A stretch of 64,000 bases of DNA, taken from assembly GCF_009834565.1 (NCBI RefSeq), contig NZ_CP019428.1, forward strand, positions 1,426,001-1,490,000, written 5' to 3'. Under the pieces are notes generated by a model that was not told the origin of the DNA, made no database searches, and saw only the letters and a list, made by a program, of their open reading frames with translations. The translations under genes and the position numbers were made by a program. The stretch is from Pseudomonas sp. R76 (lineage in GTDB: Bacteria; Pseudomonadota; Gammaproteobacteria; Pseudomonadales; Pseudomonadaceae). Of this stretch, positions 1 to 64,000 are shown in pieces; the stretch's first letter is position 1; each line of letters starts with the position of its first letter.

Positions 1-124
1 TGCGATCAAGGGCATCAACGAACTCAACATCGGCCACGCGCTGGTGGCGCATGCGTTGTTCGTCGGTTTCAAAGGTGCGGTGGCCGAGATGAAAGCGCTG
101 ATCCTGGCGGCTGCAAAGCACTGA
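1..124 (+). CDS. pdxJ: pyridoxine 5'-phosphate synthase, 3' end only
   Basis: These are the last 40 codons of PdxJ, the cytoplasmic enzyme that closes the pyridine ring in the last step of de novo vitamin B6 synthesis. The frame is read from base 2 and stops at TGA 122-124. Visible is the block [18 protein letters not shown], which matches the conserved C-terminal part of the family ([15 protein letters not shown]), followed by the usual helix ending in [13 protein letters not shown]. The catalytic part lies outside the window. Recognition is by the C-terminal signature alone, but this is distinctive. Confidence 0.9.
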
Positions 125-148
125 ATAACCCCGGTGGGAGCTGGCTTG

Positions 149-235
149 TGTGGGAGCTGGCTTGCCTGCGATGCAGGCGACTCGGTCTATCAATCAGACC
201 GAAGCGATGCTATCGCAGGCAAGCCAGCTCCCACA
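149..235. repeat. REPIN-type palindrome with an extra partial arm
   Basis: Two inverted arms (TGTGGGAGCTGGCTTGCCTG and its complement ending in CCCACA) enclose a short variable centre. A 15-base partial copy of the left arm (134-148) sits directly in front, so the arm is partly duplicated. This is the typical extragenic REP-doublet of fluorescent pseudomonads; it lies between pdxJ and the copper oxidase gene. Confidence 0.85.
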
Positions 236-364
236 GGAAATCTCCAGAGTCTTCGCCCGTGTTTTCGCCGTGCGGCAATGCGAAGCCTTACTGTTTAGCC
301 GGGGCAGGTGTATCGTATCTGCCCTTTGCAGGCCTCTGGCCTGCGGCAGATACGTGAGGTTGTT

Positions 365-1741
365 GTGTCCCGATCCTTTTCCCGTCGACAAATCCTGGGT
401 GGTCTTGCAGGCCTGGCCGTAGTGGGCGTCGGTGCCGGTGGCGCCTATCGCTACTGGCTGGGGAAAGTCGCAGAAGCCGAAGCCGGGCACGATTACGAAC
501 TGATCGCCGCACCGCTGGACGTAGAGTTGGTGCCAGGCCACAAAACCCAAGCCTGGGCATTCGGCCCGTCCGCGCCGGGCACCGAGTTGCGTGTGCGCCA
601 AGGCGAATGGCTGCGGGTGCGCTTTATCAATCACCTGCCGGTCGCCACCACCATTCATTGGCATGGCATCCGCCTGCCGCTGGAAATGGACGGCGTGCCT
701 TACGTCTCACAGTTGCCGGTGTTGCCCGGTGAATACTTCGACTACAAATTCCGCGTGCCCGACGCCGGCAGCTACTGGTATCACCCGCATGTGAACAGCA
801 GCGAAGAACTCGGCCGTGGCCTGGTCGGCCCGTTGATCATCGAAGAGCGCGAACCCACCGGTTTCAAACACGAGCGCACCCTCAGCCTGAAAAGCTGGCA
901 CGTGGACGAAGAAGGCGCATTTGTCGCCTTCAGCGTGCCCCGTGAAGCAGCGCGTGGCGGCACGGCCGGGCGCCTGTCGACGATCAATGGCGTGTCCCAG
1001 GCCGTGATCGATTTGCCTGCCGGGCAGATCACCCGCGTGCGCCTGCTCAACCTCGACAACACCCTGACCTATCGCATCAACATCCCTGACGTCGAAGCGC
1101 AGATCTACGCGCTGGACGGCAACCCCGTCGAGCCGCGCCCGCTGGGCAAGGAATACTGGCTGGGCCCGGGCATGCGCATTTGCCTGGCGATCAAGGCGCC
1201 GCCAGCCGGCGAAGAGCTGTCCATCCGCAACGGCCCGGTGCGCCTGGGCACCTTCCGTTCGGTGGCCAACACTGACGCACCCAACGAATGGCCACCGGCG
1301 CTGCCCGCCAACCCGATTGCCGAACCCGACCTGGCCAATGCGGAGAAACTCAACTTCAATTTCGAGTGGGTCGGCACGGTGTCGGTGGATGACGGCAAGC
1401 CGCCGAGCCTGTGGCAAATCAACGGCAAGGCCTGGGACATCACCGACAAGACCTGCGCCGACCGCCCGATTGCCAAGCTGGAAAAGGGCAAGAGCTACAT
1501 TCTCGAATTGAAGAACATGACCCAGTACCAGCACCCGATCCACCTGCACGGCATGAGTTTCAAGGTGATCGCCTCGAACCGCCACAAGGTGATCCCGTAT
1601 TTCACCGACACCTACCTGCTGGGCAAAAACGAGCGAGCCCGCGTGGCGTTGGTGGCGGATAACCCGGGGGTGTGGATGTTCCACTGCCACGTGATCGACC
1701 ACATGGAAACCGGCCTGATGGCCGCCATCGAGGTGGCGTGA
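365..1741 (+). CDS. cumA: Tat-exported multicopper oxidase, CumA-like
   Basis: A 458-aa periplasmic multicopper oxidase. The GTG at 365 is chosen because GAGG (355-358) sits six bases upstream and because translation then begins MSRSFSRRQILGG, a twin-arginine signal; the earlier ATG at 308 would only add a poor leader. All four copper-binding blocks are present: HWHG (about residues 99-102), YHPHV, HPIHLHG and the C-terminal HCHVIDHMETGLM with the type 1 copper Cys and an axial Met. Length and gene order match CumA of P. putida (about 459 aa), which was linked to Mn(II) oxidation and is followed by a second gene in the same operon. Here the stop codon overlaps the tadA start. The physiological substrate (Mn, Cu(I) or phenolics) cannot be read from the sequence. 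Confidence 0.85.
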   Translation: MSRSFSRRQILGGLAGLAVVGVGAGGAYRYWLGKVAEAEAGHDYELIAAPLDVELVPGHKTQAWAFGPSAPGTELRVRQGEWLRVRFINHLPVATTIHWHGIRLPLEMDGVPYVSQLPVLPGEYFDYKFRVPDAGSYWYHPHVNSSEELGRGLVGPLIIEEREPTGFKHERTLSLKSWHVDEEGAFVAFSVPREAARGGTAGRLSTINGVSQAVIDLPAGQITRVRLLNLDNTLTYRINIPDVEAQIYALDGNPVEPRPLGKEYWLGPGMRICLAIKAPPAGEELSIRNGPVRLGTFRSVANTDAPNEWPPALPANPIAEPDLANAEKLNFNFEWVGTVSVDDGKPPSLWQINGKAWDITDKTCADRPIAKLEKGKSYILELKNMTQYQHPIHLHGMSFKVIASNRHKVIPYFTDTYLLGKNERARVALVADNPGVWMFHCHVIDHMETGLMAAIEVA

Positions 1742-2238
1742 TGCGCCAGATTCGCCCCGCGGCGATTATCGACCGCAGCCGCGACCAGGATTTCATGCGC
1801 GAAGCCCTGGCCCTCGCCGCCCAAGGCGCTGCGCTGGGCGAAGTGCCCGTGGGCGCGGTGCTGGTGCAGGACGGTGAAATCATCGGCCGCGGGTTTAACT
1901 GCCCGATCAGCGGCAACGACCCCAGCGCCCATGCCGAAATGGTCGCCATCCGCGCCGCTGCGCAAGCGATCAGCAACTACCGCCTGGTCGGCAGCACGCT
2001 GTATGTGACGCTGGAGCCGTGCAGCATGTGCGCGGGCCTGATCGTGCACTCGCGTATTGCACGGGTGGTGTATGGCGCGCTGGAACCCAAGGCCGGGATT
2101 GTGCAAAGTCAGGGGCAGTTTTTTACCCAGGGGTTTCTCAACCATCGGGTGCTGTTTGAAGGTGGGGTGTTGGCTGAGGAATGCGGGACGGTGTTGAGTG
2201 AGTTCTTCAAGGCCAGAAGAGCCAAGCCCCCACTCTAA
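1741..2238 (+). CDS. tadA: tRNA-specific adenosine deaminase
   Basis: A 165-aa zinc enzyme that converts A34 to inosine in tRNA-Arg(ACG), needed for reading CGN codons. The start ATG at 1741 overlaps the TGA of the oxidase gene (TGATG), so translation is probably coupled. The deaminase core is intact: HAE at residues 64-66 (zinc ligand and proton-shuttling Glu) and PCSMC at 93-97 (two zinc-binding Cys). An ATG at 1672 in the same frame lies inside the oxidase gene and has no ribosome site. Length fits TadA (about 160-170 aa). Coupling of an essential tRNA enzyme to a copper oxidase is a conserved pseudomonad arrangement as far as I recall. Confidence 0.92.
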   Translation: MRQIRPAAIIDRSRDQDFMREALALAAQGAALGEVPVGAVLVQDGEIIGRGFNCPISGNDPSAHAEMVAIRAAAQAISNYRLVGSTLYVTLEPCSMCAGLIVHSRIARVVYGALEPKAGIVQSQGQFFTQGFLNHRVLFEGGVLAEECGTVLSEFFKARRAKPPL

Positions 2239-2255
2239 AGAACAACTGAGAGCCC

Positions 2256-2350
2256 AAATGTGGGAGCGGGCTTGCTCGCGAATACGGAGTGTCAGTCACT
2301 GCATGTGTTGCTGATACACCGCCTTCGCGAGCAAGCCCGCTCCCACATTT
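2256..2350. repeat. REPIN palindrome (GCGGGCTTGCTCGCG type)
   Basis: Long inverted repeat: AAATGTGGGAGCGGGCTTGC... at the left and its near-perfect complement ...GCTCCCACATTT at the right, with a roughly 40-base centre. It lies between the convergent tadA and cmoB genes, where it may also act as a bidirectional terminator or mRNA end. Confidence 0.88.
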
Positions 2351-2380
2351 TGATCTCCATTTAGTCAGGGATATCAATCC

Positions 2381-3337
2381 TCACTTCTTGGCGATAATCA
2401 CCGCCCGCATCGGCGCCGGCAGCCCCTCAATCGTCTTGCTGTGATCGTCCGGATCGAGGAAGTCACTCAACGACTGATACTTCATCCACTCCGTGCCGCG
2501 CTGTTCCTCAACCGTGGTCACGCTCACATCCACACAGCGCACCTCACTGAAGCCCGCACGCCGCAGCCACAGCATCAACGCCGGCACCGAGGGCAGGAAC
2601 CACACGTTACGCATCTGCGCGTAGCGGTCTTCCGGCACCAGCACTTGCTGCTGATCGCCTTCCACCACCAAGGTTTCCAATACCAGCTCACCGCCTTTGA
2701 CCAGGCAATCTTTCAACGCCAGCAAGTGCTCGATCGGCGAGCGGCGGTGGTAGAACACGCCCATGGAAAACACCGTGTCGAAGCCTTCCATGTTCGGCGG
2801 CAAATCTTCAAACGGGAACGGCAAGTGCCAGGCCTTCGGCGCCGACAAGTAGCGCTGCACCGCCTGGAACTGGCAGAAGAACAACCAGTTCGGGTCCACG
2901 CCAATCACGCTGTCGGCGCCGGCGCCGAGCATGCGCCACATGTAATAGCCGTTACCGCAGCCCACATCGAGGATGCGCTTGCCCTTCAAATCCAGATGAG
3001 GCGCGACCCGCGACCACTTCCAGTCCGAACGCCATTCGGTGTCCACGTGCACGCCGAACAGGTTGAACGGGCCCTTGCGCCACGGGCTCAGGCCCATCAG
3101 CGCGGCGCGCATTTGCGCGCGGGTGGCGTCGTCGCAATCGGTGTCGAGTGTCAGACCGTTGAGCAGGTCGACGTCGCTGGGCAGGATCTTCGGTAACGCG
3201 TCCAGCGCGCTCTGCCAGCGTTCCAGGTCGCCATGACCCTTTTCCATCTTGCTATCGAGTTGCGCTTGCAGGCCCTGGGCCCACACAGCCAAAGGAGTAC
3301 CGACCAGGTGGCGGGCGAGGGGGGACAGATCAATCAT
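2381..3337 (-). CDS. cmoB: tRNA U34 carboxymethyltransferase CmoB
   Basis: A 318-aa enzyme that transfers the carboxymethyl group of carboxy-S-adenosylmethionine to 5-hydroxyuridine 34, giving cmo5U in tRNAs that read four-fold degenerate codons. The N-terminal helical part (residues 1-100) is followed by a Rossmann methyltransferase fold with the SAM-type motif [15 protein letters not shown] near residue 125 and [12 protein letters not shown] shortly after. Length is close to the E. coli protein (323 aa). The start overlaps the end of cmoA by four bases (ATGA type), so both enzymes of the pathway are co-translated. Confidence 0.95.
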
Positions 3338-4077
3338 GGCAAGGCAATCAACGAGGCAAAGTTAAGACACTGGAACCACGGCACGACTTTCGAGAACCCG
3401 GCCGCCAGCAGGCGCTCACGGTGTTCTTCGAGGCTGTCGGGCTTCATGACGTTTTCGATGGCGCTGCGCTTCTGGGCGATTTCCAGTTCGCTGTAGCCGT
3501 TGGCGCGTTTGAACGCGATGTGCAGGTCGGTGAGCAGCGCATGTTCCTGCGGATCATTGAACCGCAGCTTTTCCGACAGGATCAACGCACCGCCCGGCAG
3601 CAGCGACTGGCGGATGCGCCCGAGCAACGCCAGGCGCTCATCAGGGGCGATAAATTGCAGGGTGAAGTTCAGCGCCACCACCGAGGCCGGTTGGAACTGC
3701 AGTGCGAGGATATCGCCCTCGATCACTTCAACAGGCAGCAGCTCCTGGAACATCGAGTCCTGGCCATTGAGGTATTCGCGGCAGCGCTCGACCATCGCCG
3801 CCGAGTTATCCACCGCGATCACCCGGCAACCGTCGGTGCGCACGTGGCGACGCAAGGCCTGGGTCACCGCGCCGAGGGACGAGCCCAGGTCGAAGAGCAC
3901 GCTGTTGGGTTGCGCAAACTGTGCGGCCAGCACACCGAGGTTCTCGACGATGGTGGGGTAACCGGGCACCGAGCGCTTGATCATGTCCGGGAACACCCGC
4001 ACCACGTCCTCGTTAAAGGCGAAGTCCGGCACCTGGGGCAGGGGCTGGGCGAATAGGCGATCGGGTTCTTTGCTCAC
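3334..4077 (-). CDS. cmoA: carboxy-S-adenosylmethionine synthase CmoA
   Basis: A 247-aa SAM-binding enzyme that uses prephenate to make carboxy-SAM, the donor for CmoB. The N-terminus [23 protein letters not shown] and the block [17 protein letters not shown] are typical of CmoA; the nucleotide-binding motif [17 protein letters not shown] follows at about residue 60, and [10 protein letters not shown] near 140. It is exactly the length of the E. coli enzyme. First gene of the cmoAB operon. Confidence 0.95.
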
Positions 4078-4170
4078 GGTTGTTCCGGCGACGAGGGGGA
4101 AAGGCCGGCATTTTAGCCAAATTGATCCTCGTGTGCGCGGGTTAAAGGGTACGCACTCATAGTACGGTGT

Positions 4171-4581
4171 CTATTTGTAGTGAATGTCGATTTGCCCTTT
4201 TAAGGTAATGGAAGTGCCGGTGCCTTCTGGACGGTCGTCTTCGGCATAGATTTCGTACTCGGCGACAATCTGGCGGGTGCTGTGGTCTACGCGAGTAATG
4301 TCCAGCTTCACGGTTCTCGGGCTATAGTGTGTCTTGACCAAGCCGGCATCAATGACCACCAAGTTACCTATGTCGGGTGCCTCAAGTCTGTACTGCTTCT
4401 CTTCGATGTTGCCTGCCAGCCGGAACTCAATACCTTTTACCTGCTGCTCAAGCTCTGCATACCCGCCTGAAATTCTAAAGCCGTAGGGTTCCTTAAAGGC
4501 ATTGGCATATTCGAAGTCGCGTGGTTTCGCCCCGTTGATGCCCATGCTAAATACGTTGGTCGTATCAGATGTTGTGCTCAT
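4171..4581 (-). CDS. hypothetical protein, 136 aa, probably beta-rich
   Basis: I do not recognise this protein. It has no signal peptide or membrane segment, and its alternating hydrophobic pattern (for instance KQYRLEAPDIGNLVVIDAGLV and GTSITLKGQIDIHYK) suggests a beta-sandwich. The base composition is visibly less GC-rich than both neighbours, which hints at recent acquisition. The start ATG at 4581 is preceded by GAGAT at a usable distance; the ribosome site lies inside the small inverted repeat CGAG-ATA-CTCG. It is flanked by about 90 and 150 bases of non-coding DNA, so it is probably transcribed alone. Confidence 0.6.
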   Translation of the reverse strand: MSTTSDTTNVFSMGINGAKPRDFEYANAFKEPYGFRISGGYAELEQQVKGIEFRLAGNIEEKQYRLEAPDIGNLVVIDAGLVKTHYSPRTVKLDITRVDHSTRQIVAEYEIYAEDDRPEGTGTSITLKGQIDIHYK

Positions 4582-4729
4582 GTCGAGTATCTCGATAGTG
4601 CGACAAACCCACCCGGCTATCGCTTGCGAAACACTGTATGTTTTTAATCGAGCGGTTTAACTGTCATAACTGACAGTTCTTTAGACCTGATTTTGCTGTT
4701 AAGCCCGATGCTTATCGCCTAATCCTTTA

Positions 4730-5374
4730 TTACACCCGCGATTGAGACGATTGCGAGAACGCCGACGCGGTAATCCCCCACTGGCCCAACCAGTAAGTGG
4801 TGATCAACAAATACGGCGCCGCTTCAAATGACACCACAAACCGGTTGATCCCAATCAAGGTGTCGGAAAACACAAACGACACCGCGCCCGCCGCCGCCAG
4901 CAGCGCCGACTGTTTCGGCACCTCACTGCCCAGTCGCGCCAATGCCCGCCAGAGCATGGCGCTGATCACCAGCGCATACACCACCACCGGAATCAGCAAG
5001 TCGCCCAGGCCGTGGGCAATCAGGATGCTCAACAGGATCGCGCCCACGCCCAGTGCCAATACCAGCGGCAACACCGCCAAACGCCTGCAGTCGCTGAAAT
5101 AGGCTTTCAAGTACGCCAGGTGCGCGAACAGGAAGGCGCCGAGGCCGAAGATAAACAGGTCGCCCGGCCAAGCGAGCAATACGTCGCCGACCAGGGAAAA
5201 AATCAGCCCCAGGCTGATCCAGCGTCGATAGTCGGTGGGCGGCGCATCATGCAGCCAGCCCAGCAATGCCAGCACCGGCAGCGGCTTGACCAACAGGCAC
5301 AACAAGGTGGCATGGGTGGTCAGGCCGTAGATAAAGGTGCCGGCGCCCATCAACGCAAGAATCAGCCAAGGCAT
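4730..5374 (-). CDS. YhhN/TMEM86-type membrane protein (lysoplasmalogenase family)
   Basis: A 214-aa inner-membrane protein with about eight hydrophobic segments spread over its whole length. The motifs LLVKPLPVLALLGW, SLVGDVLLAWP and FVFSDTLIGINRF are the conserved polar-in-membrane blocks of the YhhN family, whose animal members cleave the vinyl ether bond of lysoplasmalogen. The bacterial substrate is not established. Its start lies one base after the stop of the inhibitor gene, so the two form an operon. Confidence 0.85.
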   Translation of the reverse strand: MPWLILALMGAGTFIYGLTTHATLLCLLVKPLPVLALLGWLHDAPPTDYRRWISLGLIFSLVGDVLLAWPGDLFIFGLGAFLFAHLAYLKAYFSDCRRLAVLPLVLALGVGAILLSILIAHGLGDLLIPVVVYALVISAMLWRALARLGSEVPKQSALLAAAGAVSFVFSDTLIGINRFVVSFEAAPYLLITTYWLGQWGITASAFSQSSQSRV

Positions 5375-5375
5375 A

Positions 5376-5765
5376 TCAGTTCACCGTAATGGCGCAGTCG
5401 AAGGTTTCGGCCGGTTCCGCTTCCGGTTCCCACGGTTGTTGCGACGTCAGGCGCAAACGGCCCTGGCCGGCCGCGAAGGCCTGGAAGCGCCAAGTGGATT
5501 GGCCGCCACCGCCGATCACACCGGATTCTGCGCTGCTATAGACCTCGGGGCTCAGCGCACGCAGCACGCCGCCGGCTGAATCCTGGATGGCCCAGCGGTA
5601 GCCGGTGGTGGGGTTGCTTGGCAGGGTGAGGATCAGGTTTTGCCCGGTTTTAAGCTGAAGCGGGCAGGCGCTCTGGTTTTCCACGGTGACGTTTTGCTTG
5701 GGGGCACTGGCGCAGGCGCCCAGCAGGGCAAGGCTCAAGGGGAGAAGCAGGCGGGCAGCGGTCAT
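5376..5765 (-). CDS. icp: I42 (chagasin-type) cysteine protease inhibitor, lipoprotein
   Basis: A 129-aa inhibitor of papain-type cysteine proteases. It begins with a lipoprotein signal (hydrophobic segment and lipobox LLGAC, Cys at about residue 17). The three inhibitory loops of the chagasin fold are visible: NPTTGYRW (L2-type loop), the Gly-rich GVIGGGGQSTWRF loop and QPWEPEAE. P. aeruginosa has such a gene (called icp, as I recall) directly beside its second Lon-like protease gene asrA, the same order as here. First gene of the pair with the YhhN gene. Confidence 0.87.
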   Translation of the reverse strand: MTAARLLLPLSLALLGACASAPKQNVTVENQSACPLQLKTGQNLILTLPSNPTTGYRWAIQDSAGGVLRALSPEVYSSAESGVIGGGGQSTWRFQAFAAGQGRLRLTSQQPWEPEAEPAETFDCAITVN

Positions 5766-5833
5766 GGAGGCTCCTTTTTATGGCGACGAAGGGCGAGCAT
5801 AACCGAAGATGAGACAAGGTGTGACAGACAGCT

Positions 5834-5940
5834 GATCGTTCCCACGCTCCGCGTGGGAATGCAGCCAGGGACGCTCTGCGTCCCAGCAGCGGACGCAGAG
5901 CGTCCAGAGAGGCGTTCCCACGCAGAGCGTGGGAACGATC
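5834..5940. repeat. GATCGTTCCCACGC-type palindromic repeat, copy 1
   Basis: An imperfect palindrome of 107 bases bounded by GATCGTTCCCACGCTCCGCG and the complementary CGTGGGAACGATC, with an inner hairpin (GACGCTCTGCGTC and its complement). Same family as the copies at 23814, 26096, 52525 and the tandem array at 53290. It fills the space between the Lon-like and inhibitor genes. Confidence 0.88.
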
Positions 5941-5948
5941 AAATCAGA

Positions 5949-8372
5949 TCAGAACAGCACCTTCGCCACATCCGCAAAACGCTTGGCAAAGTGCACCGTC
6001 ATGCCTTCCTTCAGGTACTCCGGCAACTCTTCAAAACTGCCACGGTTCGGCTCCGGCAGAATCAACTCATGAATCTTCTGACGCCGCGCTGCGATGACCT
6101 TCTCACGCACCCCGCCAATCGGCAGCACATGCCCGGTCAGCGTCAGCTCGCCGGTCATGGCCACGCCTTTTTTCGGCGGCTGGTTGCGCGCCAGCGACAA
6201 CAGTGCACTGGCCATGGTCACGCCCGCACTCGGGCCGTCCTTGGGCGTAGCGCCTTCGGGTACGTGCAAGTGCACGAAGGCTTCATCGAAGAACTTCGGA
6301 TCGCCGCCAAACGACTTCAGATTCGAGCTGATGTAGCTGTAGGCAATCTCGGCGGACTCTTTCATCACTTCACCCAACTGCCCGGTGAGCTTGAAGCCGC
6401 GATTGAGCGTGTGGATGCGCGTCGCCTCAATCGGCAAGGTCGCGCCGCCCATGCTGGTCCAGGCCAGGCCAGTGATCACGCCGGTGCCGGACAGCACTTG
6501 CTCATTGCGGAACACCGGCATGCCCAGGGAGCTTTCCAGGTCTTTGTTGCCAATCTTGATCACCGAGTCCGGCTCATCCAGCAGCTTGACCACGGCCTTG
6601 CGCACCAGTTTGCCCAGCTGTTTCTCCAGCTGGCGCACCCCGGCTTCCCGCGCATAACCGTCGATCAGTGCGCGCAGGGCACCGTCGCTGATGCTCAGGC
6701 TGTTTTTTGATACACCGGCTTTTTCCAGTTGCTTCGGCCACAGGTGACGTTTGGCGATGGCGACTTTTTCCTCGGTGATATAGCCCGACAGGCGAATCAC
6801 TTCCATCCGGTCCAGCAACGGGCCGGGGATCGAATCCAAGGTATTGGCGGTGCACACGAACAGCACTTTGGACAGGTCCAGGCGCAGGTCCAGGTAGTGG
6901 TCGAGGAATTCGACGTTCTGTTCCGGGTCGAGGGTTTCCAGCAAAGCCGAAGCCGGGTCGCCCTGGAAGCTCTGGCCCATCTTGTCGATTTCATCGAGCA
7001 TGATCACCGGGTTCATCACTTCCACATCTTTAAGCGCCTGCACCAGCTTGCCGGGCAGGGCACCGATGTAGGTGCGGCGATGGCCCTTGATCTCGGCCTC
7101 GTCGCGCATGCCGCCGACGCTGAAGCGGTAGAACGGCCGGCCCAGCGACTCGGCGATGGATTTGCCGACACTGGTCTTGCCCACGCCCGGCGGGCCGACC
7201 AGCAGCACGATGGAACCGGCGACTTCGCCTTTATAGGCGCCCACCGCGAGGAACTCGAGGATCCGGCTCTTGATGTCATCCAGGCCCGCATGGTGTTTAT
7301 CCAGCACCTTGCGCGCGTGTTTCAGGTCGAGCTTGTCTTCGCCATACACGCCCCACGGCACGGAGGTCGCCCAGTCCAGGTAGTTGCGGGTCACGGCGTA
7401 TTCCGGCGAGCCCGTTTCCAGGATCGACAGCTTGTTCATTTCTTCGCCGATGCGCTTTTGCGCCTGGGCGGGCAGCACTTTGCCCACCAGGCGTTGCTCG
7501 AACTGCTCGACGTCGGCGCTGCGATCGTCCTTGGTCAAGCCCAGCTCCTGCTGGATGACCTTGAGCTGTTCCTTGAGGAAGAATTCACGCTGGTGCTCGC
7601 CGATCTTGCGGTTCACTTCGGCGGAGAGTTCTTTTTGCAGGCGCGCAACTTCGACTTCCTTGCGCAGCATAGGCAGCACTTTTTCCATGCGCTTGAGCAT
7701 GGGCACGCAGTCCAGCACTTCCTGCAACTCGTTACCGGTGGCCGAGGTCAACGCGGCGGCGAAGTCGGTGAGCGGTGACGGGTCGTTGGGGCTGAAGCGG
7801 TTGAGGTAATTCTTCAACTCTTCGCTGTACAGCGGGTTGAGGGGCAGCAGTTCCTTGATCGCATTGATCAGCGCCATGCCGTAGGCCTTGACCTCATCGG
7901 TCGGCTGGGTTGGCTGGTGCGGGTATTCGACTTCCACCAGGTACGGTGGGCGGTGGTGCTTGAGCCAGGTCTTGATGCGCACGCGGGTCAGGCCCTGAGC
8001 GACGAATTGCAGCTTGCCGTTCTCGCGGCTGGCGTGGTGCACCTTCACCAGCGTGCCGTACAGCGGCAGGCTGGAAGTGTCGAAGTGGCGCGGGTCTTCC
8101 GGCGGCGTGTCCATGAAGAACAGGGCCAGGGAGTGGTGGTCGGATTTGCTCACCAGCTCCAGGGTCTCGGCCCACGGTTCTTCATTGACGATCACCGGCA
8201 GCACTTGCGCCGGGAAGAACGGCCGATTGTGGATCGGGATGATGTAGACCTTGTCCGGCAGATTTTGCCCAGGCAGGGCCAGGCCGGTGTTGGACGAAGC
8301 GTCGTGTTCAGCGTTTTCGGGGTCAGCGTAATCGTTCAAGTCGATGTCCGGGAATTCTTGCTGGTCGCTCAT
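5949..8372 (-). CDS. asrA: ATP-dependent Lon-family protease (second Lon, AsrA-like)
   Basis: An 807-aa cytoplasmic AAA+ serine protease of LonA architecture: N-terminal substrate-binding domain (about 35-240), coiled-coil linker, AAA+ module with Walker A GPPGVGKT near residue 392 and Walker B VIMLDEIDKM, and a C-terminal protease domain with the Ser-Lys dyad (PKDGPSAGVTM, Ser near 714; GGVREKVIAA, Lys near 757). All key residues are present. The divergent, acidic N-terminus (residues 1-34) and the neighbouring I42 inhibitor match AsrA of P. aeruginosa rather than the house-keeping lon, which normally sits beside clpX and hupB. AsrA was linked to the heat-shock/aminoglycoside response. Confidence 0.88.
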   Translation of the reverse strand: MSDQQEFPDIDLNDYADPENAEHDASSNTGLALPGQNLPDKVYIIPIHNRPFFPAQVLPVIVNEEPWAETLELVSKSDHHSLALFFMDTPPEDPRHFDTSSLPLYGTLVKVHHASRENGKLQFVAQGLTRVRIKTWLKHHRPPYLVEVEYPHQPTQPTDEVKAYGMALINAIKELLPLNPLYSEELKNYLNRFSPNDPSPLTDFAAALTSATGNELQEVLDCVPMLKRMEKVLPMLRKEVEVARLQKELSAEVNRKIGEHQREFFLKEQLKVIQQELGLTKDDRSADVEQFEQRLVGKVLPAQAQKRIGEEMNKLSILETGSPEYAVTRNYLDWATSVPWGVYGEDKLDLKHARKVLDKHHAGLDDIKSRILEFLAVGAYKGEVAGSIVLLVGPPGVGKTSVGKSIAESLGRPFYRFSVGGMRDEAEIKGHRRTYIGALPGKLVQALKDVEVMNPVIMLDEIDKMGQSFQGDPASALLETLDPEQNVEFLDHYLDLRLDLSKVLFVCTANTLDSIPGPLLDRMEVIRLSGYITEEKVAIAKRHLWPKQLEKAGVSKNSLSISDGALRALIDGYAREAGVRQLEKQLGKLVRKAVVKLLDEPDSVIKIGNKDLESSLGMPVFRNEQVLSGTGVITGLAWTSMGGATLPIEATRIHTLNRGFKLTGQLGEVMKESAEIAYSYISSNLKSFGGDPKFFDEAFVHLHVPEGATPKDGPSAGVTMASALLSLARNQPPKKGVAMTGELTLTGHVLPIGGVREKVIAARRQKIHELILPEPNRGSFEELPEYLKEGMTVHFAKRFADVAKVLF

Positions 8373-8490
8373 GGGGCACCTGCATAAGGAAGTATGCAGG
8401 TTAGATGGGGCGGGTCGTCGGTGGTTTCAATGGCGGGGGAGAGATAGCAACATATTGCATAATATTTTCAAGAATGCCGCTTTACCCCCT

Positions 8491-8516
8491 GTGGGAGCAG
8501 GCAAGCCAGCTCCCAC
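8491..8516. repeat. collapsed REP palindrome
   Basis: GTGGGAGC-aggcaagcca-GCTCCCAC: a short REP hairpin whose normal centre has been lost. It is followed by ATTTTG, so it may help end the convergent-side transcript; it lies between the regulator gene and the Lon-like gene start. Confidence 0.75.
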
Positions 8517-8534
8517 ATTTTGTACTGCATAAAG

Positions 8535-9524
8535 TCAGCTGATTTTGTGCAGGTAGGCCGGCAGCGGCTGTTCCGGCAATACCGACAACACTTTCAACCG
8601 CTGCAACATCCGCTGGCGTGCGCGCTGCAAATGCTCACGCAGATTCAACGCTGCCGCATCAAAGGCGCCGTGCAGCAACAGCTCAAGAATCAGGCGATGT
8701 TCGGCGAGCATGGTCGGATCGGCACCGATTCCCAGTAAACGGTAAAAAATCCGGCTGATGATCATCGGGCTCTGGCCCTGGCGAATCAGCGCGGCGATCT
8801 TGCGGTTTTGCAGGCCGGCCAGGCAGTGCTGGTGCAAATCCTCTTCGATCTGCTCGATGGCTTCCAGGCTGCATTGCGGATTTGCCTGGGCCGCCAACAC
8901 GCGTTGCAACATGGCTTCGAGCATGTCGCGGTCGAGGTTCGGCGCGCTCTGGCGCAGGGCTTCGGGTTCCAGGCAGGCGCGCAGTTCGTAGTCTTCGGTC
9001 ACTTCGCGGGCGGTCAGTGGCCCGGCCAGCCATTGTGAGTACGGCTCTTTTTCCACCAGGCCGCGATCGCGCAAGCGCATCAGCGCTTCACGCACCACGG
9101 CGCGGCTGACACCGTAGTGGTCGGCAGCGGCTTGCTCGTCCAGGCGGTAATGGCCGAAGGCAATGCAGGTGGACAGCGCCGCACCGATTTCCTCGACGAT
9201 GCGTTCGCCCAGCGGCCGCGTGTCGACCAGCTCGTCGTCGCCATTGAGGCCCAGGTGCGCGTGGCTCAGGGGCAGGCGCAGTGGCTCCATGGCCAGGCCT
9301 TCGGGGTTGATCAGGTAACCGCGGCCGTTAAAACGGCAGATCAGGCCCTCGTCATGCAGCAGGTCCAAGGCCTTGCGCACCGGCACGCGGCTGGTGCCGA
9401 ACAGTTCGGCCAGCGGCGCTTCGAGCAAGACCAGCCCGTGGCGCGCGGTGCCGTTGACGATCGCGTCACGCAACACCTGGTGAATCATCGCGTAACGGGA
9501 GGCCGAGGCGGACACTGCTTTCAT
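8535..9524 (-). CDS. GntR/FCD regulator with two winged-helix domains
   Basis: A transcription factor of 329 aa from the preferred ATG at 9524 (AGAGA upstream; an ATG at 9599 would add 25 residues without a good site). Unusually, it has two GntR-type winged helices in tandem: one at about residues 11-74 (LAELFGTSRVPVRKALDLLHDEGL) and a second at 105-170 (AAADHYGVSRAVVREALMRLRDRGL), followed by an FCD-type helical ligand domain (about 178-310). A normal FCD regulator has one winged helix and about 230 aa. It is divergent from the amidase operon, which it most likely controls through the paired sites at 9662-9692 and 9829-9859. The ligand is unknown. Confidence 0.85.
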   Translation of the reverse strand: MKAVSASASRYAMIHQVLRDAIVNGTARHGLVLLEAPLAELFGTSRVPVRKALDLLHDEGLICRFNGRGYLINPEGLAMEPLRLPLSHAHLGLNGDDELVDTRPLGERIVEEIGAALSTCIAFGHYRLDEQAAADHYGVSRAVVREALMRLRDRGLVEKEPYSQWLAGPLTAREVTEDYELRACLEPEALRQSAPNLDRDMLEAMLQRVLAAQANPQCSLEAIEQIEEDLHQHCLAGLQNRKIAALIRQGQSPMIISRIFYRLLGIGADPTMLAEHRLILELLLHGAFDAAALNLREHLQRARQRMLQRLKVLSVLPEQPLPAYLHKIS

Positions 9525-9661
9525 CGCATTCTCTGACGTAAAAAGTACTAAGTGGTGTAGGACGCAGGCCGGGGATTCTCTCATAGATGCACCTGTCACT
9601 CTGCGCCACGTCAGTGGCCCTTTTTGGGGCCTTGCACATCACAGTGTTACTTTTATGCACC

Positions 9662-9692
9662 AAAATGTACTGATTAATAAAAGATACATTAT
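9662..9692. promoter_or_regulatory. candidate regulator site 1 (GTAC-N-TAC dyad)
   Basis: AAAATGTAC then ATTAAT near the centre then ATACATT. The GTA at 9667-9669 and the TAC at 9685-9687 start 18 bases apart, exactly as in the second site 167 bases away. Located in the divergent GntR-amidase space. Confidence 0.5.
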
Positions 9693-9828
9693 TTCATTCG
9701 AAGTCATCCCCAACTCCGGCACCGCATTATTTTGCTTCCTGCAAAACCATCTAGCCCGTAGGTCCGGTCGATAAACCCTATCCGCAGAAAAACGGCTGTA
9801 AAGAGACTGGCACGAAAGCTGCCTTTAT

Positions 9829-9859
9829 AAAACGTACATTTTATTAATATATACGTTTT
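9829..9859. promoter_or_regulatory. candidate regulator site 2 (GTAC-N-TAC dyad)
   Basis: AAAACGTA at 9829-9836 and TACGTTTT at 9852-9859 form a perfect 8-base inverted repeat around an AT-rich centre containing ATTAAT. It ends 15 bases before the amidase start codon, so a bound repressor would block initiation. Half-sites and spacing match site 1. Confidence 0.55.
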
Positions 9860-9874
9860 GTGAGGACCCTCCTG

Positions 9875-11206
9875 ATGTCAGATGCCACATCAATGGCCGA
9901 GGCTTTCGCCAGGGGTCGCAGCGACCCGGTGCAAGTGCTCGAACAGGCTCTGCTCCACGCCAGCATGGCCCCGAGCGTATTTATTTCCCTGACCGCCGAG
10001 CGCGCCCGCCGTGAGGCCGAAGCCTCCGCCGCCCGCTGGCGTGCCGGCCAGCCCTTGAGCGCGTTCGATGGCGTGCCCTTGGCCTGGAAAGACCTGTTTG
10101 ACCTCGCCGGCAGCATCACCACAGCGGGTGCCGCCCACCGTCGCGAGGCGCCCGCCGCCTTGCTCGACGCTCCGAGCGTGGGGTTGCTGTGCCGCGCCGG
10201 GATGGTCAGCGTAGGCAAGACCAACCTCAGTGAGTTGGCCTATTCCGGCCTGGGCTTGAACCCACATTTCGGCACGCCCCAAAACCCCGGCAGCGACGAT
10301 CAACCGCGTATTCCCGGCGGCTCATCGTCGGGGTCGGCCGTGGCCGTGGCTGCCGGGATCGTGCCAATCGCCATGGGCACCGACACCGCCGGCTCGATCC
10401 GTATTCCCGCCGCGCTGAATGGCGTGGTCGGCTACCGCAGCAGTTGCCGACGCTACAGCCGCGACGGCGTGTTCCCGCTGGCGCACACCCTCGACAGCCT
10501 CGGCCCACTGACCCGCAGCGTGCGCGATGCGCTGGCCATCGACGATTTGCTCAACGGCCGCAGCCAAACCCATAGCCCACGCAGCCTCAAGGGCCAGCGC
10601 TTTGTGCTTGAGCAAGGCGCACTCGAAGACATAGAGCCTGGCGTACGCAATAACCTGCTGCGCGCGGTGGACCAACTCAAGGCCGCAGGCGCGCTGATCG
10701 AGGTGCGCCCGTCAGCCACCTTCCAGGCCACGCTCAATCTGATCAAGCAGGACGGCTGGCTCGGTTCATTCGAAGCCTTTGCGCTGCACGAAGCCCTGCT
10801 CGACAGCCCCGAGGCCGAACAACTCGACCCACGCGTACGCCGCCGCCTTGAAGCCGCGCGCTCATTGCCCGCCAGCCAATTGCTCCACCTGATCGATGCG
10901 CGCCGCCGCCTGCAATTGCAACTGGTCGACGAACTCGAGGGCGCCGTGCTGATTACCCCGACCGTTGCCCATGTCGCCCCGCCGTTGGCGCCGCTTGAAG
11001 CCGACGACGATCTGTTTGTGAAAACCAACCTCGCCACCCTGCGCCTGACCATGCCCGGCAGTTTGCTCGACATGCCGGGCGTCAGTTTGCCCAGCGGCCG
11101 CGATGCCCAGGGCCTGCCCACCGGGTTGCTGCTCAGCGCCCCGACGGGCGAAGACGCACGCCTGTTGCGCACGGCGTTGTCCGTCGAATCCGTAATGACT
11201 ATTTAA
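9875..11206 (+). CDS. amidase-signature hydrolase (candidate half-amidase)
   Basis: A 443-aa hydrolase of the amidase signature family. The ATG at 9875 is chosen because GAGGA (9862-9866) lies eight bases upstream; a GTG at 9860 is in frame but overlaps that site. The Ser-cisSer-Lys triad is intact: Lys 72 in AWKDLFD, the cis-Ser in GGSSSGSA (148-155) and the nucleophile Ser 174 in [10 protein letters not shown]. No signal peptide. First gene of an eight-gene run. Beside an imidase-like enzyme, a role as the half-amidase that releases ammonia from the ring-opened product is reasonable but inferred; other small amides are possible. Confidence 0.82.
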
Positions 11207-11217
11207 GGAGACACACC

Positions 11218-12096
11218 ATGGCTAAAGACATTCTCTGTGCATTTGGCGTCGACGTTGACGCCGTCGCCGGCTGGCTCGGTTCCTACGGCGGCGAAGACTC
11301 GCCGGACGACATTTCCCGTGGCCTGTTCGCCGGTGAAATCGGCGCGCCACGCCTGCTCAAGTTGTTCGAGCGTTACGGCCTGCGCACCACCTGGTTTATC
11401 CCTGGCCACTCGATGGAAACCTTCCCCGAGCAGATGAAGGCGGTGGCCGACGCCGGGCATGAAATCGGCGTACACGGCTACAGCCACGAAAACCCCATTG
11501 CGATGACGGCCGAACAGGAAGAAATCGTCCTGGATAAATCCATCGAACTGATCACCCAGGTCACCGGCAAACGCCCGACCGGCTACGTCGCGCCCTGGTG
11601 GGAATTCAGCAAGGTCACCAACGAGCTGCTGCTGAAAAAAGGCATCAAGTACGACCACAGCCTGATGCACAACGATTTCCACCCGTACTACGTGCGCAAG
11701 GGCGACAGCTGGACCAAGATCGACTACAGCCAGCACCCCGACACCTGGATGAAACCCTTGGTGCGCGGCGAAGAAACCGACTTGGTGGAGATCCCGGCCA
11801 ACTGGTACCTCGATGACCTGCCGCCGATGATGTTCATCAAAAAAGCCCCCAACAGCCACGGCTTCGTCAACCCGCGTCACCTCGAAGAAATGTGGCGCGA
11901 CCAGTTCGACTGGGTCTACCGCGAGCACGAACACGTGGTGTTCACCATGACCATCCACCCTGACGTGTCCGGTCGCCCGCAAGTGCTGTTGATGCTCGAG
12001 CGCTTGATCGAACACATCCAGAGCCATGCCGGCGTGCGCTTCGTCACCTTCGACGAAATCGCCGACGACTTTATCCGCCGCCAACCGCGTTCCTGA
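11218..12096 (+). CDS. HpPgdA/cyclic imide hydrolase-type metal-dependent hydrolase
   Basis: A 292-aa NodB-fold enzyme that is strikingly similar along its whole length to H. pylori HP0310 (annotated peptidoglycan deacetylase PgdA) as I remember that sequence, and of the same length as the 293-aa cyclic imide hydrolase described from P. putida. Metal ligands are present at the same positions: Asp 12/Asp 14 in [10 protein letters not shown], His 86 and His 90 in [10 protein letters not shown]. There is no signal peptide, which argues against a peptidoglycan substrate and for a cytosolic small molecule. With the amidase in front and an importer behind, imidase activity (opening a cyclic imide to a half-amide) is the favoured reading. 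RBS AAGGAGA precedes the ATG. Confidence 0.8.
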
Positions 12097-12126
12097 CCCT
12101 TAGCCCACACCCCCGAGGCGCGATTT

Positions 12127-13467
12127 ATGTCCATCTACAACAAGCTTGACCTGACTGGCTGGAAACCCCGGCAACTGACGTCCCAGGAAGTACGCTTTGC
12201 CACCTGGATCGCGTTTTTCGCCTGGGTGTTTGCGGTGTATGACTTCATCCTCTTCGGCACCTTGCTGCCGGAGATCGGCCGGCACTTCGGCTGGGGTGAA
12301 GTGGAGCAAGCTGAAATCGCGACCTGGGTGGCGGTGGGCACGGCAGTGGTGGCCTTTGCGATTGGCCCGGTCGTCGATAAGTTGGGGCGGCGCAAAGGTA
12401 TTATTTTCACCGTGGCCGGTTCCGCGCTGTGTTCGGCACTCACCGCGATAGGCGGGGCGTGGGGCAAGTCGCCGTTGATTCTGATCCGTTCGTTGGGCGG
12501 CCTGGGCTATGCCGAGGAAACCGTCAACGCCACTTATTTGAGCGAGCTGTACGGCGCCTCCGAAGACCCGCGACTGACCAAACGTCGCGGGTTTATCTAC
12601 AGCCTGGTGCAGGGTGGCTGGCCGGTGGGTGCGTTAATCGCCGCCGGGTTGACCGCATTGTTATTGCCGATCATTGGCTGGCAGGGCTGCTTCATCTTCG
12701 CCGCGATCCCCGCGATTGTGATTGCAATCATGGCGCGCAAGCTCAAGGAGAGCCCGCAGTTCCAGATTCACCAGCGCATCAGCGAGCTGCGCAAAAGCGG
12801 CGCAGTAAAAGAAGCGCAAAACGTCGCCGTGACCTACGGCGTGGACTATGACGAGCACAGCAAGGCCGGCCTCAAAGCCGCCTTCCGCGGCCCGGCCCGC
12901 CGCGCCACGCTGGTGATCGGCGCTGCGCTGTTGCTCAACTGGGCGGCGATCCAGGTGTTCAGCGTGCTCGGCACTTCGGTGATCGTCAGCGTGCACCACA
13001 TCTCGTTCGAGAACTCGTTGATCATCCTCGTGCTGTCGAACCTAGTGGGCTATTGCGGCTACCTGACCCACGGTTGGATGGGCGACAAGATCGGCCGTCG
13101 CAACGTAATCGGCCTGGGCTGGATGCTCGGCGGCCTGGCGTTTGCCGGCATGCTGTTTGGCCCGAGCAATATGCCGATGGTGGTTGGCCTGTACAGCCTG
13201 GGCCTGTTCTTCCTGATCGGGCCGTACTCGGCGGCGCTGTTCTTTATCAGCGAAAGTTTCCCCACCAGCATCCGCGCCACCGGTGGCGCGATCATCCATG
13301 CGATGGGCCCGATTGGGGCGGTGGTGGCAGGTTTTGGCGCCACCCAGGTGTTGTCCGCCGGCAGTGACTGGCAGACCGCCGCGCTGTGGTTCGGCGCGCT
13401 GCCGTGCTTCTTGTCCGGCGCGTTGATGTTTGCCGCCCGCCATGTGCGCCCGGAAACCGTTCAGTAA
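12127..13467 (+). CDS. MFS importer
   Basis: A 446-aa major facilitator with twelve predicted membrane segments. The family motif between TM2 and TM3 is recognisable as [12 protein letters not shown], repeated in the second half as [12 protein letters not shown], as in the sugar/aromatic-acid proton symporters. A longer cytosolic loop ([18 protein letters not shown] onward) separates the halves. It sits 30 bases after the imidase-like gene and is probably the uptake system for the operon's substrate. The substrate cannot be read from the sequence. Confidence 0.85.
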
Positions 13468-13477
13468 GGAGTGTGTG

Positions 13478-14239
13478 ATGAGCCGTAAAGTTGCCTTGAT
13501 TACCGGTGCCGCCAGCGGCATCGGCCAAGCCCTCGCCGTGGCGTATGCACGCAGCGGCGTGGCGGTGGTGGGCGGGTATTACCCGGCCGACCCGCATGAC
13601 CCGCACACCACCGTGGCCTTGGTGGAAGAGGCGGGCGGCGAGTGCCTGATGTTGCCGCTGGACGTCGGCAACAGCGCCTCGGTGGACGCGCTGGCCGAAC
13701 AGGCCGTGCAGCATTTCGGCCGCCTCGATTATGCGGTGGCCAACGCGGGTTTATTGCGCCGCGCACCGCTGCTGGAAATGACCGATGAGCTGTGGGACGA
13801 GATGCTCAATGTCGACCTCACGGGGGTGATGCGCACCTTCCGCGCAGCGACGCGGCATATGAACGAAGGCGGCGCATTGGTGGCGATTTCGTCGATTGCC
13901 GGTGGCGTGTACGGCTGGCAGGAGCACAGCCACTACGCGGCGGCCAAGGCCGGCGTGCCGGGGCTGTGCCGGTCGTTGGCAGTGGAGTTGGCGCCGTTGG
14001 GGATTCGTTGCAATGCGGTGATCCCGGGATTGATCGAGACGCCGCAGTCGTTGGATGCGAAGAATTCGTTGGGGCCGGAAGGCTTGGCGAAGGCTGCGCG
14101 GGCGATTCCGTTGGGCCGGGTAGGGCGGGCCGATGAAGTGGCGTCGCTGGTGCAGTTTTTGACCAGTGAGGCGTCGAGTTATCTGACCGGGCAGAGCATC
14201 GTTATCGACGGTGGCTTAACTGTGCGCTGGCCCGACTGA
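13478..14239 (+). CDS. short-chain dehydrogenase/reductase 1
   Basis: A 253-aa classical SDR. TGAAxxxGxG-type cofactor motif TGAASGIG at residues 9-16, NAG block at about 88, catalytic Ser in SSIAGG and the YAAAK motif (Tyr-x-x-x-Lys), then the PG motif [14 protein letters not shown] seven bases upstream supports the ATG at 13478; an in-frame ATG at 13430 lies in the MFS gene. It acts on a hydroxy/keto compound with NAD(P)H, probably in the same pathway; the substrate is unknown. Confidence 0.85.
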
Positions 14240-14250
14240 CTGCATCCAAT

Positions 14251-14348
14251 CCAAATGTGGGAGCGGGCTTGCTCGCGAATGCGTCGTGTCAGTCGATGCA
14301 TTTGTCACTGACCCACCGTATTCGCGAGCAAGCCCGCTCCCACATTGG
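14251..14348. repeat. REPIN palindrome inside the catabolic operon
   Basis: CCAAATGTGGGAGCGGGCTT and its complement ending CCCACATTGG enclose a short centre. It separates SDR 1 from SDR 2 and interrupts an otherwise tightly packed gene run, so the downstream genes may have separate mRNA stability or their own promoter. Confidence 0.87.
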
Positions 14349-14374
14349 AACTGTGTTTGTCCAAGGAGACTTGT

Positions 14375-15124
14375 ATGTCCCAACTCGTTAACCGTCGTGC
14401 CGTCATCACCGGCGCCGGCAGCGGCATCGGTGCTGCCATCGCCCGTGTCTATGCCGCCGAAGGCGCGCGCCTGCTGTTGGCCGACCGCAATGCCGCCAGC
14501 CTTGCCGAAACCGCCATCACCTGCCGCAACCTCGGCGCCGAGGTGTTTGAATGCCTGGCGGATGTCGGCACGGTCGAAGGCGCCCAGGCCAGTGTCGACC
14601 GCTGCGTCGAGCATTTTGGCGGCATCGATATTCTGGTCAACAACGCCGGCATGCTCACCCAGGCGCGTTGCGTCGACCTGTCCATCGAGATGTGGAACGA
14701 CATGCTGCGCGTCGACCTCACCAGCGTATTCGTCGCCAGCCAGCGCGCCTTGCCGCACATGCTGGCGCAGCGCTGGGGGCGGATCATCAATGTCGCCTCG
14801 CAACTGGGCATCAAGGGCGGCGCCGAGCTGACCCATTACGCTGCGGCCAAGGCCGGGGTGATTGGCTTCACCAAGTCGCTGGCACTGGAAGTGGCCAAGG
14901 ACAATGTACTGGTCAACGCCATCGCGCCGGGCCCTATCGAAACGCCGCTGGTGGGCGGCATCAGCGAGGACTGGAAACGTGCCAAGGCCGCCGAGTTGCC
15001 CTTGGGCCGCTTCGGCCTGGCCGATGAGGTGGCGCCCACCGCCGTGCTGCTCGCCAGTGAACCGGGTGGCAACTTGTTCGTCGGCCAGACCCTGGGCCCG
15101 AACTCCGGCGATGTCATGCCATGA
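14375..15124 (+). CDS. short-chain dehydrogenase/reductase 2
   Basis: A 249-aa classical SDR with TGAGSGIG (residues 11-18), NNAG, the catalytic Ser in INVASQLG, YAAAK and NAIAPGPIETP. AAGGAGA seven bases before ATG 14375 fixes the start; an upstream in-frame ATG at 14345 lies in the REP palindrome. The C-terminus NLFVGQTLGPNSGDVMP is the usual substrate-loop end of FabG-like SDRs. Two SDRs in a row suggest sequential oxidation or reduction steps after hydrolysis. Confidence 0.85.
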   Translation: MSQLVNRRAVITGAGSGIGAAIARVYAAEGARLLLADRNAASLAETAITCRNLGAEVFECLADVGTVEGAQASVDRCVEHFGGIDILVNNAGMLTQARCVDLSIEMWNDMLRVDLTSVFVASQRALPHMLAQRWGRIINVASQLGIKGGAELTHYAAAKAGVIGFTKSLALEVAKDNVLVNAIAPGPIETPLVGGISEDWKRAKAAELPLGRFGLADEVAPTAVLLASEPGGNLFVGQTLGPNSGDVMP

Positions 15125-15137
15125 GTGAGGTGTAGCC

Positions 15138-15434
15138 ATGTGCGGACTCTGCGGTTTGCTCGGCGAAGACCTGCACTGGAGCGACCCCTTGGGCGATGAA
15201 CTGCCCCGGCGCCGCGAACGTCTGCGCCGGATCGCGGCGATCAACCAGGTACTGGCGGTGTTCCGGCTCAAGGTCGAGGACTTTCAAGGCGCGTCTTATC
15301 TGCTGTTGGGCGCCACCGGCAAGCAGGCATTGGCGAGCGGTTTGGATCAACTCTGGCTGGAGGCTGAAAGCATGCTCGGCCGCCCGCTGGACCCACTCGA
15401 TCCGCGCTTGCTCGATCACTTGGAGTCATCATGA
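15138..15434 (+). CDS. 98-aa protein with N-terminal MCGLCG motif
   Basis: I do not recognise this family. It starts MCGLCGLLGEDLHW, with Cys at positions 2 and 5, resembling either a metal-binding CxxC or the processed Cys-2 start of class II amidotransferases, but it is far too short for the latter. The rest is helical and charged (RRRERLRRIAAINQVLAVFRLKVEDF). GAGG seven bases upstream supports the start, and the end overlaps the CobW-type gene by four bases, so the two are co-translated. A partner or metal-accepting role with the GTPase is a guess from context. Confidence 0.7.
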   Translation: MCGLCGLLGEDLHWSDPLGDELPRRRERLRRIAAINQVLAVFRLKVEDFQGASYLLLGATGKQALASGLDQLWLEAESMLGRPLDPLDPRLLDHLESS

Positions 15435-16405
15435 GTATTGCCCTCAACGTCATCACCGGCTTCCTTGGCAGCGGCAAAACCACCTTGCTCAAGCGCCTGC
15501 TGCAAGGCGAAAGCCTCGGCGACACCGCGCTGCTGATCAACGAGTTCGGCGATGTCGGCATTGACCATCTGCTGGTGGAGGAGGTCGCACCGGACACGGT
15601 GTTGCTGCCCAGCGGCTGCGTGTGCTGCTCGATTCGTGGCGAGTTGAAAGATGCGCTGCTGGGCTTGTTGCAACGTCGTGAGCGCGGTGAAATCCCGGCG
15701 TTCAAACGCGTGATCCTGGAAACCACCGGCCTTGCCGACCCGGCGCCGATCCTCGCCACCTTGAACAACGATGTGCAACTGCGCGGACGCTTTCACATTG
15801 GCCTAGTGATTACCCTGGTCGACGCCAGCCACGCCGATCTACAGGAGCGCCTGCACCCGGAATGGCTGGCCCAGGTTGCTGCGGCCGATCGGCTGTTGCT
15901 CAGCAAGACGGACCTCGCCGGCGACTGTGATTCACTGCGCACGCATTTGCAGGCGCTGAATGCCGGCACACCGATCCTCAATACCCAAGATATTCACAGC
16001 GGCGACCAACTGCTGCTTGGCGAAGGTTTGCGCAGCGCCGAGCCTGCCGTTGAAGTCAGCCGCTGGCAATTGCATCAAACCACCACAGCGACCCACGGCG
16101 CCGCGCAAGTGTGCTGCCTGACTTTCGAACAGCCGCTGGACTGGGTCGGCTTCGGGGTCTGGTTGTCGATGCTGTTAAGATGCCACGGCGAACGAATCCT
16201 TCGCGTCAAAGGACTGCTCAACGTGAACGCAAGCCTGGCCCCCATCGTCATTCATGGCGTGCAGCACTGCCTGCATGCCCCGGTGCACTTGCCCGCGTGG
16301 CCGGGCACCGACCGCCAGTCGCGGCTGGTGTTTATCCTGCGTGGCCTCGACCCGGCGCTGCTGCGGCGCTCTTTCGAGGTGTTCTCCCGGCGGTTCGCCG
16401 CATGA
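15431..16405 (+). CDS. CobW/G3E-family GTPase (metallochaperone type)
   Basis: A 324-aa G3E GTPase. Walker A GFLGSGKTTLL at residues 10-20, the metal-binding CxCC motif GCVCC at 62-66, the ETTGLADP switch near 97-104, the SKTD guanine motif and a CobW C-terminal domain (about 225-320). Members deliver zinc, cobalt or iron to client enzymes. Here the obvious client would be the NodB-fold metal hydrolase three genes upstream, or the enzyme formed with the flanking genes. Overlaps by four bases both the gene before and the gene after it. Confidence 0.88.
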   Translation: MSIALNVITGFLGSGKTTLLKRLLQGESLGDTALLINEFGDVGIDHLLVEEVAPDTVLLPSGCVCCSIRGELKDALLGLLQRRERGEIPAFKRVILETTGLADPAPILATLNNDVQLRGRFHIGLVITLVDASHADLQERLHPEWLAQVAAADRLLLSKTDLAGDCDSLRTHLQALNAGTPILNTQDIHSGDQLLLGEGLRSAEPAVEVSRWQLHQTTTATHGAAQVCCLTFEQPLDWVGFGVWLSMLLRCHGERILRVKGLLNVNASLAPIVIHGVQHCLHAPVHLPAWPGTDRQSRLVFILRGLDPALLRRSFEVFSRRFAA

Positions 16406-17577
16406 TCACATTGCGCGTGCTGGGTACGTCCGTGACCTTGCTGGAATGTTTGCGCGTGCGCGCTGAGCAAGAATTGGGGATTCGCCTGGTGTATCAGGTG
16501 CACGATGTGGCGCAGGCCCAGCGCATCGCCGTGATGCAGCCGGAAAGCTACGACCTGTATGACCAGTGGTTCCACAACGTTGACTTCGTGTGGCCGGCGC
16601 GGGCGATCCAGCCCATCGACACGCGGCGCATTGCGCTGTGGCACGAGATCAACGACCTGCCCAAACGCGGGCGGCTGTCGGCCAACGACCGGCTGGGCAG
16701 CGGCAGTGTGCCCAGCGAGCGCTTGTTTGTGCAGCACGACGGCAGCCTCGGCAGCACGGTGACCGAGCGCATCAGCATGTTGCCGCTGACCCACAATGCC
16801 GACAGTTTTGCCTACCGCCCCGAGCGGTTGCCCGAAGGCTTCAGCCACGGCAATGAAAGCTGGGGCTGGCTGCTCGACCCGGCATGGCGCGCGCGCACCG
16901 CGCTGCAAAGTGATGCCGCAATTGGTGCACTGGATGCTGCGCTGGCGGTGCAGGGCGCGGGGCTGGCGCAGTTCGGGGACGTCGGCAATATGAGCATCGA
17001 AGAAATCGACGTGCTCGCCGACATTCTGGTACGCAAGCAAAAGGAAGGGCACTTTGCGGCGTTCTGGTCGGATGATGAAGAGGCGGCGCAGTTGATGCTC
17101 AGCCCGAGCATTGATATCCAGAGTTTGTGGTCGCCGACCTTGATGCGCTTGCACCGGGCCGGGGTGAAGTACCGGCTGGCGGTGCCCCGCGAAGGCTATC
17201 GCGCGTGGTTTGGTGGCTTGTCATTGTCGCGCCATGCCCAGGGGCCGGTGTTGGATGCGGCGTATGCCTATCTGAATTGGTGGTTGTCGGGGTGGCCGGG
17301 GGCGGTGATGGCGCGCCAGGGCTATTACATCGGCAACCCGGCGCGTACGCGGGATCATTTGAGCGGTGCCGAGTGGGATTATTGGTATGCGGGGTTGCCT
17401 GCTCGGGAAGAGTTGCTTGGCAGCGATGGGCTACCGTTGATTGATATCGGTGATGTGCGCGATGGGGGCTCGTATGAGCAGCGCATGGGCAACATCGCCG
17501 TATGGAATTCGGTCATGGACGAGCACAATTACCTGGTGCGGCGCTGGGGGGATTTCATGCGGGCTCGCAGTACTTGA
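16402..17577 (+). CDS. cytosolic homologue of periplasmic solute-binding proteins
   Basis: A 391-aa protein related to spermidine/putrescine-type (family 1/PotD-like) binding proteins: blocks PLTHNADSFAYRPE, SWGWLLDPAWRARTAL, ALDAALAVQG with D..N-type EI continuation (NMSIEEIDVLADILV) and YAYLNWWLSGWPGAVMARQGYY. Unlike true binding proteins it has no signal peptide: translation starts MITLRVLGTSVTLLECL directly in the domain, from an ATG overlapping the stop of the GTPase gene. No ABC permease or ATPase gene is nearby. It may be a cytosolic sensor or an enzyme built on this fold. Function is not inferable with confidence. Confidence 0.75.
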   Translation: MITLRVLGTSVTLLECLRVRAEQELGIRLVYQVHDVAQAQRIAVMQPESYDLYDQWFHNVDFVWPARAIQPIDTRRIALWHEINDLPKRGRLSANDRLGSGSVPSERLFVQHDGSLGSTVTERISMLPLTHNADSFAYRPERLPEGFSHGNESWGWLLDPAWRARTALQSDAAIGALDAALAVQGAGLAQFGDVGNMSIEEIDVLADILVRKQKEGHFAAFWSDDEEAAQLMLSPSIDIQSLWSPTLMRLHRAGVKYRLAVPREGYRAWFGGLSLSRHAQGPVLDAAYAYLNWWLSGWPGAVMARQGYYIGNPARTRDHLSGAEWDYWYAGLPAREELLGSDGLPLIDIGDVRDGGSYEQRMGNIAVWNSVMDEHNYLVRRWGDFMRARST

Positions 17578-17644
17578 TCGAGTAAACCTGGGGGCGCGAC
17601 GGACGCGGCGGCGTCTGTCGTGCCCGCCGGTAATAGCGGCAGTG

Positions 17645-18217
17645 TTACGGCGAACCGAGGGGCGAGCAGGGTGTTGTTGCCCGCACGTTATGCCAGCCAC
17701 ACGTTAGAAAGTCACGGCACAGGTCGACCACGAGCGCGCTGTCCCGGGCATTGACAGTCGAATCCCCGTTTACATCCTCATTGATGGCGACATACCGGCC
17801 GGCAACGTCATTCAGAAAGACACAGGCGGCGGCCCGCACCAGGGTCTCGTCGCTCGGCGCGCCTTCTCCTTGATGAAACCTCAGCCGGACCAGATCCGGC
17901 TTGCCATCCAGGTCGAGGTCTTCGGTATAGATTTCCAGGTAACGGTCGAAGGGGCGATCAACCTTCCACCACTTGAACTGCAGAAACCTCCTCGCCAGTG
18001 ACCGCGCCAAATCGCCATCGACCTTATCGTTGACTCCGCTGCCGTTGATGTCGTCAGCCAGCACCCACTTCAGGCTGCCACGGTCTTGTTCCGCTGTGTT
18101 CATGACCAACGCCTCAGCGACCGCCTTGGGGTTCACGCCATCATAAAACTCCAGGTAAACGGCATCGATAACGTCATTGTCGTAGTCATCCTGAGCCGTG
18201 ATCTTCAAATAACGCAT
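17645..18217 (-). CDS. two-repeat EF-hand/dockerin-like protein
   Basis: A 190-aa protein made of two tandem copies of an approximately 86-residue unit (about 2-87 and 92-177). Each unit has RYL.I at its start, an Asp-rich turn (DDYDND, EDLDLDG), a V.LEF/V.LRF strand, and a dockerin-like calcium loop (ADDINGSGVNDKVD; NEDVNGDSTVNARD) followed by RxFLxxxW. No signal peptide or membrane segment is visible and no cohesin gene is nearby. AAGGAAG ahead of ATG 18217 supports the start. Calcium binding is likely; the role is unknown. Confidence 0.7.
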   Translation of the reverse strand: MRYLKITAQDDYDNDVIDAVYLEFYDGVNPKAVAEALVMNTAEQDRGSLKWVLADDINGSGVNDKVDGDLARSLARRFLQFKWWKVDRPFDRYLEIYTEDLDLDGKPDLVRLRFHQGEGAPSDETLVRAAACVFLNDVAGRYVAINEDVNGDSTVNARDSALVVDLCRDFLTCGWHNVRATTPCSPLGSP

Positions 18218-18540
18218 GGCAACTTCCTTGAAAAAAAGAGCGTCGATGTTTTCACTCCCTCAGTGAGGACGCCATGGACGCCATCAGACGCAAAGTGTGG
18301 GAAAGCCGCAGTTGATAAGTGTGACGTTTCGAGCATCAGTCATTTCCTGGTCGTCAATAATATGACGTTATGACTGCAGTATTTACTGGGTTTACTTATC
18401 CCCGCTCCCAGCTAATCTGCTAACACCAATAACGCAATAAGAATGGATGTTTTTTTGACGCCAGGTGGCAGCCGCCGGGAATGCGTATGAAAAAGGGACG
18501 AGTCGGCAAAGAACGGCGAACGCTGCCAGAGGGCACGGCC
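18218..18540. other. intergenic region between divergent genes
   Basis: The space between the EF-hand-like gene and the GGDEF/EAL gene is less GC-rich and must hold both promoters. I see only a weak spaced dyad (AGTCAT at 18338 and ATGACT at 18370) and no terminator, repeat or small gene that I can support. Confidence 0.5.
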
Positions 18541-20877
18541 ATGAAGTGGCGCCACACCTTCCAAACCCGTATTGCCGGGGTGTTGGCGCTGTTGCTGCTG
18601 GTGGTCGTGGCCGCCACTTACTTTGCCGTCCAGGCTGCCACCACGCGTGCCGTGGAAAACCAGGCCCAGGTGCAACTCACCACCGGCAGCCAAGTGTTCG
18701 AACGCTTATTGGACCTGCGTGGGCGTCGCCTGCAATACGGCTTGGATTGGCTGACTGCCGATGGCCCCTTCAAACAGGCGGTGATCGAGGGCAAGGATGA
18801 ATCGATTCTGACCGCGCTGCGTCGGCATGGCACCGGCCTGCAAGGCAGCGAAGTATTTGTGCTGGGCCTGGATGGCAAGGTGATGGTCAGCACCTTGCCC
18901 GTGCTGACACACGGCCAACCGTTTCCCTATGAGGTTGCCTTGCGCCATGCGCGACGCAGTGGCCAGCAAATGCTCATTGTCGCCCTGGACGGCCAGCCCT
19001 ATTTGCTGGTGCAGAATGACGTGCTCGACCCGGAGCCTATCGCCCGTGTGGTCATGGGTTTCCCGATGGACAAACTGTTCGCCAACGAACTGCGTTCCAT
19101 GAGCAACCTCGAGGTGTCGTTTCTCAGCGTGCAGGACGGCCGCGTCGGCGAGCTGTTCAGCACCCAGCCCGAGGCGTATGGGGTCTCGATTATCGAAACA
19201 CTGCACCAGGCGCACCTCAACCCTGGAGCGCAGATCACGCTGTTCCACGGGCAACGCGTGCTCAGCCAGGTATTGCCGCTGGCCAACACCGGCGATGGCG
19301 ATGAGGTGCGCGTGTTGCTGCAAAGCCCGCTCGACCACGCGCTGGAATCCTTTGCGCCGTTGGACCGGCAGTTTCTCGGGATTGCCCTGGCGGTGCTGCT
19401 GGTGTCGCTGGCGGGCGCGTTGTTCCTGGCGCGGCGCGTCTCGCGTCCGCTGAATGCCTTGGTCGAAGCCGCCGAGCGAATTGGCGCCGGTGACTATCAC
19501 ACGCCGGTGCGAGTCCGCAGCCACGATGAGTTCGGCTTGTTGGCCCGAGCGTTCAATGCCATGCAAAGCGGGATCGCCATGCGCGAGCGGCAATTGGCCC
19601 ATAACGCTTTGCATGACCCGCTCACCGGTTTGCCCAACCGCGCCCTGGCCATGGAGCGCCTGGGCAGTGCGATCAGTGCGCGCAGGCCGGTGGTGTTGCT
19701 GTACCTGGGGATTGAAAACTACCGGGTGATCAACGAAGGCTTTGGCCCTCAGGGCGTCGAGCAAATGCTGCGCGAAGCCAGTCGATGCTTGTCCATGAGC
19801 CTGTTGGCCAGCGACACCGCAGCGCGCATCGCCGGCAGTGAGTTTCTGCTGTTGCTGGAAAACACCGAGATCGACCGCGCCGTGGCCCGCGCCGACCGTC
19901 TTTACGGGCTGCTCACCGAACCCCAGCGCATCGGCAACGACGAAGTGCGCCATGAGGTCAGTATCGGCATTGCCGCCTATCCTGCCGATGGCCAGCAGGT
20001 CGAAGAGCTGATCAGCCGCGCGGCGATTGCCCGGCATGATGCGGCGAGCCTGCCCGGGCATTTGCAGATCTACCAGCAGGACCGCGACCTGGCGCACCAG
20101 CGCCAGATCACCCTGATCCGCGACTTGCGCCGTGCGGTGGTCGAGGGCGAATTGTTCCTGTGCTATCAGCCCAAACTCGACCTCAACCACGGCCATGTAC
20201 GCCAGGCCGAAGCCTTGCTGCGCTGGCAGCATTCGACCCTGGGCCAGGTGTCACCTGCCGAGTTCATCCCCTTGGCCGAGCGCACCGGCAGCATGAGTGG
20301 CCTGACGCTGTGGGTGATCGAAGAAGCCATCCGCCAGATCGCCGACTGGGCGCAGCGCGGCTTGCACATGCAGCTCTCGGTGAACATTTCGGTGGATGAC
20401 CTGGCCGATGATGACCTGGCCATTCGCGTCACCGCGTTGCTCATGCAATACCATGTCTCGGCCGAGCAGCTGCTTTTCGAAATCACCGAAAGCGCGATCA
20501 TGCACAACCCGCAGCAGGCGCTGAGTGTGCTGGAGCAACTGCGCGCCTGCGGCATCAGCCTGTCGGTGGACGACTTCGGCACCGGCTATTCATCGCTGGC
20601 GCAACTGCAGCGGTTGCCGGTGCAGGAGTTGAAGATCGACCAGTCCTTCATCCGCAACCTCGACAGCGCCAGCGGCGACGGCGTGATCGTGCGGTCGACC
20701 ATCGAAATGAGCCACAACCTGGGGCTTAAAGTGGTGGCGGAGGGCGTGGAGTTTGAGCCCAGCCTGAAGCTGCTCAAACAGTGGAAGTGCGACACGGCCC
20801 AGGGACACCTGATCAGCCGGCCGTTGAATGCCGCGGCGTTCGAGCGGTGGATGCGGCGTGAGCGGGTTGCCTTGTAA
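18541..20877 (+). CDS. membrane GGDEF/EAL protein, probable c-di-GMP phosphodiesterase
   Basis: A 778-aa inner-membrane signalling protein. The ATG at 18541 has AGAGGG seven bases upstream; ATG 18481 would add 20 charged residues ahead of the membrane anchor. Order: TM1 (about 12-33), a periplasmic double-CACHE-like sensor, TM2 (about 275-297), HAMP (RRVSRPLNALVEAAERIGAGDYHTPV), GGDEF domain and EAL domain. The cyclase signature is degenerate (AGSEF instead of GGDEF), so no cyclase activity is expected. The EAL domain keeps EALLRW, NISVDDL, DDFGTGYSSL, KIDQSFI and EGVE, so it should hydrolyse c-di-GMP. The periplasmic ligand is unknown. Confidence 0.88.
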   Translation: MKWRHTFQTRIAGVLALLLLVVVAATYFAVQAATTRAVENQAQVQLTTGSQVFERLLDLRGRRLQYGLDWLTADGPFKQAVIEGKDESILTALRRHGTGLQGSEVFVLGLDGKVMVSTLPVLTHGQPFPYEVALRHARRSGQQMLIVALDGQPYLLVQNDVLDPEPIARVVMGFPMDKLFANELRSMSNLEVSFLSVQDGRVGELFSTQPEAYGVSIIETLHQAHLNPGAQITLFHGQRVLSQVLPLANTGDGDEVRVLLQSPLDHALESFAPLDRQFLGIALAVLLVSLAGALFLARRVSRPLNALVEAAERIGAGDYHTPVRVRSHDEFGLLARAFNAMQSGIAMRERQLAHNALHDPLTGLPNRALAMERLGSAISARRPVVLLYLGIENYRVINEGFGPQGVEQMLREASRCLSMSLLASDTAARIAGSEFLLLLENTEIDRAVARADRLYGLLTEPQRIGNDEVRHEVSIGIAAYPADGQQVEELISRAAIARHDAASLPGHLQIYQQDRDLAHQRQITLIRDLRRAVVEGELFLCYQPKLDLNHGHVRQAEALLRWQHSTLGQVSPAEFIPLAERTGSMSGLTLWVIEEAIRQIADWAQRGLHMQLSVNISVDDLADDDLAIRVTALLMQYHVSAEQLLFEITESAIMHNPQQALSVLEQLRACGISLSVDDFGTGYSSLAQLQRLPVQELKIDQSFIRNLDSASGDGVIVRSTIEMSHNLGLKVVAEGVEFEPSLKLLKQWKCDTAQGHLISRPLNAAAFERWMRRERVAL

Positions 20878-20905
20878 ATCCATTCTCCTGAACACCCCTA
20901 ACCCC

Positions 20906-20995
20906 TGTGGGAGCGGGCTTGCCCGCGATGGCGGTGTGGCAGTCAAACAATCTGTTTCTGTTGCACCGCCATCGCAGGCAAGCCAGCTCCCACAT
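20906..20995. repeat. hybrid REPIN palindrome
   Basis: Left arm is of the GAGCGGGCTTGCCCGCGATGG type and right arm of the GCAGGCAAGCCAGCTCCCACA type, so the two REP subtypes are mixed in one doublet. It lies between the convergent EAL and gcd genes. Confidence 0.85.
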
Positions 20996-21023
20996 TGGGT
21001 AAATGTGAGGCACAAAAAAAAAA

Positions 21024-21046
21024 GCGGCTACCCATCAGGTAGCCGC
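21024..21046 (-). terminator. Rho-independent terminator of gcd
   Basis: GCGGCTACC-catca-GGTAGCCGC is a perfect 9-base stem with a 5-base loop. Read on the minus strand it is followed by an uninterrupted run of ten or more T, 25 bases after the gcd stop codon; on the plus strand only a weak CTTTGTTTT tail follows. Confidence 0.9.
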
Positions 21047-21070
21047 CTTTGTTTTACCGCCGGTTAACAC

Positions 21071-23488
21071 TTAGTCCGGCAGCTTGAACGCCATCACATA
21101 GTCACCCTGCTTGGTGCCCAGCGAGCCGTGACCGCCGGCCATGACCAGCACGTACTGCTTGCCGTCCTTGCCGGTGTAGGTCATCGGTGTGGTTTGCGCG
21201 CCTGCAGGCAGGCGGCCTTCCCACAACTGCTTGCCGTTTTTCACGTCATAGGCGCGCAGGTACTGGTCGAGGGTGCCGCTGAGGAAGGCCACGCCACCGG
21301 CGGTGGTGAATGTACCGCCCAGGCTAGGCACGCCCATGGTCAGCGGGATTGGAACCGGCGAGCTGTCGCGCACGGTACCGTTCTTGTGCATCCAGATGGT
21401 CTGGTGGTTGGTCAGGTCGACTGCGGCCACATAACCCCACGCCGGTGCCTGGCACGGCAGGCCCAGAGGCGACAGCAGCGCTTCGAGGATCACGCCGTAC
21501 GGCGCGCCTTTGTTTGGCTGCACGCCTTCGGTTTCGCTGACACGTGGGCCTTGTTTGGCGATGTCGGCGGCCGGGATCAGTTTCGATTTGAACGCCATGT
21601 AGCTCGGGTTCACGAAAGCAATCTGGCGCACTGGGTCGACGGAAATGCCACCCCAGTCGAACACGCCGAAGTTACCTGGGTAAACGATCGAACCTTGCAG
21701 CGATGGCGGGGTGAACGGACCGTCGTAGCGCATGGATTTGAAATCGATCCGGCACAGCATCTGGTCGAACGGGGTCACGCCCCACATGTCGCGTTCTTTC
21801 AACGGCGGCGGCATGAAGTTCAGGTCGGACTTCGGTTGGGTTGGCGAGGTGTGATCACCGGCCACTGCGCCTTGTGGTACAGGGATTTCGTTGATCGGCA
21901 CCACCGGCTTGCCGTTGCTGCGGTCCAGCACGTAGATGCTGCCTTGCTTGGTCGAAGCCATTACCGCTTGCTTGACGCCGTCCGCGGTCTTGATGTCGAT
22001 CAGCGAAGGCTGGCCGCCCACGTCCATGTCCCACAGGTCATGGTGAGTGAACTGGAAGGTCCACTTCACGTGGCCGCTGTCGATGTCCAGGGCAGTGAGG
22101 CCGGCGCTGTATTTTTCCGAGTCTTCGGTACGGTCGCCGCCGTATTGGTCGGGCATCTGGTTGCCCATCGGCAGGTAGAGCATGCCGAGTTTTTCATCGA
22201 CGCTGAACATGGACCACATGTTCGGCGAGTTGCGGGTGTAGGTCTTGCCCTCGGCCAACGGGGTAGTGTCGTCCGGGTTGCCGCTGTCCCAGTTCCACAC
22301 CAGTTTGCCGGTGTGCACGTCGAACGCGCGGATCACGCCGCTAGGCTCGTCGGTGGAAACGTTGTCGGTGACGTGACCGCCGATCACGACCAGGTTCTTG
22401 GTCACGGCCGGTGGCGAGGTGGAGTAGTAACCGCCTGGGGCGAAGCTGCCGATGTTGGCACGCAGGTCGACCTGGCCTTTGTCACCGAAGTCTTCGCACA
22501 TCTTGCCGGTGTCGGCGTTCAGGGCGATCAGACGGGTGTCGGCAGTCGGTACGAAAATGCGTTTCGGGCAAACGGCACTGACCGGAGCAGCGCTGGCGCT
22601 GCCGGTTGGGCTCTGCTCGGAAGCGTACACGGCGTCATCGTGATACGACACGCCACGGCAGGTCATGTGCGCCCAACCTTTGAAGTTCGCGGCACCTTCG
22701 GTGCTGATCTTCGGGTCGAAACGCCAGATTTCCTTGCCGGTGTCCGGGTCCAGGGCAATCACTTGGCTGTGCGGCGTGCACACGTAGAGAATGCCGTTGA
22801 CTTTCAGCGGGGTGTTTTCCGCGGTGGTTTCACCGGGATCGCCTGGGCCAGGAATGTCTCCCGTGCGGAAGGTCCACGCCGGCACCAGCTTGTGGGCGTT
22901 TTCCGGGGTGATCTGCGCCAGCGGCGAGTAACGATCACCGAAAGCCGAACGGCCGTAGGAATTCCAGTCGCCATCGGCCTGGGTCGGCGCGGCGCTGGCC
23001 ATGCCAGGTACGGCGTCGCGGTCCAATTGGCCGGTCTTGACCATCTCACCCGGGTTGGTGAATTGGCTGGCCAGGGCCGCAGCACCGGCGAGCACCACGG
23101 CCACGCTCAGGGCGCCAGTGCCCAGCGGCGCGGGTTGGCCACGCAGCAACGGACGGCGAAACCACGGCAGCAACAGGACGATGCCCAAGGCGAACAGCAG
23201 GGCCAGGCGCGGCACCAGCTGCCACCAATCCAGGCCGACTTCCCACAGTGCCCACACGGTGCTGGCGAACAACACCAGTGCGTAGAGGCCCAGTGCAGCG
23301 CGGCGGGTGGCCAGCAGCAAAACGCCGGTGAGGGCGATGCCGATACCGGCCAGCAGGTAGTACAGCGACCCGCCGAGCATGCTCAGCTTGACGCCGCCGG
23401 CCAGCAAGGCCAGCCCCATGATCGCCAGCAAGACGCCTAGCAGCCTGGGCAGCAGGCGGCTTGGGCTTGAAGCACCATCAGTGCTCAT
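21071..23488 (-). CDS. gcd: membrane-bound PQQ glucose dehydrogenase
   Basis: An 805-aa quinoprotein that oxidises glucose to gluconolactone on the periplasmic side and passes electrons to ubiquinone, feeding the direct oxidative pathway typical of pseudomonads. N-terminal five membrane segments (about residues 12-145) precede the eight-bladed PQQ propeller: NWNSYGRSAFGDRYSPLAQI, YVCTPHSQVIALDPDTGKEIWRFDP, TCRGVSYHD, LNADTGKMCEDFG, WDMDVGGQPSLID and GNFGVFDWGGISVDP are standard Gcd blocks. GGAG nine bases ahead of ATG 23488 supports the start. It is a single-gene unit with its own terminator; two palindromes upstream suggest sugar-acid-responsive LacI-family control. Confidence 0.95.
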   Translation of the reverse strand: MSTDGASSPSRLLPRLLGVLLAIMGLALLAGGVKLSMLGGSLYYLLAGIGIALTGVLLLATRRAALGLYALVLFASTVWALWEVGLDWWQLVPRLALLFALGIVLLLPWFRRPLLRGQPAPLGTGALSVAVVLAGAAALASQFTNPGEMVKTGQLDRDAVPGMASAAPTQADGDWNSYGRSAFGDRYSPLAQITPENAHKLVPAWTFRTGDIPGPGDPGETTAENTPLKVNGILYVCTPHSQVIALDPDTGKEIWRFDPKISTEGAANFKGWAHMTCRGVSYHDDAVYASEQSPTGSASAAPVSAVCPKRIFVPTADTRLIALNADTGKMCEDFGDKGQVDLRANIGSFAPGGYYSTSPPAVTKNLVVIGGHVTDNVSTDEPSGVIRAFDVHTGKLVWNWDSGNPDDTTPLAEGKTYTRNSPNMWSMFSVDEKLGMLYLPMGNQMPDQYGGDRTEDSEKYSAGLTALDIDSGHVKWTFQFTHHDLWDMDVGGQPSLIDIKTADGVKQAVMASTKQGSIYVLDRSNGKPVVPINEIPVPQGAVAGDHTSPTQPKSDLNFMPPPLKERDMWGVTPFDQMLCRIDFKSMRYDGPFTPPSLQGSIVYPGNFGVFDWGGISVDPVRQIAFVNPSYMAFKSKLIPAADIAKQGPRVSETEGVQPNKGAPYGVILEALLSPLGLPCQAPAWGYVAAVDLTNHQTIWMHKNGTVRDSSPVPIPLTMGVPSLGGTFTTAGGVAFLSGTLDQYLRAYDVKNGKQLWEGRLPAGAQTTPMTYTGKDGKQYVLVMAGGHGSLGTKQGDYVMAFKLPD

Positions 23489-23641
23489 AGTGTGTTTCTC
23501 CGTGACGTTGGAATTATGTAACCCCGTGCTTCACTGTAGATGACGATTCGGCGCGGGCTTGGTTCAGCGTTATTTGGGTTTTTCTGGGGAAACTGGGGTT
23601 ATCCACCGGCGGGCGATTTATTCCCAGGCGCAGGTCGGTGT

Positions 23642-23657
23642 AAGACAGCGCTGTCTT
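23642..23657. promoter_or_regulatory. perfect 16-bp palindrome upstream of gcd
   Basis: AAGACAGCGCTGTCTT is perfectly self-complementary and lies 154 bases upstream of the gcd start codon. AAG-N-(C/T)AGCGCT resembles the operator reported, as I recall, for the gluconate repressor GntR/GnuR of pseudomonads. Assignment is tentative. Confidence 0.5.
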
Positions 23658-23699
23658 TGAAGAGAGGTACGTTTGGCAAGATGGGATCGACCGCGGGCG

Positions 23700-23711
23700 T
23701 GAAACGTTTCA
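23700..23711. promoter_or_regulatory. LacI-type palindrome TGAAACGTTTCA upstream of gcd
   Basis: A perfect 12-base palindrome with the half-sites TGAAAC/GTTTCA used by LacI-family regulators. The published PtxS site has the same halves separated by two more bases. It lies 212 bases upstream of the gcd start. Confidence 0.45.
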
Positions 23712-23813
23712 GTTTGTTGCGGCAAGGATAAAGCGCTGATGCGCCAAGAGAAAGCGCAAATCGCAAGATGCATCATTTCAGATTTGGTAACAGTGACAGA
23801 ACGTCGCGCGACA

Positions 23814-23925
23814 GATCGTTCCCACGCTTTGCGTGGGAACGCCTTTTGTGACGCTCTGCGTCACGGTTTACAGGGCGGACGCGGAGCGTCCAGGGCGGCA
23901 TTCCCACGCGGAGCGTGGGAACGAT
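23814..23925. repeat. GATCGTTCCCACGC-type palindromic repeat, copy 2
   Basis: A 112-base imperfect palindrome bounded by GATCGTTCCCACGC and GCGTGGGAACGATC, with the inner GACGCTCTGCGTC hairpin. It lies between gcd and the TonB receptor gene. The short open frames across it are by-products of the repeat. Confidence 0.87.
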
Positions 23926-23947
23926 CAGCTTGTCAGCTCCCTCAGAG

Positions 23948-25966
23948 TTAGAAGGTGGTGCGCACACCGAATTGCACACTGCGCCCCGGTGCCGGGGCGA
24001 TATCGCGCAGGATCGAGCTGGCATATCGCACGGTTTGGTTGGTCAGGTTTTCGCCATTGACGAATGCCAGCCACTGGCTGCCGCCGACATTGAAACGGTA
24101 ACCCGCGCTGGCGCCCAAGGTGGTGTAGCCATCGGTGCCGCTTTCGTTATCCGGCACACGCCCTTGGCCCGCCGCGTGTTCCACATCGATCCGCGCCTGC
24201 CAGCGGTCCAGTTCCCAGAGCAAACCGCTGTTCAAACGCAGCGGTGCGATGCGTGGCAAGGCTTCGCCGGTATCCAGATTGGTAGCGCGGGTGTAGTCGC
24301 CCGACAGCTCCAGGGCGAACTTGCCGTAGGCGCCTTCGCCCAGCTTCCAGTGATCCTGGGCTTCAAAACCTGCGAAACGTGCGCGCACGCCGGAGTAGGT
24401 GTACTCGGGGATGCCGCCTGCGTCCTCTTCACCTTCATCGTTGAGCGTACGACCGGTGCCCAACAAGCCGATGTAATTGGAGAAGCGGCTGTAGAACACG
24501 CCGAAGCTGCCCTTGTGGGTGCCATTGTCAAAACGCAACGCCAGGTCGCTGGACACGGCTTTTTCTTTCTTCAGCTTGGCGTCGCCCAGCTCGTAAGTGC
24601 CGGTGGCCACGTGGGCGCCGTTGGCATATAGCTCGTAGAAGGTCGGTGCGCGCTCGGTGTAGCCCAGGGTTGCGGCCAGCGACCAGATAGGCGTGAGGGT
24701 GTACACCGCGCCCGACGACAGGCTGCCGGCGGTGAAATCGTTGGTTTTGTCGGCATTCGCAAAACGCGCGTTGCCCTTGGCGTCCGGGTCGACACTCGTA
24801 TGTTCCAGGCGCCCGCCGAGGCTGAGCTTCAGGCGTTCGGTGGCCTGCATTTCCTCGAGGATAAACAGCGCGCCGGCGTTGGTGTCGGTCTGCGGCACGA
24901 AGGCTTCTTCACCCAGGGCCGAAAACTCGTTGCGGGTCACCTGCGCGCCGACCACGCCGTCGAACGGGCCGATGGGCTGGTGGCGCGCTTCAACACGCGC
25001 CTCGTAACCCTTGTTCTTGAACACCGTGCCGGTTTCGCCGCCTTCAATTTCGCGGTGCTCGTAGTCGGTGTAGCCCGCGTCGAGTTTCACCGAGGTAAAC
25101 GGGCCTTGCAGGTTGCGGATCTCGGACGCAAAGGCGTAGTGATCCTGCTTCATGCGGATGCGCACATCCTGCTCGGCGGGTGAACCGTAATTGGCGTCGT
25201 AGTTGCTGTAGGACAACCCGGCGTAACCGTCGTCCCAGGTGTAGGAACCGCCGACGGCGCCGCCGTCCTGGCGCCCGTCGCTATTGCCCAGGCGGCCATT
25301 CTTGCCGGGGCCGTCTTCGGTGGCGGGGGCGTGGCGGCTGCGTGCAAAGCCTGGGATTTTCAGGTCATTGAATTCCCGCGCATTCGCGTCCAGGTGCAAG
25401 GCGAAGGTGCCGTTGCCGGCTTCCAGTTTGCCGGCGCTGCTGCGGGTGGTGTCGGCGCCGCCGTAGCGCAATTCACCGGCACCGTGAATGCCTTCGATGG
25501 CTTCGGTGGGGATGCGGTTATCAAACGTGTTGACCACGCCGCCGATGGCGCTGCCGCCATACAACAAGGCAGCCGGGCCACGCACGATTTCAACGCGCTC
25601 GACATTGACCGGGTCCAGCGGCACCGCGTGGTCGTAGGACAGCGACGACGCATCCAGTGCGCCCACACCGTTGCGCAGGATGCGAATGCGGTCGCCATCC
25701 TGGCCACGAATAATGGGCCGGCTGGCACCCGGGCCGAAGTACGACGACGACACACCCGGCTGCTTGTTCAGGGTTTCGCCGAGGCTGCCTTTTTGTTGCA
25801 GCGTGAGGTCATCGCCTTCCAGCACGGTCGTCGGCGAGGCGAGTTGTTCACTGCCCAGCGGGTTGCCGGTGATGACTTGGGGTTGCAGCTCAAGGGCGTG
25901 GGCTTCGGAGCAGATCAGCAAGACGGCGGCGAGCGGGGTCAAGCGCCACAGAGAAGAAAGGGACAT
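23948..25966 (-). CDS. TonB-dependent outer-membrane receptor (ZnuD-like)
   Basis: A 672-aa outer-membrane receptor. The ATG at 25966 is preferred, with AAGGA nine bases upstream. A signal peptide ends near AHA-LELQP, followed by the plug (TTVLEGDDLTL, GETLNKQPGVSSSYFGPGASRPIIRGQDGDRIRIL, VERVEIVRGPAALLYGGSAIGGVVN) and a 22-strand-type barrel ending in the aromatic terminal residue of GVRTTF. The plug motif GPGASRPIIRGQDGDRI is typical of the zinc/copper receptor group (ZnuD; PA0781 in P. aeruginosa as I recall). The Zur-like box upstream supports zinc uptake. The His-rich extracellular loop of Neisseria ZnuD is absent. Confidence 0.87.
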   Translation of the reverse strand: MSLSSLWRLTPLAAVLLICSEAHALELQPQVITGNPLGSEQLASPTTVLEGDDLTLQQKGSLGETLNKQPGVSSSYFGPGASRPIIRGQDGDRIRILRNGVGALDASSLSYDHAVPLDPVNVERVEIVRGPAALLYGGSAIGGVVNTFDNRIPTEAIEGIHGAGELRYGGADTTRSSAGKLEAGNGTFALHLDANAREFNDLKIPGFARSRHAPATEDGPGKNGRLGNSDGRQDGGAVGGSYTWDDGYAGLSYSNYDANYGSPAEQDVRIRMKQDHYAFASEIRNLQGPFTSVKLDAGYTDYEHREIEGGETGTVFKNKGYEARVEARHQPIGPFDGVVGAQVTRNEFSALGEEAFVPQTDTNAGALFILEEMQATERLKLSLGGRLEHTSVDPDAKGNARFANADKTNDFTAGSLSSGAVYTLTPIWSLAATLGYTERAPTFYELYANGAHVATGTYELGDAKLKKEKAVSSDLALRFDNGTHKGSFGVFYSRFSNYIGLLGTGRTLNDEGEEDAGGIPEYTYSGVRARFAGFEAQDHWKLGEGAYGKFALELSGDYTRATNLDTGEALPRIAPLRLNSGLLWELDRWQARIDVEHAAGQGRVPDNESGTDGYTTLGASAGYRFNVGGSQWLAFVNGENLTNQTVRYASSILRDIAPAPGRSVQFGVRTTF

Positions 25967-26044
25967 CGGGACATTCCTTGGCAAAACGGCAGAAAAAAGA
26001 GAAGGCTTAAAACGGTATCGAGAACGTTACTTTTGATAAGTATC

Positions 26045-26057
26045 GTTACAATATAAC
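26045..26057. promoter_or_regulatory. Zur-like operator of the TonB receptor gene
   Basis: GTTACAATATAAC (on the other strand GTTATATTGTAAC) is a near-perfect GTTAnnnnnTAAC dyad, matching the core of gamma-proteobacterial Zur boxes (GTTATAnnATAAC). It lies 79 bases upstream of the receptor start codon, in promoter position. Confidence 0.7.
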
Positions 26058-26095
26058 ATCTCTTTTTATCCGTGAAGGGGAACTTTCTACTGCTG

Positions 26096-26198
26096 GTCGT
26101 TCCCACGCTCTGCGTGGGCATGCATTCCGTGACGCTTATTTCGAAGCGGGACGCAGAGCGTCCCAGGCAGCATTCCTACGCGGAGCGTAGGAACGATC
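26096..26198. repeat. GTTCCCACGC-type palindromic repeat, copy 3
   Basis: A 103-base member of the same family, with compensatory changes in the right arm (CCTACGCGGAGCGTAGG instead of CCCACGC...GCGTGGG), so one stem is kept although its sequence has drifted. Located between the receptor promoter and the VF530-type gene. Confidence 0.85.
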
Positions 26199-26288
26199 AT
26201 GCGTCTACAGTGAATGCAGTGCTTCCACCGGTACGCCCCGTCGGCTAAGGTGCGCGGCTGTGTTTCCTCTTTTTGCAAAAGGCCTGGC

Positions 26289-26522
26289 ATGACCGCGACA
26301 AGCAATGACCCACTCCACGGCGTGACCCTGCAGCACGTCCTCACCACCCTGGTGGAACACTACGAATGGAGCGGGCTGGCCGAGCGTATTGATGTGCGCT
26401 GTTTCAAGAGCGACCCGAGCATCAAGTCGAGCCTCACGTTCCTGCGCAAAACCCCCTGGGCGCGTGAGAAAGTCGAAGGCTTGTACGTAAAGTTGATGCG
26501 CACCAAACGCCCGCTGGATTGA
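26289..26522 (+). CDS. VF530-type small DNA-binding protein
   Basis: A 77-aa protein of the VF530 (DUF2132) family: [32 protein letters not shown] followed by [27 protein letters not shown] matches the family consensus over its whole length. The solved member folds as a small helical DNA-binding-like domain; no cellular role is established. The ATG at 26289 starts at the conserved N-terminus, whereas an in-frame extension to 26214 has no family support. Four bases separate it from the next gene, so the two form an operon. Confidence 0.85.
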
Positions 26523-26526
26523 ACCC

Positions 26527-27153
26527 GTGAAGCGTTTTATCGCCACGGCGGCGCTGGCCGGCTGGGTCGGGCTGGCAATTCAGCAATACCTGATTTTCTA
26601 TTCGCGCTGGGAAGCGGGCGCCAGCCTGCTGGGCGGGCTGATCAACTTTTTCAGTTTCTTCACTGTGCTGACCAACACCCTCGTCGTGGTGGTGTTGAGC
26701 TATGCGCTGGTCAATCGGGAGTGTGCCGCGAAGCGGTTTTTTCTCGCGCCTCACATCAGCAGTGGCATTGCCGCGAGCATCATCGTGGTGAGCCTCGCCT
26801 ACAACCTGCTGCTGCGGCATTTGTGGAGCCCCACCGGCTTTCAATTTATCGCCGACGAATTGCTCCACGACGTGATGCCAGTGCTGTTTGTGGTGTACTG
26901 GTGGCGCTGCGTGCCCAAGGGTTTTTTGCGTTTCAAGCACATTGGCGGCTGGGTGATCTACCCGCTGGTGTACTTCGCTTATGTGCTGCTGCGCGGGCAT
27001 TTGCTCGGGCAGTATCAGTACCCGTTCATTGACGTGGACGCCCTCGGTTATCCACAAGTGTTTGTGAATGCCGGGGGGATTTTGGCGGGGTTCATCGTGA
27101 TTGCATTGGCAGTAGTAGGGCTGGATAAAATCTTGAAGCCAACCCGACATTAA
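26527..27153 (+). CDS. Pr6Pr family membrane protein
   Basis: A 208-aa protein with about six membrane segments and a GTG start four bases after the preceding stop. The blocks FYSRWEAG, INFFSFFTVLTNTLVVVVLSYAL and ALGYPQVFVNAGGILAGFIVIA are characteristic of the Pr6Pr (FAR-17a/AIG1-like) family. Its biochemical function in bacteria is unknown. Confidence 0.82.
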   Translation: MKRFIATAALAGWVGLAIQQYLIFYSRWEAGASLLGGLINFFSFFTVLTNTLVVVVLSYALVNRECAAKRFFLAPHISSGIAASIIVVSLAYNLLLRHLWSPTGFQFIADELLHDVMPVLFVVYWWRCVPKGFLRFKHIGGWVIYPLVYFAYVLLRGHLLGQYQYPFIDVDALGYPQVFVNAGGILAGFIVIALAVVGLDKILKPTRH

Positions 27154-27170
27154 ATGTGGGAGCAAGCTTG

Positions 27171-27258
27171 TGTGGGCGCTGGCTTGCCTGCGATAGCATC
27201 AACTCGGTGTACCAGATAAACCGAGTTGCTGGCATCGCAGGCAAGCCCGGCTCCCACA
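27171..27258. repeat. REPIN palindrome with an extra partial arm
   Basis: TGTGGGCGCTGGCTTGCCTG and its complement ending CCCACA enclose the centre. A partial arm (27154-27170, ATGTGGGAGCAAGCTTG) directly precedes it, the same nested arrangement as at 134-235. It sits between convergent genes. Confidence 0.85.
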
Positions 27259-27276
27259 GTTGATTTGAGTCCGGCT

Positions 27277-28044
27277 TTACTCTTCTTCGCTGCCTTGCAC
27301 ACGCCAATAGCCCACGGCCTTGAGGAATTCTTCATTGACCTGATGGGTGTCCAGCAGCAGACGGCGCACCTGGCGCGACAGCTTGGTTTCAGTCGCCACA
27401 AAGCTGTACAGCGAGCCACCAGGCAGCGTCAGGTTGCGCACGGTTTCGAGCAGGTCATCCTGGCCGCGTATCACCCAAATCATTTGCACATTCGCAGCAC
27501 TTTGCAGCGCTTGCTGTTCCGCCGCATTGGCGATCTCAATCACCGCCAGCACCGTGCGGCCTGCCGGCAGTTCTTCAAGGCGCCGCGCGATGGCGGGCAG
27601 GGCGGTTTCATCGCCGATCAGCAAATAGCTGTCGAAGATATCCGGCACGATCATCGAGCCCCGTGGCCCGCCGATATACAGCTGCTGGCCGACCTGCGCC
27701 TGCTCGGCCCAGGTGGACGCGGGGCCATCGCCGTGCAGCACGAAGTCGATATCCAGCTCACCGATGGTCAGGTCGAAACGCCGCGGCGTGTAGTCACGCA
27801 TGGCCGGCTGTGGGCCGTCGCCCTTGATGCTGAATGTCGGGCTTTGCAGTGCGGCCAATTCGGCGGCGTTCTGCGGGAACAGCAACTTGATGTGGTCGTC
27901 GCTGCCCAGGCTGACAAAACCCGCCAGCTCAGGCCCGCCCAAGGTGATGCGGCGCATGCGCGGGGTGATGTCGACGACGCGCAGAACATCCAGGCGGCGA
28001 CGTTTGATTTCGTGGGTAACGCGATGGATAACTTGAGTATTCAT
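27277..28044 (-). CDS. siderophore-interacting protein (ferric-chelate reductase, YqjH/ViuB-like)
   Basis: A 255-aa cytoplasmic flavin reductase of the SIP family that releases iron from ferric siderophores with NADPH. The FAD-binding signature MRDYTPRRFD (RxYTxR) is at about residues 81-90, GDGPASTWAEQAQVGQQLYIGGPRG follows, and the NAD-binding part contains YLLIGDETALPAIARRLEELP and the terminal GYWR (GYWRxG-like). Its start overlaps the stop of the PadR gene by four bases, the yqjI-yqjH arrangement of E. coli in one operon. Confidence 0.9.
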   Translation of the reverse strand: MNTQVIHRVTHEIKRRRLDVLRVVDITPRMRRITLGGPELAGFVSLGSDDHIKLLFPQNAAELAALQSPTFSIKGDGPQPAMRDYTPRRFDLTIGELDIDFVLHGDGPASTWAEQAQVGQQLYIGGPRGSMIVPDIFDSYLLIGDETALPAIARRLEELPAGRTVLAVIEIANAAEQQALQSAANVQMIWVIRGQDDLLETVRNLTLPGGSLYSFVATETKLSRQVRRLLLDTHQVNEEFLKAVGYWRVQGSEEE

Positions 28045-28562
28045 TGGTCCTTCCCGTCGGCAATGGCTTGAGCGGTGCGATTGAGCAGCGCCGCGACACG
28101 AACGATTTCTTCCGGGCTCCAGCGCCCGTGATGCGAATGCAAGGCATGGCGCAGGTTATGCACCGCCTCGTGAATTTCCGGTGGGCGGTCCTGGCCCCGC
28201 AGCGAGCGCTTGCTGACGTCGATGCGCATGCGTACGCCGTCCAGGGCAACTGCCTGCTCGCTTAAGAAGAGACGACCGGCGTCGGTGATTGTGTAGCGTT
28301 TTTTTCCGCCGTCGGCGTCGCCCTGGATCAAGTCGCTTTCTTCCAGAAAGGTCAGGGTCGGGTAGATGACGCCGGGGCTTGGCGTGTAGGCGCCGTCGAA
28401 CAGGCCTTCGATCCGGCGAATCAGGTCATAACCATGGCACGGCTGTTCGGCGATCAAGGCCGGCAGCAGCAGTTTCAAATCGCCGGGTGCAAATACCCGG
28501 GGGCCGCGACCGCGGCCGGCGCGGGGGTCAAAACCGTCGCGCTGGTGAGGATGGTCTCGCAT
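28041..28562 (-). CDS. PadR-family regulator (YqjI-like)
   Basis: A 173-aa PadR repressor. N-terminal extension of about 25 residues rich in Arg/Gly/His (MRDHPHQRDGFDPRAGRGRG) as in YqjI, where this region helps metal sensing, then the PadR winged helix (LKLLLPALIAEQPCHGYDLIRRIEGLFDGAYTPSPGVIYPTLTFLEESDLI). E. coli YqjI responds to nickel/iron and represses yqjH. GAGG eight bases upstream supports the ATG at 28562. It probably autoregulates through the dyad at 28586-28607. Confidence 0.88.
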   Translation of the reverse strand: MRDHPHQRDGFDPRAGRGRGPRVFAPGDLKLLLPALIAEQPCHGYDLIRRIEGLFDGAYTPSPGVIYPTLTFLEESDLIQGDADGGKKRYTITDAGRLFLSEQAVALDGVRMRIDVSKRSLRGQDRPPEIHEAVHNLRHALHSHHGRWSPEEIVRVAALLNRTAQAIADGKDQ

Positions 28563-28585
28563 GATGGGAGCCTCTGTGTGTGTCT

Positions 28586-28607
28586 AGATATAACGTAAGA
28601 TATATCT
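28586..28607. promoter_or_regulatory. candidate operator of the PadR regulator
   Basis: AGATATA-N8-TATATCT, a perfect 7-base inverted repeat starting 24 bases upstream of the PadR gene start codon. PadR regulators, YqjI included, bind ATAT/TATAT-type dyads at their own promoters. Confidence 0.6.
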
Positions 28608-29086
28608 TGTGACCGGCGCAACCACCCCCGACGGACGGTCTGCCAGCGACCGCTGGTTCTTTAGTTACTTAGTTTATAAAACCATGTAAAGGCTATTGTT
28701 TTTTGAAGTCTGTCATCCCATTCTTACGGACGGTTATGGGGGTAAACCGTTCTCATTGGGCTCGATGTAGTCTGTTTCTTACAGTCCATATTAAAGTTTT
28801 GGCAAATTGCCATAATTTTCGTATATGTGTTGCTGTCACCCAGCTACGTGATTAAGGGAAACGGACGGCTTACATAATCAATCTTGAAGTGGAAACTTGC
28901 CTGGCTTCGAACGGAGCCTGATTTGCAATACAACTAATTGGAAAACAGGTGTCGCGTTTATCACGTGATGCCACTACCAGTTAAGTGCAATTCAGGGGCT
29001 ACCCCGTGCTTCGCTTGCTTAATAAGTCCTACGCACCGCTGCGGCAGGGTTTTTTATGACATTTATCAATGTGTGAGTATCTGCAA
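28608..29086. other. promoter/leader region of fimbrial operon 1
   Basis: An AT-richer non-coding stretch between the PadR promoter and the first pilin gene. It contains the palindrome CCAGCG-AC-CGCTGG (28643-28656), a spaced dyad ACGGTT-N9-AACCGT (28730-28750) and the 47-bp element shared with operon 2 (28766-28812). About 270 bases of untranslated leader follow the element. I find no small gene here. Confidence 0.6.
28766..28812 (+). promoter_or_regulatory. 47-bp element shared by both fimbrial operons, copy 1
   Basis: Aligned without gaps to 37074-37120, 36 of 47 positions are identical by hand count. The best kept parts are TGTAGTC, CTTAC.GTC and AAAGTTTTGGCAAA..GCCA; the last contains the dyad TGGC-N5-GCCA. 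No comparable element is seen elsewhere in the window. Confidence 0.6.
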
Positions 29087-29608
29087 ATGAAAACCAAGAT
29101 GAAAACTGCGCTGTTGTCCATCGGTCTGCTGGTGGGTTCGATTTCCGTGGCTCAGGCGTCGGAGGGGACGATTACGTTTTTGGGCTCGGTTCACTCGGGG
29201 GCGTGCTCCATCAAGCCTGAATCCGTAGACCAGTCCATTCACCTGGGGGCAATTGCCAAGCATCAGTTGCAAACCGGCGGCAAGTCCGAAGCCCGTAGTG
29301 TGAAGATCGAACTTGAAGGTTGCGATTTGACCGGCCTCACCGATAACACCGTCACCACCACCTTTACCGGCGCCCCCTCCAGCACTGTTCCAGGTGCAAT
29401 CGGCACCATCGGTGGCGCGGGCAACGTCGGCGTCATGATGACCCATGGCAGCAAACCCATCGTGCTGGGCACGCCGACCACCCCACAAGCCATTTCCGTG
29501 GGTAGAAACACCCTGGAATTCGGGGCTTATGTGCAAGGCGCAGCGACCGGTGACATTGTCCCGGGCGATTTCAGCGCGGTAACCAATTTCACCTTGGCTT
29601 ATCAGTAA
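29087..29608 (+). CDS. major fimbrial subunit, type 1-like operon
   Basis: A 173-aa exported pilin. Signal peptide MKTKMKTALLSIGLLVGSISVAQA, then a mature FimA-like domain with the conserved disulfide (GACSIKPE and LEGCDL), the Gly-rich middle and the C-terminal beta-zipper motif ending FTLAYQ with the penultimate Tyr. ATG 29087 is chosen for GTGAG upstream; 29069 and 29099 are possible alternatives. First gene of a nine-gene chaperone-usher operon and probably the rod subunit, because a strong stem-loop follows it directly. Confidence 0.87.
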   Translation: MKTKMKTALLSIGLLVGSISVAQASEGTITFLGSVHSGACSIKPESVDQSIHLGAIAKHQLQTGGKSEARSVKIELEGCDLTGLTDNTVTTTFTGAPSSTVPGAIGTIGGAGNVGVMMTHGSKPIVLGTPTTPQAISVGRNTLEFGAYVQGAATGDIVPGDFSAVTNFTLAYQ

Positions 29609-29614
29609 GTTTTT

Positions 29615-29639
29615 CCCCCGCCACTGCGCGTGGCGGGGG
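29615..29639 (+). other. intercistronic stem-loop after major pilin gene 1
   Basis: CCCCCGCCAC-tgcgc-GTGGCGGGGG is a perfect 10-base, very GC-rich stem six bases after the pilin stop codon. It has no T-run behind it, so it is more likely an mRNA-stabilising or partial-termination element that raises the major pilin transcript above the usher transcript, as known for other fimbrial operons. Confidence 0.75.
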
Positions 29640-29659
29640 AATGCTGGCGGGAGATTAAG

Positions 29660-30220
29660 GTGAACACATTCATACGTCTCGCTATTGCCTCTTCATTGAC
29701 CCTGTTCATCAGCCCTTACGTATTCGCGCAGGCGTCTTCGCAAGGCGATGGCGTGGTCACGCTGGGTGGAGAGGTCGTTGACTCAGCCTGCGGGCTGGAA
29801 GCAGTCAGTGCCGACCAGACCATCGAGATGGACCCCGAACCCATTGGCCGGTTGTTGCGCCACACGATAGGGCGACCGCAGCCCTTTCAGTTGCGCCTGG
29901 TCAATTGCACGTTGAGCCGCCCCGACCCGTCGCGCCCAGGTGCAAGCCTGCCGGACTGGGAGCATCTGCGGGTGACATTCGATGGCCCAAGCGACATGGA
30001 CGGGCGCACGTTTGCGCTCTTTGGCAGTTCGGAGGGCGTGGCGCTGCATATCCAGGATGCCGCGGGCGAAGAGAGTGTTCCGGGTGTGCCGATGGCGTTG
30101 CGCCCACTGGTGGAAGGCGACATGACACTCCACTACACGCTGCGCCTGGTGGGCAACGGATGGCCGCTGGCGGCGGGACCACACAGTGCCGCAGTGCGTT
30201 TCAAGTTGGAATACTTTTGA
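29660..30220 (+). CDS. fimbrial subunit, probable minor pilin
   Basis: A 186-aa exported pilin-fold protein. The GTG at 29660 has GGGAG at a normal distance and gives the signal peptide MNTFIRLAIASSLTLFISPYVFA; the frame is open further up but runs into the stem-loop. Pilin features: Cys in DSACGLEAV, second Cys in RLVNCTLS, C-terminal alternating strand AAVRFKLEYF. It lies between the major pilin and the usher. The position suggests an anchor or terminator subunit (PapH-like), but this is inference. Confidence 0.8.
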   Translation: MNTFIRLAIASSLTLFISPYVFAQASSQGDGVVTLGGEVVDSACGLEAVSADQTIEMDPEPIGRLLRHTIGRPQPFQLRLVNCTLSRPDPSRPGASLPDWEHLRVTFDGPSDMDGRTFALFGSSEGVALHIQDAAGEESVPGVPMALRPLVEGDMTLHYTLRLVGNGWPLAAGPHSAAVRFKLEYF

Positions 30221-30239
30221 ACATTGATGGACTGCTTTC

Positions 30240-32852
30240 ATGTTGAATAAGTCGAAGGTCAAACATGCGCTGGGCCCGAGCCTCTTTGGCGGGTTGATAT
30301 CACTGGCAGGCACAGCATTGGCTGCCGGGGATATTGAATTTAATACCGACGTTCTTGATCTGAATGATCGCACCAATATTGACTTGTCTCAGTTTGCACG
30401 CAGCGGGTTCATTCTGCCGGGCACTTACTCAATGGTCGTGCAGATCAATACCCAGTCTATAAGTGAGCAGTCGGTTGCATTTTATCCCCCCGATAATGAT
30501 CCCAAAGGCAGCCAGGCCTGTTTATCGCCCAGTCTTGTAGAGCAGTTGGGCTTGAAAGAGTCGGGCGGGGCCAAACTTGCGTGGTGGAAAGGCGGGGAGT
30601 GCCTGGACATTGAAAGTTTGCCTGGCATGGAAGTCAGTGGCGACCTGGCAACGTCCACACTGAACATTAACTTGCCCCAGGCGTACCTTGAGTACAGTGC
30701 GATCAATTGGGACCCGCCTTCGCGTTGGGATGAGGGCGTGCCGGGGGTGTTGGTTGACTACAACATGACCGCGCAATCCAGCCACCAGCGAAGTGAAGGC
30801 AACCGCACCAACCTCAGTGGTAACGGCACACTCGGCGCCAATGCCGGTGCGTGGCGGCTGCGCGCGGATTGGCAAGGGCGTGTCGAGCAAAACAGTGAGG
30901 GCGCAGCCCGGCACCAGAAGCTGGAGTGGAGCCGTTACTACGCTTACCGCGCCATCCCTGCGTTGAAGGCACGCCTGGTGGTGGGCGAGGACTACCTGTA
31001 TTCGGACCTGTTCGACAGCTTCCGTTTTACCGGTGCGGCGCTCAAGTCGGATGAAAGCCAGCTGCCACCCAACTTGCGCGGTTATGCGCCGGAAGTGGTC
31101 GGCGTGGCCAAAACCAATGCCAAAGTCGTCATCAGCCAGCAGGGGCGTGTGCTGTATGAAAGCCTGGTGGCGGCTGGCCCCTTTCGCATTCGCGACCTCA
31201 ATGACGCCGTAACCGGCAGGCTGGACGTGCGGGTCGAAGAGCAGGACGGCTCGGTGCACACCTCCCAGGTCGACACCGCCAGCGTTCCCTACCTGACGCG
31301 TCCAGGCCAAGTGCGTTACAAGCTGGCGACGGGGCGGCCGTCCAATCTTCAGTACGGTGCCGACGGCGACGCTTTCGCAACGGGCGAGTTTTCCTGGGGC
31401 GTCAGCAATGGCTGGTCGCTGTTTGGCGGCGGTATCGGCGATAACAACTACCGCGCGCTTTCCGTGGGTGTGGGCCGCGACTTGCTGGCCTTCGGCGCCG
31501 TGTCGCTGGACGTTTCACGCTCCCACGCCGAGGTGTGGGACGAGACGCTCACGGGCAAATCCTATCGCCTTCAATACTCCAAGAACTTTGAGGAATACGA
31601 CAGCCAAGTGACCTTCGCCGGTTACCGCTTTTCCGAGAAAAACTTCTTGAGCATGAGCGAGTACCTGGACGCTCGCCATTACGGGTTGAACGGCGAGCTC
31701 GGTGGGCGCGGCAAGTACGATGAAAACGGCGTGTACCGCGAGGGCTGGCGGCCCATCGGCGGCAGCAAGGCCCTGTATACGGTGACGGTAAACAAGCAGT
31801 TTCGTGACCTGGGCGCCACCGTCTACGCCAGCTACAGCAAGCAAACCTATTGGGAGCGGCCGGACACCCAGCGCTGGAACCTGTCGGTGGCGCGCTACTT
31901 CAACGTGGGCACCATCAAGAACATGAGCCTGTCGTTGAACATGTACCGCAGCCAGGAATTCAACCATAAGGACAATGGTCTGGCGCTGACGGTCAGCCTG
32001 CCCTTCGGGCGCTCCGGCACACTGTCGATGGACGCCAACAGAGCCGGGGGCCAGAACCGTTACACAACGCGTTACGCCGACCGTATCGATGAGCGCAACA
32101 GCTACCAGTTGTCCGCCAGCGACAACGGTGCCAGTGGTTACCTGAGCCATGTCGGTGACCAGGCTGACATCAACCTCAGCGCCAGCCAGCAAGAAGGCAG
32201 TTACACCAGCCTCAGCATGTCGGCGCGCGGCGGTGGCACGCTCACGTCTTACGGCGGGGCGCTGCATCGCACCAACAGCATCGGCGGCACGCGGTTGATG
32301 GTCGATACCGCGGGTGTGCCCGATGTGCCGGTACGCGGTTACGGCTCACCGACCCGCAGCAATGCCTTCGGCAAGGCAGTCATTTCCGATATCAGCAGCT
32401 ATCAGCGCACGGCAGCCAGTGTTGACCTGGAGCATTTGCCGAGCAATGTCGAAGCGACTCAATCGGTCACGCAACTGACGCTCACCGAAGGCGCGATTGG
32501 CTACCGCTCGCTGGAAGTGATTTCCGGTGAGAAAGCCATGGCGGTTCTGCGCCTGCCCGACGGCAGCTCACCGCCCTTCGGCGCCACGGTGAGGAACACC
32601 AAACAGCAGGACACCGGAATTGTGAATGACGGCGGCAACGTCTACCTGAGCGGTATCCAGGCCGGCGAACAGATGGTCGTCAGTTGGGGCGGCAGCGAGC
32701 GCTGTGTCCTCACGCTGCCCGGCACATTGCCCGCTGACGGTTTGACCGATGCCCTGCAACTGCGCTGCCAGATGGTGGCCGCCAACCCCTCCTTGCCCGA
32801 GCCAGCGGCGCTGACCGGCAAGCCAATCGACATGGAGAACACATCCTCATGA
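30240..32852 (+). CDS. outer-membrane fimbrial usher (FimD/PapC type)
   Basis: An 870-aa usher that recruits chaperone-subunit complexes and secretes the growing pilus. Signal peptide (about 1-29), N-terminal periplasmic domain starting GDIEFNTDVLDLNDRTNIDLSQFARSG, 24-strand barrel with the plug domain inserted (PPNLRGYAPEVVGVAKTNAKVVISQQGRVLYE is the plug signature), and two C-terminal domains (PDGSSPPFGATVRN...GNVYLSGI, then WGG...C..LPG). All standard parts are present and the length is normal. Its end overlaps the chaperone start by four bases. Confidence 0.94.
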   Translation: MLNKSKVKHALGPSLFGGLISLAGTALAAGDIEFNTDVLDLNDRTNIDLSQFARSGFILPGTYSMVVQINTQSISEQSVAFYPPDNDPKGSQACLSPSLVEQLGLKESGGAKLAWWKGGECLDIESLPGMEVSGDLATSTLNINLPQAYLEYSAINWDPPSRWDEGVPGVLVDYNMTAQSSHQRSEGNRTNLSGNGTLGANAGAWRLRADWQGRVEQNSEGAARHQKLEWSRYYAYRAIPALKARLVVGEDYLYSDLFDSFRFTGAALKSDESQLPPNLRGYAPEVVGVAKTNAKVVISQQGRVLYESLVAAGPFRIRDLNDAVTGRLDVRVEEQDGSVHTSQVDTASVPYLTRPGQVRYKLATGRPSNLQYGADGDAFATGEFSWGVSNGWSLFGGGIGDNNYRALSVGVGRDLLAFGAVSLDVSRSHAEVWDETLTGKSYRLQYSKNFEEYDSQVTFAGYRFSEKNFLSMSEYLDARHYGLNGELGGRGKYDENGVYREGWRPIGGSKALYTVTVNKQFRDLGATVYASYSKQTYWERPDTQRWNLSVARYFNVGTIKNMSLSLNMYRSQEFNHKDNGLALTVSLPFGRSGTLSMDANRAGGQNRYTTRYADRIDERNSYQLSASDNGASGYLSHVGDQADINLSASQQEGSYTSLSMSARGGGTLTSYGGALHRTNSIGGTRLMVDTAGVPDVPVRGYGSPTRSNAFGKAVISDISSYQRTAASVDLEHLPSNVEATQSVTQLTLTEGAIGYRSLEVISGEKAMAVLRLPDGSSPPFGATVRNTKQQDTGIVNDGGNVYLSGIQAGEQMVVSWGGSERCVLTLPGTLPADGLTDALQLRCQMVAANPSLPEPAALTGKPIDMENTSS

Positions 32853-33610
32853 TGCTCACTATACGCACCACACTGCCCGCTGCCGCGCTGCTGGCGCTGG
32901 GCTTGAGCCAAAGCGCAAATGCCGCCGTCGGCCTGGACCGTACCCGCGTGATTTTCGAGGGCGGCAAAGACGCCACCAGCGTGAACATCACCAACAACAA
33001 TACCCAACTGCCGTACCTGGCCCAGGGCTGGATCGAGGACGAGGCGGGTAACAAAATCACCTCGCCGCTGACCGTGCTGCCGCCGGTTCAACGCCTGGAG
33101 CCCGGCAAACAAAGCCAGGTGAAAGTCCAGGCGCTGCCGGCAGCCAAGCTATTGCCGCAGGATCGGGAGACGGTCTACTACTTCAACTTGCGGGAAATTC
33201 CGCCGCGCACCGATAAAGCCAACACCCTGCAAATTGCGCTGCAAACCCGGATCAAATTGTTCTACCGCCCACAGGCCATTACGCCAAGCCAGCAAGACCT
33301 CTCCAACCCCTGGCAGGAAAAGCTGACCCTCACCCGCGAAGGCGATGTTTACCAGGTGCATAACCCGACGCCGTACTACGTGACGCTGGTGGATGCGCGC
33401 GCAAGCAAGGAGGGCAAGACCGTGCCCGGCTTCGAGCCCGTGATGATCGCGCCCAAAGGCTCGCAAACCCTGGGGCCGACGGCCAAGGCACTCGGCACCA
33501 CGCCCTATCTGGCCTACGTGAATGACTACGGCGGGCGCCCGCTGATGGCCTTCACCTGCAACGGCACCACGTGCCAGGTCAGCGCGCAAGTCTCACCGCC
33601 GATTCAGTAA
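32849..33610 (+). CDS. periplasmic fimbrial chaperone (PapD/FimC type)
   Basis: A 253-aa two-domain immunoglobulin-like chaperone. A signal peptide ends near SANA, then GLDRTRVIFEGGKDATSVNITNNN (first strands), subunit-binding Arg in LDRTRV and Lys in RIKLFYRP, the conserved YYFNLREIPP block, and the C-terminal domain with NPTPYYVTLVD. It caps pilins by donor-strand complementation and delivers them to the usher. Confidence 0.94.
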   Translation: MMLTIRTTLPAAALLALGLSQSANAAVGLDRTRVIFEGGKDATSVNITNNNTQLPYLAQGWIEDEAGNKITSPLTVLPPVQRLEPGKQSQVKVQALPAAKLLPQDRETVYYFNLREIPPRTDKANTLQIALQTRIKLFYRPQAITPSQQDLSNPWQEKLTLTREGDVYQVHNPTPYYVTLVDARASKEGKTVPGFEPVMIAPKGSQTLGPTAKALGTTPYLAYVNDYGGRPLMAFTCNGTTCQVSAQVSPPIQ

Positions 33611-33631
33611 GGCCTGCCGCCGGAGAACAAC

Positions 33632-34210
33632 ATGAAGTCGCACACACTGAAGCTCCTGGCCGGCCTGCTGGCCTTGGCGGGGAGCGCGCAGGCCCAGGCA
33701 GAAGAGGACATCGAAGGCATGAGCGGGATGCTCAACATTCGTGGGTCCATGCATGAAACCCCGTGCAGCGTGGAGATGACATCGCAGCATCAAACGGTTG
33801 ACCTGGGCGCCGTCACGGCCGGCCAGTTGCAACGGCCGGGCGATCAGGCCATGCCGGTGACCTTTCAGCTGGGTTTCAGGGACTGCCAGCGCACCGCCGG
33901 CAGCATCCGTAATGAACGCACCGGGAACCTGACATGGAGCGCCTTTCAACCTGTGCTCTCGATATCGTTTTTAGCGCCGTCCGATGCCGAAGACACACGG
34001 CTGATCAAAGTACAGGGCATCACTGGCATGGGTTTGCGTATGACTGACGCCCTGGGGCGGGATGTGCAGCTGGGCTCCAAGGGCGAACCGTTGGTGTTGC
34101 CCTTGGGCGACAGCACCCAGACCTGGACGGTTCGGCCCACGCGTACTTCGGCGCCGTTGACCAGCGGGGCATTTCGGGCCGTGGTGGATTTCAGGCTCAA
34201 TTATGAGTGA
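33632..34210 (+). CDS. fimbrial minor subunit
   Basis: A 192-aa exported pilin-fold protein: signal peptide to about residue 23 (LAGSAQAQA), first-strand Cys in MHETPCSVEM, second Cys in GFRDCQRT, and the C-terminal donor-strand pattern FRAVVDFRLNYE. It belongs to the FimA-like fold; its position after the chaperone suggests an adaptor subunit in the tip structure. Confidence 0.82.
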   Translation: MKSHTLKLLAGLLALAGSAQAQAEEDIEGMSGMLNIRGSMHETPCSVEMTSQHQTVDLGAVTAGQLQRPGDQAMPVTFQLGFRDCQRTAGSIRNERTGNLTWSAFQPVLSISFLAPSDAEDTRLIKVQGITGMGLRMTDALGRDVQLGSKGEPLVLPLGDSTQTWTVRPTRTSAPLTSGAFRAVVDFRLNYE

Positions 34211-34217
34211 GGGCAGC

Positions 34218-34715
34218 ATGAGTGCTAAGTCAACCGGCTCGCGGGCCATTCTTATCGCGGGCGGCCTGCTGTGGGCTGTCAGCCAGGGCGTGCAAGCCGA
34301 GACCAGTTTGACCATCCGCGCGGTCATCATCGCGCCGCCGCCGTGTGTGATCAACGGCGGCAGTACCCTGGATGTACCGTTTGGCAACGACCTGCTGACG
34401 TCACGGGTGGACGGCGTCAATTACCGTCGGGATGTGCCGTATACCGTCGCGTGCGACGCGCCGTTCAACAACGCAATGAAACTGGAACTCAGGGGCACGG
34501 GGGCAGCGTTTGATTCCAAGGTGCTGCTGACCCGCAAGCAGGACCTTGGGGTCAAGCTGTTCGTCAACGGCGCTGATTGGCCCCTGAATACGCCGGTGAA
34601 TTTTACCTACCCAACCTTTCCAGCGGTGCAGGCGGTGCCAGTCAAGCGCGTGGGCAGCCGGCTGACGGGGGGCGCATTCGATGCCGCCGCCACCCTTGTG
34701 ATCGATTATCAATGA
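34218..34715 (+). CDS. fimbrial minor subunit (FimG/PapF-like paralogue A)
   Basis: A 165-aa exported pilin. ATG 34218 has GAGGG six bases upstream and avoids the overlap that the ATG at 34203 would make with the preceding gene. Features: signal peptide ending GVQA, IIAPPPCVINGG with the first Cys, VPYTVACDAP with the second, and the terminal strand AAATLVIDYQ. It is clearly paralogous to the next gene (PPPC.I..G, RVDGV.YR..V.Y...C, PLNTP, VPVK). Confidence 0.82.
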   Translation: MSAKSTGSRAILIAGGLLWAVSQGVQAETSLTIRAVIIAPPPCVINGGSTLDVPFGNDLLTSRVDGVNYRRDVPYTVACDAPFNNAMKLELRGTGAAFDSKVLLTRKQDLGVKLFVNGADWPLNTPVNFTYPTFPAVQAVPVKRVGSRLTGGAFDAAATLVIDYQ

Positions 34716-34728
34716 AGAGGAGCGATCC

Positions 34729-35208
34729 ATGACACGTTGGCAGCAGCGAGCGTTCCTCGCCTTGTGCTCCATCGGCCTGTGCAGCGGTGCGTCGGCCAAC
34801 CTGACGTTCAGCGGAACATTGAACGAGCCACCGCCTTGCACGATTGATGCGGGCAACACGATTGAAGTGGATTTTGGCGATGTCGGGGTCAAGCGCGTTG
34901 ACGGCGTGAGATACCGCAAGAGCGTCGGCTACATCATCAGCTGCGGCGCCGACACGCTCCCCTGGGAATTGAAGTTGAGTGTCAACGGCACACCCACGGG
35001 GTTTGACGGCGCAGCGGTGCAAACCAATGTGCCGGAGCTGGGCATTCGGATTTTCCAGAACAACGTGCCATTCCCGCTCAATACACCCATGGACATAAAC
35101 CTGTCGTCACCGCCGATGTTGGAAGTCGTACCGGTCAAGCAGCTCGGCGCAGTCCTGGCCCCCGCACCGTTTGCGGCGGTGGCCACGCTGTTGGCTGAAT
35201 ACGAGTAG
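34729..35208 (+). CDS. fimbrial minor subunit (FimG/PapF-like paralogue B)
   Basis: A 159-aa exported pilin, 13 bases after its paralogue, with GAGGAG ahead of the ATG. Signal peptide to GASA, then FSGTLNEPPPCTIDAGNTIEV, Cys pair completed by YIISCGAD, and the C-terminal ATLLAEYE strand. The two genes probably arose by tandem duplication and then diverged; they would be consecutive tip-fibre adaptors. Confidence 0.82.
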   Translation: MTRWQQRAFLALCSIGLCSGASANLTFSGTLNEPPPCTIDAGNTIEVDFGDVGVKRVDGVRYRKSVGYIISCGADTLPWELKLSVNGTPTGFDGAAVQTNVPELGIRIFQNNVPFPLNTPMDINLSSPPMLEVVPVKQLGAVLAPAPFAAVATLLAEYE

Positions 35209-35219
35209 GAGTGAAGTCT

Positions 35220-35768
35220 ATGCGACATGAACTGCTTCATAAGGCCTGGCCCTGGGCTGGCCTGGCATTACTGCTGACCTTCGGCCTGGTGCCCAAGGCA
35301 CAGGCGGCGGACAACCTGCGCTTCAAGGGCAACCTGGTTGAAGAGGCGTGCACCGTCCGGCCTGGCGACGAGGCCATCGTCCTCGAACTCTGGGACGTGA
35401 CCAGCAAGCACCTCTACATCAACACGCGCACCCAGGGGAAGGGCTTCAAGCTGCACCTGCAAGACTGCGACACCACGATTGGCAAGACGGTAACCATCAC
35501 CCTGGGCGGCACTGAAAGCATCAAGTTGCCTGGGTTGTTCGCCCTCGACGGTGGCAGTGCCGCGACAGGTATCGCGGTGGGTATAGAGACCCTCAACAAC
35601 AAGCCGTTGCCGGTGAATACCGTCAGTGACGAACAGGTGCTCAGTGATGGCAGCAATGTGATCGAGCTTAAAGCCTATGTGCAGGGCGAGCCGGATGCGA
35701 TCCGGGATCAGACCATCGGGCCGGGTGCGTACACGGTGAGCTCCACGTTCACCCTCGACTACCCGTAG
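35220..35768 (+). CDS. fimbrial minor subunit (FimF/PapG-adaptor type)
   Basis: A 182-aa exported pilin. ATG 35220 follows AGGAG by eight bases; GTG 35211 is inside that site. The signal peptide ends KAQAA, followed by LRFKGNLVEEACTVRPGDEAIVLELWDVTSKHLY, a long-loop pilin domain with the second Cys in LQDCDTTIG and the terminal strand SSTFTLDYP. The EEACTV...I.LE pattern is typical of FimF-like adaptors. Confidence 0.82.
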   Translation: MRHELLHKAWPWAGLALLLTFGLVPKAQAADNLRFKGNLVEEACTVRPGDEAIVLELWDVTSKHLYINTRTQGKGFKLHLQDCDTTIGKTVTITLGGTESIKLPGLFALDGGSAATGIAVGIETLNNKPLPVNTVSDEQVLSDGSNVIELKAYVQGEPDAIRDQTIGPGAYTVSSTFTLDYP

Positions 35769-35886
35769 CGGTAAGCCGTCATTCATCGGCTGGCAACAGC
35801 CTTGGACATACTTCAACTCTCTCTTGGTGCTACGGATTGAATATTCGTCAGGCTGCGCCCGGGGAGGGGGGCAATGAGAGATCAAT

Positions 35887-36843
35887 ATGAAACAACTCTA
35901 TGGCGCCATCGCGCTTCTCATCTTGATGGCTGTTACGGCGACTGCGCAGGCGGTTGATTGTCGAGTGAATGGCGGGCCTTGGCAGAACGGTAATCCCAAC
36001 CTGTCTGTCCCCGTGACGGTCACGCTGAGTGCAGACCGCACGCGGGTGCTGTTGGAAGGGGCACGGTTGGAATGTCGATTTACCTACAGTGGAGGCCCCG
36101 CCTGGCATTCCGACTTCTGGGTCTCCGGAAGTGCAGCAGGCACGCCTTGGACGGCAGGCCCAAAATTTTCTGGCGAACGCACAGGGTTGCGCATCAACGG
36201 CGGCTTTTACAACACGCCAGTGCAGACGGGCATAGGGATCATCACCATTCCCAATAACGGGGTGTTTTATCCGATCGATGTCACCCCCTACATTCTGGTG
36301 CGCAACTACCCGGCTAACCCGATTGATGTTCGAATCGGCGACAACCTCGGCCTGTTGCGTCTCACCAGTTCAAACAACTACGACGCCACCCGCCCGCAAC
36401 TGACGGTGACTTACTCCGCCGCCAACAACTTCACCGTGTCGCCGTCAACGTGCACGATCAATAACAACAACCCGATTGATATCAACTTCGGCAACGTCCA
36501 CCAGCGCGGCATCGGCACCGATCCGCTGACCACCACCATTCGCACCGACCGCAGGCTCAACTATTCCTGCCCGGACGGTGGGGTTAACACGCCGATTACC
36601 ATCACCTACAAAGGCACGCCGTCGTCGTTCGACACACGCCTGCTGGTGATGAGCAACCCGGACGTAGGCACCGCCCTGGTGCGTGCCGGCTCTGCGGTAC
36701 AGGTCGGCGGTTCGTTCCTGACCCGCATTACCAACAGCGTGGGCGGCGATGATGTGACCTTCACCCTGGTGCGGCGCAATGGTTCGCTACCCGCGGCGGG
36801 GCCCATCAATGGCAGCGGTGTACTGGTGATGGGCGTGCCGTGA
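35887..36843 (+). CDS. two-domain fimbrial tip adhesin (FimH-like)
   Basis: A 318-aa exported protein. After a signal peptide (about 1-22, TAQA) comes a lectin-like N-terminal domain (about 23-175: CRVNGGPWQNGNPNLSVPVTVTL...LRINGGFYNTPVQTGIGIITI), then a pilin domain (about 180-318) with FTVSPSTCTINNNNPIDINFGNVHQRGI and the terminal strand NGSGVLVMGVP. This two-domain build and its last position mark it as the tip adhesin. The ligand is unknown; the binding domain is only distantly like FimH. Confidence 0.85.
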   Translation: MKQLYGAIALLILMAVTATAQAVDCRVNGGPWQNGNPNLSVPVTVTLSADRTRVLLEGARLECRFTYSGGPAWHSDFWVSGSAAGTPWTAGPKFSGERTGLRINGGFYNTPVQTGIGIITIPNNGVFYPIDVTPYILVRNYPANPIDVRIGDNLGLLRLTSSNNYDATRPQLTVTYSAANNFTVSPSTCTINNNNPIDINFGNVHQRGIGTDPLTTTIRTDRRLNYSCPDGGVNTPITITYKGTPSSFDTRLLVMSNPDVGTALVRAGSAVQVGGSFLTRITNSVGGDDVTFTLVRRNGSLPAAGPINGSGVLVMGVP

Positions 36844-36860
36844 CTCACGCCTCACTCTGC

Positions 36861-36886
36861 CTGCTGAGCCCATCCGGGTTCAGCAG
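36861..36886 (+). terminator. stem-loop after fimbrial operon 1
   Basis: CTGCTGAGCCC-atcc-GGGTTCAGCAG is an 11-base stem with one G-T pair, 18 bases after the adhesin stop codon. There is no T-run, so it may act with Rho or as a 3' mRNA stabiliser rather than as a classical intrinsic terminator. Confidence 0.55.
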
Positions 36887-37328
36887 CACGCAGTGCTATC
36901 CATCCCCTTAAAGAGTGCTTTACACGGCTGTTTTATAAGCTAGAGTGATTACTCAAGTGTAAGCGCAGTGGAAGTTATTGTGCCTTTTAATACATCTGCA
37001 TCATGGCTTGGTGTGAGGTGTAAGTATGGGATTACAGAAATTTCTTCGGTTAAATAATTCCTGTTTATAAAAGTGTAGTCCTGCTCTTACGGTCAATTCC
37101 AAAGTTTTGGCAAAAGGCCACCTTTTTCTTTCAAAGATCACACTTTAAACCCACGCCGAGTAGGGACGTGGCTGGCATACCTGTTGGTTGAATTAACGGA
37201 TTCTAGTGCAGCGTTGCAACACTGAGTTGGCGGGGTTAACGCGACTGATGTTAATGCGTTCAGACGCAGCGTTTGTCTCGATCTCGCCGTGCAGCGCCTC
37301 AACTAAACGTTAAAAACAGGTATTGACC
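36887..37328. other. promoter/leader region of fimbrial operon 2
   Basis: A 440-base AT-rich non-coding stretch between the two fimbrial operons. Apart from the 47-bp shared element (37074-37120) I see GTTTATAAAA just before it (37063-37072), also present about 85 bases upstream of copy 1. About 208 bases of leader follow the element before the pilin start. No small gene is supported. Confidence 0.55.
37074..37120 (+). promoter_or_regulatory. 47-bp element shared by both fimbrial operons, copy 2
   Basis: Same orientation and a similar distance to the first gene as copy 1 (209 against 275 bases). Contains AAAGTTTTGGCAAA and the TGGC-N5-GCCA dyad. The centre of the dyad differs between copies while the arms are kept, as expected for a protein-binding site. 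Confidence 0.6.
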
Positions 37329-37820
37329 ATGTTCAAGAAACTCGCAGTTTGCCTCCCTCTGGCTGTCGCGGTATTAGGCGCTTCGGCTGCGATGGCCGCC
37401 AACGATGCCAGCACCCTCATTAACATCCGCGCCGATATTCCGACCAAGCAGTTCCACGCCCAGCCGCTGGACCCTAACTTCGGTCGTGACGAAGTCATGA
37501 CCTACAACACGGTGAGCGGCGAGTTGAGCCAGCTGTCCACCGTCTTCACCCTGAAAAACACCGGTGGCTCCATCGATGCCTACCTGCAGGACGGTCCCGC
37601 AGCGCTCACCAACGGCTCCGACGCCATCCCACTGACCATCACCCTGGGCGATGTGACGCTCGATGGCACGCCTAAAGAAGTGGCGGCAGACGCCGAGTCC
37701 AACCCGGGCCTGCAAAAAACCATGGTGATCAAGGCGGCCAAGCCAACCGACACACAAACCGGCCGATACGCCACGGTGTCCACCGTGATCTTCGATAACG
37801 TGCCGCGCACCACGCCATGA
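37329..37820 (+). CDS. CS1-type fimbrial major subunit
   Basis: A 163-aa exported pilin of the alternate (CS1/CFA-I, alpha-fimbrial) class. Signal peptide MFKKLAVCLPLAVAVLGASAAMA, then INIRADIPTKQFHAQPLDPNFGRDEVMTYN, the conserved CS1 pilin block, and the second half with SVIFD-like VSTVIFDNVP. It has no Cys pair, in contrast to the operon 1 pilins. ATG 37329 is used; a TTG six bases earlier is in frame but unlikely. First gene of a five-gene operon. Confidence 0.87.
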   Translation: MFKKLAVCLPLAVAVLGASAAMAANDASTLINIRADIPTKQFHAQPLDPNFGRDEVMTYNTVSGELSQLSTVFTLKNTGGSIDAYLQDGPAALTNGSDAIPLTITLGDVTLDGTPKEVAADAESNPGLQKTMVIKAAKPTDTQTGRYATVSTVIFDNVPRTTP

Positions 37821-37860
37821 GTACAAGTGGCCAATAAGGCCAGCCCTTATTGAACGCGTC

Positions 37861-37885
37861 AGCCGGCTGCTTTCTGCGGTCGGCT
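37861..37885 (+). other. intercistronic stem-loop after major pilin gene 2
   Basis: AGCCGGCTGC-tttct-GCGGTCGGCT forms a 10-base stem with two wobble pairs, 40 bases after the CS1 pilin stop and 39 bases before the usher start, followed only by TTTC. Same position in the operon as the stem-loop at 29615-29639, so a role in lowering usher relative to pilin expression is likely. Confidence 0.7.
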
Positions 37886-37924
37886 TTCAACCGGTTTGCA
37901 GTTTGCCAACAGAGTATTGAGTTC

Positions 37925-40444
37925 ATGTTCCCTTTGAGGCCCCTCGTGGCAGCCATTGCGCTCGCCACCTGTTCGGTCGTTATGGCCGCGCCTGATAACA
38001 ACTACACCCCGCGCAGTTTGTTGTCTCAGGCTAAAGGTTTGCCGAGCGATTTCGAAGAGCACTTTTTCGATGTGCCGCTGGCGGTACGGGTCGAGCGGGA
38101 TCAACAGTTCGTGGGCGAAGCGATGATTGTGCTGAGCCGGGATGATCGGCTTACCCTGCTGGAGTTTACCGACCACAGCGACAGCCCGATCAGCGGCACC
38201 GAGCGTGACGTTTGGGAGAACTACCTCAAGCCCGGTGTACCGTTGGGGCAATGCACTCAGGGCTGCCCGGAACAATTGCCGGCGGTGCACTACAACCTGG
38301 AAAACTCCCTGGTCTCCATCCTCACCGAAAATGCCGAGCGTGATGCGGCCCCGCAGCAGTTTTACACCCAGCCCGACGGCGGCAGCACCGGGCTGATCAT
38401 CAACCACCAATTGAACCTCAATGGCGGGCAGAACCAGGACCTGGGCGGGCGTTTCGGCATTGAAACCAGCAGCAGCCTGGGCAACTGGAGCCAGACCCTG
38501 AATATGCAACTGGCGCGCCTCGGCGGGCCGGATACCCAGCTTTACCACGCGCTTTATTCGGCCTACGCCCAGCGTGAGTTCGAGGGCCAGTTCTTGCGCC
38601 TGGGCTACTTCACCCCCAACGCCGAAGGCTTGAACCGCCAGCCCCGTTCATTCGGCGCGGCGCCGGATGTGGCCGTCGGGGTGATGGTCGGCAGTTCCGA
38701 CAGCCTGGCGATCAACAACCCCAAGCCGAGCGTTTACCCGATCTACGTCACGTCCAACCGCCAGGGCTCGGTGGAGATCTACCGCAATGGCCTGTTGATC
38801 AACACCCAGCCCGTGCCGGCCGGTTTGCAGACGCTGGACACCCGGCCGTTGCCCGGCGGTATCTATGAAGTGGAAGTGCGCCTGATCGAAGACGGCCAGG
38901 TCACGTCCACCCGCCAGGAGCTGGTGTACAAGCCCAATAACTGGCGCAACCATGACGAGCGCTGGCGCTACAACCTGTTTGCCGGGCGTGAAAGCACCTT
39001 GCTCAACAACTGGGAACAGCGTGACAAGGGCGACATGACCGCCGGTGCCTCGGTCAACTACCTGGCGCACCCGCGCGTGGTCCTTGGCCTGTCGGGGCGC
39101 CAGGTGCAGGACCGCTTGCAGTTGGGCAGTTCCATCGACTGGAGCCTGGCCCAGAGCGCCAGTGTGTATGCCAACGTCTACCAGACCCGCGACTATGGCA
39201 CCGGCATGGATGTGCAAGGGCTCTTCAGCTACGGCATGGGCAGCGTGATCGCCAGCCATAACCGCAGCTGGCTCGACACCCGCAACACCTACGAAACCTT
39301 GCCCGACGGCACACGCCTGCGCCAGCGCAACACGTTTGTCGGCCAGACCAGCACGTCGTCGTTGTCGGTCAACCACCGTTTGGGCAACCAGAATTCCGTC
39401 AACGCGCGCGTCTCCCACAGTAAGGGCAATGTCGAAGGTGTCGGCCTGGACCTGGGCTGGTCCCGGCACGACACCCTGTTCGGCAGCGATGCCAACTGGC
39501 GCCTGTCGGTGTTCGACCGGCCCGCCACGGGCACCCTCAGCGACAAGCGCAATCGCGGCGTCGACCTGACCCTCAACCTGGCCCTCGGCGGCCCTGGGGA
39601 AAGTTGGTCGGGCAGCATCGGTTCGCGCACCGCGCGCGAAGGCCAGCGCGATAACAACGCCTCGCTGACCTACCGCAAAGAACTCAAGGATCACGCCCTG
39701 CAAAACGTCTCGGTCACGGCCCTGACCGATGTCTACGGCGTGGGCCTGTCGAGCATGACCAGCTTCGCCACCGACACCCTGGCGGGTGATGCCTTTGCCC
39801 AGCGCTCGTCCTATAACGGCGATTTGACCGGCGGCCTCAACCTCAACAACACCCTCGCGGTGGGCGCGCAAAAGATGGTCCTGACCAGCCAGTACCACGG
39901 CAGCGGCTCGGGAATGATCATTGACGTGGAAACCGATATGGAGGGCATTGCCCTGCGTGCCGATGACATGACCGGTTCCAGCATGCCCCTGCGGCCCGGG
40001 CGTAACTTCGTGCCCATCACCGCCTACAAGAGCAGCTCGGTGGCCTTCGACTTCGAGGGCAATCACCCGCCGGCCGCCACTATCCAACCGGCGCGCACCG
40101 CTTACCACCTGAACAAGGGCGGGGTCGGCTACCGCAAGATCAGCGTGATGAAAACCGTGACCGTGCTCGGTCGCCTGGTCGACCCGCAGGGCCGCCCGCT
40201 CAAGGGCCACCACCTCATCAACCACGCCAGCCGTGGGGTCAGCGAAGTGGATGGGTTTTTCTCGATGGAAATGAACGCTGGCTCACCGACCCTGGAAGTG
40301 CGCCGTGGCACCGAGTTGCTGTGCCAGTTCCGTCTCGACCCGAGCAAGGCGCGCAGCGAAAACGATGTGCTGATGATCGGTGATCTGCGCTGCACCCAAG
40401 ACACCCTGGCCGACGCGCTGGTGGTGCCGCCAGCGGCGGGTTGA
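37925..40444 (+). CDS. CS1-type fimbrial usher (TcfC/CooC family)
   Basis: An 839-aa outer-membrane usher of the alternate class. ATG 37925 gives the signal peptide MFPLRPLVAAIALATCSVVMA; the frame is open to 37850 without support. Typical TcfC features: N-terminal GLPSDFEEHFFDVPLAVRVERDQQFVGEAMI, the VYPIYVTSNRQGSVEIYRNGLLINTQPVPAGLQTLDTRPLPGGIYEVEV plug-like block, and the CS1 C-terminal domain VTVLGRLVDPQGRPLKGHH...FRLDPSK. Only distantly related to the operon 1 usher, so the two systems are not a simple duplication. Confidence 0.92.
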   Translation: MFPLRPLVAAIALATCSVVMAAPDNNYTPRSLLSQAKGLPSDFEEHFFDVPLAVRVERDQQFVGEAMIVLSRDDRLTLLEFTDHSDSPISGTERDVWENYLKPGVPLGQCTQGCPEQLPAVHYNLENSLVSILTENAERDAAPQQFYTQPDGGSTGLIINHQLNLNGGQNQDLGGRFGIETSSSLGNWSQTLNMQLARLGGPDTQLYHALYSAYAQREFEGQFLRLGYFTPNAEGLNRQPRSFGAAPDVAVGVMVGSSDSLAINNPKPSVYPIYVTSNRQGSVEIYRNGLLINTQPVPAGLQTLDTRPLPGGIYEVEVRLIEDGQVTSTRQELVYKPNNWRNHDERWRYNLFAGRESTLLNNWEQRDKGDMTAGASVNYLAHPRVVLGLSGRQVQDRLQLGSSIDWSLAQSASVYANVYQTRDYGTGMDVQGLFSYGMGSVIASHNRSWLDTRNTYETLPDGTRLRQRNTFVGQTSTSSLSVNHRLGNQNSVNARVSHSKGNVEGVGLDLGWSRHDTLFGSDANWRLSVFDRPATGTLSDKRNRGVDLTLNLALGGPGESWSGSIGSRTAREGQRDNNASLTYRKELKDHALQNVSVTALTDVYGVGLSSMTSFATDTLAGDAFAQRSSYNGDLTGGLNLNNTLAVGAQKMVLTSQYHGSGSGMIIDVETDMEGIALRADDMTGSSMPLRPGRNFVPITAYKSSSVAFDFEGNHPPAATIQPARTAYHLNKGGVGYRKISVMKTVTVLGRLVDPQGRPLKGHHLINHASRGVSEVDGFFSMEMNAGSPTLEVRRGTELLCQFRLDPSKARSENDVLMIGDLRCTQDTLADALVVPPAAG

Positions 40445-40506
40445 AGGGGTTGAAAAGGGCAGGTGGCCCGTGCCCCTGCGACAGTTATTCGATGAGGTTC
40501 ACCGCA

Positions 40507-41247
40507 ATGAAACGAGTATTGGCAGTCATGGGTTTTTGCCTGTTGGCCCACGGGGTTCAGGCAGGTCCCAGCATTAACGTCGGGGTGGTGTATGACTACT
40601 TGGATGGCGACAAAAGCACCTATCTCAAACGCATTTTCAATGGCGGCACCAGCACCGCTTTTGTGAAGGTCGAGATTCTTGAAATCGTCTACGACGCGCA
40701 AGGCGCGGCCAGGGAAATACCCCTCCAGTCCCAGCCCGACAGCAGCGCCCGTGACGGCTTGATCGCCAGCCCCGCCCGGCTGATCGTGCCGGCCAACGGC
40801 ATGCAGGGCACGCGCCTGGTCTACCTGGGCGAGCGCGGCCGCGAGCGTTACTTCCGGGTGCGCTACATCCCGGTGATGCCCGAAAAGGAGGACGCATTCG
40901 CGGTGTCCGAGGAAGAGCGCGAGGCCTACCAAAACACCTTGCAAGCCGGGGTCAGCGTGCTGGCCGGTTACGGCACGGTGTTTTTTGTGCGGCCCAAGGA
41001 CACCCGCTTCGACACCCGTATTGAAAACGGCGGTGCCCACTACACCCTGCGCAATAGCGGCAACAGTGTGATCGAGGTGGATGAGTTCAAAAACTGCGTG
41101 GCCGGCAAGCCGAATGACTGCCACCCCACCACCAAGAACCACGTGTTGCCGGGGCGCGTTTTCTCGTTCGACAAGCAAGCCGGTCGCGAATACCGCTTCA
41201 AGCTCGTAGAAGGTGCGGCCCGCAAAGACTATGTGGTGAAAGGGTGA
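40507..41247 (+). CDS. CS1-type fimbrial chaperone (CooB/TcfB-like)
   Basis: A 246-aa periplasmic chaperone of the alternate class. ATG 40507 starts the signal peptide MKRVLAVMGFCLLAHGVQA; ATG 40492 is a close alternative. The mature part GPSINVGVVYDYLDGDKSTYLKRIFNGG, LIVPANGMQGTRLVYLGERGRERYFRVRYIPVMPEKED and GTVFFVRPKDTRFDTRIENG follow the immunoglobulin-like chaperone pattern. The C-terminal domain has a Cys pair (NCVAGKPNDC). Confidence 0.87.
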   Translation: MKRVLAVMGFCLLAHGVQAGPSINVGVVYDYLDGDKSTYLKRIFNGGTSTAFVKVEILEIVYDAQGAAREIPLQSQPDSSARDGLIASPARLIVPANGMQGTRLVYLGERGRERYFRVRYIPVMPEKEDAFAVSEEEREAYQNTLQAGVSVLAGYGTVFFVRPKDTRFDTRIENGGAHYTLRNSGNSVIEVDEFKNCVAGKPNDCHPTTKNHVLPGRVFSFDKQAGREYRFKLVEGAARKDYVVKG

Positions 41248-41744
41248 ACCGCTCGATGCCGCAGTGGCGGTTGTCGGCGGTGCCGCTGTTGTGCGTGTTG
41301 GCGCTGCTGAGTTTTCCCGCCATCGCCGCCCGTGAAGAAGCGGTGTTCCACGTCTCGGTCAAGGTGCCCACCAGCGACTTTTTTGTGCTGGCGCTCAACC
41401 CTGGCTTTCTCGAGCGCGAGCAGGTCATGCACTACAACCTGGTGACCGGAAGCCTTAGCCCGTTGCGTGAACCCTTTGATGTGAAGAACGTGCTGGGCGG
41501 TATCAATGCGCGCCTGGGGTTTGCGCCGGTGCTGTCCAACGGCACTGACGTGATTGCCCTGCAAGTGACCTTCAATGGCCACCGCCTGGATGTGGTCGAC
41601 ACCCTCGTGGTGCCGGAGGACGAAGCCAAGGTGGGCAAGCGCGTGCCTCTGGTGATTGCCGCCGAGCCGCCGCCCGTGGACGGCTACCTGCCGGGCCAGT
41701 ACTACGGCAGCGTGCAGATTATTTTTGATGCGCTCAGGCCTTGA
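41244..41744 (+). CDS. CS1-type minor pilin
   Basis: A 166-aa exported pilin paralogous to the operon's major subunit: FHVSVKVPTSDFFVLALNPGFLEREQVMHYNLVTGSL corresponds to the INIRADIPTKQFHAQPLDPNF block. The GTG at 41244 overlaps the chaperone stop codon (GTGA); ATG 41256 is the alternative and would leave a shorter signal peptide (about MPQWRLSAVPLLCVLALLSFPAIA). The terminal strand SVQIIFDALRP matches the donor-strand end. Confidence 0.82.
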   Translation: MNRSMPQWRLSAVPLLCVLALLSFPAIAAREEAVFHVSVKVPTSDFFVLALNPGFLEREQVMHYNLVTGSLSPLREPFDVKNVLGGINARLGFAPVLSNGTDVIALQVTFNGHRLDVVDTLVVPEDEAKVGKRVPLVIAAEPPPVDGYLPGQYYGSVQIIFDALRP

Positions 41745-41774
41745 TGCCGCCGACTCGATGGATGAGTAATAAAA

Positions 41775-43025
41775 ATGAACCTCAAGACATTCAAGCAAAA
41801 GGCCGTGGCCGCCGGTTTGGCGAGTGCGTTGTGGACTGTACCTGCAAGCGCAGAAACTCAGCAGATCACCGCCAGTTTCAGGCCTGACCCCACGAATGTG
41901 ACGGCCAACAAGTTCAAGAACACCACACCGCAAAGCTCGATTTGCGCAGGGCATATCCCGGCCCAATGCAAGGCGTTGGGTATTTTCAGCCTGCGCTTTA
42001 TCAACTTCGTAGCCAGTTCCCAGGCGCCCATCGTGGCCAACCATGCGGACCCACGAGCCGGGGCCTATTTCAAGGTGCCTTCATCGTTCAGGGACGTGGA
42101 GGTGCGCAATACCACAACCGGAGAACTGGAAACCGTGCAGGTGCGAATTGCCGGGCTCGGGGCGCTCTGGTCGTTGCCAAGGCCGCCTGGTGTTTCTGCA
42201 TGGACACAGCCGGGGGCCAATTGGGACAACCAGTGGCGGCGCGCGCCAAGCCCCTGCGTCAGCACCGGGCATCTGGCAGCATCCGCCTCTTATGCCTCAT
42301 TTTTCTGGGTCGTACCCAAAGATGCCGGGGCGTGTAACCGTGTACCGTCGTCTGACATTGCGTGGCTCAACTATTACACCCTGGAGTACGCCTACGAACT
42401 CGTCACCCCCAACCCCTTGGGCATGGCGTCCGGGCAATACGTGGGCAGCATGACGTACACCGTCGGTGGCGCGGGGGCGGACTTTGACTTTGGCGATAAT
42501 ATGATCCCCACCGGGGATAGCTCGCTCATCCTGGATTTCACCCTGGACGTCGACCATATCCTCAAGGTCGACGTGCCGCCCGGTGGCACCCTTATCGAAC
42601 TGGTGCCCCAGGGCGGCTGGCAAGCGTGGCTGAACCAGGGCCGCAAACCGACGCGGTTATTCAAGGACCAGACCGTCAACCTCTACGCCTCCTCACGCTT
42701 CAAGATGAGCCTCGATTGCCAGTATGCCGAGGCCGACAATACCTGCCGGATTCTCGATAGCGTATCCGGTGAGTCGGTGCCGGTGAACGTCAGTGTCAGC
42801 CTGCCCCACGGCATTACCGACCCGGCCGGGCGCCCGGTCAACCGCCGGCCGTTGCGCCGCGATGGCGTGGGCACCGAGCTGTTCCAGCCGACCTTTTATG
42901 TGGACCGCAAGCCCAGCACCCTGCATTTCGAGATCGAGCGGGACGAAGTGGAAAAGATGCTCAAGGTGGGTGAGTCGCGGGCTTATTCAGGCAACATCAC
43001 GGTGATCTGGGATTCGGAAGTTTAG
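41775..43025 (+). CDS. CS1-type fimbrial tip protein
   Basis: A 416-aa exported protein in the position of the CooD/CfaE tip adhesins. Signal peptide MNLKTFKQKAVAAGLASALWTVPASA, an N-terminal domain (about 27-250) with two Cys pairs (ICAGHIPAQC; PCVST...AGACN) and a C-terminal pilin-like domain (about 255-416) containing TLDVDHILKVDVPPGG and ending SGNITVIWDSEV. It is larger than CfaE (about 360 aa). Its last 29 bases overlap, tail to tail, the end of the gene on the other strand. Confidence 0.82.
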   Translation: MNLKTFKQKAVAAGLASALWTVPASAETQQITASFRPDPTNVTANKFKNTTPQSSICAGHIPAQCKALGIFSLRFINFVASSQAPIVANHADPRAGAYFKVPSSFRDVEVRNTTTGELETVQVRIAGLGALWSLPRPPGVSAWTQPGANWDNQWRRAPSPCVSTGHLAASASYASFFWVVPKDAGACNRVPSSDIAWLNYYTLEYAYELVTPNPLGMASGQYVGSMTYTVGGAGADFDFGDNMIPTGDSSLILDFTLDVDHILKVDVPPGGTLIELVPQGGWQAWLNQGRKPTRLFKDQTVNLYASSRFKMSLDCQYAEADNTCRILDSVSGESVPVNVSVSLPHGITDPAGRPVNRRPLRRDGVGTELFQPTFYVDRKPSTLHFEIERDEVEKMLKVGESRAYSGNITVIWDSEV

Positions 43026-44043
43026 TGCCGATACACCTCGGCCCCACGCGTGCAAGCGGTTCAGGCAACCGCGCCAGCACACCCGGGCTGCCCTTGAGTG
43101 GCAGTGCGAGGCAGCTGCGCACTTTTGTCGCCAAGGCGTCAAAGGTGCTGTGGGACGCGCTGAACGCCTGCTCGATATCCGCCTGTTGCTGGTCGCGCAG
43201 GGCGTGCAGGCAGGCACTGAATACGGGCCCGGTGATCGGCGTATAGCGCAGGTATTGCCCGTCGCGTAACGTCTCACTGGCCTGGGCGCGATGGCGTTGA
43301 GCAACGTTGGCGAGCAGCAGGGTTTTGTCGTCGCCGCTCACCAGACGGCGGCGCAAGACATTCTCCATGGCGGAGAAGTGCTCGAATATCTCAACCCCGA
43401 ATTGCGGCGTATAAAGCACTGCCGGCCGCGCCCCATGCAGGTGCTCGGTCAGTATGAAGCAGCCGTTGAGCGGCGTGGACCCGTCAGGCGACGCTGTTGA
43501 ATACAGGCTAATGCCGACGGTTTGCGGTGGCGTGGCGTTGTTCGAGGTTTCATGGAGTATCCGATTCTCGATCAATTGTCGGCCCTCGGTCAGCGTCTTC
43601 AGGCGCGCGTTGACGCTGGCGACGGCTGTTAGCGCCTGAGCATCGCCAGGCTTTTTCTCCCGGGCCTGTTCAGCCAGGGCGAGCTGCTGCCGGGCATCCA
43701 GCAATTGCAGGTCCGCCTCAAGCGCAAACATCACCCGCTGCTGTTGGCTTACAGCCTCCAGCACGCTCAGGGCGCCGGTGCTGGCGTGGGGCGCTGACCA
43801 GAATGCCGCGAGCGCCTGCAAGTACAGGCTCAGGCTGTCATGTCCCTGTGTCGACGTGCTGTCGTAAACGTACTCGTTGAGAAAAACCGTATCAGGGTTC
43901 AGCGCACTGAATGCCTGGCGTAACTGAGCGTCCATCACCGTCGCCAAGTCCGGTTGTGCATCCAGCAGATGCTCAATGGCGGTGATACAGGTCAGTAACG
44001 GGCGGAGCATTTCCTCGGCAGTGGGCAGTGGGGGTAAAGGCAT
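42997..44043 (-). CDS. stand-alone N-terminal domain relative of the giant NEL proteins
   Basis: A 348-aa protein; ATG 44043 has AGGGA eight bases upstream, while the open frame to 44109 lacks a site. The stretch AQLRQAFSALNPDTVFLNEYVYDST...LSLYLQALAAFW aligns with AQLRSKLGGLDPEAIFLHTRYLEEV...STLSLWEAACLNF near the N-terminus of the 2142-aa protein, and PAVLYTPQFGVEIFEHFSAMENVLRRRLV is a block of the dermonecrotic-toxin-like (DUF6543) family. No LRR or ligase domain is present. It could be a truncated remnant, a separate small effector, or a partner protein. Its last codons lie inside the 3' end of the tip protein gene. Confidence 0.65.
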   Translation of the reverse strand: MPLPPLPTAEEMLRPLLTCITAIEHLLDAQPDLATVMDAQLRQAFSALNPDTVFLNEYVYDSTSTQGHDSLSLYLQALAAFWSAPHASTGALSVLEAVSQQQRVMFALEADLQLLDARQQLALAEQAREKKPGDAQALTAVASVNARLKTLTEGRQLIENRILHETSNNATPPQTVGISLYSTASPDGSTPLNGCFILTEHLHGARPAVLYTPQFGVEIFEHFSAMENVLRRRLVSGDDKTLLLANVAQRHRAQASETLRDGQYLRYTPITGPVFSACLHALRDQQQADIEQAFSASHSTFDALATKVRSCLALPLKGSPGVLARLPEPLARVGPRCIGTKLPNPRSP

Positions 44044-44161
44044 GGTTTGGGTTCCCTGTGGCGATAGAGGTAACCGTGCAGTGCGGGCACCACACGCGAA
44101 TGCCCACACTAATCACCTCCAGCAAAGCCACAGGAATACATAACCACTACAGGTCGGTGGA

Positions 44162-47100
44162 TTAGACGCCGGCGATCACCATGGCCTGGCGAGTCAGGCG
44201 TCGGCCCAGTTCCTTCTCATCCTCAAAGCCTTGGAGAAACAGGCTCCCGTACAGCTCGTCGCTCATGGGTTCGCCGGTCAAGAATTGCGCAGGGGCCACC
44301 TCCAGCGCGTCGGCCAGCTCGATCACGCGCTGGCGCAGTTGCGCGCCGGTGGCCTGGTTTTTTTGCTCTGCCGGCAATTGCTCATGGCCGGCCAAGGCGT
44401 TTTGCGCCAGGCGCAAGGCGTCGATGGTTTCGCTGGCCTGTTGCTGCTGGCGTGTGACTTCTGCGTACTCGTCATCATGATAGTTGCGCAAATAGTCGCT
44501 CCAGAAGTACTGCTCAAGCATTTGGTCCACCAGCCCTTCATCCTGTTCTTCCTCGATCACTTTGTTGTAGGCACTGACCAGTTGCCCTGCATCGACTTGA
44601 GCGGTGGTGCGGTAGAGCATGTGATCGGCCAGCCAGGGCAGCTCCAGGCGTGCCTTCAGGCCAGTCTGGTAGGCGCCGTACACCTCGACTTCATCCAGGG
44701 TGCCCGGTTCGCCATTGACCACATCGGTGGTCAGCCGCAAGGGTGGGCCTGCACTGCCGTCATCATTGAGCGTGGGCGTTGCCAGGCGCCTCTGGATATC
44801 CCGATTGGCGATATGGTTGACCTTGTCCAGCCGCGCCTTTTGTTTGGCCAGCAGCACCAGTGCATTGGTCCGCGCTTGCACAGTGGGCTTGACCCAGGCC
44901 TCCAGTTTCAGCACCTCAAAGCCCATGGCGTTGAACAGTTGGGCGCCGGCATCGGCGCATTGGGCCGGTGCGGCGGCGAGGTTGAACAGTGCGGTACGGG
45001 TTTGTTCATCACTGTCGGCAGCGCGCAACAGGCGCAATACGTTTTGGCGCAAGTGGGTAAGGTTCTGTTGATAACGCACCAGGTCCGCCGGGTCCTGGAC
45101 GACCTCGGGGGCCGGTGCTTGCTGGCTTTTTATCACCTCGAAAAAGCCCTGGGAGCCGTGCGCCTGCTCCAGTTCATCCCAGACTTCCTGCCAGCCTTGA
45201 CGTAGCACAGGCGCCAGGTGGCCGAGCCAGAACTGGCTGTCCTCAGCGCCTCGCGGGGGGTAGGTGCGGTAAGGGTCCAGGCCGGCGGCGCGGCGGTAGC
45301 CGACGACGCGGTCCTCAGCGTCGCGCTCCAGCTTGTGGCGGTCCAGGCGAGTGCGGGCGATCAGTTCCGCCGACGCGGACCCCGGCTCGACGATGGGCAC
45401 CTGGCTGATAGGCGTGTTCAGCAAGTTGAGGTGGAAAGCCTGATTGCGGGGCAGCTCGAAGAGTCCTTCGGGCCATTGGCTGATGCGCGTGTTATTGAGC
45501 ATCAGTACCTGCAGTGCGGGCATACGACCGATGTTGGGTGGCAGGCTCAGGTGTGGGTTGTGCGAGAGGATCAGCACCCGCAAACGCTGCAGGTTTTGCA
45601 GCTGCTCCAACTGCTGGGAGGTCCAGTGAATGGGGTTTTCCGCCAGCCCCAGGTGCCTGAGCCGAGGCATGCCCGCTATGGCGTCCGGCAGTTTCCTGAG
45701 GCGCCTGCCGGTGATATCCAGGCTGCGCAGGTTGGGAAAGTTGTGCAGGAACGGGCTGTCGGCGTCGGTAAATTCGGTATCGGTCAAATTGATGCTGGTG
45801 ACGTGGCTCAACTTGGTGTTGAGCTGGGGGAAGTTCTGTAAAAAGCCGTGGATGATTTCTCCGCGCAGGTCCAGCTCGCTGCCCAGTTGCCGGGTGCCGG
45901 TGTCGGTTTCGTACCCCTTGGCCGATTGCTCCCAACTTTCCCTGATGTGCTTGGTCATGCGTTTTCTGAATAACTGTTCCGGCAGCGATGGCCGTAGGTG
46001 CCGGCTGCCGGCGGCGGGGAGTTGCTGCCAGCTCTTGAGTTCTTTGAGCAGGATTTTCTTTTGGGTTTCGAGTTCGAGTAACAGGCTTTGCCCATCGGCC
46101 GTGTTCAGGGAATGGGCGTAGGCCGTCACGTCTTCTTCGGTCAGTGTCGGATACAGCTCTTTGAGCCGTTCCTCGATGCTGGTACGGCCTATGCGCTGGC
46201 GCAGGGCGCTGAACATGGGTTTTTGCAGCAAGCGCAACGTCTCTCGGCGTGGCTCGGCGAAGATCTGTGGTTCGGCCAGCAGGGTACGGCGTTCGCTCGG
46301 TGGTTGTAGGGTTTGCTTGAGCCACTGGCGCAACGCCTCGCCTTGGCCGGGCGTGAAGCCCAGCGTGTCGGCGGGCACGGCGTGCAGCACGGCCTCATAT
46401 AAATCCCAGGTGGCCTCAGGGTCTGCCCCGTGCAGCGCATACCGCCCGGGCGCAGTGCGTATCAGCAGGGTTTCGGTGGCCGCATCATCCGGGCCGACAC
46501 GGCAGCGCAATTGCCCGCCAGGCAGTTGCTCATGGATGCTCAGGCGTTGATTGCCGAAGGCGTCACTGTGGATTCTCAGGGCATTGAGCAGCAGGCGTTC
46601 GGTGTCGGGTGTCGGCGCATCACCCTGGTAAAAGCCTTCATAGGCGTGGGTGGCTCGCGCTTCGAATTGCAGCTCCCGGGCCTGATGCCTCAGGCGCACC
46701 GACAGGCGCTGTTGTTCGTCCATGAGCCGCACCTCGGCGGGGCGCGCCTGGGCCAGTATCGTTTGGGCCAGGTGGTCGGGCAGGTCAGGGAATTGGCGTT
46801 GCAGCAGTAAACCATGGGCGCTTTTTGACTGGCGTTTGAAGCTATACAGATGCTCGAAAATGTCGTCCTTGCGCGATGCCACATAGCGGCTCAGGTGTTC
46901 TCGCAGTGCCTGTGCCCGCGTGTTGGGGTCGACGGGCAATGGCTCGCCGAGCAAGCCTGTGAGTTCGCTTTCGTCGAGGAAGTCCACCACGCGCTCGGCC
47001 AGCCGGCCTGCCAGCAGGTCTTCACGGCTGATGGACAGGGTCGCATCCGCCGCTGCGCCATGCACGATCGGTTCGCCGCTCAGGTCAGGCGCCTCGAACA

Positions 47101-49231
47101 CGGCGATGGCTTTGCCGCTGGGCCAGCCGTCCATGCGCGTGACCATATCCGCCGACCAGTAGGCGGCTTCACCGTTACCGGCGGGCGACTCGCTGAGGGT
47201 CTCGATGTGTTGGCGCAGTTCGAAGCGATCCAGGGTGTCGGCCAGCAGCGGTGGCGGTGCCTGGTTTTCGACGTACATTCGCCTCAGCTCGCCGGGTTCG
47301 GTGCCGCTGATGTCGCGCACCTGTTGCAGGCGTGCTTCGGGCCAGGTGGCGGTGGTCGGGCTCACGCGCCGCAACAGTTGCGACGCGTCCCAGGCCCTGG
47401 GTTCCTCACCTTCGAGCACCGCCGCGCCGCGACGGTTAAGCACCACCTCGGGGCGATAGGCGTCGGGCCGTTGTGGATGGATGACCCGGTGCTGGCCGCT
47501 GTTGGCGTCCTGGCTGACGGCGTAGTGCTTGTTGCAAAGGCGCAGGATTGTTTTGCCGTCGTGCCGATGAAAGCCCTGGGCGTCGGGTTTTGCGCCTGGG
47601 GGCAAGGTCACGGCGGTTTGCTCATAAGGGCTCAAGTCCGCATGCCATAACCGCTGTTTGCCATCGGCCAGGGTCACCGGCTTCAGCCCTTCGACAAACG
47701 CCGACAACTGGACGTGCGCCAGTTGCCCGGCGGCGCCGAAGGCGATCAGTTGCAGCACGTTTTCGGTCACCCCGACCACATGTTCAATCGCCTCCAGCCC
47801 CAAGCCTTCGGCCCAGTCCAACAAGCCTTCACACACTTCGTCGGCGAGTTGGTAAGCGGTATAGGCCAGCATCAGCTCGCCCAAAAATGGCACGAAAGGG
47901 GTCACGACCAGCAACGCAGCATTGAGAATGTCCGCGAAGATCTTCTCCAGGTTGTCCCACCAGGCCCAGCGCGCCATGCGGTCGGCGTAGGCCGTGGGCA
48001 CCGCCAGTTCACGCGCATCGTTGAGGATTTTATTGAGTTTGCGCGGGTACACATGTTCCCACAGCGCCGTGCGGATACGCGTCGCGCGAAACTGCAGCTG
48101 GGGGCTGTTCAGCGCCGTTTCGCGCCAGCTCGGCAGTGGGTCGCCGGGCACATGCGCGTGCCACTTCACCGCGCTCAGGCGCGCGCCCATCTGGCTGAAG
48201 AAATGCCCCTGGTATTGATGCTCGACAAATCGGCTGAAGAATTTCTGGTAGTCCGGCTGGCGCAGTTGTCGGGTCAGCGTCTGCATGAACGCCACTGTCG
48301 AGGCGTAGCGCTTGAGCGGGTGCTGCGGGTCATCCGGCACATAGGCGATGACGGGTAGCGCCTGGCGGTGTTGCTCCAGGTCGGCGGCGATCAACACGAC
48401 GCCGGTCAAGGTCGCGTCCAACAGGCTCAGGTCATGGCAGTGCGCGGCCTTGCCGTCGAGTGTCAGCCCCTGGCGGCCTTCGATCAGGTGGGTGATCAGT
48501 TGATGGTCCTGTGGCTGGATATCGCCTTTCATCAGCGCCATCTGCGCCGCGACTTTGAGGGCCGCCAGCTGGTTGGCGGTCACACGGGCACGCAGCACGC
48601 CGTCCACCACCGGCTCGGTGCGGCCCAGGTAAAGTTCAAGGTGCGTTTGATACTGGGCACCGATGTCGAGGCTGCGCACCAGGTTTTTGATATGCTGGAT
48701 CGACAGTGTGTTGTTGAGCCTCAGCACATCGAAACGGCCCGAAGCATCGGGCCGCGTGATGAATTGCGAGTCGGCGGTGAACACCTCGCTGTCGGCGAAG
48801 TTGTGCAACGCCGCGTCCAGCAGCGACACCGTGCGGCTTTGCACGCCGCCGCTGAGGTTCTTGAACCACCACGCTTGCTTGGCCGGCGCATACAGCCGCA
48901 AGCAGGTGCGCTGCACATCCACGTCGAGGTTGTAGTGCCGTTTCAGCGCGGCTTTTAACAAGGGCTCGGCAAACCCTTTGACGTCGGTGACCGGGGTCAG
49001 TTTCTGGTCGACCAGCGTTTGGGTTTTCCAGTGTTCGGCTATCGCGGTTTTCAACAGCTGGTGCTGCTGGGGCGAGGCACTTTTGTACCAGGCCGGCAGG
49101 CTTTTCTGGCTGGTTTTCAAGGCGTTGATGCGTGCGGTTGGGACTGTTTTTATCCAGTCGGGCAAGGCGTCCCGGATCAGTTCGTAGTGCGGGCTTTGAG
49201 CTTTGAGGGACGCGGTAGCAAGTGTCGTCAT
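44162..49231 (-). CDS. giant LRR/NEL-type E3 ubiquitin ligase-like effector, 1689 aa
   Basis: A very large protein without signal peptide. Order: dermonecrotic-toxin-like (DUF6543) N-terminal region (about 1-640) with a hydrophobic pair near 432-465 (FADILNAALLVVTPFVPFLG), a middle module opening APPPLLADTLDRFELRQHIE near 655, a helical linker, leucine-rich repeats at about 1144-1330 (LRSLDITGRRLRKLPDAIAGMPRLRHLGLAENPI) and a C-terminal NEL domain (about 1370-1689). The catalytic Cys of NEL ligases is at about 1425 in the CxD motif PAQCADAG. The IpaH/SspH/YopM-type combination LRR-NEL transfers ubiquitin in eukaryotic cells. The secretion route is not visible; no type III genes lie in the window. 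Confidence 0.8.
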   Translation of the reverse strand: MTTLATASLKAQSPHYELIRDALPDWIKTVPTARINALKTSQKSLPAWYKSASPQQHQLLKTAIAEHWKTQTLVDQKLTPVTDVKGFAEPLLKAALKRHYNLDVDVQRTCLRLYAPAKQAWWFKNLSGGVQSRTVSLLDAALHNFADSEVFTADSQFITRPDASGRFDVLRLNNTLSIQHIKNLVRSLDIGAQYQTHLELYLGRTEPVVDGVLRARVTANQLAALKVAAQMALMKGDIQPQDHQLITHLIEGRQGLTLDGKAAHCHDLSLLDATLTGVVLIAADLEQHRQALPVIAYVPDDPQHPLKRYASTVAFMQTLTRQLRQPDYQKFFSRFVEHQYQGHFFSQMGARLSAVKWHAHVPGDPLPSWRETALNSPQLQFRATRIRTALWEHVYPRKLNKILNDARELAVPTAYADRMARWAWWDNLEKIFADILNAALLVVTPFVPFLGELMLAYTAYQLADEVCEGLLDWAEGLGLEAIEHVVGVTENVLQLIAFGAAGQLAHVQLSAFVEGLKPVTLADGKQRLWHADLSPYEQTAVTLPPGAKPDAQGFHRHDGKTILRLCNKHYAVSQDANSGQHRVIHPQRPDAYRPEVVLNRRGAAVLEGEEPRAWDASQLLRRVSPTTATWPEARLQQVRDISGTEPGELRRMYVENQAPPPLLADTLDRFELRQHIETLSESPAGNGEAAYWSADMVTRMDGWPSGKAIAVFEAPDLSGEPIVHGAAADATLSISREDLLAGRLAERVVDFLDESELTGLLGEPLPVDPNTRAQALREHLSRYVASRKDDIFEHLYSFKRQSKSAHGLLLQRQFPDLPDHLAQTILAQARPAEVRLMDEQQRLSVRLRHQARELQFEARATHAYEGFYQGDAPTPDTERLLLNALRIHSDAFGNQRLSIHEQLPGGQLRCRVGPDDAATETLLIRTAPGRYALHGADPEATWDLYEAVLHAVPADTLGFTPGQGEALRQWLKQTLQPPSERRTLLAEPQIFAEPRRETLRLLQKPMFSALRQRIGRTSIEERLKELYPTLTEEDVTAYAHSLNTADGQSLLLELETQKKILLKELKSWQQLPAAGSRHLRPSLPEQLFRKRMTKHIRESWEQSAKGYETDTGTRQLGSELDLRGEIIHGFLQNFPQLNTKLSHVTSINLTDTEFTDADSPFLHNFPNLRSLDITGRRLRKLPDAIAGMPRLRHLGLAENPIHWTSQQLEQLQNLQRLRVLILSHNPHLSLPPNIGRMPALQVLMLNNTRISQWPEGLFELPRNQAFHLNLLNTPISQVPIVEPGSASAELIARTRLDRHKLERDAEDRVVGYRRAAGLDPYRTYPPRGAEDSQFWLGHLAPVLRQGWQEVWDELEQAHGSQGFFEVIKSQQAPAPEVVQDPADLVRYQQNLTHLRQNVLRLLRAADSDEQTRTALFNLAAAPAQCADAGAQLFNAMGFEVLKLEAWVKPTVQARTNALVLLAKQKARLDKVNHIANRDIQRRLATPTLNDDGSAGPPLRLTTDVVNGEPGTLDEVEVYGAYQTGLKARLELPWLADHMLYRTTAQVDAGQLVSAYNKVIEEEQDEGLVDQMLEQYFWSDYLRNYHDDEYAEVTRQQQQASETIDALRLAQNALAGHEQLPAEQKNQATGAQLRQRVIELADALEVAPAQFLTGEPMSDELYGSLFLQGFEDEKELGRRLTRQAMVIAGV

Positions 49232-49350
49232 GACGGTGTTTTCTGTGGCAGGAAGGGCCCTCAGACTAGGCCGGCGCAGGGGCCTGCCAGGCGGTAATTG
49301 TCTATCGACAGTAGCTGCCGAGCGGCCTGCTGGTCAGCCCGGCGATTTGT

Positions 49351-52300
49351 TCACTGCCGACTAGCCATCGGCGCGCACAGCGTCTGCTCACCCGGCTTCA
49401 AGTACGGCATAAGGATCGGCGCCATGCCTTTGAGCACCTGCACGGGCAGCGCCGAGGTGAAGCGGAAACCCTGCGCCGAGCTGCCGGGCACAAACGCTGT
49501 GAGTGTGCCGAAGTGCCGGTCGCCGATGTAAAACACAAAGGTGGCGGTGCGGTTGATCGACTTGGAACTGAGCACCCGCCCACCGGCGCCGATGGCTTCA
49601 ATGCGGTTGTCGCCGGTGCCGGTCTTGCCGCCCATGGCCAGTGGGGTGCCGTCGTCCAGCTTGAAGCTGCCGGCGACGCGCTTGGCGGTGCCGGCATCCA
49701 CCACCTGCGACAACGCCCCACGCAGCGCCCGCGCGACTTCTATCGGCATCACGCGTTTGCCTTCGGCCGGGTCGTTGATGACCTGGGTTTCATACGGCGT
49801 GCCGGCCGCAAAGTGCAAGCTGTCGATGCGTACCACTTTTGCGCGCAGGCCATCGTTGAGGATGATCCCCATCAGTTCCGCCAACGCCGCCGGGCGGTCG
49901 CCGGAACTGCCGATGGCCGTGGCCAGGGACGGCACCAGGTGATCGAACGGATAGCCCACCGCCTGCCAGCGCTGGTGAATTTCGAGGAAGGCTTCCACTT
50001 CAAGCATGGTGCGGATACGGCTGTCGCGGGCGCTCTGATGGCGGCTCTTGAACAGCCAGCTGTAGACCTCCTGGCGCTCGAACTGGCTGGCTTTGACCAC
50101 CTCGCTGAAGGACGCTTCGGGATGGTTGAGCAAGTAACCCAGCAGCCACAGGTCCAGCGGGTGAACCTTGGCGATGTAGCCCTGGTCGGGCAGGTCGTAG
50201 GTGCCGGGGCGGTAATCGTTGTAGAGCTTTTGCAGGCGTTCGTCGGTGAGTTTTTCGCCGGTTTTGACGCCGGTCAGGTGCGCGCGCACAAACAGGTTGA
50301 AGCTGGCCTGGCTGGCCTCGGGCAACAAGTAGCGGTGCACGGCGGCCAGGCGAATCGGCGTGGGGCGCAGGCCGTCGAGGAACGTGTCGAGGCGCGCCTG
50401 GGTGTCTTTCTTCTGGTACTTCTTCCAGAACTTGCGCAGGAAGGTGGTGCCTTCGCGGTCAGCGAAACCGGCGAGGTATTCCTGGCGGCGCGGGTCGCTG
50501 TCGTCCTTGAGCAGCGCGGCGCTGTTGTTGGCGCCGGAGTAGGTGGTGAAGCGCACCAGGTCGCGCATCAGGCGAATGAACGGCAGGTTTATCGACTCGC
50601 GCAATGCGTCGCGCAGGGTCGGGCTGCGGCCGTTGTCTTCGTTGCGAAAGTTATGGAAATGATGCAAACCGCCACCGGTGAAAAAGCCTTCATTGGGGCT
50701 GGCCGAGTAAGTGCGGTTGAGCGCGGCGTCGAGCATTGTCGCGAGGTCATGGTCGGGGTTTTGCGTCAGGTAATCCACGGCCCAACGCGAGAGCGGATCC
50801 TGTTCGGGCACCTCGACTTTTTTCAGCGCGGCGGGGGCGAGTGCGGCGTATTTGTCGTGCAGCTCGGTGATGATTTGCAGGTAAGTGGTCAGCACCCGCA
50901 GCTTGGCGGTGGAGCCCAGTTCGAGCTTGCTGCCTTCGTTGATGTCGAAGGGCTGGTCGGTGTTGTCGGTTTGCACGCGCACCCGTGAGCCGTCCGGGGT
51001 CAGCTCGAACAAGGTGAAGCTGTAGCGCACTTGCGCGGTGTTGGCCGGGGTCAGCAGGCGTTCGCCGAGCAGCCCGACCTGGCGCGCGAAGTCGGGGTCG
51101 GCGAGGTGCTTGAGGTAATCGCTGACCTGGCCCTGCAACGGTGCTTGCAGGGTGGTGGTGGCCGACAGGTCGAGACGGTCCAGGTCGTACAGCGGCCGGT
51201 CGAGCAGGGCGGCCAGGCGCGCGCGGGCCATGCTGATGCCTTTGTTGGTTTCCACCGGCTGCACGGTGGGTTGTTGCACCCAATCGCGGTAACTGACGCT
51301 GGCCGCCAGCGCCGCCTGCAACAGCGCAGGGGTAATGACGCCGTTCTGCGCCAGCAGGCGCAGATGGCTGTCGGTCAGCTCGGCCAGTTCATCGCGGCCT
51401 TTGGCCAGGTAGTGAGAAGGGCGGCGCTGGGCAATGATCAACGACAGCACTTCCCGCAGGGCCAGGCCTTGTTCGGCGCTGACCGGGCCGACCAGCGCCT
51501 GGTTGACCCTGTTGAAATCGGCGCCGTACCACACCCGCAAACCTTCGGCCAAACCATGCACTTCGCCGTGGCCGGGCACCGCCGACAGCGGCACGCTGTT
51601 GAGGTAGTCACGCAGGATATTCTGCCGCGCCGGCAAGGTTTGCGGGCCGTCGCGATAGGCACGCACGGCGGCGGAGAACATCTGCCGCAGTTTTTCCTCG
51701 CCCGACACCGTCAGGCCATCCGGGGAGTGGCGGTATTTTTCCAACTGCGTCGCCAAGGTGCTGCCACCGGCACTCTGGCCGGGCAGGTGCAGCACTTTGG
51801 CGACTTGCGACCATGCGGCCTTGGCAAAGCGCGGGCAATCCACGGCGGGGTTGGCCTGGGGCTGGCTGGGGTCAAGCAGGTCGCGGTTTTCGATGAACAG
51901 CAGGCTGCTGACCACCACCGGTGGAATCGCCGCGAAACTCGCATACAGCTGTTGTGGGTAGTTGTACTGGTACAACGGTTCGGCGCGGCAGTCGGTAATG
52001 GTCAGCCCGGCCTGGATTTTTTCCGCATAGGGCACAAACAGGCCTTTGGCGCTGTAGTCCATCAACGCGGGCGAAAAGCGCGCCTGGGCCTCAATGACAT
52101 AGCCGCGCTTGAGCAGGCGCGGCAGGAAAGTGCCGAGGTCGCTGTAACCCAGGCGGCGGTCGAAGGGGCCGGCGCCCGGATAGCGCATGGCCTGGCTGGG
52201 GCCGGGCTCGACCTGCCAGGTGAGGTCGTGGGCCAGGCGGCTGAGTTGCTGGGCCTGCAGGCGCGAGGTGCGCATCTCTTTAAAGGCAGCAAACCCCAGG

Positions 52301-52443
52301 GCCACCAACGCCATCAGCACGATCAACCAGAACAGGCGCCGCACATAGCGGGGCCTGGGTTTGTTTTTGGGTTGAGGCGCTGGGTCCGAACTGCCTTGTA
52401 ATTTCGCAGCCTTGCTCGATTCGGTTTGCCACAGTGCGCCCAT
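49351..52443 (-). CDS. large class A penicillin-binding protein-like enzyme
   Basis: A 1030-aa inner-membrane peptidoglycan synthase. ATG 52443 has AAGGA ten bases upstream; the open frame to 52731 runs through a palindromic repeat and is discarded. One membrane anchor (about 36-56), a GT51 glycosyltransferase domain with ENRDLL (Glu 185) and GGSTLATQLEK (226-236), then a transpeptidase domain with STAK (511-514), a SxN-type SINL and GGKTGTGDN near the C-terminus. All catalytic motifs are present. It is longer than PBP1a/1b (about 750-850 aa) because of insertions in the transpeptidase part, and it stands alone, so it is an accessory synthase, not the house-keeping one. Confidence 0.85.
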   Translation of the reverse strand: MGALWQTESSKAAKLQGSSDPAPQPKNKPRPRYVRRLFWLIVLMALVALGFAAFKEMRTSRLQAQQLSRLAHDLTWQVEPGPSQAMRYPGAGPFDRRLGYSDLGTFLPRLLKRGYVIEAQARFSPALMDYSAKGLFVPYAEKIQAGLTITDCRAEPLYQYNYPQQLYASFAAIPPVVVSSLLFIENRDLLDPSQPQANPAVDCPRFAKAAWSQVAKVLHLPGQSAGGSTLATQLEKYRHSPDGLTVSGEEKLRQMFSAAVRAYRDGPQTLPARQNILRDYLNSVPLSAVPGHGEVHGLAEGLRVWYGADFNRVNQALVGPVSAEQGLALREVLSLIIAQRRPSHYLAKGRDELAELTDSHLRLLAQNGVITPALLQAALAASVSYRDWVQQPTVQPVETNKGISMARARLAALLDRPLYDLDRLDLSATTTLQAPLQGQVSDYLKHLADPDFARQVGLLGERLLTPANTAQVRYSFTLFELTPDGSRVRVQTDNTDQPFDINEGSKLELGSTAKLRVLTTYLQIITELHDKYAALAPAALKKVEVPEQDPLSRWAVDYLTQNPDHDLATMLDAALNRTYSASPNEGFFTGGGLHHFHNFRNEDNGRSPTLRDALRESINLPFIRLMRDLVRFTTYSGANNSAALLKDDSDPRRQEYLAGFADREGTTFLRKFWKKYQKKDTQARLDTFLDGLRPTPIRLAAVHRYLLPEASQASFNLFVRAHLTGVKTGEKLTDERLQKLYNDYRPGTYDLPDQGYIAKVHPLDLWLLGYLLNHPEASFSEVVKASQFERQEVYSWLFKSRHQSARDSRIRTMLEVEAFLEIHQRWQAVGYPFDHLVPSLATAIGSSGDRPAALAELMGIILNDGLRAKVVRIDSLHFAAGTPYETQVINDPAEGKRVMPIEVARALRGALSQVVDAGTAKRVAGSFKLDDGTPLAMGGKTGTGDNRIEAIGAGGRVLSSKSINRTATFVFYIGDRHFGTLTAFVPGSSAQGFRFTSALPVQVLKGMAPILMPYLKPGEQTLCAPMASRQ

Positions 52444-52524
52444 AGTCGATTGATCCTTAACGCAGATTGATCGGACTTGTATGGAGCTTAGTCGCTGGGG
52501 GCTGAGTGTGAGGGAAATGTGTGT

Positions 52525-52638
52525 GATCGTTCCCACGCTCCGCGTGGTAACGCACCCTATGACGCTCCGCGTCACGATTTTAGGAGCCGGACGCAGAGCG
52601 TCCGTAGCGGCATTCCCACGCAGAGCGTGGGAACGATC
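52525..52638. repeat. GATCGTTCCCACGC-type palindromic repeat, copy 4
   Basis: A 114-base member with the same length and inner GACGCTCCGCGTC hairpin as the tandem units 650 bases away, so it is probably the closest relative of the array. Located between the PBP gene and the small DUF gene. Confidence 0.88.
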
Positions 52639-52652
52639 AAGATCAAATGTGT

Positions 52653-52955
52653 TCAGGCAGGCGTTTTTACCGGGTTCAGGCACTCGATAGAGCGGTCCAC
52701 GGTGGTCTTGGCCATCTCCAGCAAATGCCACACCGCCAGAATTTTCGCCCGCTCGGGGCCAGGCAGCAGCTCACTGCAATTGAGCGTTGTGGCCGAAGCG
52801 CTGTCGAGCAAGCTTGCGGTGTAGAGCAGGGCGTCTTCGAAGCTCAGGTCTTGGATGTGAACGCCTTGGGTGGGCAGGTAATGGTCGATGGCGCGGTTGA
52901 AGGCGGCACGGGCTTTGGCTGAAGTGTGGGGTGGGTCGGGGACGACTTTTTTCAT
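52653..52955 (-). CDS. small Pseudomonas-type protein (DUF3077/DUF6124-like)
   Basis: A 100-aa cytoplasmic protein. The opening MKKVVPDPPHTS and the pattern LSFEDALLYTASLLDSASATTLNCSELLPGPERAKILAVWHLLEMAKTTVDRS match the small proteins of pseudomonads listed as DUF3077/DUF6124; no function is known. The RBS CACAAGGAA lies eight bases before the ATG and is perfectly complementary to a loop in the leader about 75 bases upstream, so translation is probably controlled by RNA structure. Confidence 0.75.
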   Translation of the reverse strand: MKKVVPDPPHTSAKARAAFNRAIDHYLPTQGVHIQDLSFEDALLYTASLLDSASATTLNCSELLPGPERAKILAVWHLLEMAKTTVDRSIECLNPVKTPA

Positions 52956-52962
52956 GGGTTAA

Positions 52963-53085
52963 TTCCTTGTGTGAATTAGGAACCAACACCTGTCGCGACT
53001 AAACGATGGGTGGCGGCTGTACGCAGGTTAGTCGACCGGCCACAAGGAAACCGGCGCACCCGAAGGTGCCCTGCGCACAGCCACC
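52963..53085 (-). promoter_or_regulatory. structured 5' leader with anti-Shine-Dalgarno loop
   Basis: Read on the minus strand: a long outer stem (53070-53085 with 53009-53027, about 16 pairs with one bulge) encloses two arms. Arm A, 53056-53069, is GCACC-UUCG-GGUGC, a C(UUCG)G tetraloop. Arm B, 53036-53054, is CCGG-loop-CCGG, and its loop holds UUCCUUGUG (53041-53049), the perfect 9-base complement of the gene's Shine-Dalgarno region CACAAGGAA (52963-52971). The whole is flanked by direct repeats GCGACTAAAC (52995-53004 and 53124-53133 on the plus strand), and a further hairpin TCACTG-atgag-CAGTGA lies at 53138-53154. Structure drawn by hand. Confidence 0.65.
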
Positions 53086-53096
53086 ATAAACTTCAT
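53028..53096 (-). CDS. putative 22-aa leader peptide
   Basis: An open frame ATG (53096) to TAA (53028) that starts MKFMVAVRRAPSGAPV and ends in Asp. It lies entirely in the structured leader: its codons form arm A, and the Ser-Leu-Trp codons form the anti-Shine-Dalgarno loop. A possible ribosome site, CACAAGG (53108-53114 region), is 11 bases upstream; a three-codon frame (ATG 53104) ends in an ATGA overlap with it. Peptides containing VRRAPSGAPVSL recur in my memory of pseudomonad annotations, which hints at conservation. Translation of the peptide is inferred. Confidence 0.45.
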   Translation of the reverse strand: MKFMVAVRRAPSGAPVSLWPVD

Positions 53097-53289
53097 GTGG
53101 CCATGCGCCTTGTGTCAATCCGAGCGACTAAACCCGATCACTGATGAGCAGTGACGGATCGCAGACTAGCCATCGATTCCAACAGGCACAAGGCGGCAGG
53201 GATTGTCTAGGAAACGTCCTGCAATTTAAAGAGACGCGCCTTGCTGGCCTTTTAAAAACCATGACCAGATGCCACTAACCCCACCCATT

Positions 53290-53831
53290 GATCGTTCCCA
53301 CGCTCCGCGTGGGAACGCACCCTGTGACGCTCCGCGTCACGCCTTCAAGAGCCGGACGCAGAGCGTCCGTAACGGCATTCCCACGCAGAGCGTGGGAACG
53401 ATCGCGGAGATCGACGGTGTTGATCGTTCCCACGCTCCGCGTGGGAACGCACCCTGTGACGCTCCGCGTCACGCCTTCAAGAGCCGGACGCAGAGCGTCC
53501 ATAGCGGCATTCCCACGCAGAGCGTGGGAACGATCGCGGAGATCGACGGTGATGATCGTTCCCTCGCTCCGCGTGGGAATGCCCCCTGTGACGCTCCGCG
53601 TCACGACTTCAAGAGCCGGACGCAGAGCGTCCGTAGCGGCATTCCCACGCAGAGCGTGGGAACGATCGCGCAGATCGACGGTGTTGATCGTTCCCACGCT
53701 CCGCGTGGGAATGCCCCCTGTGACGCTCCGCGTCACGCCTTCAAGAGCCGGACGCAGAGCGTCCGTAGCGGCATTCCCACGCAGAGCGTGGGAACGATAA
53801 TGCACCTAGTGCGTGGGAACGATCGCGCAGT
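53290..53831. repeat. tandem array of four GATCGTTCCCACGC palindromes, 132-bp period
   Basis: Units start at 53290, 53422, 53554 and 53686, exactly 132 bases apart. Each is a 114-base imperfect palindrome (outer stem GATCGTTCCCACGC/GCGTGGGAACGATC, two inner hairpins) followed by an 18-base linker GCGGAGATCGACGGTGTT or close variant. Units differ by only a few bases (for instance TCCCTCGC in unit 3, GATA instead of GATC at the end of unit 4). A fifth, end-only fragment lies at 53810-53831. Because 132 is a multiple of three, several frames stay open across it; none is taken as coding. Confidence 0.92.
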
Positions 53832-54090
53832 GGCTGTGCGACGTTTTGCCGCTCAATGCAGGTTAGATGCTCCTGTAAAATTGCAATTTCACCGGCACTT
53901 CCCCTAAATTGCCCCGTTTTTATAGTGAAAGAACCTGCTCCCGGCTTTTTATACTGCACGCCCGTTGATCTTGCCTGGCAAGAAGGGCCCGTCCATGAGG
54001 CGGCCCCGGTTTCGGCAAGGGCGCAGGCTTATCGGTTTGCACCCTGGAGACTCGACGGACACTCCAATAACAAAATGAGGTTGTACCCTT

Positions 54091-55512
54091 ATGCCAGTCG
54101 GCAACCCACTGCCCCATGGCGAGACCGCTCAAGGCGGCCCGCTCAAACGCGAACTTGGTGAACGGCATATTCGCCTGATGGCCCTTGGCGCCTGTATCGG
54201 TGTCGGCCTGTTCCTCGGCTCGGCCAAGGCGATTGAAATGGCCGGCCCGGCCATCATGCTGTCCTACATCATTGGCGGCCTGGCGATCCTGGTGATCATG
54301 CGCGCCCTCGGCGAAATGGCGGTGCACAACCCCGTCGCCGGCTCGTTCAGCCGTTACGCCCAGGATTACCTCGGCCCGTTGGCGGGCTTTCTCACCGGCT
54401 GGAATTACTGGTTCCTGTGGCTGGTGACCTGCGTGGCGGAAATCACCGCCGTCGCCGTGTACATGGGCGTGTGGTTCCCCGATGTGCCGCGCTGGATCTG
54501 GGCCCTGGCGGCCCTGGTCAGCATGGGCACCATCAACCTGATTGCGGTCAAGGCCTTCGGTGAGTTCGAGTTCTGGTTCGCGCTGATCAAGATCGTCACC
54601 ATCATTGCGATGGTCATCGGCGGTGTCGGCATCATCGCGTTCGGCTTCGGCAATGACGGCGTCGCGCTGGGGATTTCCAACCTGTGGGCCCACGGCGGCT
54701 TTATGCCCAATGGCGTGCAGGGCGTGTTGATGTCGCTGCAAATGGTGATGTTCGCCTACTTGGGCGTGGAGATGATCGGCCTCACCGCCGGTGAAGCGAA
54801 GAACCCGCAGAAGACCATCCCGAGTGCCATCGGCTCGGTGTTCTGGCGCATCCTGCTGTTCTACGTGGGCGCGTTGTTTGTGATTCTGTCGATCTACCCG
54901 TGGAACGAAATCGGCACCCAGGGCAGCCCGTTCGTGATGACCTTCGAGCGCTTGGGCATCAAGACCGCCGCCGGCATTATCAACTTCGTGGTGATCACCG
55001 CCGCACTGTCCTCCTGCAACGGCGGTATCTTCAGCACCGGGCGCATGCTCTACAGCCTGGCGCAAAATGGCCAGGCGCCGGCCACCTTCGGCACCACCTC
55101 GAGCAACGGCGTACCGCGCAAGGCGCTGCTGTTGTCGATTTTCGTGCTGTTGCTGGGCGTGCTGCTCAACTACATGGTTCCGGAAAAGGTCTTTGTGTGG
55201 GTGACTTCAATCGCCACCTTCGGCGCGATCTGGACCTGGCTGATGATCCTGCTGGCTCAGCTGAAATTCCGCAAAAGCCTGAGCCCGGCCGAAGTGGCCG
55301 GCCTCAAGTACCGCATGTGGCTGTACCCGGTCAGTTCCTACCTGGCGCTGGCGTTCCTGGTATTGGTGGTGGGCCTGATGGCGTACTTCCCGGAAACCCG
55401 TATCGCGCTGTACGTAGGCCCGGTGTTCCTGTTGCTGCTGACGGTGCTGTTTTACGAGTTAAAGTTGCAGCCGACCAAAGCCGGCCGGGGCGCAGCCTCT
55501 AGCCAGCAGTAA
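54091..55512 (+). CDS. APC-family amino acid permease (ProY-like)
   Basis: A 473-aa inner-membrane amino acid/proton symporter with twelve membrane segments. The amino acid transporter signature runs GPLKRELGERHIRLMALGACIGVGLFLGSAKAIEMAGPAIMLSY; ALGEMAVHNPVAGSFSRYA and GVEMIGLTAGEAKNPQKTIPSAI are the other family blocks. It most resembles the proline-specific permease ProY/GabP subgroup; the substrate (proline, GABA or another neutral amino acid) is not fixed by sequence. TGAGG lies about ten bases before the ATG. It is transcribed alone and ends at a strong terminator. Confidence 0.87.
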   Translation: MPVGNPLPHGETAQGGPLKRELGERHIRLMALGACIGVGLFLGSAKAIEMAGPAIMLSYIIGGLAILVIMRALGEMAVHNPVAGSFSRYAQDYLGPLAGFLTGWNYWFLWLVTCVAEITAVAVYMGVWFPDVPRWIWALAALVSMGTINLIAVKAFGEFEFWFALIKIVTIIAMVIGGVGIIAFGFGNDGVALGISNLWAHGGFMPNGVQGVLMSLQMVMFAYLGVEMIGLTAGEAKNPQKTIPSAIGSVFWRILLFYVGALFVILSIYPWNEIGTQGSPFVMTFERLGIKTAAGIINFVVITAALSSCNGGIFSTGRMLYSLAQNGQAPATFGTTSSNGVPRKALLLSIFVLLLGVLLNYMVPEKVFVWVTSIATFGAIWTWLMILLAQLKFRKSLSPAEVAGLKYRMWLYPVSSYLALAFLVLVVGLMAYFPETRIALYVGPVFLLLLTVLFYELKLQPTKAGRGAASSQQ

Positions 55513-55520
55513 ACCCTTTA

Positions 55521-55554
55521 CCCGTGGCGAGGGAGCTTGCTCCCTCGCCACGGG
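55521..55554. terminator. bidirectional terminator between permease and giant effector genes
   Basis: CCCGTGGCGAGGGA-gcttgc-TCCCTCGCCACGGG is a perfect 14-base stem; AAACCC on the left and TTT on the right give short A/T flanks on both sides. It overlaps nothing and separates convergent genes. Confidence 0.85.
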
Positions 55555-55555
55555 T

Positions 55556-58500
55556 TTACGCGTGCAACAAGGCCGCTTGTGTGGCGACGGTCAGTTGCCG
55601 CACCAGGCGGTTCTGTTCTTCCTGCTCCAGGTCCACCAGTGACTGGCGCCGCTCGAGATACTCGTCCGAACGTTTGTCGAGTATTTCCTCATTCAGCTGC
55701 CTCTCCTTGTGCTTGATAGCGTCCTTGACCGTAGAAAACGGCTCCGGGTGACTCCTGGCCAGGTATTCGATCCAGAACGCTTGCATCAACAACCACTCCT
55801 GCAAGGCCTCGGTTTGGCCCAGCCGGCGCAGTTCACTGCGCGCATTGTCGAGTACGTCCTGGGTGACGTCTCTAGCGGAGTAGAGCAATTCCAGCGGCTC
55901 GAAGGGCAGCTTGAACTCATTGGCCAATTGGGCGCGGAAGTAAATGATGACTTCGGCCCGATCAACTTCCAGGCCGGCCGTTTCCTGACTGCGAATGAAC
56001 CTGTCAGTAATCTCGTCCAGTTGATCCAGATAGAAGCACCCGTTGGACAACGCGATCAGGGCTCGGTCGGCGTCGTAGGTGCGACTTTGTTCCTTGGCCC
56101 GGTGGATCCGATGTTCAAGCTCCATATTAGTAAAGGCCAGCAAGGCGCTGTCACCGCACTGGCCGGCGCCTCGGGTCTTGAGGCAAACATTATTGCGCAG
56201 CTCCGTGGACTCGCCCATGGCCAGCAGCAAGGTCCAGACGCGTGCGGTCAGCGCTTCCCGAGACGCAATCGACGACCTGTAGGCATGGGTCTTGGGCAGG
56301 TCCCGCAGGACCTGGAACACATCGTCTGCACTGACCTGTTCATTGGCGAGCAGTTGCTCCCATAGCAATGTGCGTTCGGCCTGTGCGGTGACGGAGACGC
56401 CGGCCAGCCATTGGCTGACCTCGTTCGGTACAACGGGTGCGTGCTGTATTCCTGGTAGTGCACCGCCCAGCCGGATGCCCTCACGCTGCCAATATTCGTC
56501 AAGCAGCACCTGCATCCCCGACAAGTCGTTGCCATGCAGCACGGTATTGCGGTTGGTGACGCGCATGCGCGCATCGGTGAACAGCACGAGGGGCACGCTG
56601 GTGATCAGGTTTTCCTGCAATAACAATGCGTGCATGTCGGGTCGTCGTTCGGCGCCAGTCGGCCACTGGCTGATACCGGTGCGTTGCAGGCTCAGGGTGC
56701 GCAGGCGCGTCATGGCACTGACATCCGGCGTCAGTTCCAACGGGTTGTCGTTCAAATGCAATTCGCGCAAGCGGGTCATGCCGGCCAGGTTTTGGCGGGA
56801 CTCTTCTGTCAGTCGAATGTTGTTGTCGTCAAGGGTCAGGTGTTCGAGCTGGGTCATGTCGGTGATGCTGGTCGGCAGTTCGGTGAGCCCGCACTCGACC
56901 TGCAGGTACCTGAGGTTGGCGAACTTGCTCAGGAACGCGTTGCCGGTAGCGGGGAACGCGTCACCCGTCAGCATCAGCGATTCGATGTGCGCGAACCCTC
57001 GCGTACCCAGGATAAAGTCAGCGTCGGGCAGGTCGTTACCGTCCAGTTGCAGTACCAGGTGGTGAGTGTCAAACAGACCGTTGTCGAAAAGTTGCCGGGT
57101 TTCTCGGCGCCAGGCGCTGCGGATCTGTTGGGCAATGAAGCGCCGCCTGCCGAGGTTTACGCCCTGGGGGGCGTTGGCGTCGTTGGCATGGGGCGCTTCG
57201 GCCCAGAGCGTCAGGCCGTAGTCCAGTGCCTGGTACTCGGCCTTGCGCCGCTGCAGTTCGAGCAACGCGGCGGGTTCGCTCATGCCCAGCTCGGCTATCA
57301 GGTCATTGACGCCGGCCCGGCTGAGGCTGGGGTAGAGCTCGCGCACTTTGCTTTGCAGGTCAACCGGCTGCTGGCTGCTGAACGGCCACAGGTTTTGCAA
57401 TGAGAAAGGATAGGCGCTGAACGAGGTGTCAACCTGCATGGGCGGTTGCAGCCAGAAGGGAACATGGGGGATGCCCAGCAGGGCCTTGATGGCGATGCGT
57501 TGGTTAAGGGCCGCATCGGCGATGCCGTTTTGCAAGGTGGATAGCTCGCCATCCCCCAGCACTTGGTGGATGGCGCTCAGCAAGCCCTCGCCCATGCCGC
57601 TGATCAGTTGCCCCTGGTCGTCGCAGGCTTGGTAACGCCCGTCGACCTTGGCCAGCACTTTGCGTTGAGTGCCGTTCAGGTGCCCGGCGCTGCTGAGTAA
57701 CTGGCCGCTGGCGTCGCCTTGATGGATGTCCAGCCGCGTGTCGGCCGGCCAGCCCGCAGCCGAGGCGAGTACGTGCAGGATGATGGTTTCGCTGTCGGGG
57801 TTGCCCGAGGATTGCAGGTACACCCCCTCAAACGCGCGGTTCAGGCGCACATCGTTGCGGGTCAGGCGCACCTGCTCGGCCAGGCGCAGGCCGATCTGGT
57901 CATGTTCGTGAAGTTGCTTGATCTCGCGTGGGCTGGCTTGCTCCAGAATCGCGTCGAGGGCGCTGCCGGGCAGGTCGGGGTAGTGCTGTTTGAAGCGGCG
58001 TTGCAGCACAGTGCCGTTGTTTTCGCTTTGGGCGTAGAGGCTGTCGAACAATTGCGTGCGCTCGCGATAGGCATGCTCCGCGACCTTCCTGGCAAGTTTG
58101 AACAGGCGTTCTTCAAGGCTCGCGGGTAGCTCACCCAGCAGGGCGCGTGTCACGGTGTCGTCTTTGGCAATGTTGGTCAGCGGGGCGGAGCCGCGGCTTT
58201 GCCTGACGGTCATTTGTAGTGTGTGTGCGGCGCCGACGTTGGCACTCGGGAAGCTGCGAATGATTTGGCCGTCAGTGTCGACCACTTGCAGCACGTGGCT
58301 CTTCGGCCATTCGCGCAGGGCGCAGACCAGCAGTAATTGCAGCGCCGGCCGTGCGTTGCCGGTGGCCGAGTAGGTGGTCATGGCCTGGATAAAATGCTCG
58401 ATTTCGCGTTCGATGCGAAAGCGTTTGCTGGTGTCTGCCAGCAGCGGCGGCGGTGGCCGGTTAGCGCTGTGCACCTCGCGCAAGGCGCGGGCCGGGGTGT

Positions 58501-61500
58501 CGGTGACCCGCAGGATGCGCGCGGCGGTTGGCTGGTCGACATAGTAGCCCAGTGGGCCGAGGCGGTAGAACAGCGAGTAGTCACTCCAGGCTATTGGGTT
58601 CTCGCTGGACAGTCGCCACGCGCCTCGACGGTTGTGCTCAAGGCGCGGGGTGTCGACGCCGACTTTTTCCGGGTGCTTGAGGCGCCATTTGAGCAGCGTG
58701 TTATCGAAGGTGATCGGGTACAGCGAGCCGTACAGCGGCATCAACTGCTGGCCGTCGTAGTCGTACAGGCCTTCGGCACTTGGCTGCAGGTCGGAGGGCA
58801 AGACGAGGCGCTGTTCGTATTGGACCAGGGAGGTGTTCAGCAGGCTGATGTGGCCGTCGGGGCTGCGTTGAGCACTCATCAAGTCGCCGAGGGTCTTGCG
58901 CAAACCTTCGGCATCACTGGCCGATTGCATGCCCAGTTGCAGGCGTTCGTGGGGTTGCAGCACCGAGCCGATAGCCAGGTAAAAACTGTCCACGGCCGGT
59001 GTCACCGGGATAGGCCCGCCGTTGAACATGTCGTAGGCCTCGTAGCGGCCTGCGCCGTAATGCAGCAGTTCGACGGTGGTGTCGTCCGGCCCGGTGGAGA
59101 CGTAGCTATCGGCCGGCCGGCCTTTGCTCATCTCGGTGACCACGAAGTGCCGCTTGAGCGTGTTGCGCACCAGGCTGGCGGCAAACTCACGGGCCCATAG
59201 GTCGGTGTCGTGATGAAACGCCCGTGGGTGGTAGAGGCCGTCGATGACCGCGTCGATCCGTAGCGCGGTGCGGTGGTGTTCCAGGCTTTGCCTCACCGGC
59301 GCGGGCAGCTTGCCGTGGCTGAGAAATTCGGTTTGCTGCTGCGGGTTCAGGGGCGTCTGCAGCAACAGTTGTTGCAGGTTGGCGGGCGTCAGAGGCGGGT
59401 ACAGGTCGCGCAGTTTTTGCAGCACCGGGGTCAGTTCCACCAGCGGTGGCGCGACCTTGATCGCCACCAGGTCGCGGGCGCTGTCGGTCACCGGGACTTC
59501 GTCGCGGGCCTTGCCGGCGTAACGGGTCATGGCGCTGAACAGGTCCACCTGGCGCGTCTTGGCCAAGGCGCTGATCTGCAACCGCAGGCGGGCGATACGC
59601 TGGGCCAGGTTCAGGTGTGCGCTGCCTTCTTTGCCCAGGGTGGAATTGTCGGGTTGCCTGGCGATAATCAGCTCGAACAACTGCTCCTGGGGCGCGGCGC
59701 CAATTGTCGTGTCGCCCAACGCCAAGTAGGTGCCGTCATCGCGTCGTGTGAGGTCGATGGTATGGGCGATGGGCGGCGTGTAACGGTTGCCGGCATAGGT
59801 CTCAATATGGCTGCCCGACTCATCATGCACACGGATGATCGCGTCCTGCGGCCAGGTCTCAAGCTGTGTCAGCAGGCACAGCACGCTGCTGTCGGCATGC
59901 GGCGGCATATGGCCGCGACGGTGGAAGTCGTGGATCAATTGCTTGATCAGTTGATCGACCTGCAGGCGGCGCACGCCTTCGGTGAGGTTAATCGGCGCGG
60001 GCTCGCCGCTCCAGATGCGATTCAGTGTGGCGCGGCTGGGGGCGGTGCTGCGCAGCATGCGCTCCATGGCAGCGCGGGGCACCGGGCTTGAGCCTTCGGG
60101 CAGCATGCGTTCGGTCAACTCTACGTCCGACAGGGTGTGAGCGTTTTGCAGGTCCAGCGTCCAGGCTTGCTGCGCCGGGTCGAAGATAATCGGCGGCGCG
60201 TAGGCACCGCTGTTGTGTTGCTTGAGGGCCATGCGCTTGGTCTGCGGATCAAGGTGCACCTCCACCACCACACGTTGCTGGGCATGGACCAGCCAGACGT
60301 ATTGATTGCCCTTGACCTGATACACGCCTTGAGGATTGGCGACCTGGCCGTTGAGCAGGTTCTGGTCCAGCGTGGCATAGGCGCTGATATCGGGTTTCCA
60401 CAGCTCGAATTCGCCGTCGGCACGCTGCACTTTGCGTGGGTTGCCCAGGCTCTGCATTAACCCGTTGATACGCTGGCGGTGGACGCGGCCGGCCGTGGAG
60501 ATCAACAGGCTGTTGACCGCCAGGTCGGCAACGTCGGTCATGGCCGCGGCAAAGTTGCTCGCGTCACCCTGGGCGGCTTCAGTGATGCCGACCACCACGC
60601 TGTAGGTGAGGCTGCCGAACACCACCACTTGCATGATCCGGTTCAACCCGGTGACGCCGCCGGGTACGGGCGTGAGCAGCAGCTGCAGGATTTCGCCGGC
60701 GACCGCGGCGGCGGCGTCGATCACGGCTTGCAGGTCCCGTTCGGAGCGGGTGGTCGCCAGGGTCGACAGGTTGGCGTGGTAACGCTGCACCTGGCGCAAG
60801 GCAAAGGCGTTGGCCAGGCTTTTTACCGGGCCGGTTTTCGGGTCGGTGCTAAAGCGCAGATGGCCCAGGCTGCGTTCCGGGAACCAGTGATGGAAGGTGT
60901 CATAGAGGAACTCCGCCGCATCGCTGAGGCCGACGGGGCGCGGCGCTTCGCTCGGCAGTTGCTTGAACGCGCGCATTTGCGTCATCGGCAGTTGCCGGGA
61001 AAACCAGCCCAGGTCACCGCTGCGATGGCTGCTCTGCAAATCGTCGAGGAACTGAGCGTTGGCAGCCCTGGCATCCGTATGAAAGCGCAGCGCGCCGCCG
61101 GGGCGAAACGGAAAGTAGGACACGACGCCCAGGCTGGCCACCTGGATCAGCAGCAGCGGCAACGGCGTGGCGATGTCGTAGGGCGAGGCATCCATGCTCA
61201 CGGTGTCGAAGGCCAGGGCCGGGCCGCTGCCGTCGATGGCCTGGACCAGTTCTTCGTAGAGGGCCAGGGTGATGCCGGTGCTGGCGTGGTTACGGTAGGC
61301 CTCCAACGCTTCGAACCGCAGGCAGGCATGCGCGCTGGTTTCGATCAGGGCCTGGAGAGTGCCGCCTGGGGCAAGCGCCGCTTTCAGAAGGGTTTGCAAC
61401 TGGCCGCCCAAGTCCAGCTCGCGGCTGATGGCGACAAAGCGCGGCACGTCCAGTTGGTCGCTCGGCACCCCGGTGAGGTAGGTCGAATCGACAAAACTGT

Positions 61501-61984
61501 GCCCGGACCTTTGCTTCGTCTGCGTGGCAAAATCGAAGTTCAGGCAGGCGGCCTCCCAGAGTGACAGCGTGGACAGGTGGGGGCGGTATTTCCATTCATC
61601 ATAGGTGCGGCGAAAGCGTGAGCCTGAAACGGGCTTGGCGATGCTGGTGCGCGGTTCCCAGGGCAGTGGCACACTCACTTCCTCCAGGTAGCGGGTATGC
61701 AGGAATATCGCCTCGGGGTCCAGGCCACCGAGCTTGCTGCGCAATTGCGCCAGGCCCTGGGTTTTGAAGGTGTTGATCAGTGCGGTGTTTGCCGTTTCCA
61801 CCGCGTTCAGTGCCAGCAGCGCTTCGCGTTGCAGCCGCACATAGGTGTGCTGTTGGTTAGGCGTCAGGCCGGCGAAGTTGCGCGTGAGGGTGTGGCGAAT
61901 AAACTCCAGGGCCTGTTGGCGGGTCCAGGATTCGTTGGACTGCAGGTTGCCCGACAGTCCGTCGAGCAGTAGATGGGTAGCCAT
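55556..61984 (-). CDS. giant LRR/NEL-type E3 ubiquitin ligase-like effector, 2142 aa
   Basis: The largest gene of the window. AAAGGAAA precedes ATG 61984; no signal peptide. Order: DUF6543-type N-terminal region (1-640) with the hydrophobic stretch near 428-465 at the same place as in the 1689-aa protein; a middle module present twice (about 665-1170 and 1176-1620, the second opening RPPPPLLADTSKRFRIEREIE); leucine-rich repeats at about 1641-1795 (LRYLQVECGLTELPTSITDMTQLEHLTLDDNNI); and the NEL domain (about 1840-2142) with the catalytic CxD motif GAGQCGDSAL, Cys near 1943. The second module accounts for the extra 453 residues. Predicted host-directed ubiquitin ligase; substrate and secretion route unknown. 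Confidence 0.8.
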   Translation of the reverse strand: MATHLLLDGLSGNLQSNESWTRQQALEFIRHTLTRNFAGLTPNQQHTYVRLQREALLALNAVETANTALINTFKTQGLAQLRSKLGGLDPEAIFLHTRYLEEVSVPLPWEPRTSIAKPVSGSRFRRTYDEWKYRPHLSTLSLWEAACLNFDFATQTKQRSGHSFVDSTYLTGVPSDQLDVPRFVAISRELDLGGQLQTLLKAALAPGGTLQALIETSAHACLRFEALEAYRNHASTGITLALYEELVQAIDGSGPALAFDTVSMDASPYDIATPLPLLLIQVASLGVVSYFPFRPGGALRFHTDARAANAQFLDDLQSSHRSGDLGWFSRQLPMTQMRAFKQLPSEAPRPVGLSDAAEFLYDTFHHWFPERSLGHLRFSTDPKTGPVKSLANAFALRQVQRYHANLSTLATTRSERDLQAVIDAAAAVAGEILQLLLTPVPGGVTGLNRIMQVVVFGSLTYSVVVGITEAAQGDASNFAAAMTDVADLAVNSLLISTAGRVHRQRINGLMQSLGNPRKVQRADGEFELWKPDISAYATLDQNLLNGQVANPQGVYQVKGNQYVWLVHAQQRVVVEVHLDPQTKRMALKQHNSGAYAPPIIFDPAQQAWTLDLQNAHTLSDVELTERMLPEGSSPVPRAAMERMLRSTAPSRATLNRIWSGEPAPINLTEGVRRLQVDQLIKQLIHDFHRRGHMPPHADSSVLCLLTQLETWPQDAIIRVHDESGSHIETYAGNRYTPPIAHTIDLTRRDDGTYLALGDTTIGAAPQEQLFELIIARQPDNSTLGKEGSAHLNLAQRIARLRLQISALAKTRQVDLFSAMTRYAGKARDEVPVTDSARDLVAIKVAPPLVELTPVLQKLRDLYPPLTPANLQQLLLQTPLNPQQQTEFLSHGKLPAPVRQSLEHHRTALRIDAVIDGLYHPRAFHHDTDLWAREFAASLVRNTLKRHFVVTEMSKGRPADSYVSTGPDDTTVELLHYGAGRYEAYDMFNGGPIPVTPAVDSFYLAIGSVLQPHERLQLGMQSASDAEGLRKTLGDLMSAQRSPDGHISLLNTSLVQYEQRLVLPSDLQPSAEGLYDYDGQQLMPLYGSLYPITFDNTLLKWRLKHPEKVGVDTPRLEHNRRGAWRLSSENPIAWSDYSLFYRLGPLGYYVDQPTAARILRVTDTPARALREVHSANRPPPPLLADTSKRFRIEREIEHFIQAMTTYSATGNARPALQLLLVCALREWPKSHVLQVVDTDGQIIRSFPSANVGAAHTLQMTVRQSRGSAPLTNIAKDDTVTRALLGELPASLEERLFKLARKVAEHAYRERTQLFDSLYAQSENNGTVLQRRFKQHYPDLPGSALDAILEQASPREIKQLHEHDQIGLRLAEQVRLTRNDVRLNRAFEGVYLQSSGNPDSETIILHVLASAAGWPADTRLDIHQGDASGQLLSSAGHLNGTQRKVLAKVDGRYQACDDQGQLISGMGEGLLSAIHQVLGDGELSTLQNGIADAALNQRIAIKALLGIPHVPFWLQPPMQVDTSFSAYPFSLQNLWPFSSQQPVDLQSKVRELYPSLSRAGVNDLIAELGMSEPAALLELQRRKAEYQALDYGLTLWAEAPHANDANAPQGVNLGRRRFIAQQIRSAWRRETRQLFDNGLFDTHHLVLQLDGNDLPDADFILGTRGFAHIESLMLTGDAFPATGNAFLSKFANLRYLQVECGLTELPTSITDMTQLEHLTLDDNNIRLTEESRQNLAGMTRLRELHLNDNPLELTPDVSAMTRLRTLSLQRTGISQWPTGAERRPDMHALLLQENLITSVPLVLFTDARMRVTNRNTVLHGNDLSGMQVLLDEYWQREGIRLGGALPGIQHAPVVPNEVSQWLAGVSVTAQAERTLLWEQLLANEQVSADDVFQVLRDLPKTHAYRSSIASREALTARVWTLLLAMGESTELRNNVCLKTRGAGQCGDSALLAFTNMELEHRIHRAKEQSRTYDADRALIALSNGCFYLDQLDEITDRFIRSQETAGLEVDRAEVIIYFRAQLANEFKLPFEPLELLYSARDVTQDVLDNARSELRRLGQTEALQEWLLMQAFWIEYLARSHPEPFSTVKDAIKHKERQLNEEILDKRSDEYLERRQSLVDLEQEEQNRLVRQLTVATQAALLHA

Positions 61985-62047
61985 GGGCGTTTCCTTTCAC
62001 AGTCAAGTGGAAGGCCAATGGAAACACCCGGCCGGGGCAGGCTGGCG

Positions 62048-63187
62048 CTAGCTATGTAGTGCTGCTGCGCCAGGCGCGCGCGGCGCCTGGTTGAGGCGTT
62101 TGTTGAACTCCATCCAGGCAGCAAGGGCGGACATCAGCACCACACCGACCAGGGCCGTCAGCAATTGCACGGCCACGGCGTCACCCGCCAGGGCATTGAG
62201 CATGTCCGCCAGGGGCGCCAGCACCACGCCCAGGCAGAAGACTTCCAGGGAATACCGGCCCATCTGGCAAACCCGTTCGGCCAGGCGGTTTTGCGTCCAC
62301 TCGCGGCCGGGCAGCAGCTTGGCGGTCACGTAGGCCAGGGCCAGGAAATGCACGAGACGCACCGGTGACAGGTCGGTTTTGCTGATGGGGTACAGCCAGT
62401 TGCTGAGCGTCTGCGGCATCACCGCGTCATGGATGTGCGGCCAGAGCCAGGACAGCGTGATCACCCCGGCGACCACCACATACAGCGCCGCGGCGACGAA
62501 CAGCGGTTGCCGTTGCAAGGGGCGCGTCTGGGGCACTTTGGGTCGTTGGCTGTAAATCGCCGCCGCGCCCCCCAGCACAAACAGCAACTGCCAGGTGACC
62601 GGGTTGAAATACCACACGCCATCGGCGATGGCCCGCAGGTTCCAGCCCATCCACGGCGCCATCAGGTACACCGCCAGCGAGACGCCGACCACCGCCCAGG
62701 TAGCGCGCACCATCAGCGGCAGCACCACCGACAAGCCGGCGAGCAAGACGATGTACAGCGGCAACGGGTCCATCAGGTTGGGCTTGAAGCGCAACAGCAG
62801 TTCATCGGTCAGCGCCTGTTGCGGGTGCGTGACGAAGTGCGTCAGGCCCATCTCTTCGACCAGATCGCGGGTTTCCACATGGCTGTTGGCGAAGAATACG
62901 ATGCCCATCAACATCGCCAGCAGGAAGATATGCACCACGTACAACACCCAGGTGCGGCGCAGGATTTTCAGGCAGGCCAGCCAATAGCCTTCGCGCTGCA
63001 GGACTTTGCTGTAGGCCAGCACCGAGGCGAACCCGGCGAGGAATACGAAGACTTCCGCCGCGTCGCTGAAACCGAAGTTGCGCAGGGTGATCAGGCCGAG
63101 AGGATTGTGGGGGACGTGATCCCAGAAAATGAAGATCAACGCCAGGCCCCGAAAAAAATCGATGCGCGGGTCGCGTCCGTTCAGCAT
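62048..63187 (-). CDS. OpgC-type membrane acyltransferase
   Basis: A 379-aa inner-membrane protein with ten or more membrane segments. The opening RDPRIDFFRGLALIFIFWDHVPHNPLGLITLRNFGFSDAAEVFVFLAGF is the OpgC signature, with the catalytic-type His in WDHVP. OpgC proteins transfer succinyl groups to periplasmic glucans. No opgG/opgH is nearby, and the gene is separated from the effector gene by 63 bases in the same direction, so it may have another acyl acceptor. Confidence 0.87.
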   Translation of the reverse strand: MLNGRDPRIDFFRGLALIFIFWDHVPHNPLGLITLRNFGFSDAAEVFVFLAGFASVLAYSKVLQREGYWLACLKILRRTWVLYVVHIFLLAMLMGIVFFANSHVETRDLVEEMGLTHFVTHPQQALTDELLLRFKPNLMDPLPLYIVLLAGLSVVLPLMVRATWAVVGVSLAVYLMAPWMGWNLRAIADGVWYFNPVTWQLLFVLGGAAAIYSQRPKVPQTRPLQRQPLFVAAALYVVVAGVITLSWLWPHIHDAVMPQTLSNWLYPISKTDLSPVRLVHFLALAYVTAKLLPGREWTQNRLAERVCQMGRYSLEVFCLGVVLAPLADMLNALAGDAVAVQLLTALVGVVLMSALAAWMEFNKRLNQAPRAPGAAALHS

Positions 63188-63319
63188 GGCAGCGGGCTCT
63201 TGAACAAAAGGTTTATTAATGACAGGTGAATGCGCGCGTTGTCGTACGCCACACGTCGGGCGGGCGCAGGTTGGCGGTATTTGTAAGCAATTGCAAAGGC
63301 TGGGTATTACTGAATGTCT

Positions 63320-63616
63320 CTAGACATCAATGATCACCAATGTGCCATGGCTGCCGGCGAGTACGGCATGGGCGATACCGGCCTCCATCAGGTACATCTG
63401 GCCGGCTTCCACGCGGATTTCCTCATTGCCGATGCTCAGGCGCAGCAGGCCGCTGACGACCAGCAGCCCTTCGTTGTAGTCGTGGGTTTCTTCTTCGTAC
63501 GCCTGCTCATCCATGCGCAACACCTTAATCCGCGCCGGGCCGACCTGGCCCAGGCGGGTGGATTTCCAGCTATCGGGCAGTTGCCCGGCGATGGCGGCGA
63601 AGTCGAGTAACGGCAT
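63320..63616 (-). CDS. small cupin-domain protein
   Basis: A 98-aa single-domain cupin: THDYNEGLLVVSGLLRLSIGNEEIRVEAGQMYLMEAGIAHAVLAGSHGTLVIIDV has the two beta-barrel motifs, with His/Asp/Glu in the first (H..YNEG) and His in the second (GIAHAV). A metal-binding or sugar/small-molecule-binding role is possible; no specific function can be given. AAGGAG-like sequence stands before ATG 63616. Confidence 0.8.
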   Translation of the reverse strand: MPLLDFAAIAGQLPDSWKSTRLGQVGPARIKVLRMDEQAYEEETHDYNEGLLVVSGLLRLSIGNEEIRVEAGQMYLMEAGIAHAVLAGSHGTLVIIDV

Positions 63617-63681
63617 GTGAATCTCCTTGTTTCAACGATGCCGTCGGTGGTCCGGTTCAGCAGTCAATAATTTCCAAATGA

Positions 63682-64000
63682 TTACGCAGCGACCACTTCA
63701 TGCGGCTCAAAGCTGTCCGCCCGCGCCATTTGCCACATGCGCGAATAGAACTCGCCGTTCACTTCACCCGTGAGCAATTCACCGGGCTTGAGGAACACAT
63801 GCAATTGCGAGAACAGCTTGATTTCAGTCGCCGACATGCGTCGTACCAAGTGCTTGGCCGACAGTTGCGAAGGGTGATCCAGGCCGGCCGCCGCGAGCAT
63901 TTCCGCCAGGGCCTTGAGGGTGTTGCGGTGGAAGTTGAACACGCGCTGGGCTTTGTCCGGCACGACCAGCGCGCGTTGGCGCAGTGGGTCTTGGGTGGCG
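63682..64000 (-). CDS. glutamate synthase-like FMN protein, 3' end only
   Basis: The last about 105 codons of a gene that runs off the right edge. In frame from the edge one reads ATQDPLRQRALVVPDKAQRV, then FNFHRNTLKALAEMLAAAGLDHPSQLSAKHLVRRMSATEIKLF, the C-terminal signature of the FMN-binding GltB-like glutamate synthase family (GVATQDP...R..VP.KA.RV..FH..T). The GTG at 63961-63963 is an internal Val codon, not a start. The rest of the enzyme, including the FMN/iron-sulphur part, is outside. Confidence 0.87.
   Translation of the reverse strand, partial: ATQDPLRQRALVVPDKAQRVFNFHRNTLKALAEMLAAAGLDHPSQLSAKHLVRRMSATEIKLFSQLHVFLKPGELLTGEVNGEFYSRMWQMARADSFEPHEVVAA

Follow-up and report, generated by a model that had tools for sequence, protein, structure and literature searches.

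The locus

The window analyzed here is a stretch of 64 kb from the genome of Pseudomonas sp. R76. On its minus strand, which also carries the leader features described below, it contains a gene for a protein of 100 residues that matches the DUF6124 family (52653..52955; PF19619, E 3.8e-9). Seven bases separate its start codon, ATG at 52953-52955, from a Shine-Dalgarno (SD) region, CACAAGGAA, at 52963..52971. An AlphaFold model of the protein comprises three helices (mean pLDDT 82, pTM 0.58) and had no match in PDB or BFVD at E <= 0.001.

Upstream of the gene lie two 10-base direct repeats, GCGACTAAAC, at 52995-53004 and 53124-53133, and a promoter-like site at 53163..53191, with TTGTGC as −35 hexamer (53186-53191), a spacer of 17 nt and TAGTCT as −10 hexamer (53163-53168). 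This leader also contains a frame of 22 codons (53028-53096). An earlier note on this DNA had described the leader as a structured RNA, bounded by the repeats and covered by the 22-codon frame, and had proposed that it controls translation of the gene.

The leader as a C4 antisense RNA

The minus strand of 52955-53161 is predicted to fold with −94.3 kcal/mol (z −6.0, none of 200 shuffles as good). The same stretch on the plus strand yielded z −2.8 (1 of 200 shuffles), and a plus-strand structure was rejected because its fold is weaker. At gathering scores, the sole Rfam match in the 64-kb window was to the C4 antisense RNA family (RF01695), at 53006-53091, which scored 85.5 bits where the gathering cut-off is 45. 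The earlier note had known of no named riboswitch or Rfam class for the element; this claim does not hold, and the readings as a riboswitch or a novel class were rejected, since Rfam names it. Judged by its sequence, the leader is a C4 antisense RNA and hence of a known kind.

The family is named for the C4 RNA of phages P1 and P7. It was first found in P1, for which we rely on the account of Citron & Schuster 1990 and Hartmann et al. 1995 as rendered in parts of PMC5320573 and PMC8198154 and in the P1 record. We use the P1 nomenclature throughout, calling the hairpin loop that faces the ribosome site b' and the segment at the junction a'. The P1 record annotates, in this order, a promoter, a1, b1, C4 (77 nt), a2, b2, icd and ant, where a2 lies 3' of C4, as in the window, and b2 just before icd. 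The ends of the RNA in the window were derived from this annotation (77 nt, GG start after UUAU). Cut at the UUAU^GG and GCCACC positions that correspond to those in P1, the window RNA also measures 77 nt; this predicted mature C4 RNA extends over 53009..53085 and starts with GGUGGCUG after UUUAU. On its own it is predicted to form a three-way junction (−52.2 kcal/mol, z −6.5), so that the structured RNA of the earlier note is confirmed, including the arm capped by a UUCG tetraloop (53056..53069).

The loop that had been recognized as complementary to the ribosome site, UUCCUUGUG at 53041..53049, is the b' loop. It is the exact 9-base complement of the SD region, which is its b2 target, and also has a 7-nt complement, CACAAGG, at 53108..53114 (b1); the longest upstream run listed for b' by our script at this locus is a different 7-mer at the edge of C4. 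The a' junction segment, CGACUAA at 53028..53034, has exact 7-nt matches on both sides of C4, in each case UUAGUCG: downstream at 52996..53002 (a2) and upstream at 53125..53131 (a1). Both copies of the direct repeat are therefore present as described, and what they hold are the a2 (3' copy) and a1 (5' copy) targets of a' rather than the borders of the element. Because the loop is complementary to the SD of the gene, translational control, as proposed, is probable.

Upstream of C4, at 53117..53169, a leader hairpin and the a1 hairpin correspond to the c4-a1b1 element (RF03163), which likewise consists of a hairpin and an a1 hairpin upstream of C4. The window copy differs in its score of 35.0 bits (E 5e-7), which is below the gathering score of 46.7 and surfaces under a laxer threshold; 12 of the 33 R76 copies are above it.

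In summary, P1 C4 and the window RNA share the three-way junction, the UUCG-type arm, the b' hairpin loop, the a' junction and the GG 5' end, and in both, a1-b1 lie upstream, a2 and an SD-overlapping b2 downstream, and the target ORF directly 3'. Since the order promoter, a1, b1, C4, a2, b2, gene matches that of P1, the UUCG arm, the anti-SD loop and the 10-base repeats are all accounted for. The differences are that the R76 C4s are chromosomal and present in multiple copies, and that the target in the window is a DUF6124 gene whereas in P1 it is icd-ant. The locus is thus no immI operon of the P1 type (c4-icd-ant); 3 of the 33 R76 targets described below are Bro-N proteins. The P22 sar RNA, which according to parts of PMC12197685 blocks translation of the ant antirepressor as an antisense RNA, is similar in this respect, yet a different RNA.

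C4 modules in the R76 genome

The R76 genome contains 37 C4 matches, 36 of them over the cut-off (U01-U37; the window copy is U02), 33 matches to a1b1, of which 12 are over the cut-off, and 24 to DUF6124, of which 23 are. In 34 of the 37 cases, an ATG with an ORF is found 44-55 nt 3' of C4, encoding a DUF6124, DUF3077, Bro-N or unassigned protein (the search spanned 42-57 nt 3' of C4 and took the longest frame). We refer to these 34 as modules; their counts leave out U33 and U37, two further C4s in tandem ahead of U23, as well as U35, where the nearest 230 nt contain no 60-codon ORF and a DUF6124 match lies about 1.4 kb further on. The tandem triplet U37, U33, U23 (C1:2201331-2201786) lies upstream of a single DUF6124 gene, and its outer members, U37 and U33, differ in their loops and have no linked gene.

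Four modules (U06, U07, U13 and U21) begin with a short ORF of 24-52 codons, and a larger gene follows with an ATG that overlaps the stop of the short one by 4 nt; in P1, icd and ant1 show a parallel (48691/48688). Taking the larger gene for these four, we obtained 33 distinct target proteins, with those of U27 and U30 being identical. At E <= 0.01, 22 of the 33 match DUF6124, 12 DUF3077 (the two families overlap) and 3 Bro-N; in single scans, the targets of U01, U07, U15, U17 and U32 had no Pfam family at this threshold. In PHROGs, antirepressor families are matched by three targets and families without known function by five and four. Scans of six target proteins against NCBIfam yielded no family over the cut-off.

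An alignment of the 34 paralogues supports the structure, with 97.6% of cells paired and changes on both sides in 13 of 22 pairs. The covariation score was 0.463, against 0.263 in shuffles; none of 500 shuffles scored as high and slid versions of the structure all scored far lower, with the caveat that the structure was taken from the same alignment, which favors it, and that related sequences can exceed such shuffles. All five pairs of the UUCG arm changed on both sides among the 34 copies. The RNAalifold structure retains just two pairs of the b' hairpin, the loop of which is gapped in the alignment. The stems thus covary, and the lack of covariation that would have spoken against the earlier note was not seen. 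By the features that define membership in RF01695, namely a score over the gathering cut-off, a covarying three-way junction, a' and b' targets and a1-b1 targets, all of which are present, the window RNA belongs to the C4 family.

Two DUF6124 genes of the R76 genome carry an a1b1 match and no C4 match (L040:965-1075, genome position C1:4832564-4832674; L039:645-740, C1:2047244-2047339). Their SD follows close behind a1b1, and L040 has 8-nt matches to the loops of U08 and U26. The two genes could be targets of the C4 of other copies, or genes that have escaped. Two more DUF6124 genes, in L041 and L042, are without C4.

At the window locus, REP-like inverted repeats with the cores GTTCCCACGC and GCGTGGGAAC flank the module at 52528-52645 and 53288-53811, in tandem on the right side; such cores, considered as borders of the cassette, occur in 11 of the 34 loci fetched from the R76 genome. 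Upstream of the promoter, about 85 bp (window 53200-53288) are 83-97% identical to related modules and include a AGGACGTTTCCT box; GTTTCC-like boxes recur in many paralogues. For most listed loci, similarity ends at about 53281-53288, as if at the 5' border of a cassette; among them, it continues past about 53288 in L080, L081, L082, L087, L106 and L138.

C4 RNAs have been listed for Proteobacteria and phages (Weinberg et al. 2010; parts of PMC2864571), and one C4-like RNA for Burkholderia cenocepacia (parts of PMC4603805), and multicopy C4 is also already in print: the available parts of PMC5320573 report 21 C4-like RNAs in Acinetobacter baumannii, with signs of processing. In strain AB5075, these Group 1 C4-like sRNAs resemble those of R76 in that all 21 lie in one chromosome and have a variable target loop. 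They differ in that their targets were left open there, whereas in R76 34 of 37 have a gene linked in cis, the leader of which has diverged in step. As a kind, C4 is ordinary, and what is unusual here is the copy number and the way in which the copies keep their addresses apart.

Pairing with own and foreign targets

We compared each C4 with the targets of its own and of all other modules by the longest Watson-Crick run. Over the 34 modules, b' had a mean run of 7.71 with its own SD region and of 4.44 with foreign ones, and a' of 7.03 with its own a2 and of 4.12 with foreign ones. The summed mean run was 14.74 for own and 8.56 for foreign targets, and sums this high arose in none of 20,000 permutations. 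By the summed score, the own target came first in 32 of 34 modules with ties included, and strictly first in 27; against insulation of the modules, a foreign target was better in two and there was a tie in five. On b' alone the own target was strictly best in 17 of 34, on a' alone in 8. The 34 modules have 34 distinct b' loops and 21 different a' sequences. Matches to a' of at least 7 nt were found in a2 in 33 of 34 modules and upstream of C4 in all 34. Taken together, the C4s of the modules mostly match their own gene best.

These scores replaced an energy-based pairing matrix that included the CCGG stems; it was weaker, with the own target first in 13 of 34, the CCGG stems pairing with everything.

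Own pairing also exceeded foreign pairing among 68 C4 copies at 65 related loci (none of 5,000 permutations), which comprise 63 of the 67 loci found by protein search and two viral contigs and hold 60 distinct, not independent C4 sequences, and among 36 loci from the genus and order (none of 5,000 permutations), which are matches of other genomes, 33 of them distinct. With Watson-Crick pairs only, the own run of loop and SD did not exceed 5 nt in 7 of 34 modules, 18 of 68 related-locus copies and 3 of 36 other loci. With G-U pairs allowed, the minimum was 6, 6 and 7, respectively, and runs of exactly 6 occurred in 2 of 34, 2 of 68 and 0 of 36, the two among the 68 being loci with a truncated gene match. 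Family, structure, covariation, self-specific complementarity and gene linkage are in this way established here.

Leader peptide, processing site and pairing in cis

The 22-codon frame, which spans the structure in the window, had suggested translation attenuation by a leader peptide. The frame exists as described, and its conservation is what fails: the start codon chosen occurs in 1 of 34 paralogues, 6 of 68 related-locus copies and none of the 36 other loci. It is located 9 nt upstream of an inner AUG that is more frequent (28 of 34, 65 of 68 and 35 of 36), which belongs to the C4 consensus AU^GG at the processing site, and from which the frame runs for anything from 8 to 263 codons across the three sets. 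In addition, the 34 copies of C4 range in length from 83 to 92 nt and do not differ by multiples of three. Over the 34, 68 and 36 copies there is thus no conserved upstream ORF of the kind an attenuator would need; with its start codon rare and its length variable, the frame has no support for a conserved coding function, and we regard a leader peptide as extremely improbable.

A different question is whether C4 acts as a free RNA. The complementarity that we observe would serve equally well in a cis-acting switch, in which C4 stays folded within the mRNA and sequesters the SD by pairing its loops with a2 and b2 of that molecule. On the predicted transcript, which C4 and its targets share, the distance between them is indeed no more than about 50 nt. 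Against such a switch, all 34 modules repeat the a address upstream of C4, and the presence of the same addresses there fits a diffusible RNA. A cis-acting switch also does not agree well with the putative processing site, UUUAU^GG in the window, the GG of which is kept in 34 of 34 paralogues, 67 of 68 related-locus copies and 34 of 36 other loci, nor with the processing of C4-like RNAs in Acinetobacter that is reported in the parts of PMC5320573 available. We therefore consider pairing in cis unlikely and prefer a C4 antisense RNA that is released from the transcript.

Distribution

C4 is common in Pseudomonas. Matches at E <= 0.001 were found in 54 of the 59 genomes sampled from the genus, R76 included, with a median copy number of 17, at least 20 copies in 26 genomes and a maximum of at least 54; as 61 candidates were scored per genome, the larger numbers may be underestimates. 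In a subset of 40 genomes, the copy numbers of C4 and DUF6124 are correlated (Spearman 0.85), and the four of the 40 that are without C4 are also without DUF6124. Across the order, C4 was present in 15 of 115 genomes, those other than R76 (G000) with at least 1-6 copies (34 candidates scored), and in the phylum 30 of 200 (per-genome counts scored up to 20).

A search with the protein alone yielded 67 loci, all titled Pseudomonas, and 60 of these have a C4 on the 5' side of the match, at a distance of 30-75 nt. Among the remaining seven, where matches are partial, C4 touches the match in two, is 900 nt away in one and is absent from four.

The loci of the seven closest permease homologues (74-94% identity) in relatives had no C4 match within 1.5 kb on each side. 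Four of them, L156, L160, L161 and L162, also retain the gene for the penicillin-binding protein that borders the other side. The counterpart of window 52521-53916 in L156 measures about 350 bp, in which tblastn found no DUF6124. The cassette was thus either gained in R76 or lost in these relatives.

A tblastn search of 50,697 phage records with the DUF6124 protein of the window gave no match at E <= 0.01, and two IMG/VR viral contigs encode relatives with 33-35% identity that have C4 upstream. C4-like DNA was found in 13 plasmid records and in 9 phage records (Pseudomonas phages, 7 by name), with C4 confirmed in the three that were fetched. A prophage of P. fluorescens Q8r1-96 (L148, EU982300) has a C4 at 1593-1679, near the repressor gene prtR; its a address is the same as in the window, its b loop is different, and it precedes an ORF of unknown function.

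That phages carry C4 raises the question whether the chromosomal copies form a bank acting in trans, which would silence incoming phages with matching C4-controlled antirepressors, in the way that C4 works in P1 immunity, and in which the linked genes would be secondary, an idea also raised for Acinetobacter in the parts of PMC5320573 available. It would agree with the three Bro-N proteins among the R76 targets and the three matches to antirepressor families. A comparison of five phage and plasmid targets, one of them P1 of E. coli, is divided: the target of PAJU2 pairs longer with U32 and U15 of R76 (sum 13) than with the C4 of PAJU2 itself (11), but for the other four targets their own C4 (14-16) surpasses the best R76 C4 (11-14). 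Further, 34 of 37 R76 copies are located directly before an ORF and overall pair best with it, and the window protein is without a match in the phage records, the relatives in the two viral contigs notwithstanding. A bank in trans seems to us quite unlikely, and we return to C4 as a regulator of the gene linked to it.

A possible attenuator upstream of C4

A promoter-like layout precedes a1b1 in 34 of the 35 C4 copies scanned, with TANNNT and a −35-like hexamer 17-19 nt before it; the spacer is 17 in 28 copies and the −35 hexamer starts with TTG in 32, numbers that are descriptive, since the scan required TA...T and favored TTG and 17.

Between b1 and C4, many modules have the series GGCG(C)...GCGCC...GGCG(C)-TTTTT, of which we identified by eye a variant in P1, GCGG...CCGC...GCGG-TATTTTT. 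The first segment of the series overlaps or adjoins b1. We computed the probability of the terminator in the 16 of 34 modules that were usable (16 have no T-run and 2 no b1 match of at least 6). Upon marking a1 and b1 as bound, the mean rose from 0.44 to 0.71 (Wilcoxon p 0.0017), compared with 0.47 in a control that blocks just stretches 5' of a1, in sequences that are related and not independent. The probability went up by more than 0.2 in seven modules and down by more than 0.2 in one, several others being already high when free. A first version with 18 units, two of which lacked the b1 match, gave 0.40, 0.64 and, for the control, 0.42. In 20 distinct genus and order loci, which remained of the 36 after the exclusion of 11 without T-run, 3 without b1, 1 without a1 and 1 duplicate, the mean was 0.38 when free and 0.67 when bound (p 0.0003; 0.36 in the control), with 12 up by more than 0.2 and 1 down. 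The values for P1 were 0.55 and 0.82 (control 0.55). These folding calculations predict that, in P1 and some of the sister modules, binding of C4 favors a terminator that precedes the C4 sequence. There is no T-run upstream of C4 in the window module, nor in 65 of the 68 related-locus copies; we therefore claim no attenuator for the window.

Proposed mechanism

The window element is, with high probability, a chromosomal C4 antisense RNA module that controls the DUF6124 gene. Among the points against it, the a1b1 element stays below its gathering score, and the complementarity fits a free RNA and pairing within one transcript alike. As to transcription, processing, direction of regulation and attenuation, we infer the following course. 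A single transcript would start upstream of a1-b1 and run through C4 into the DUF6124 gene, and RNase P and other nucleases would free the 77-nt C4 from it, as in P1. With its a' and b' paired to the a2 and b2 of its own gene's leader, C4 would cover the ribosome site and keep the DUF6124 protein off. The same C4 would pair with a1-b1 on new transcripts and in this way limit its own synthesis, for which the attenuator between b1 and C4 is the predicted means in some sister modules and in P1. As each module has its own a/b address, the many copies in one genome would mostly act on themselves.

A broader reading, which we offer tentatively as a possibility, is that C4 in Pseudomonas constitutes an expandable system of chromosomal cassettes with private a/b addresses, insulated copies and self-attenuation via b'-b1. 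The address would be repeated three times in each cassette (a1b1, a'b' and a2b2) and changed in step. New copies would drift to a new address and so escape silencing by their sisters, leading to dozens of insulated switches per genome. Pairing of b' with b1 would open an antiterminator and free the terminator upstream of C4, a role that would be common to P1.

In the parts of the literature searched, we found no description of C4-DUF6124 modules; DUF3077 appears there as a pseudogene in a study of furfural in P. putida. What seemed an orphan riboswitch is thereby connected to a known mechanism. The a1-b1 sites of the classical P1 system, so far unexplained, become testable, and if the attenuator is real, these sites, 'putative' in the P1 record, gain a role, with C4 limiting its own transcription. 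The 34 naturally evolved and mostly self-matching pairs constitute a data set on the duplication of an RNA regulator without cross-talk. For DUF6124 and DUF3077, which are widespread in Pseudomonas and nearly absent from the literature searched, the modules point to a likely shared control, in which each gene would have an antisense RNA of its own as off-switch.
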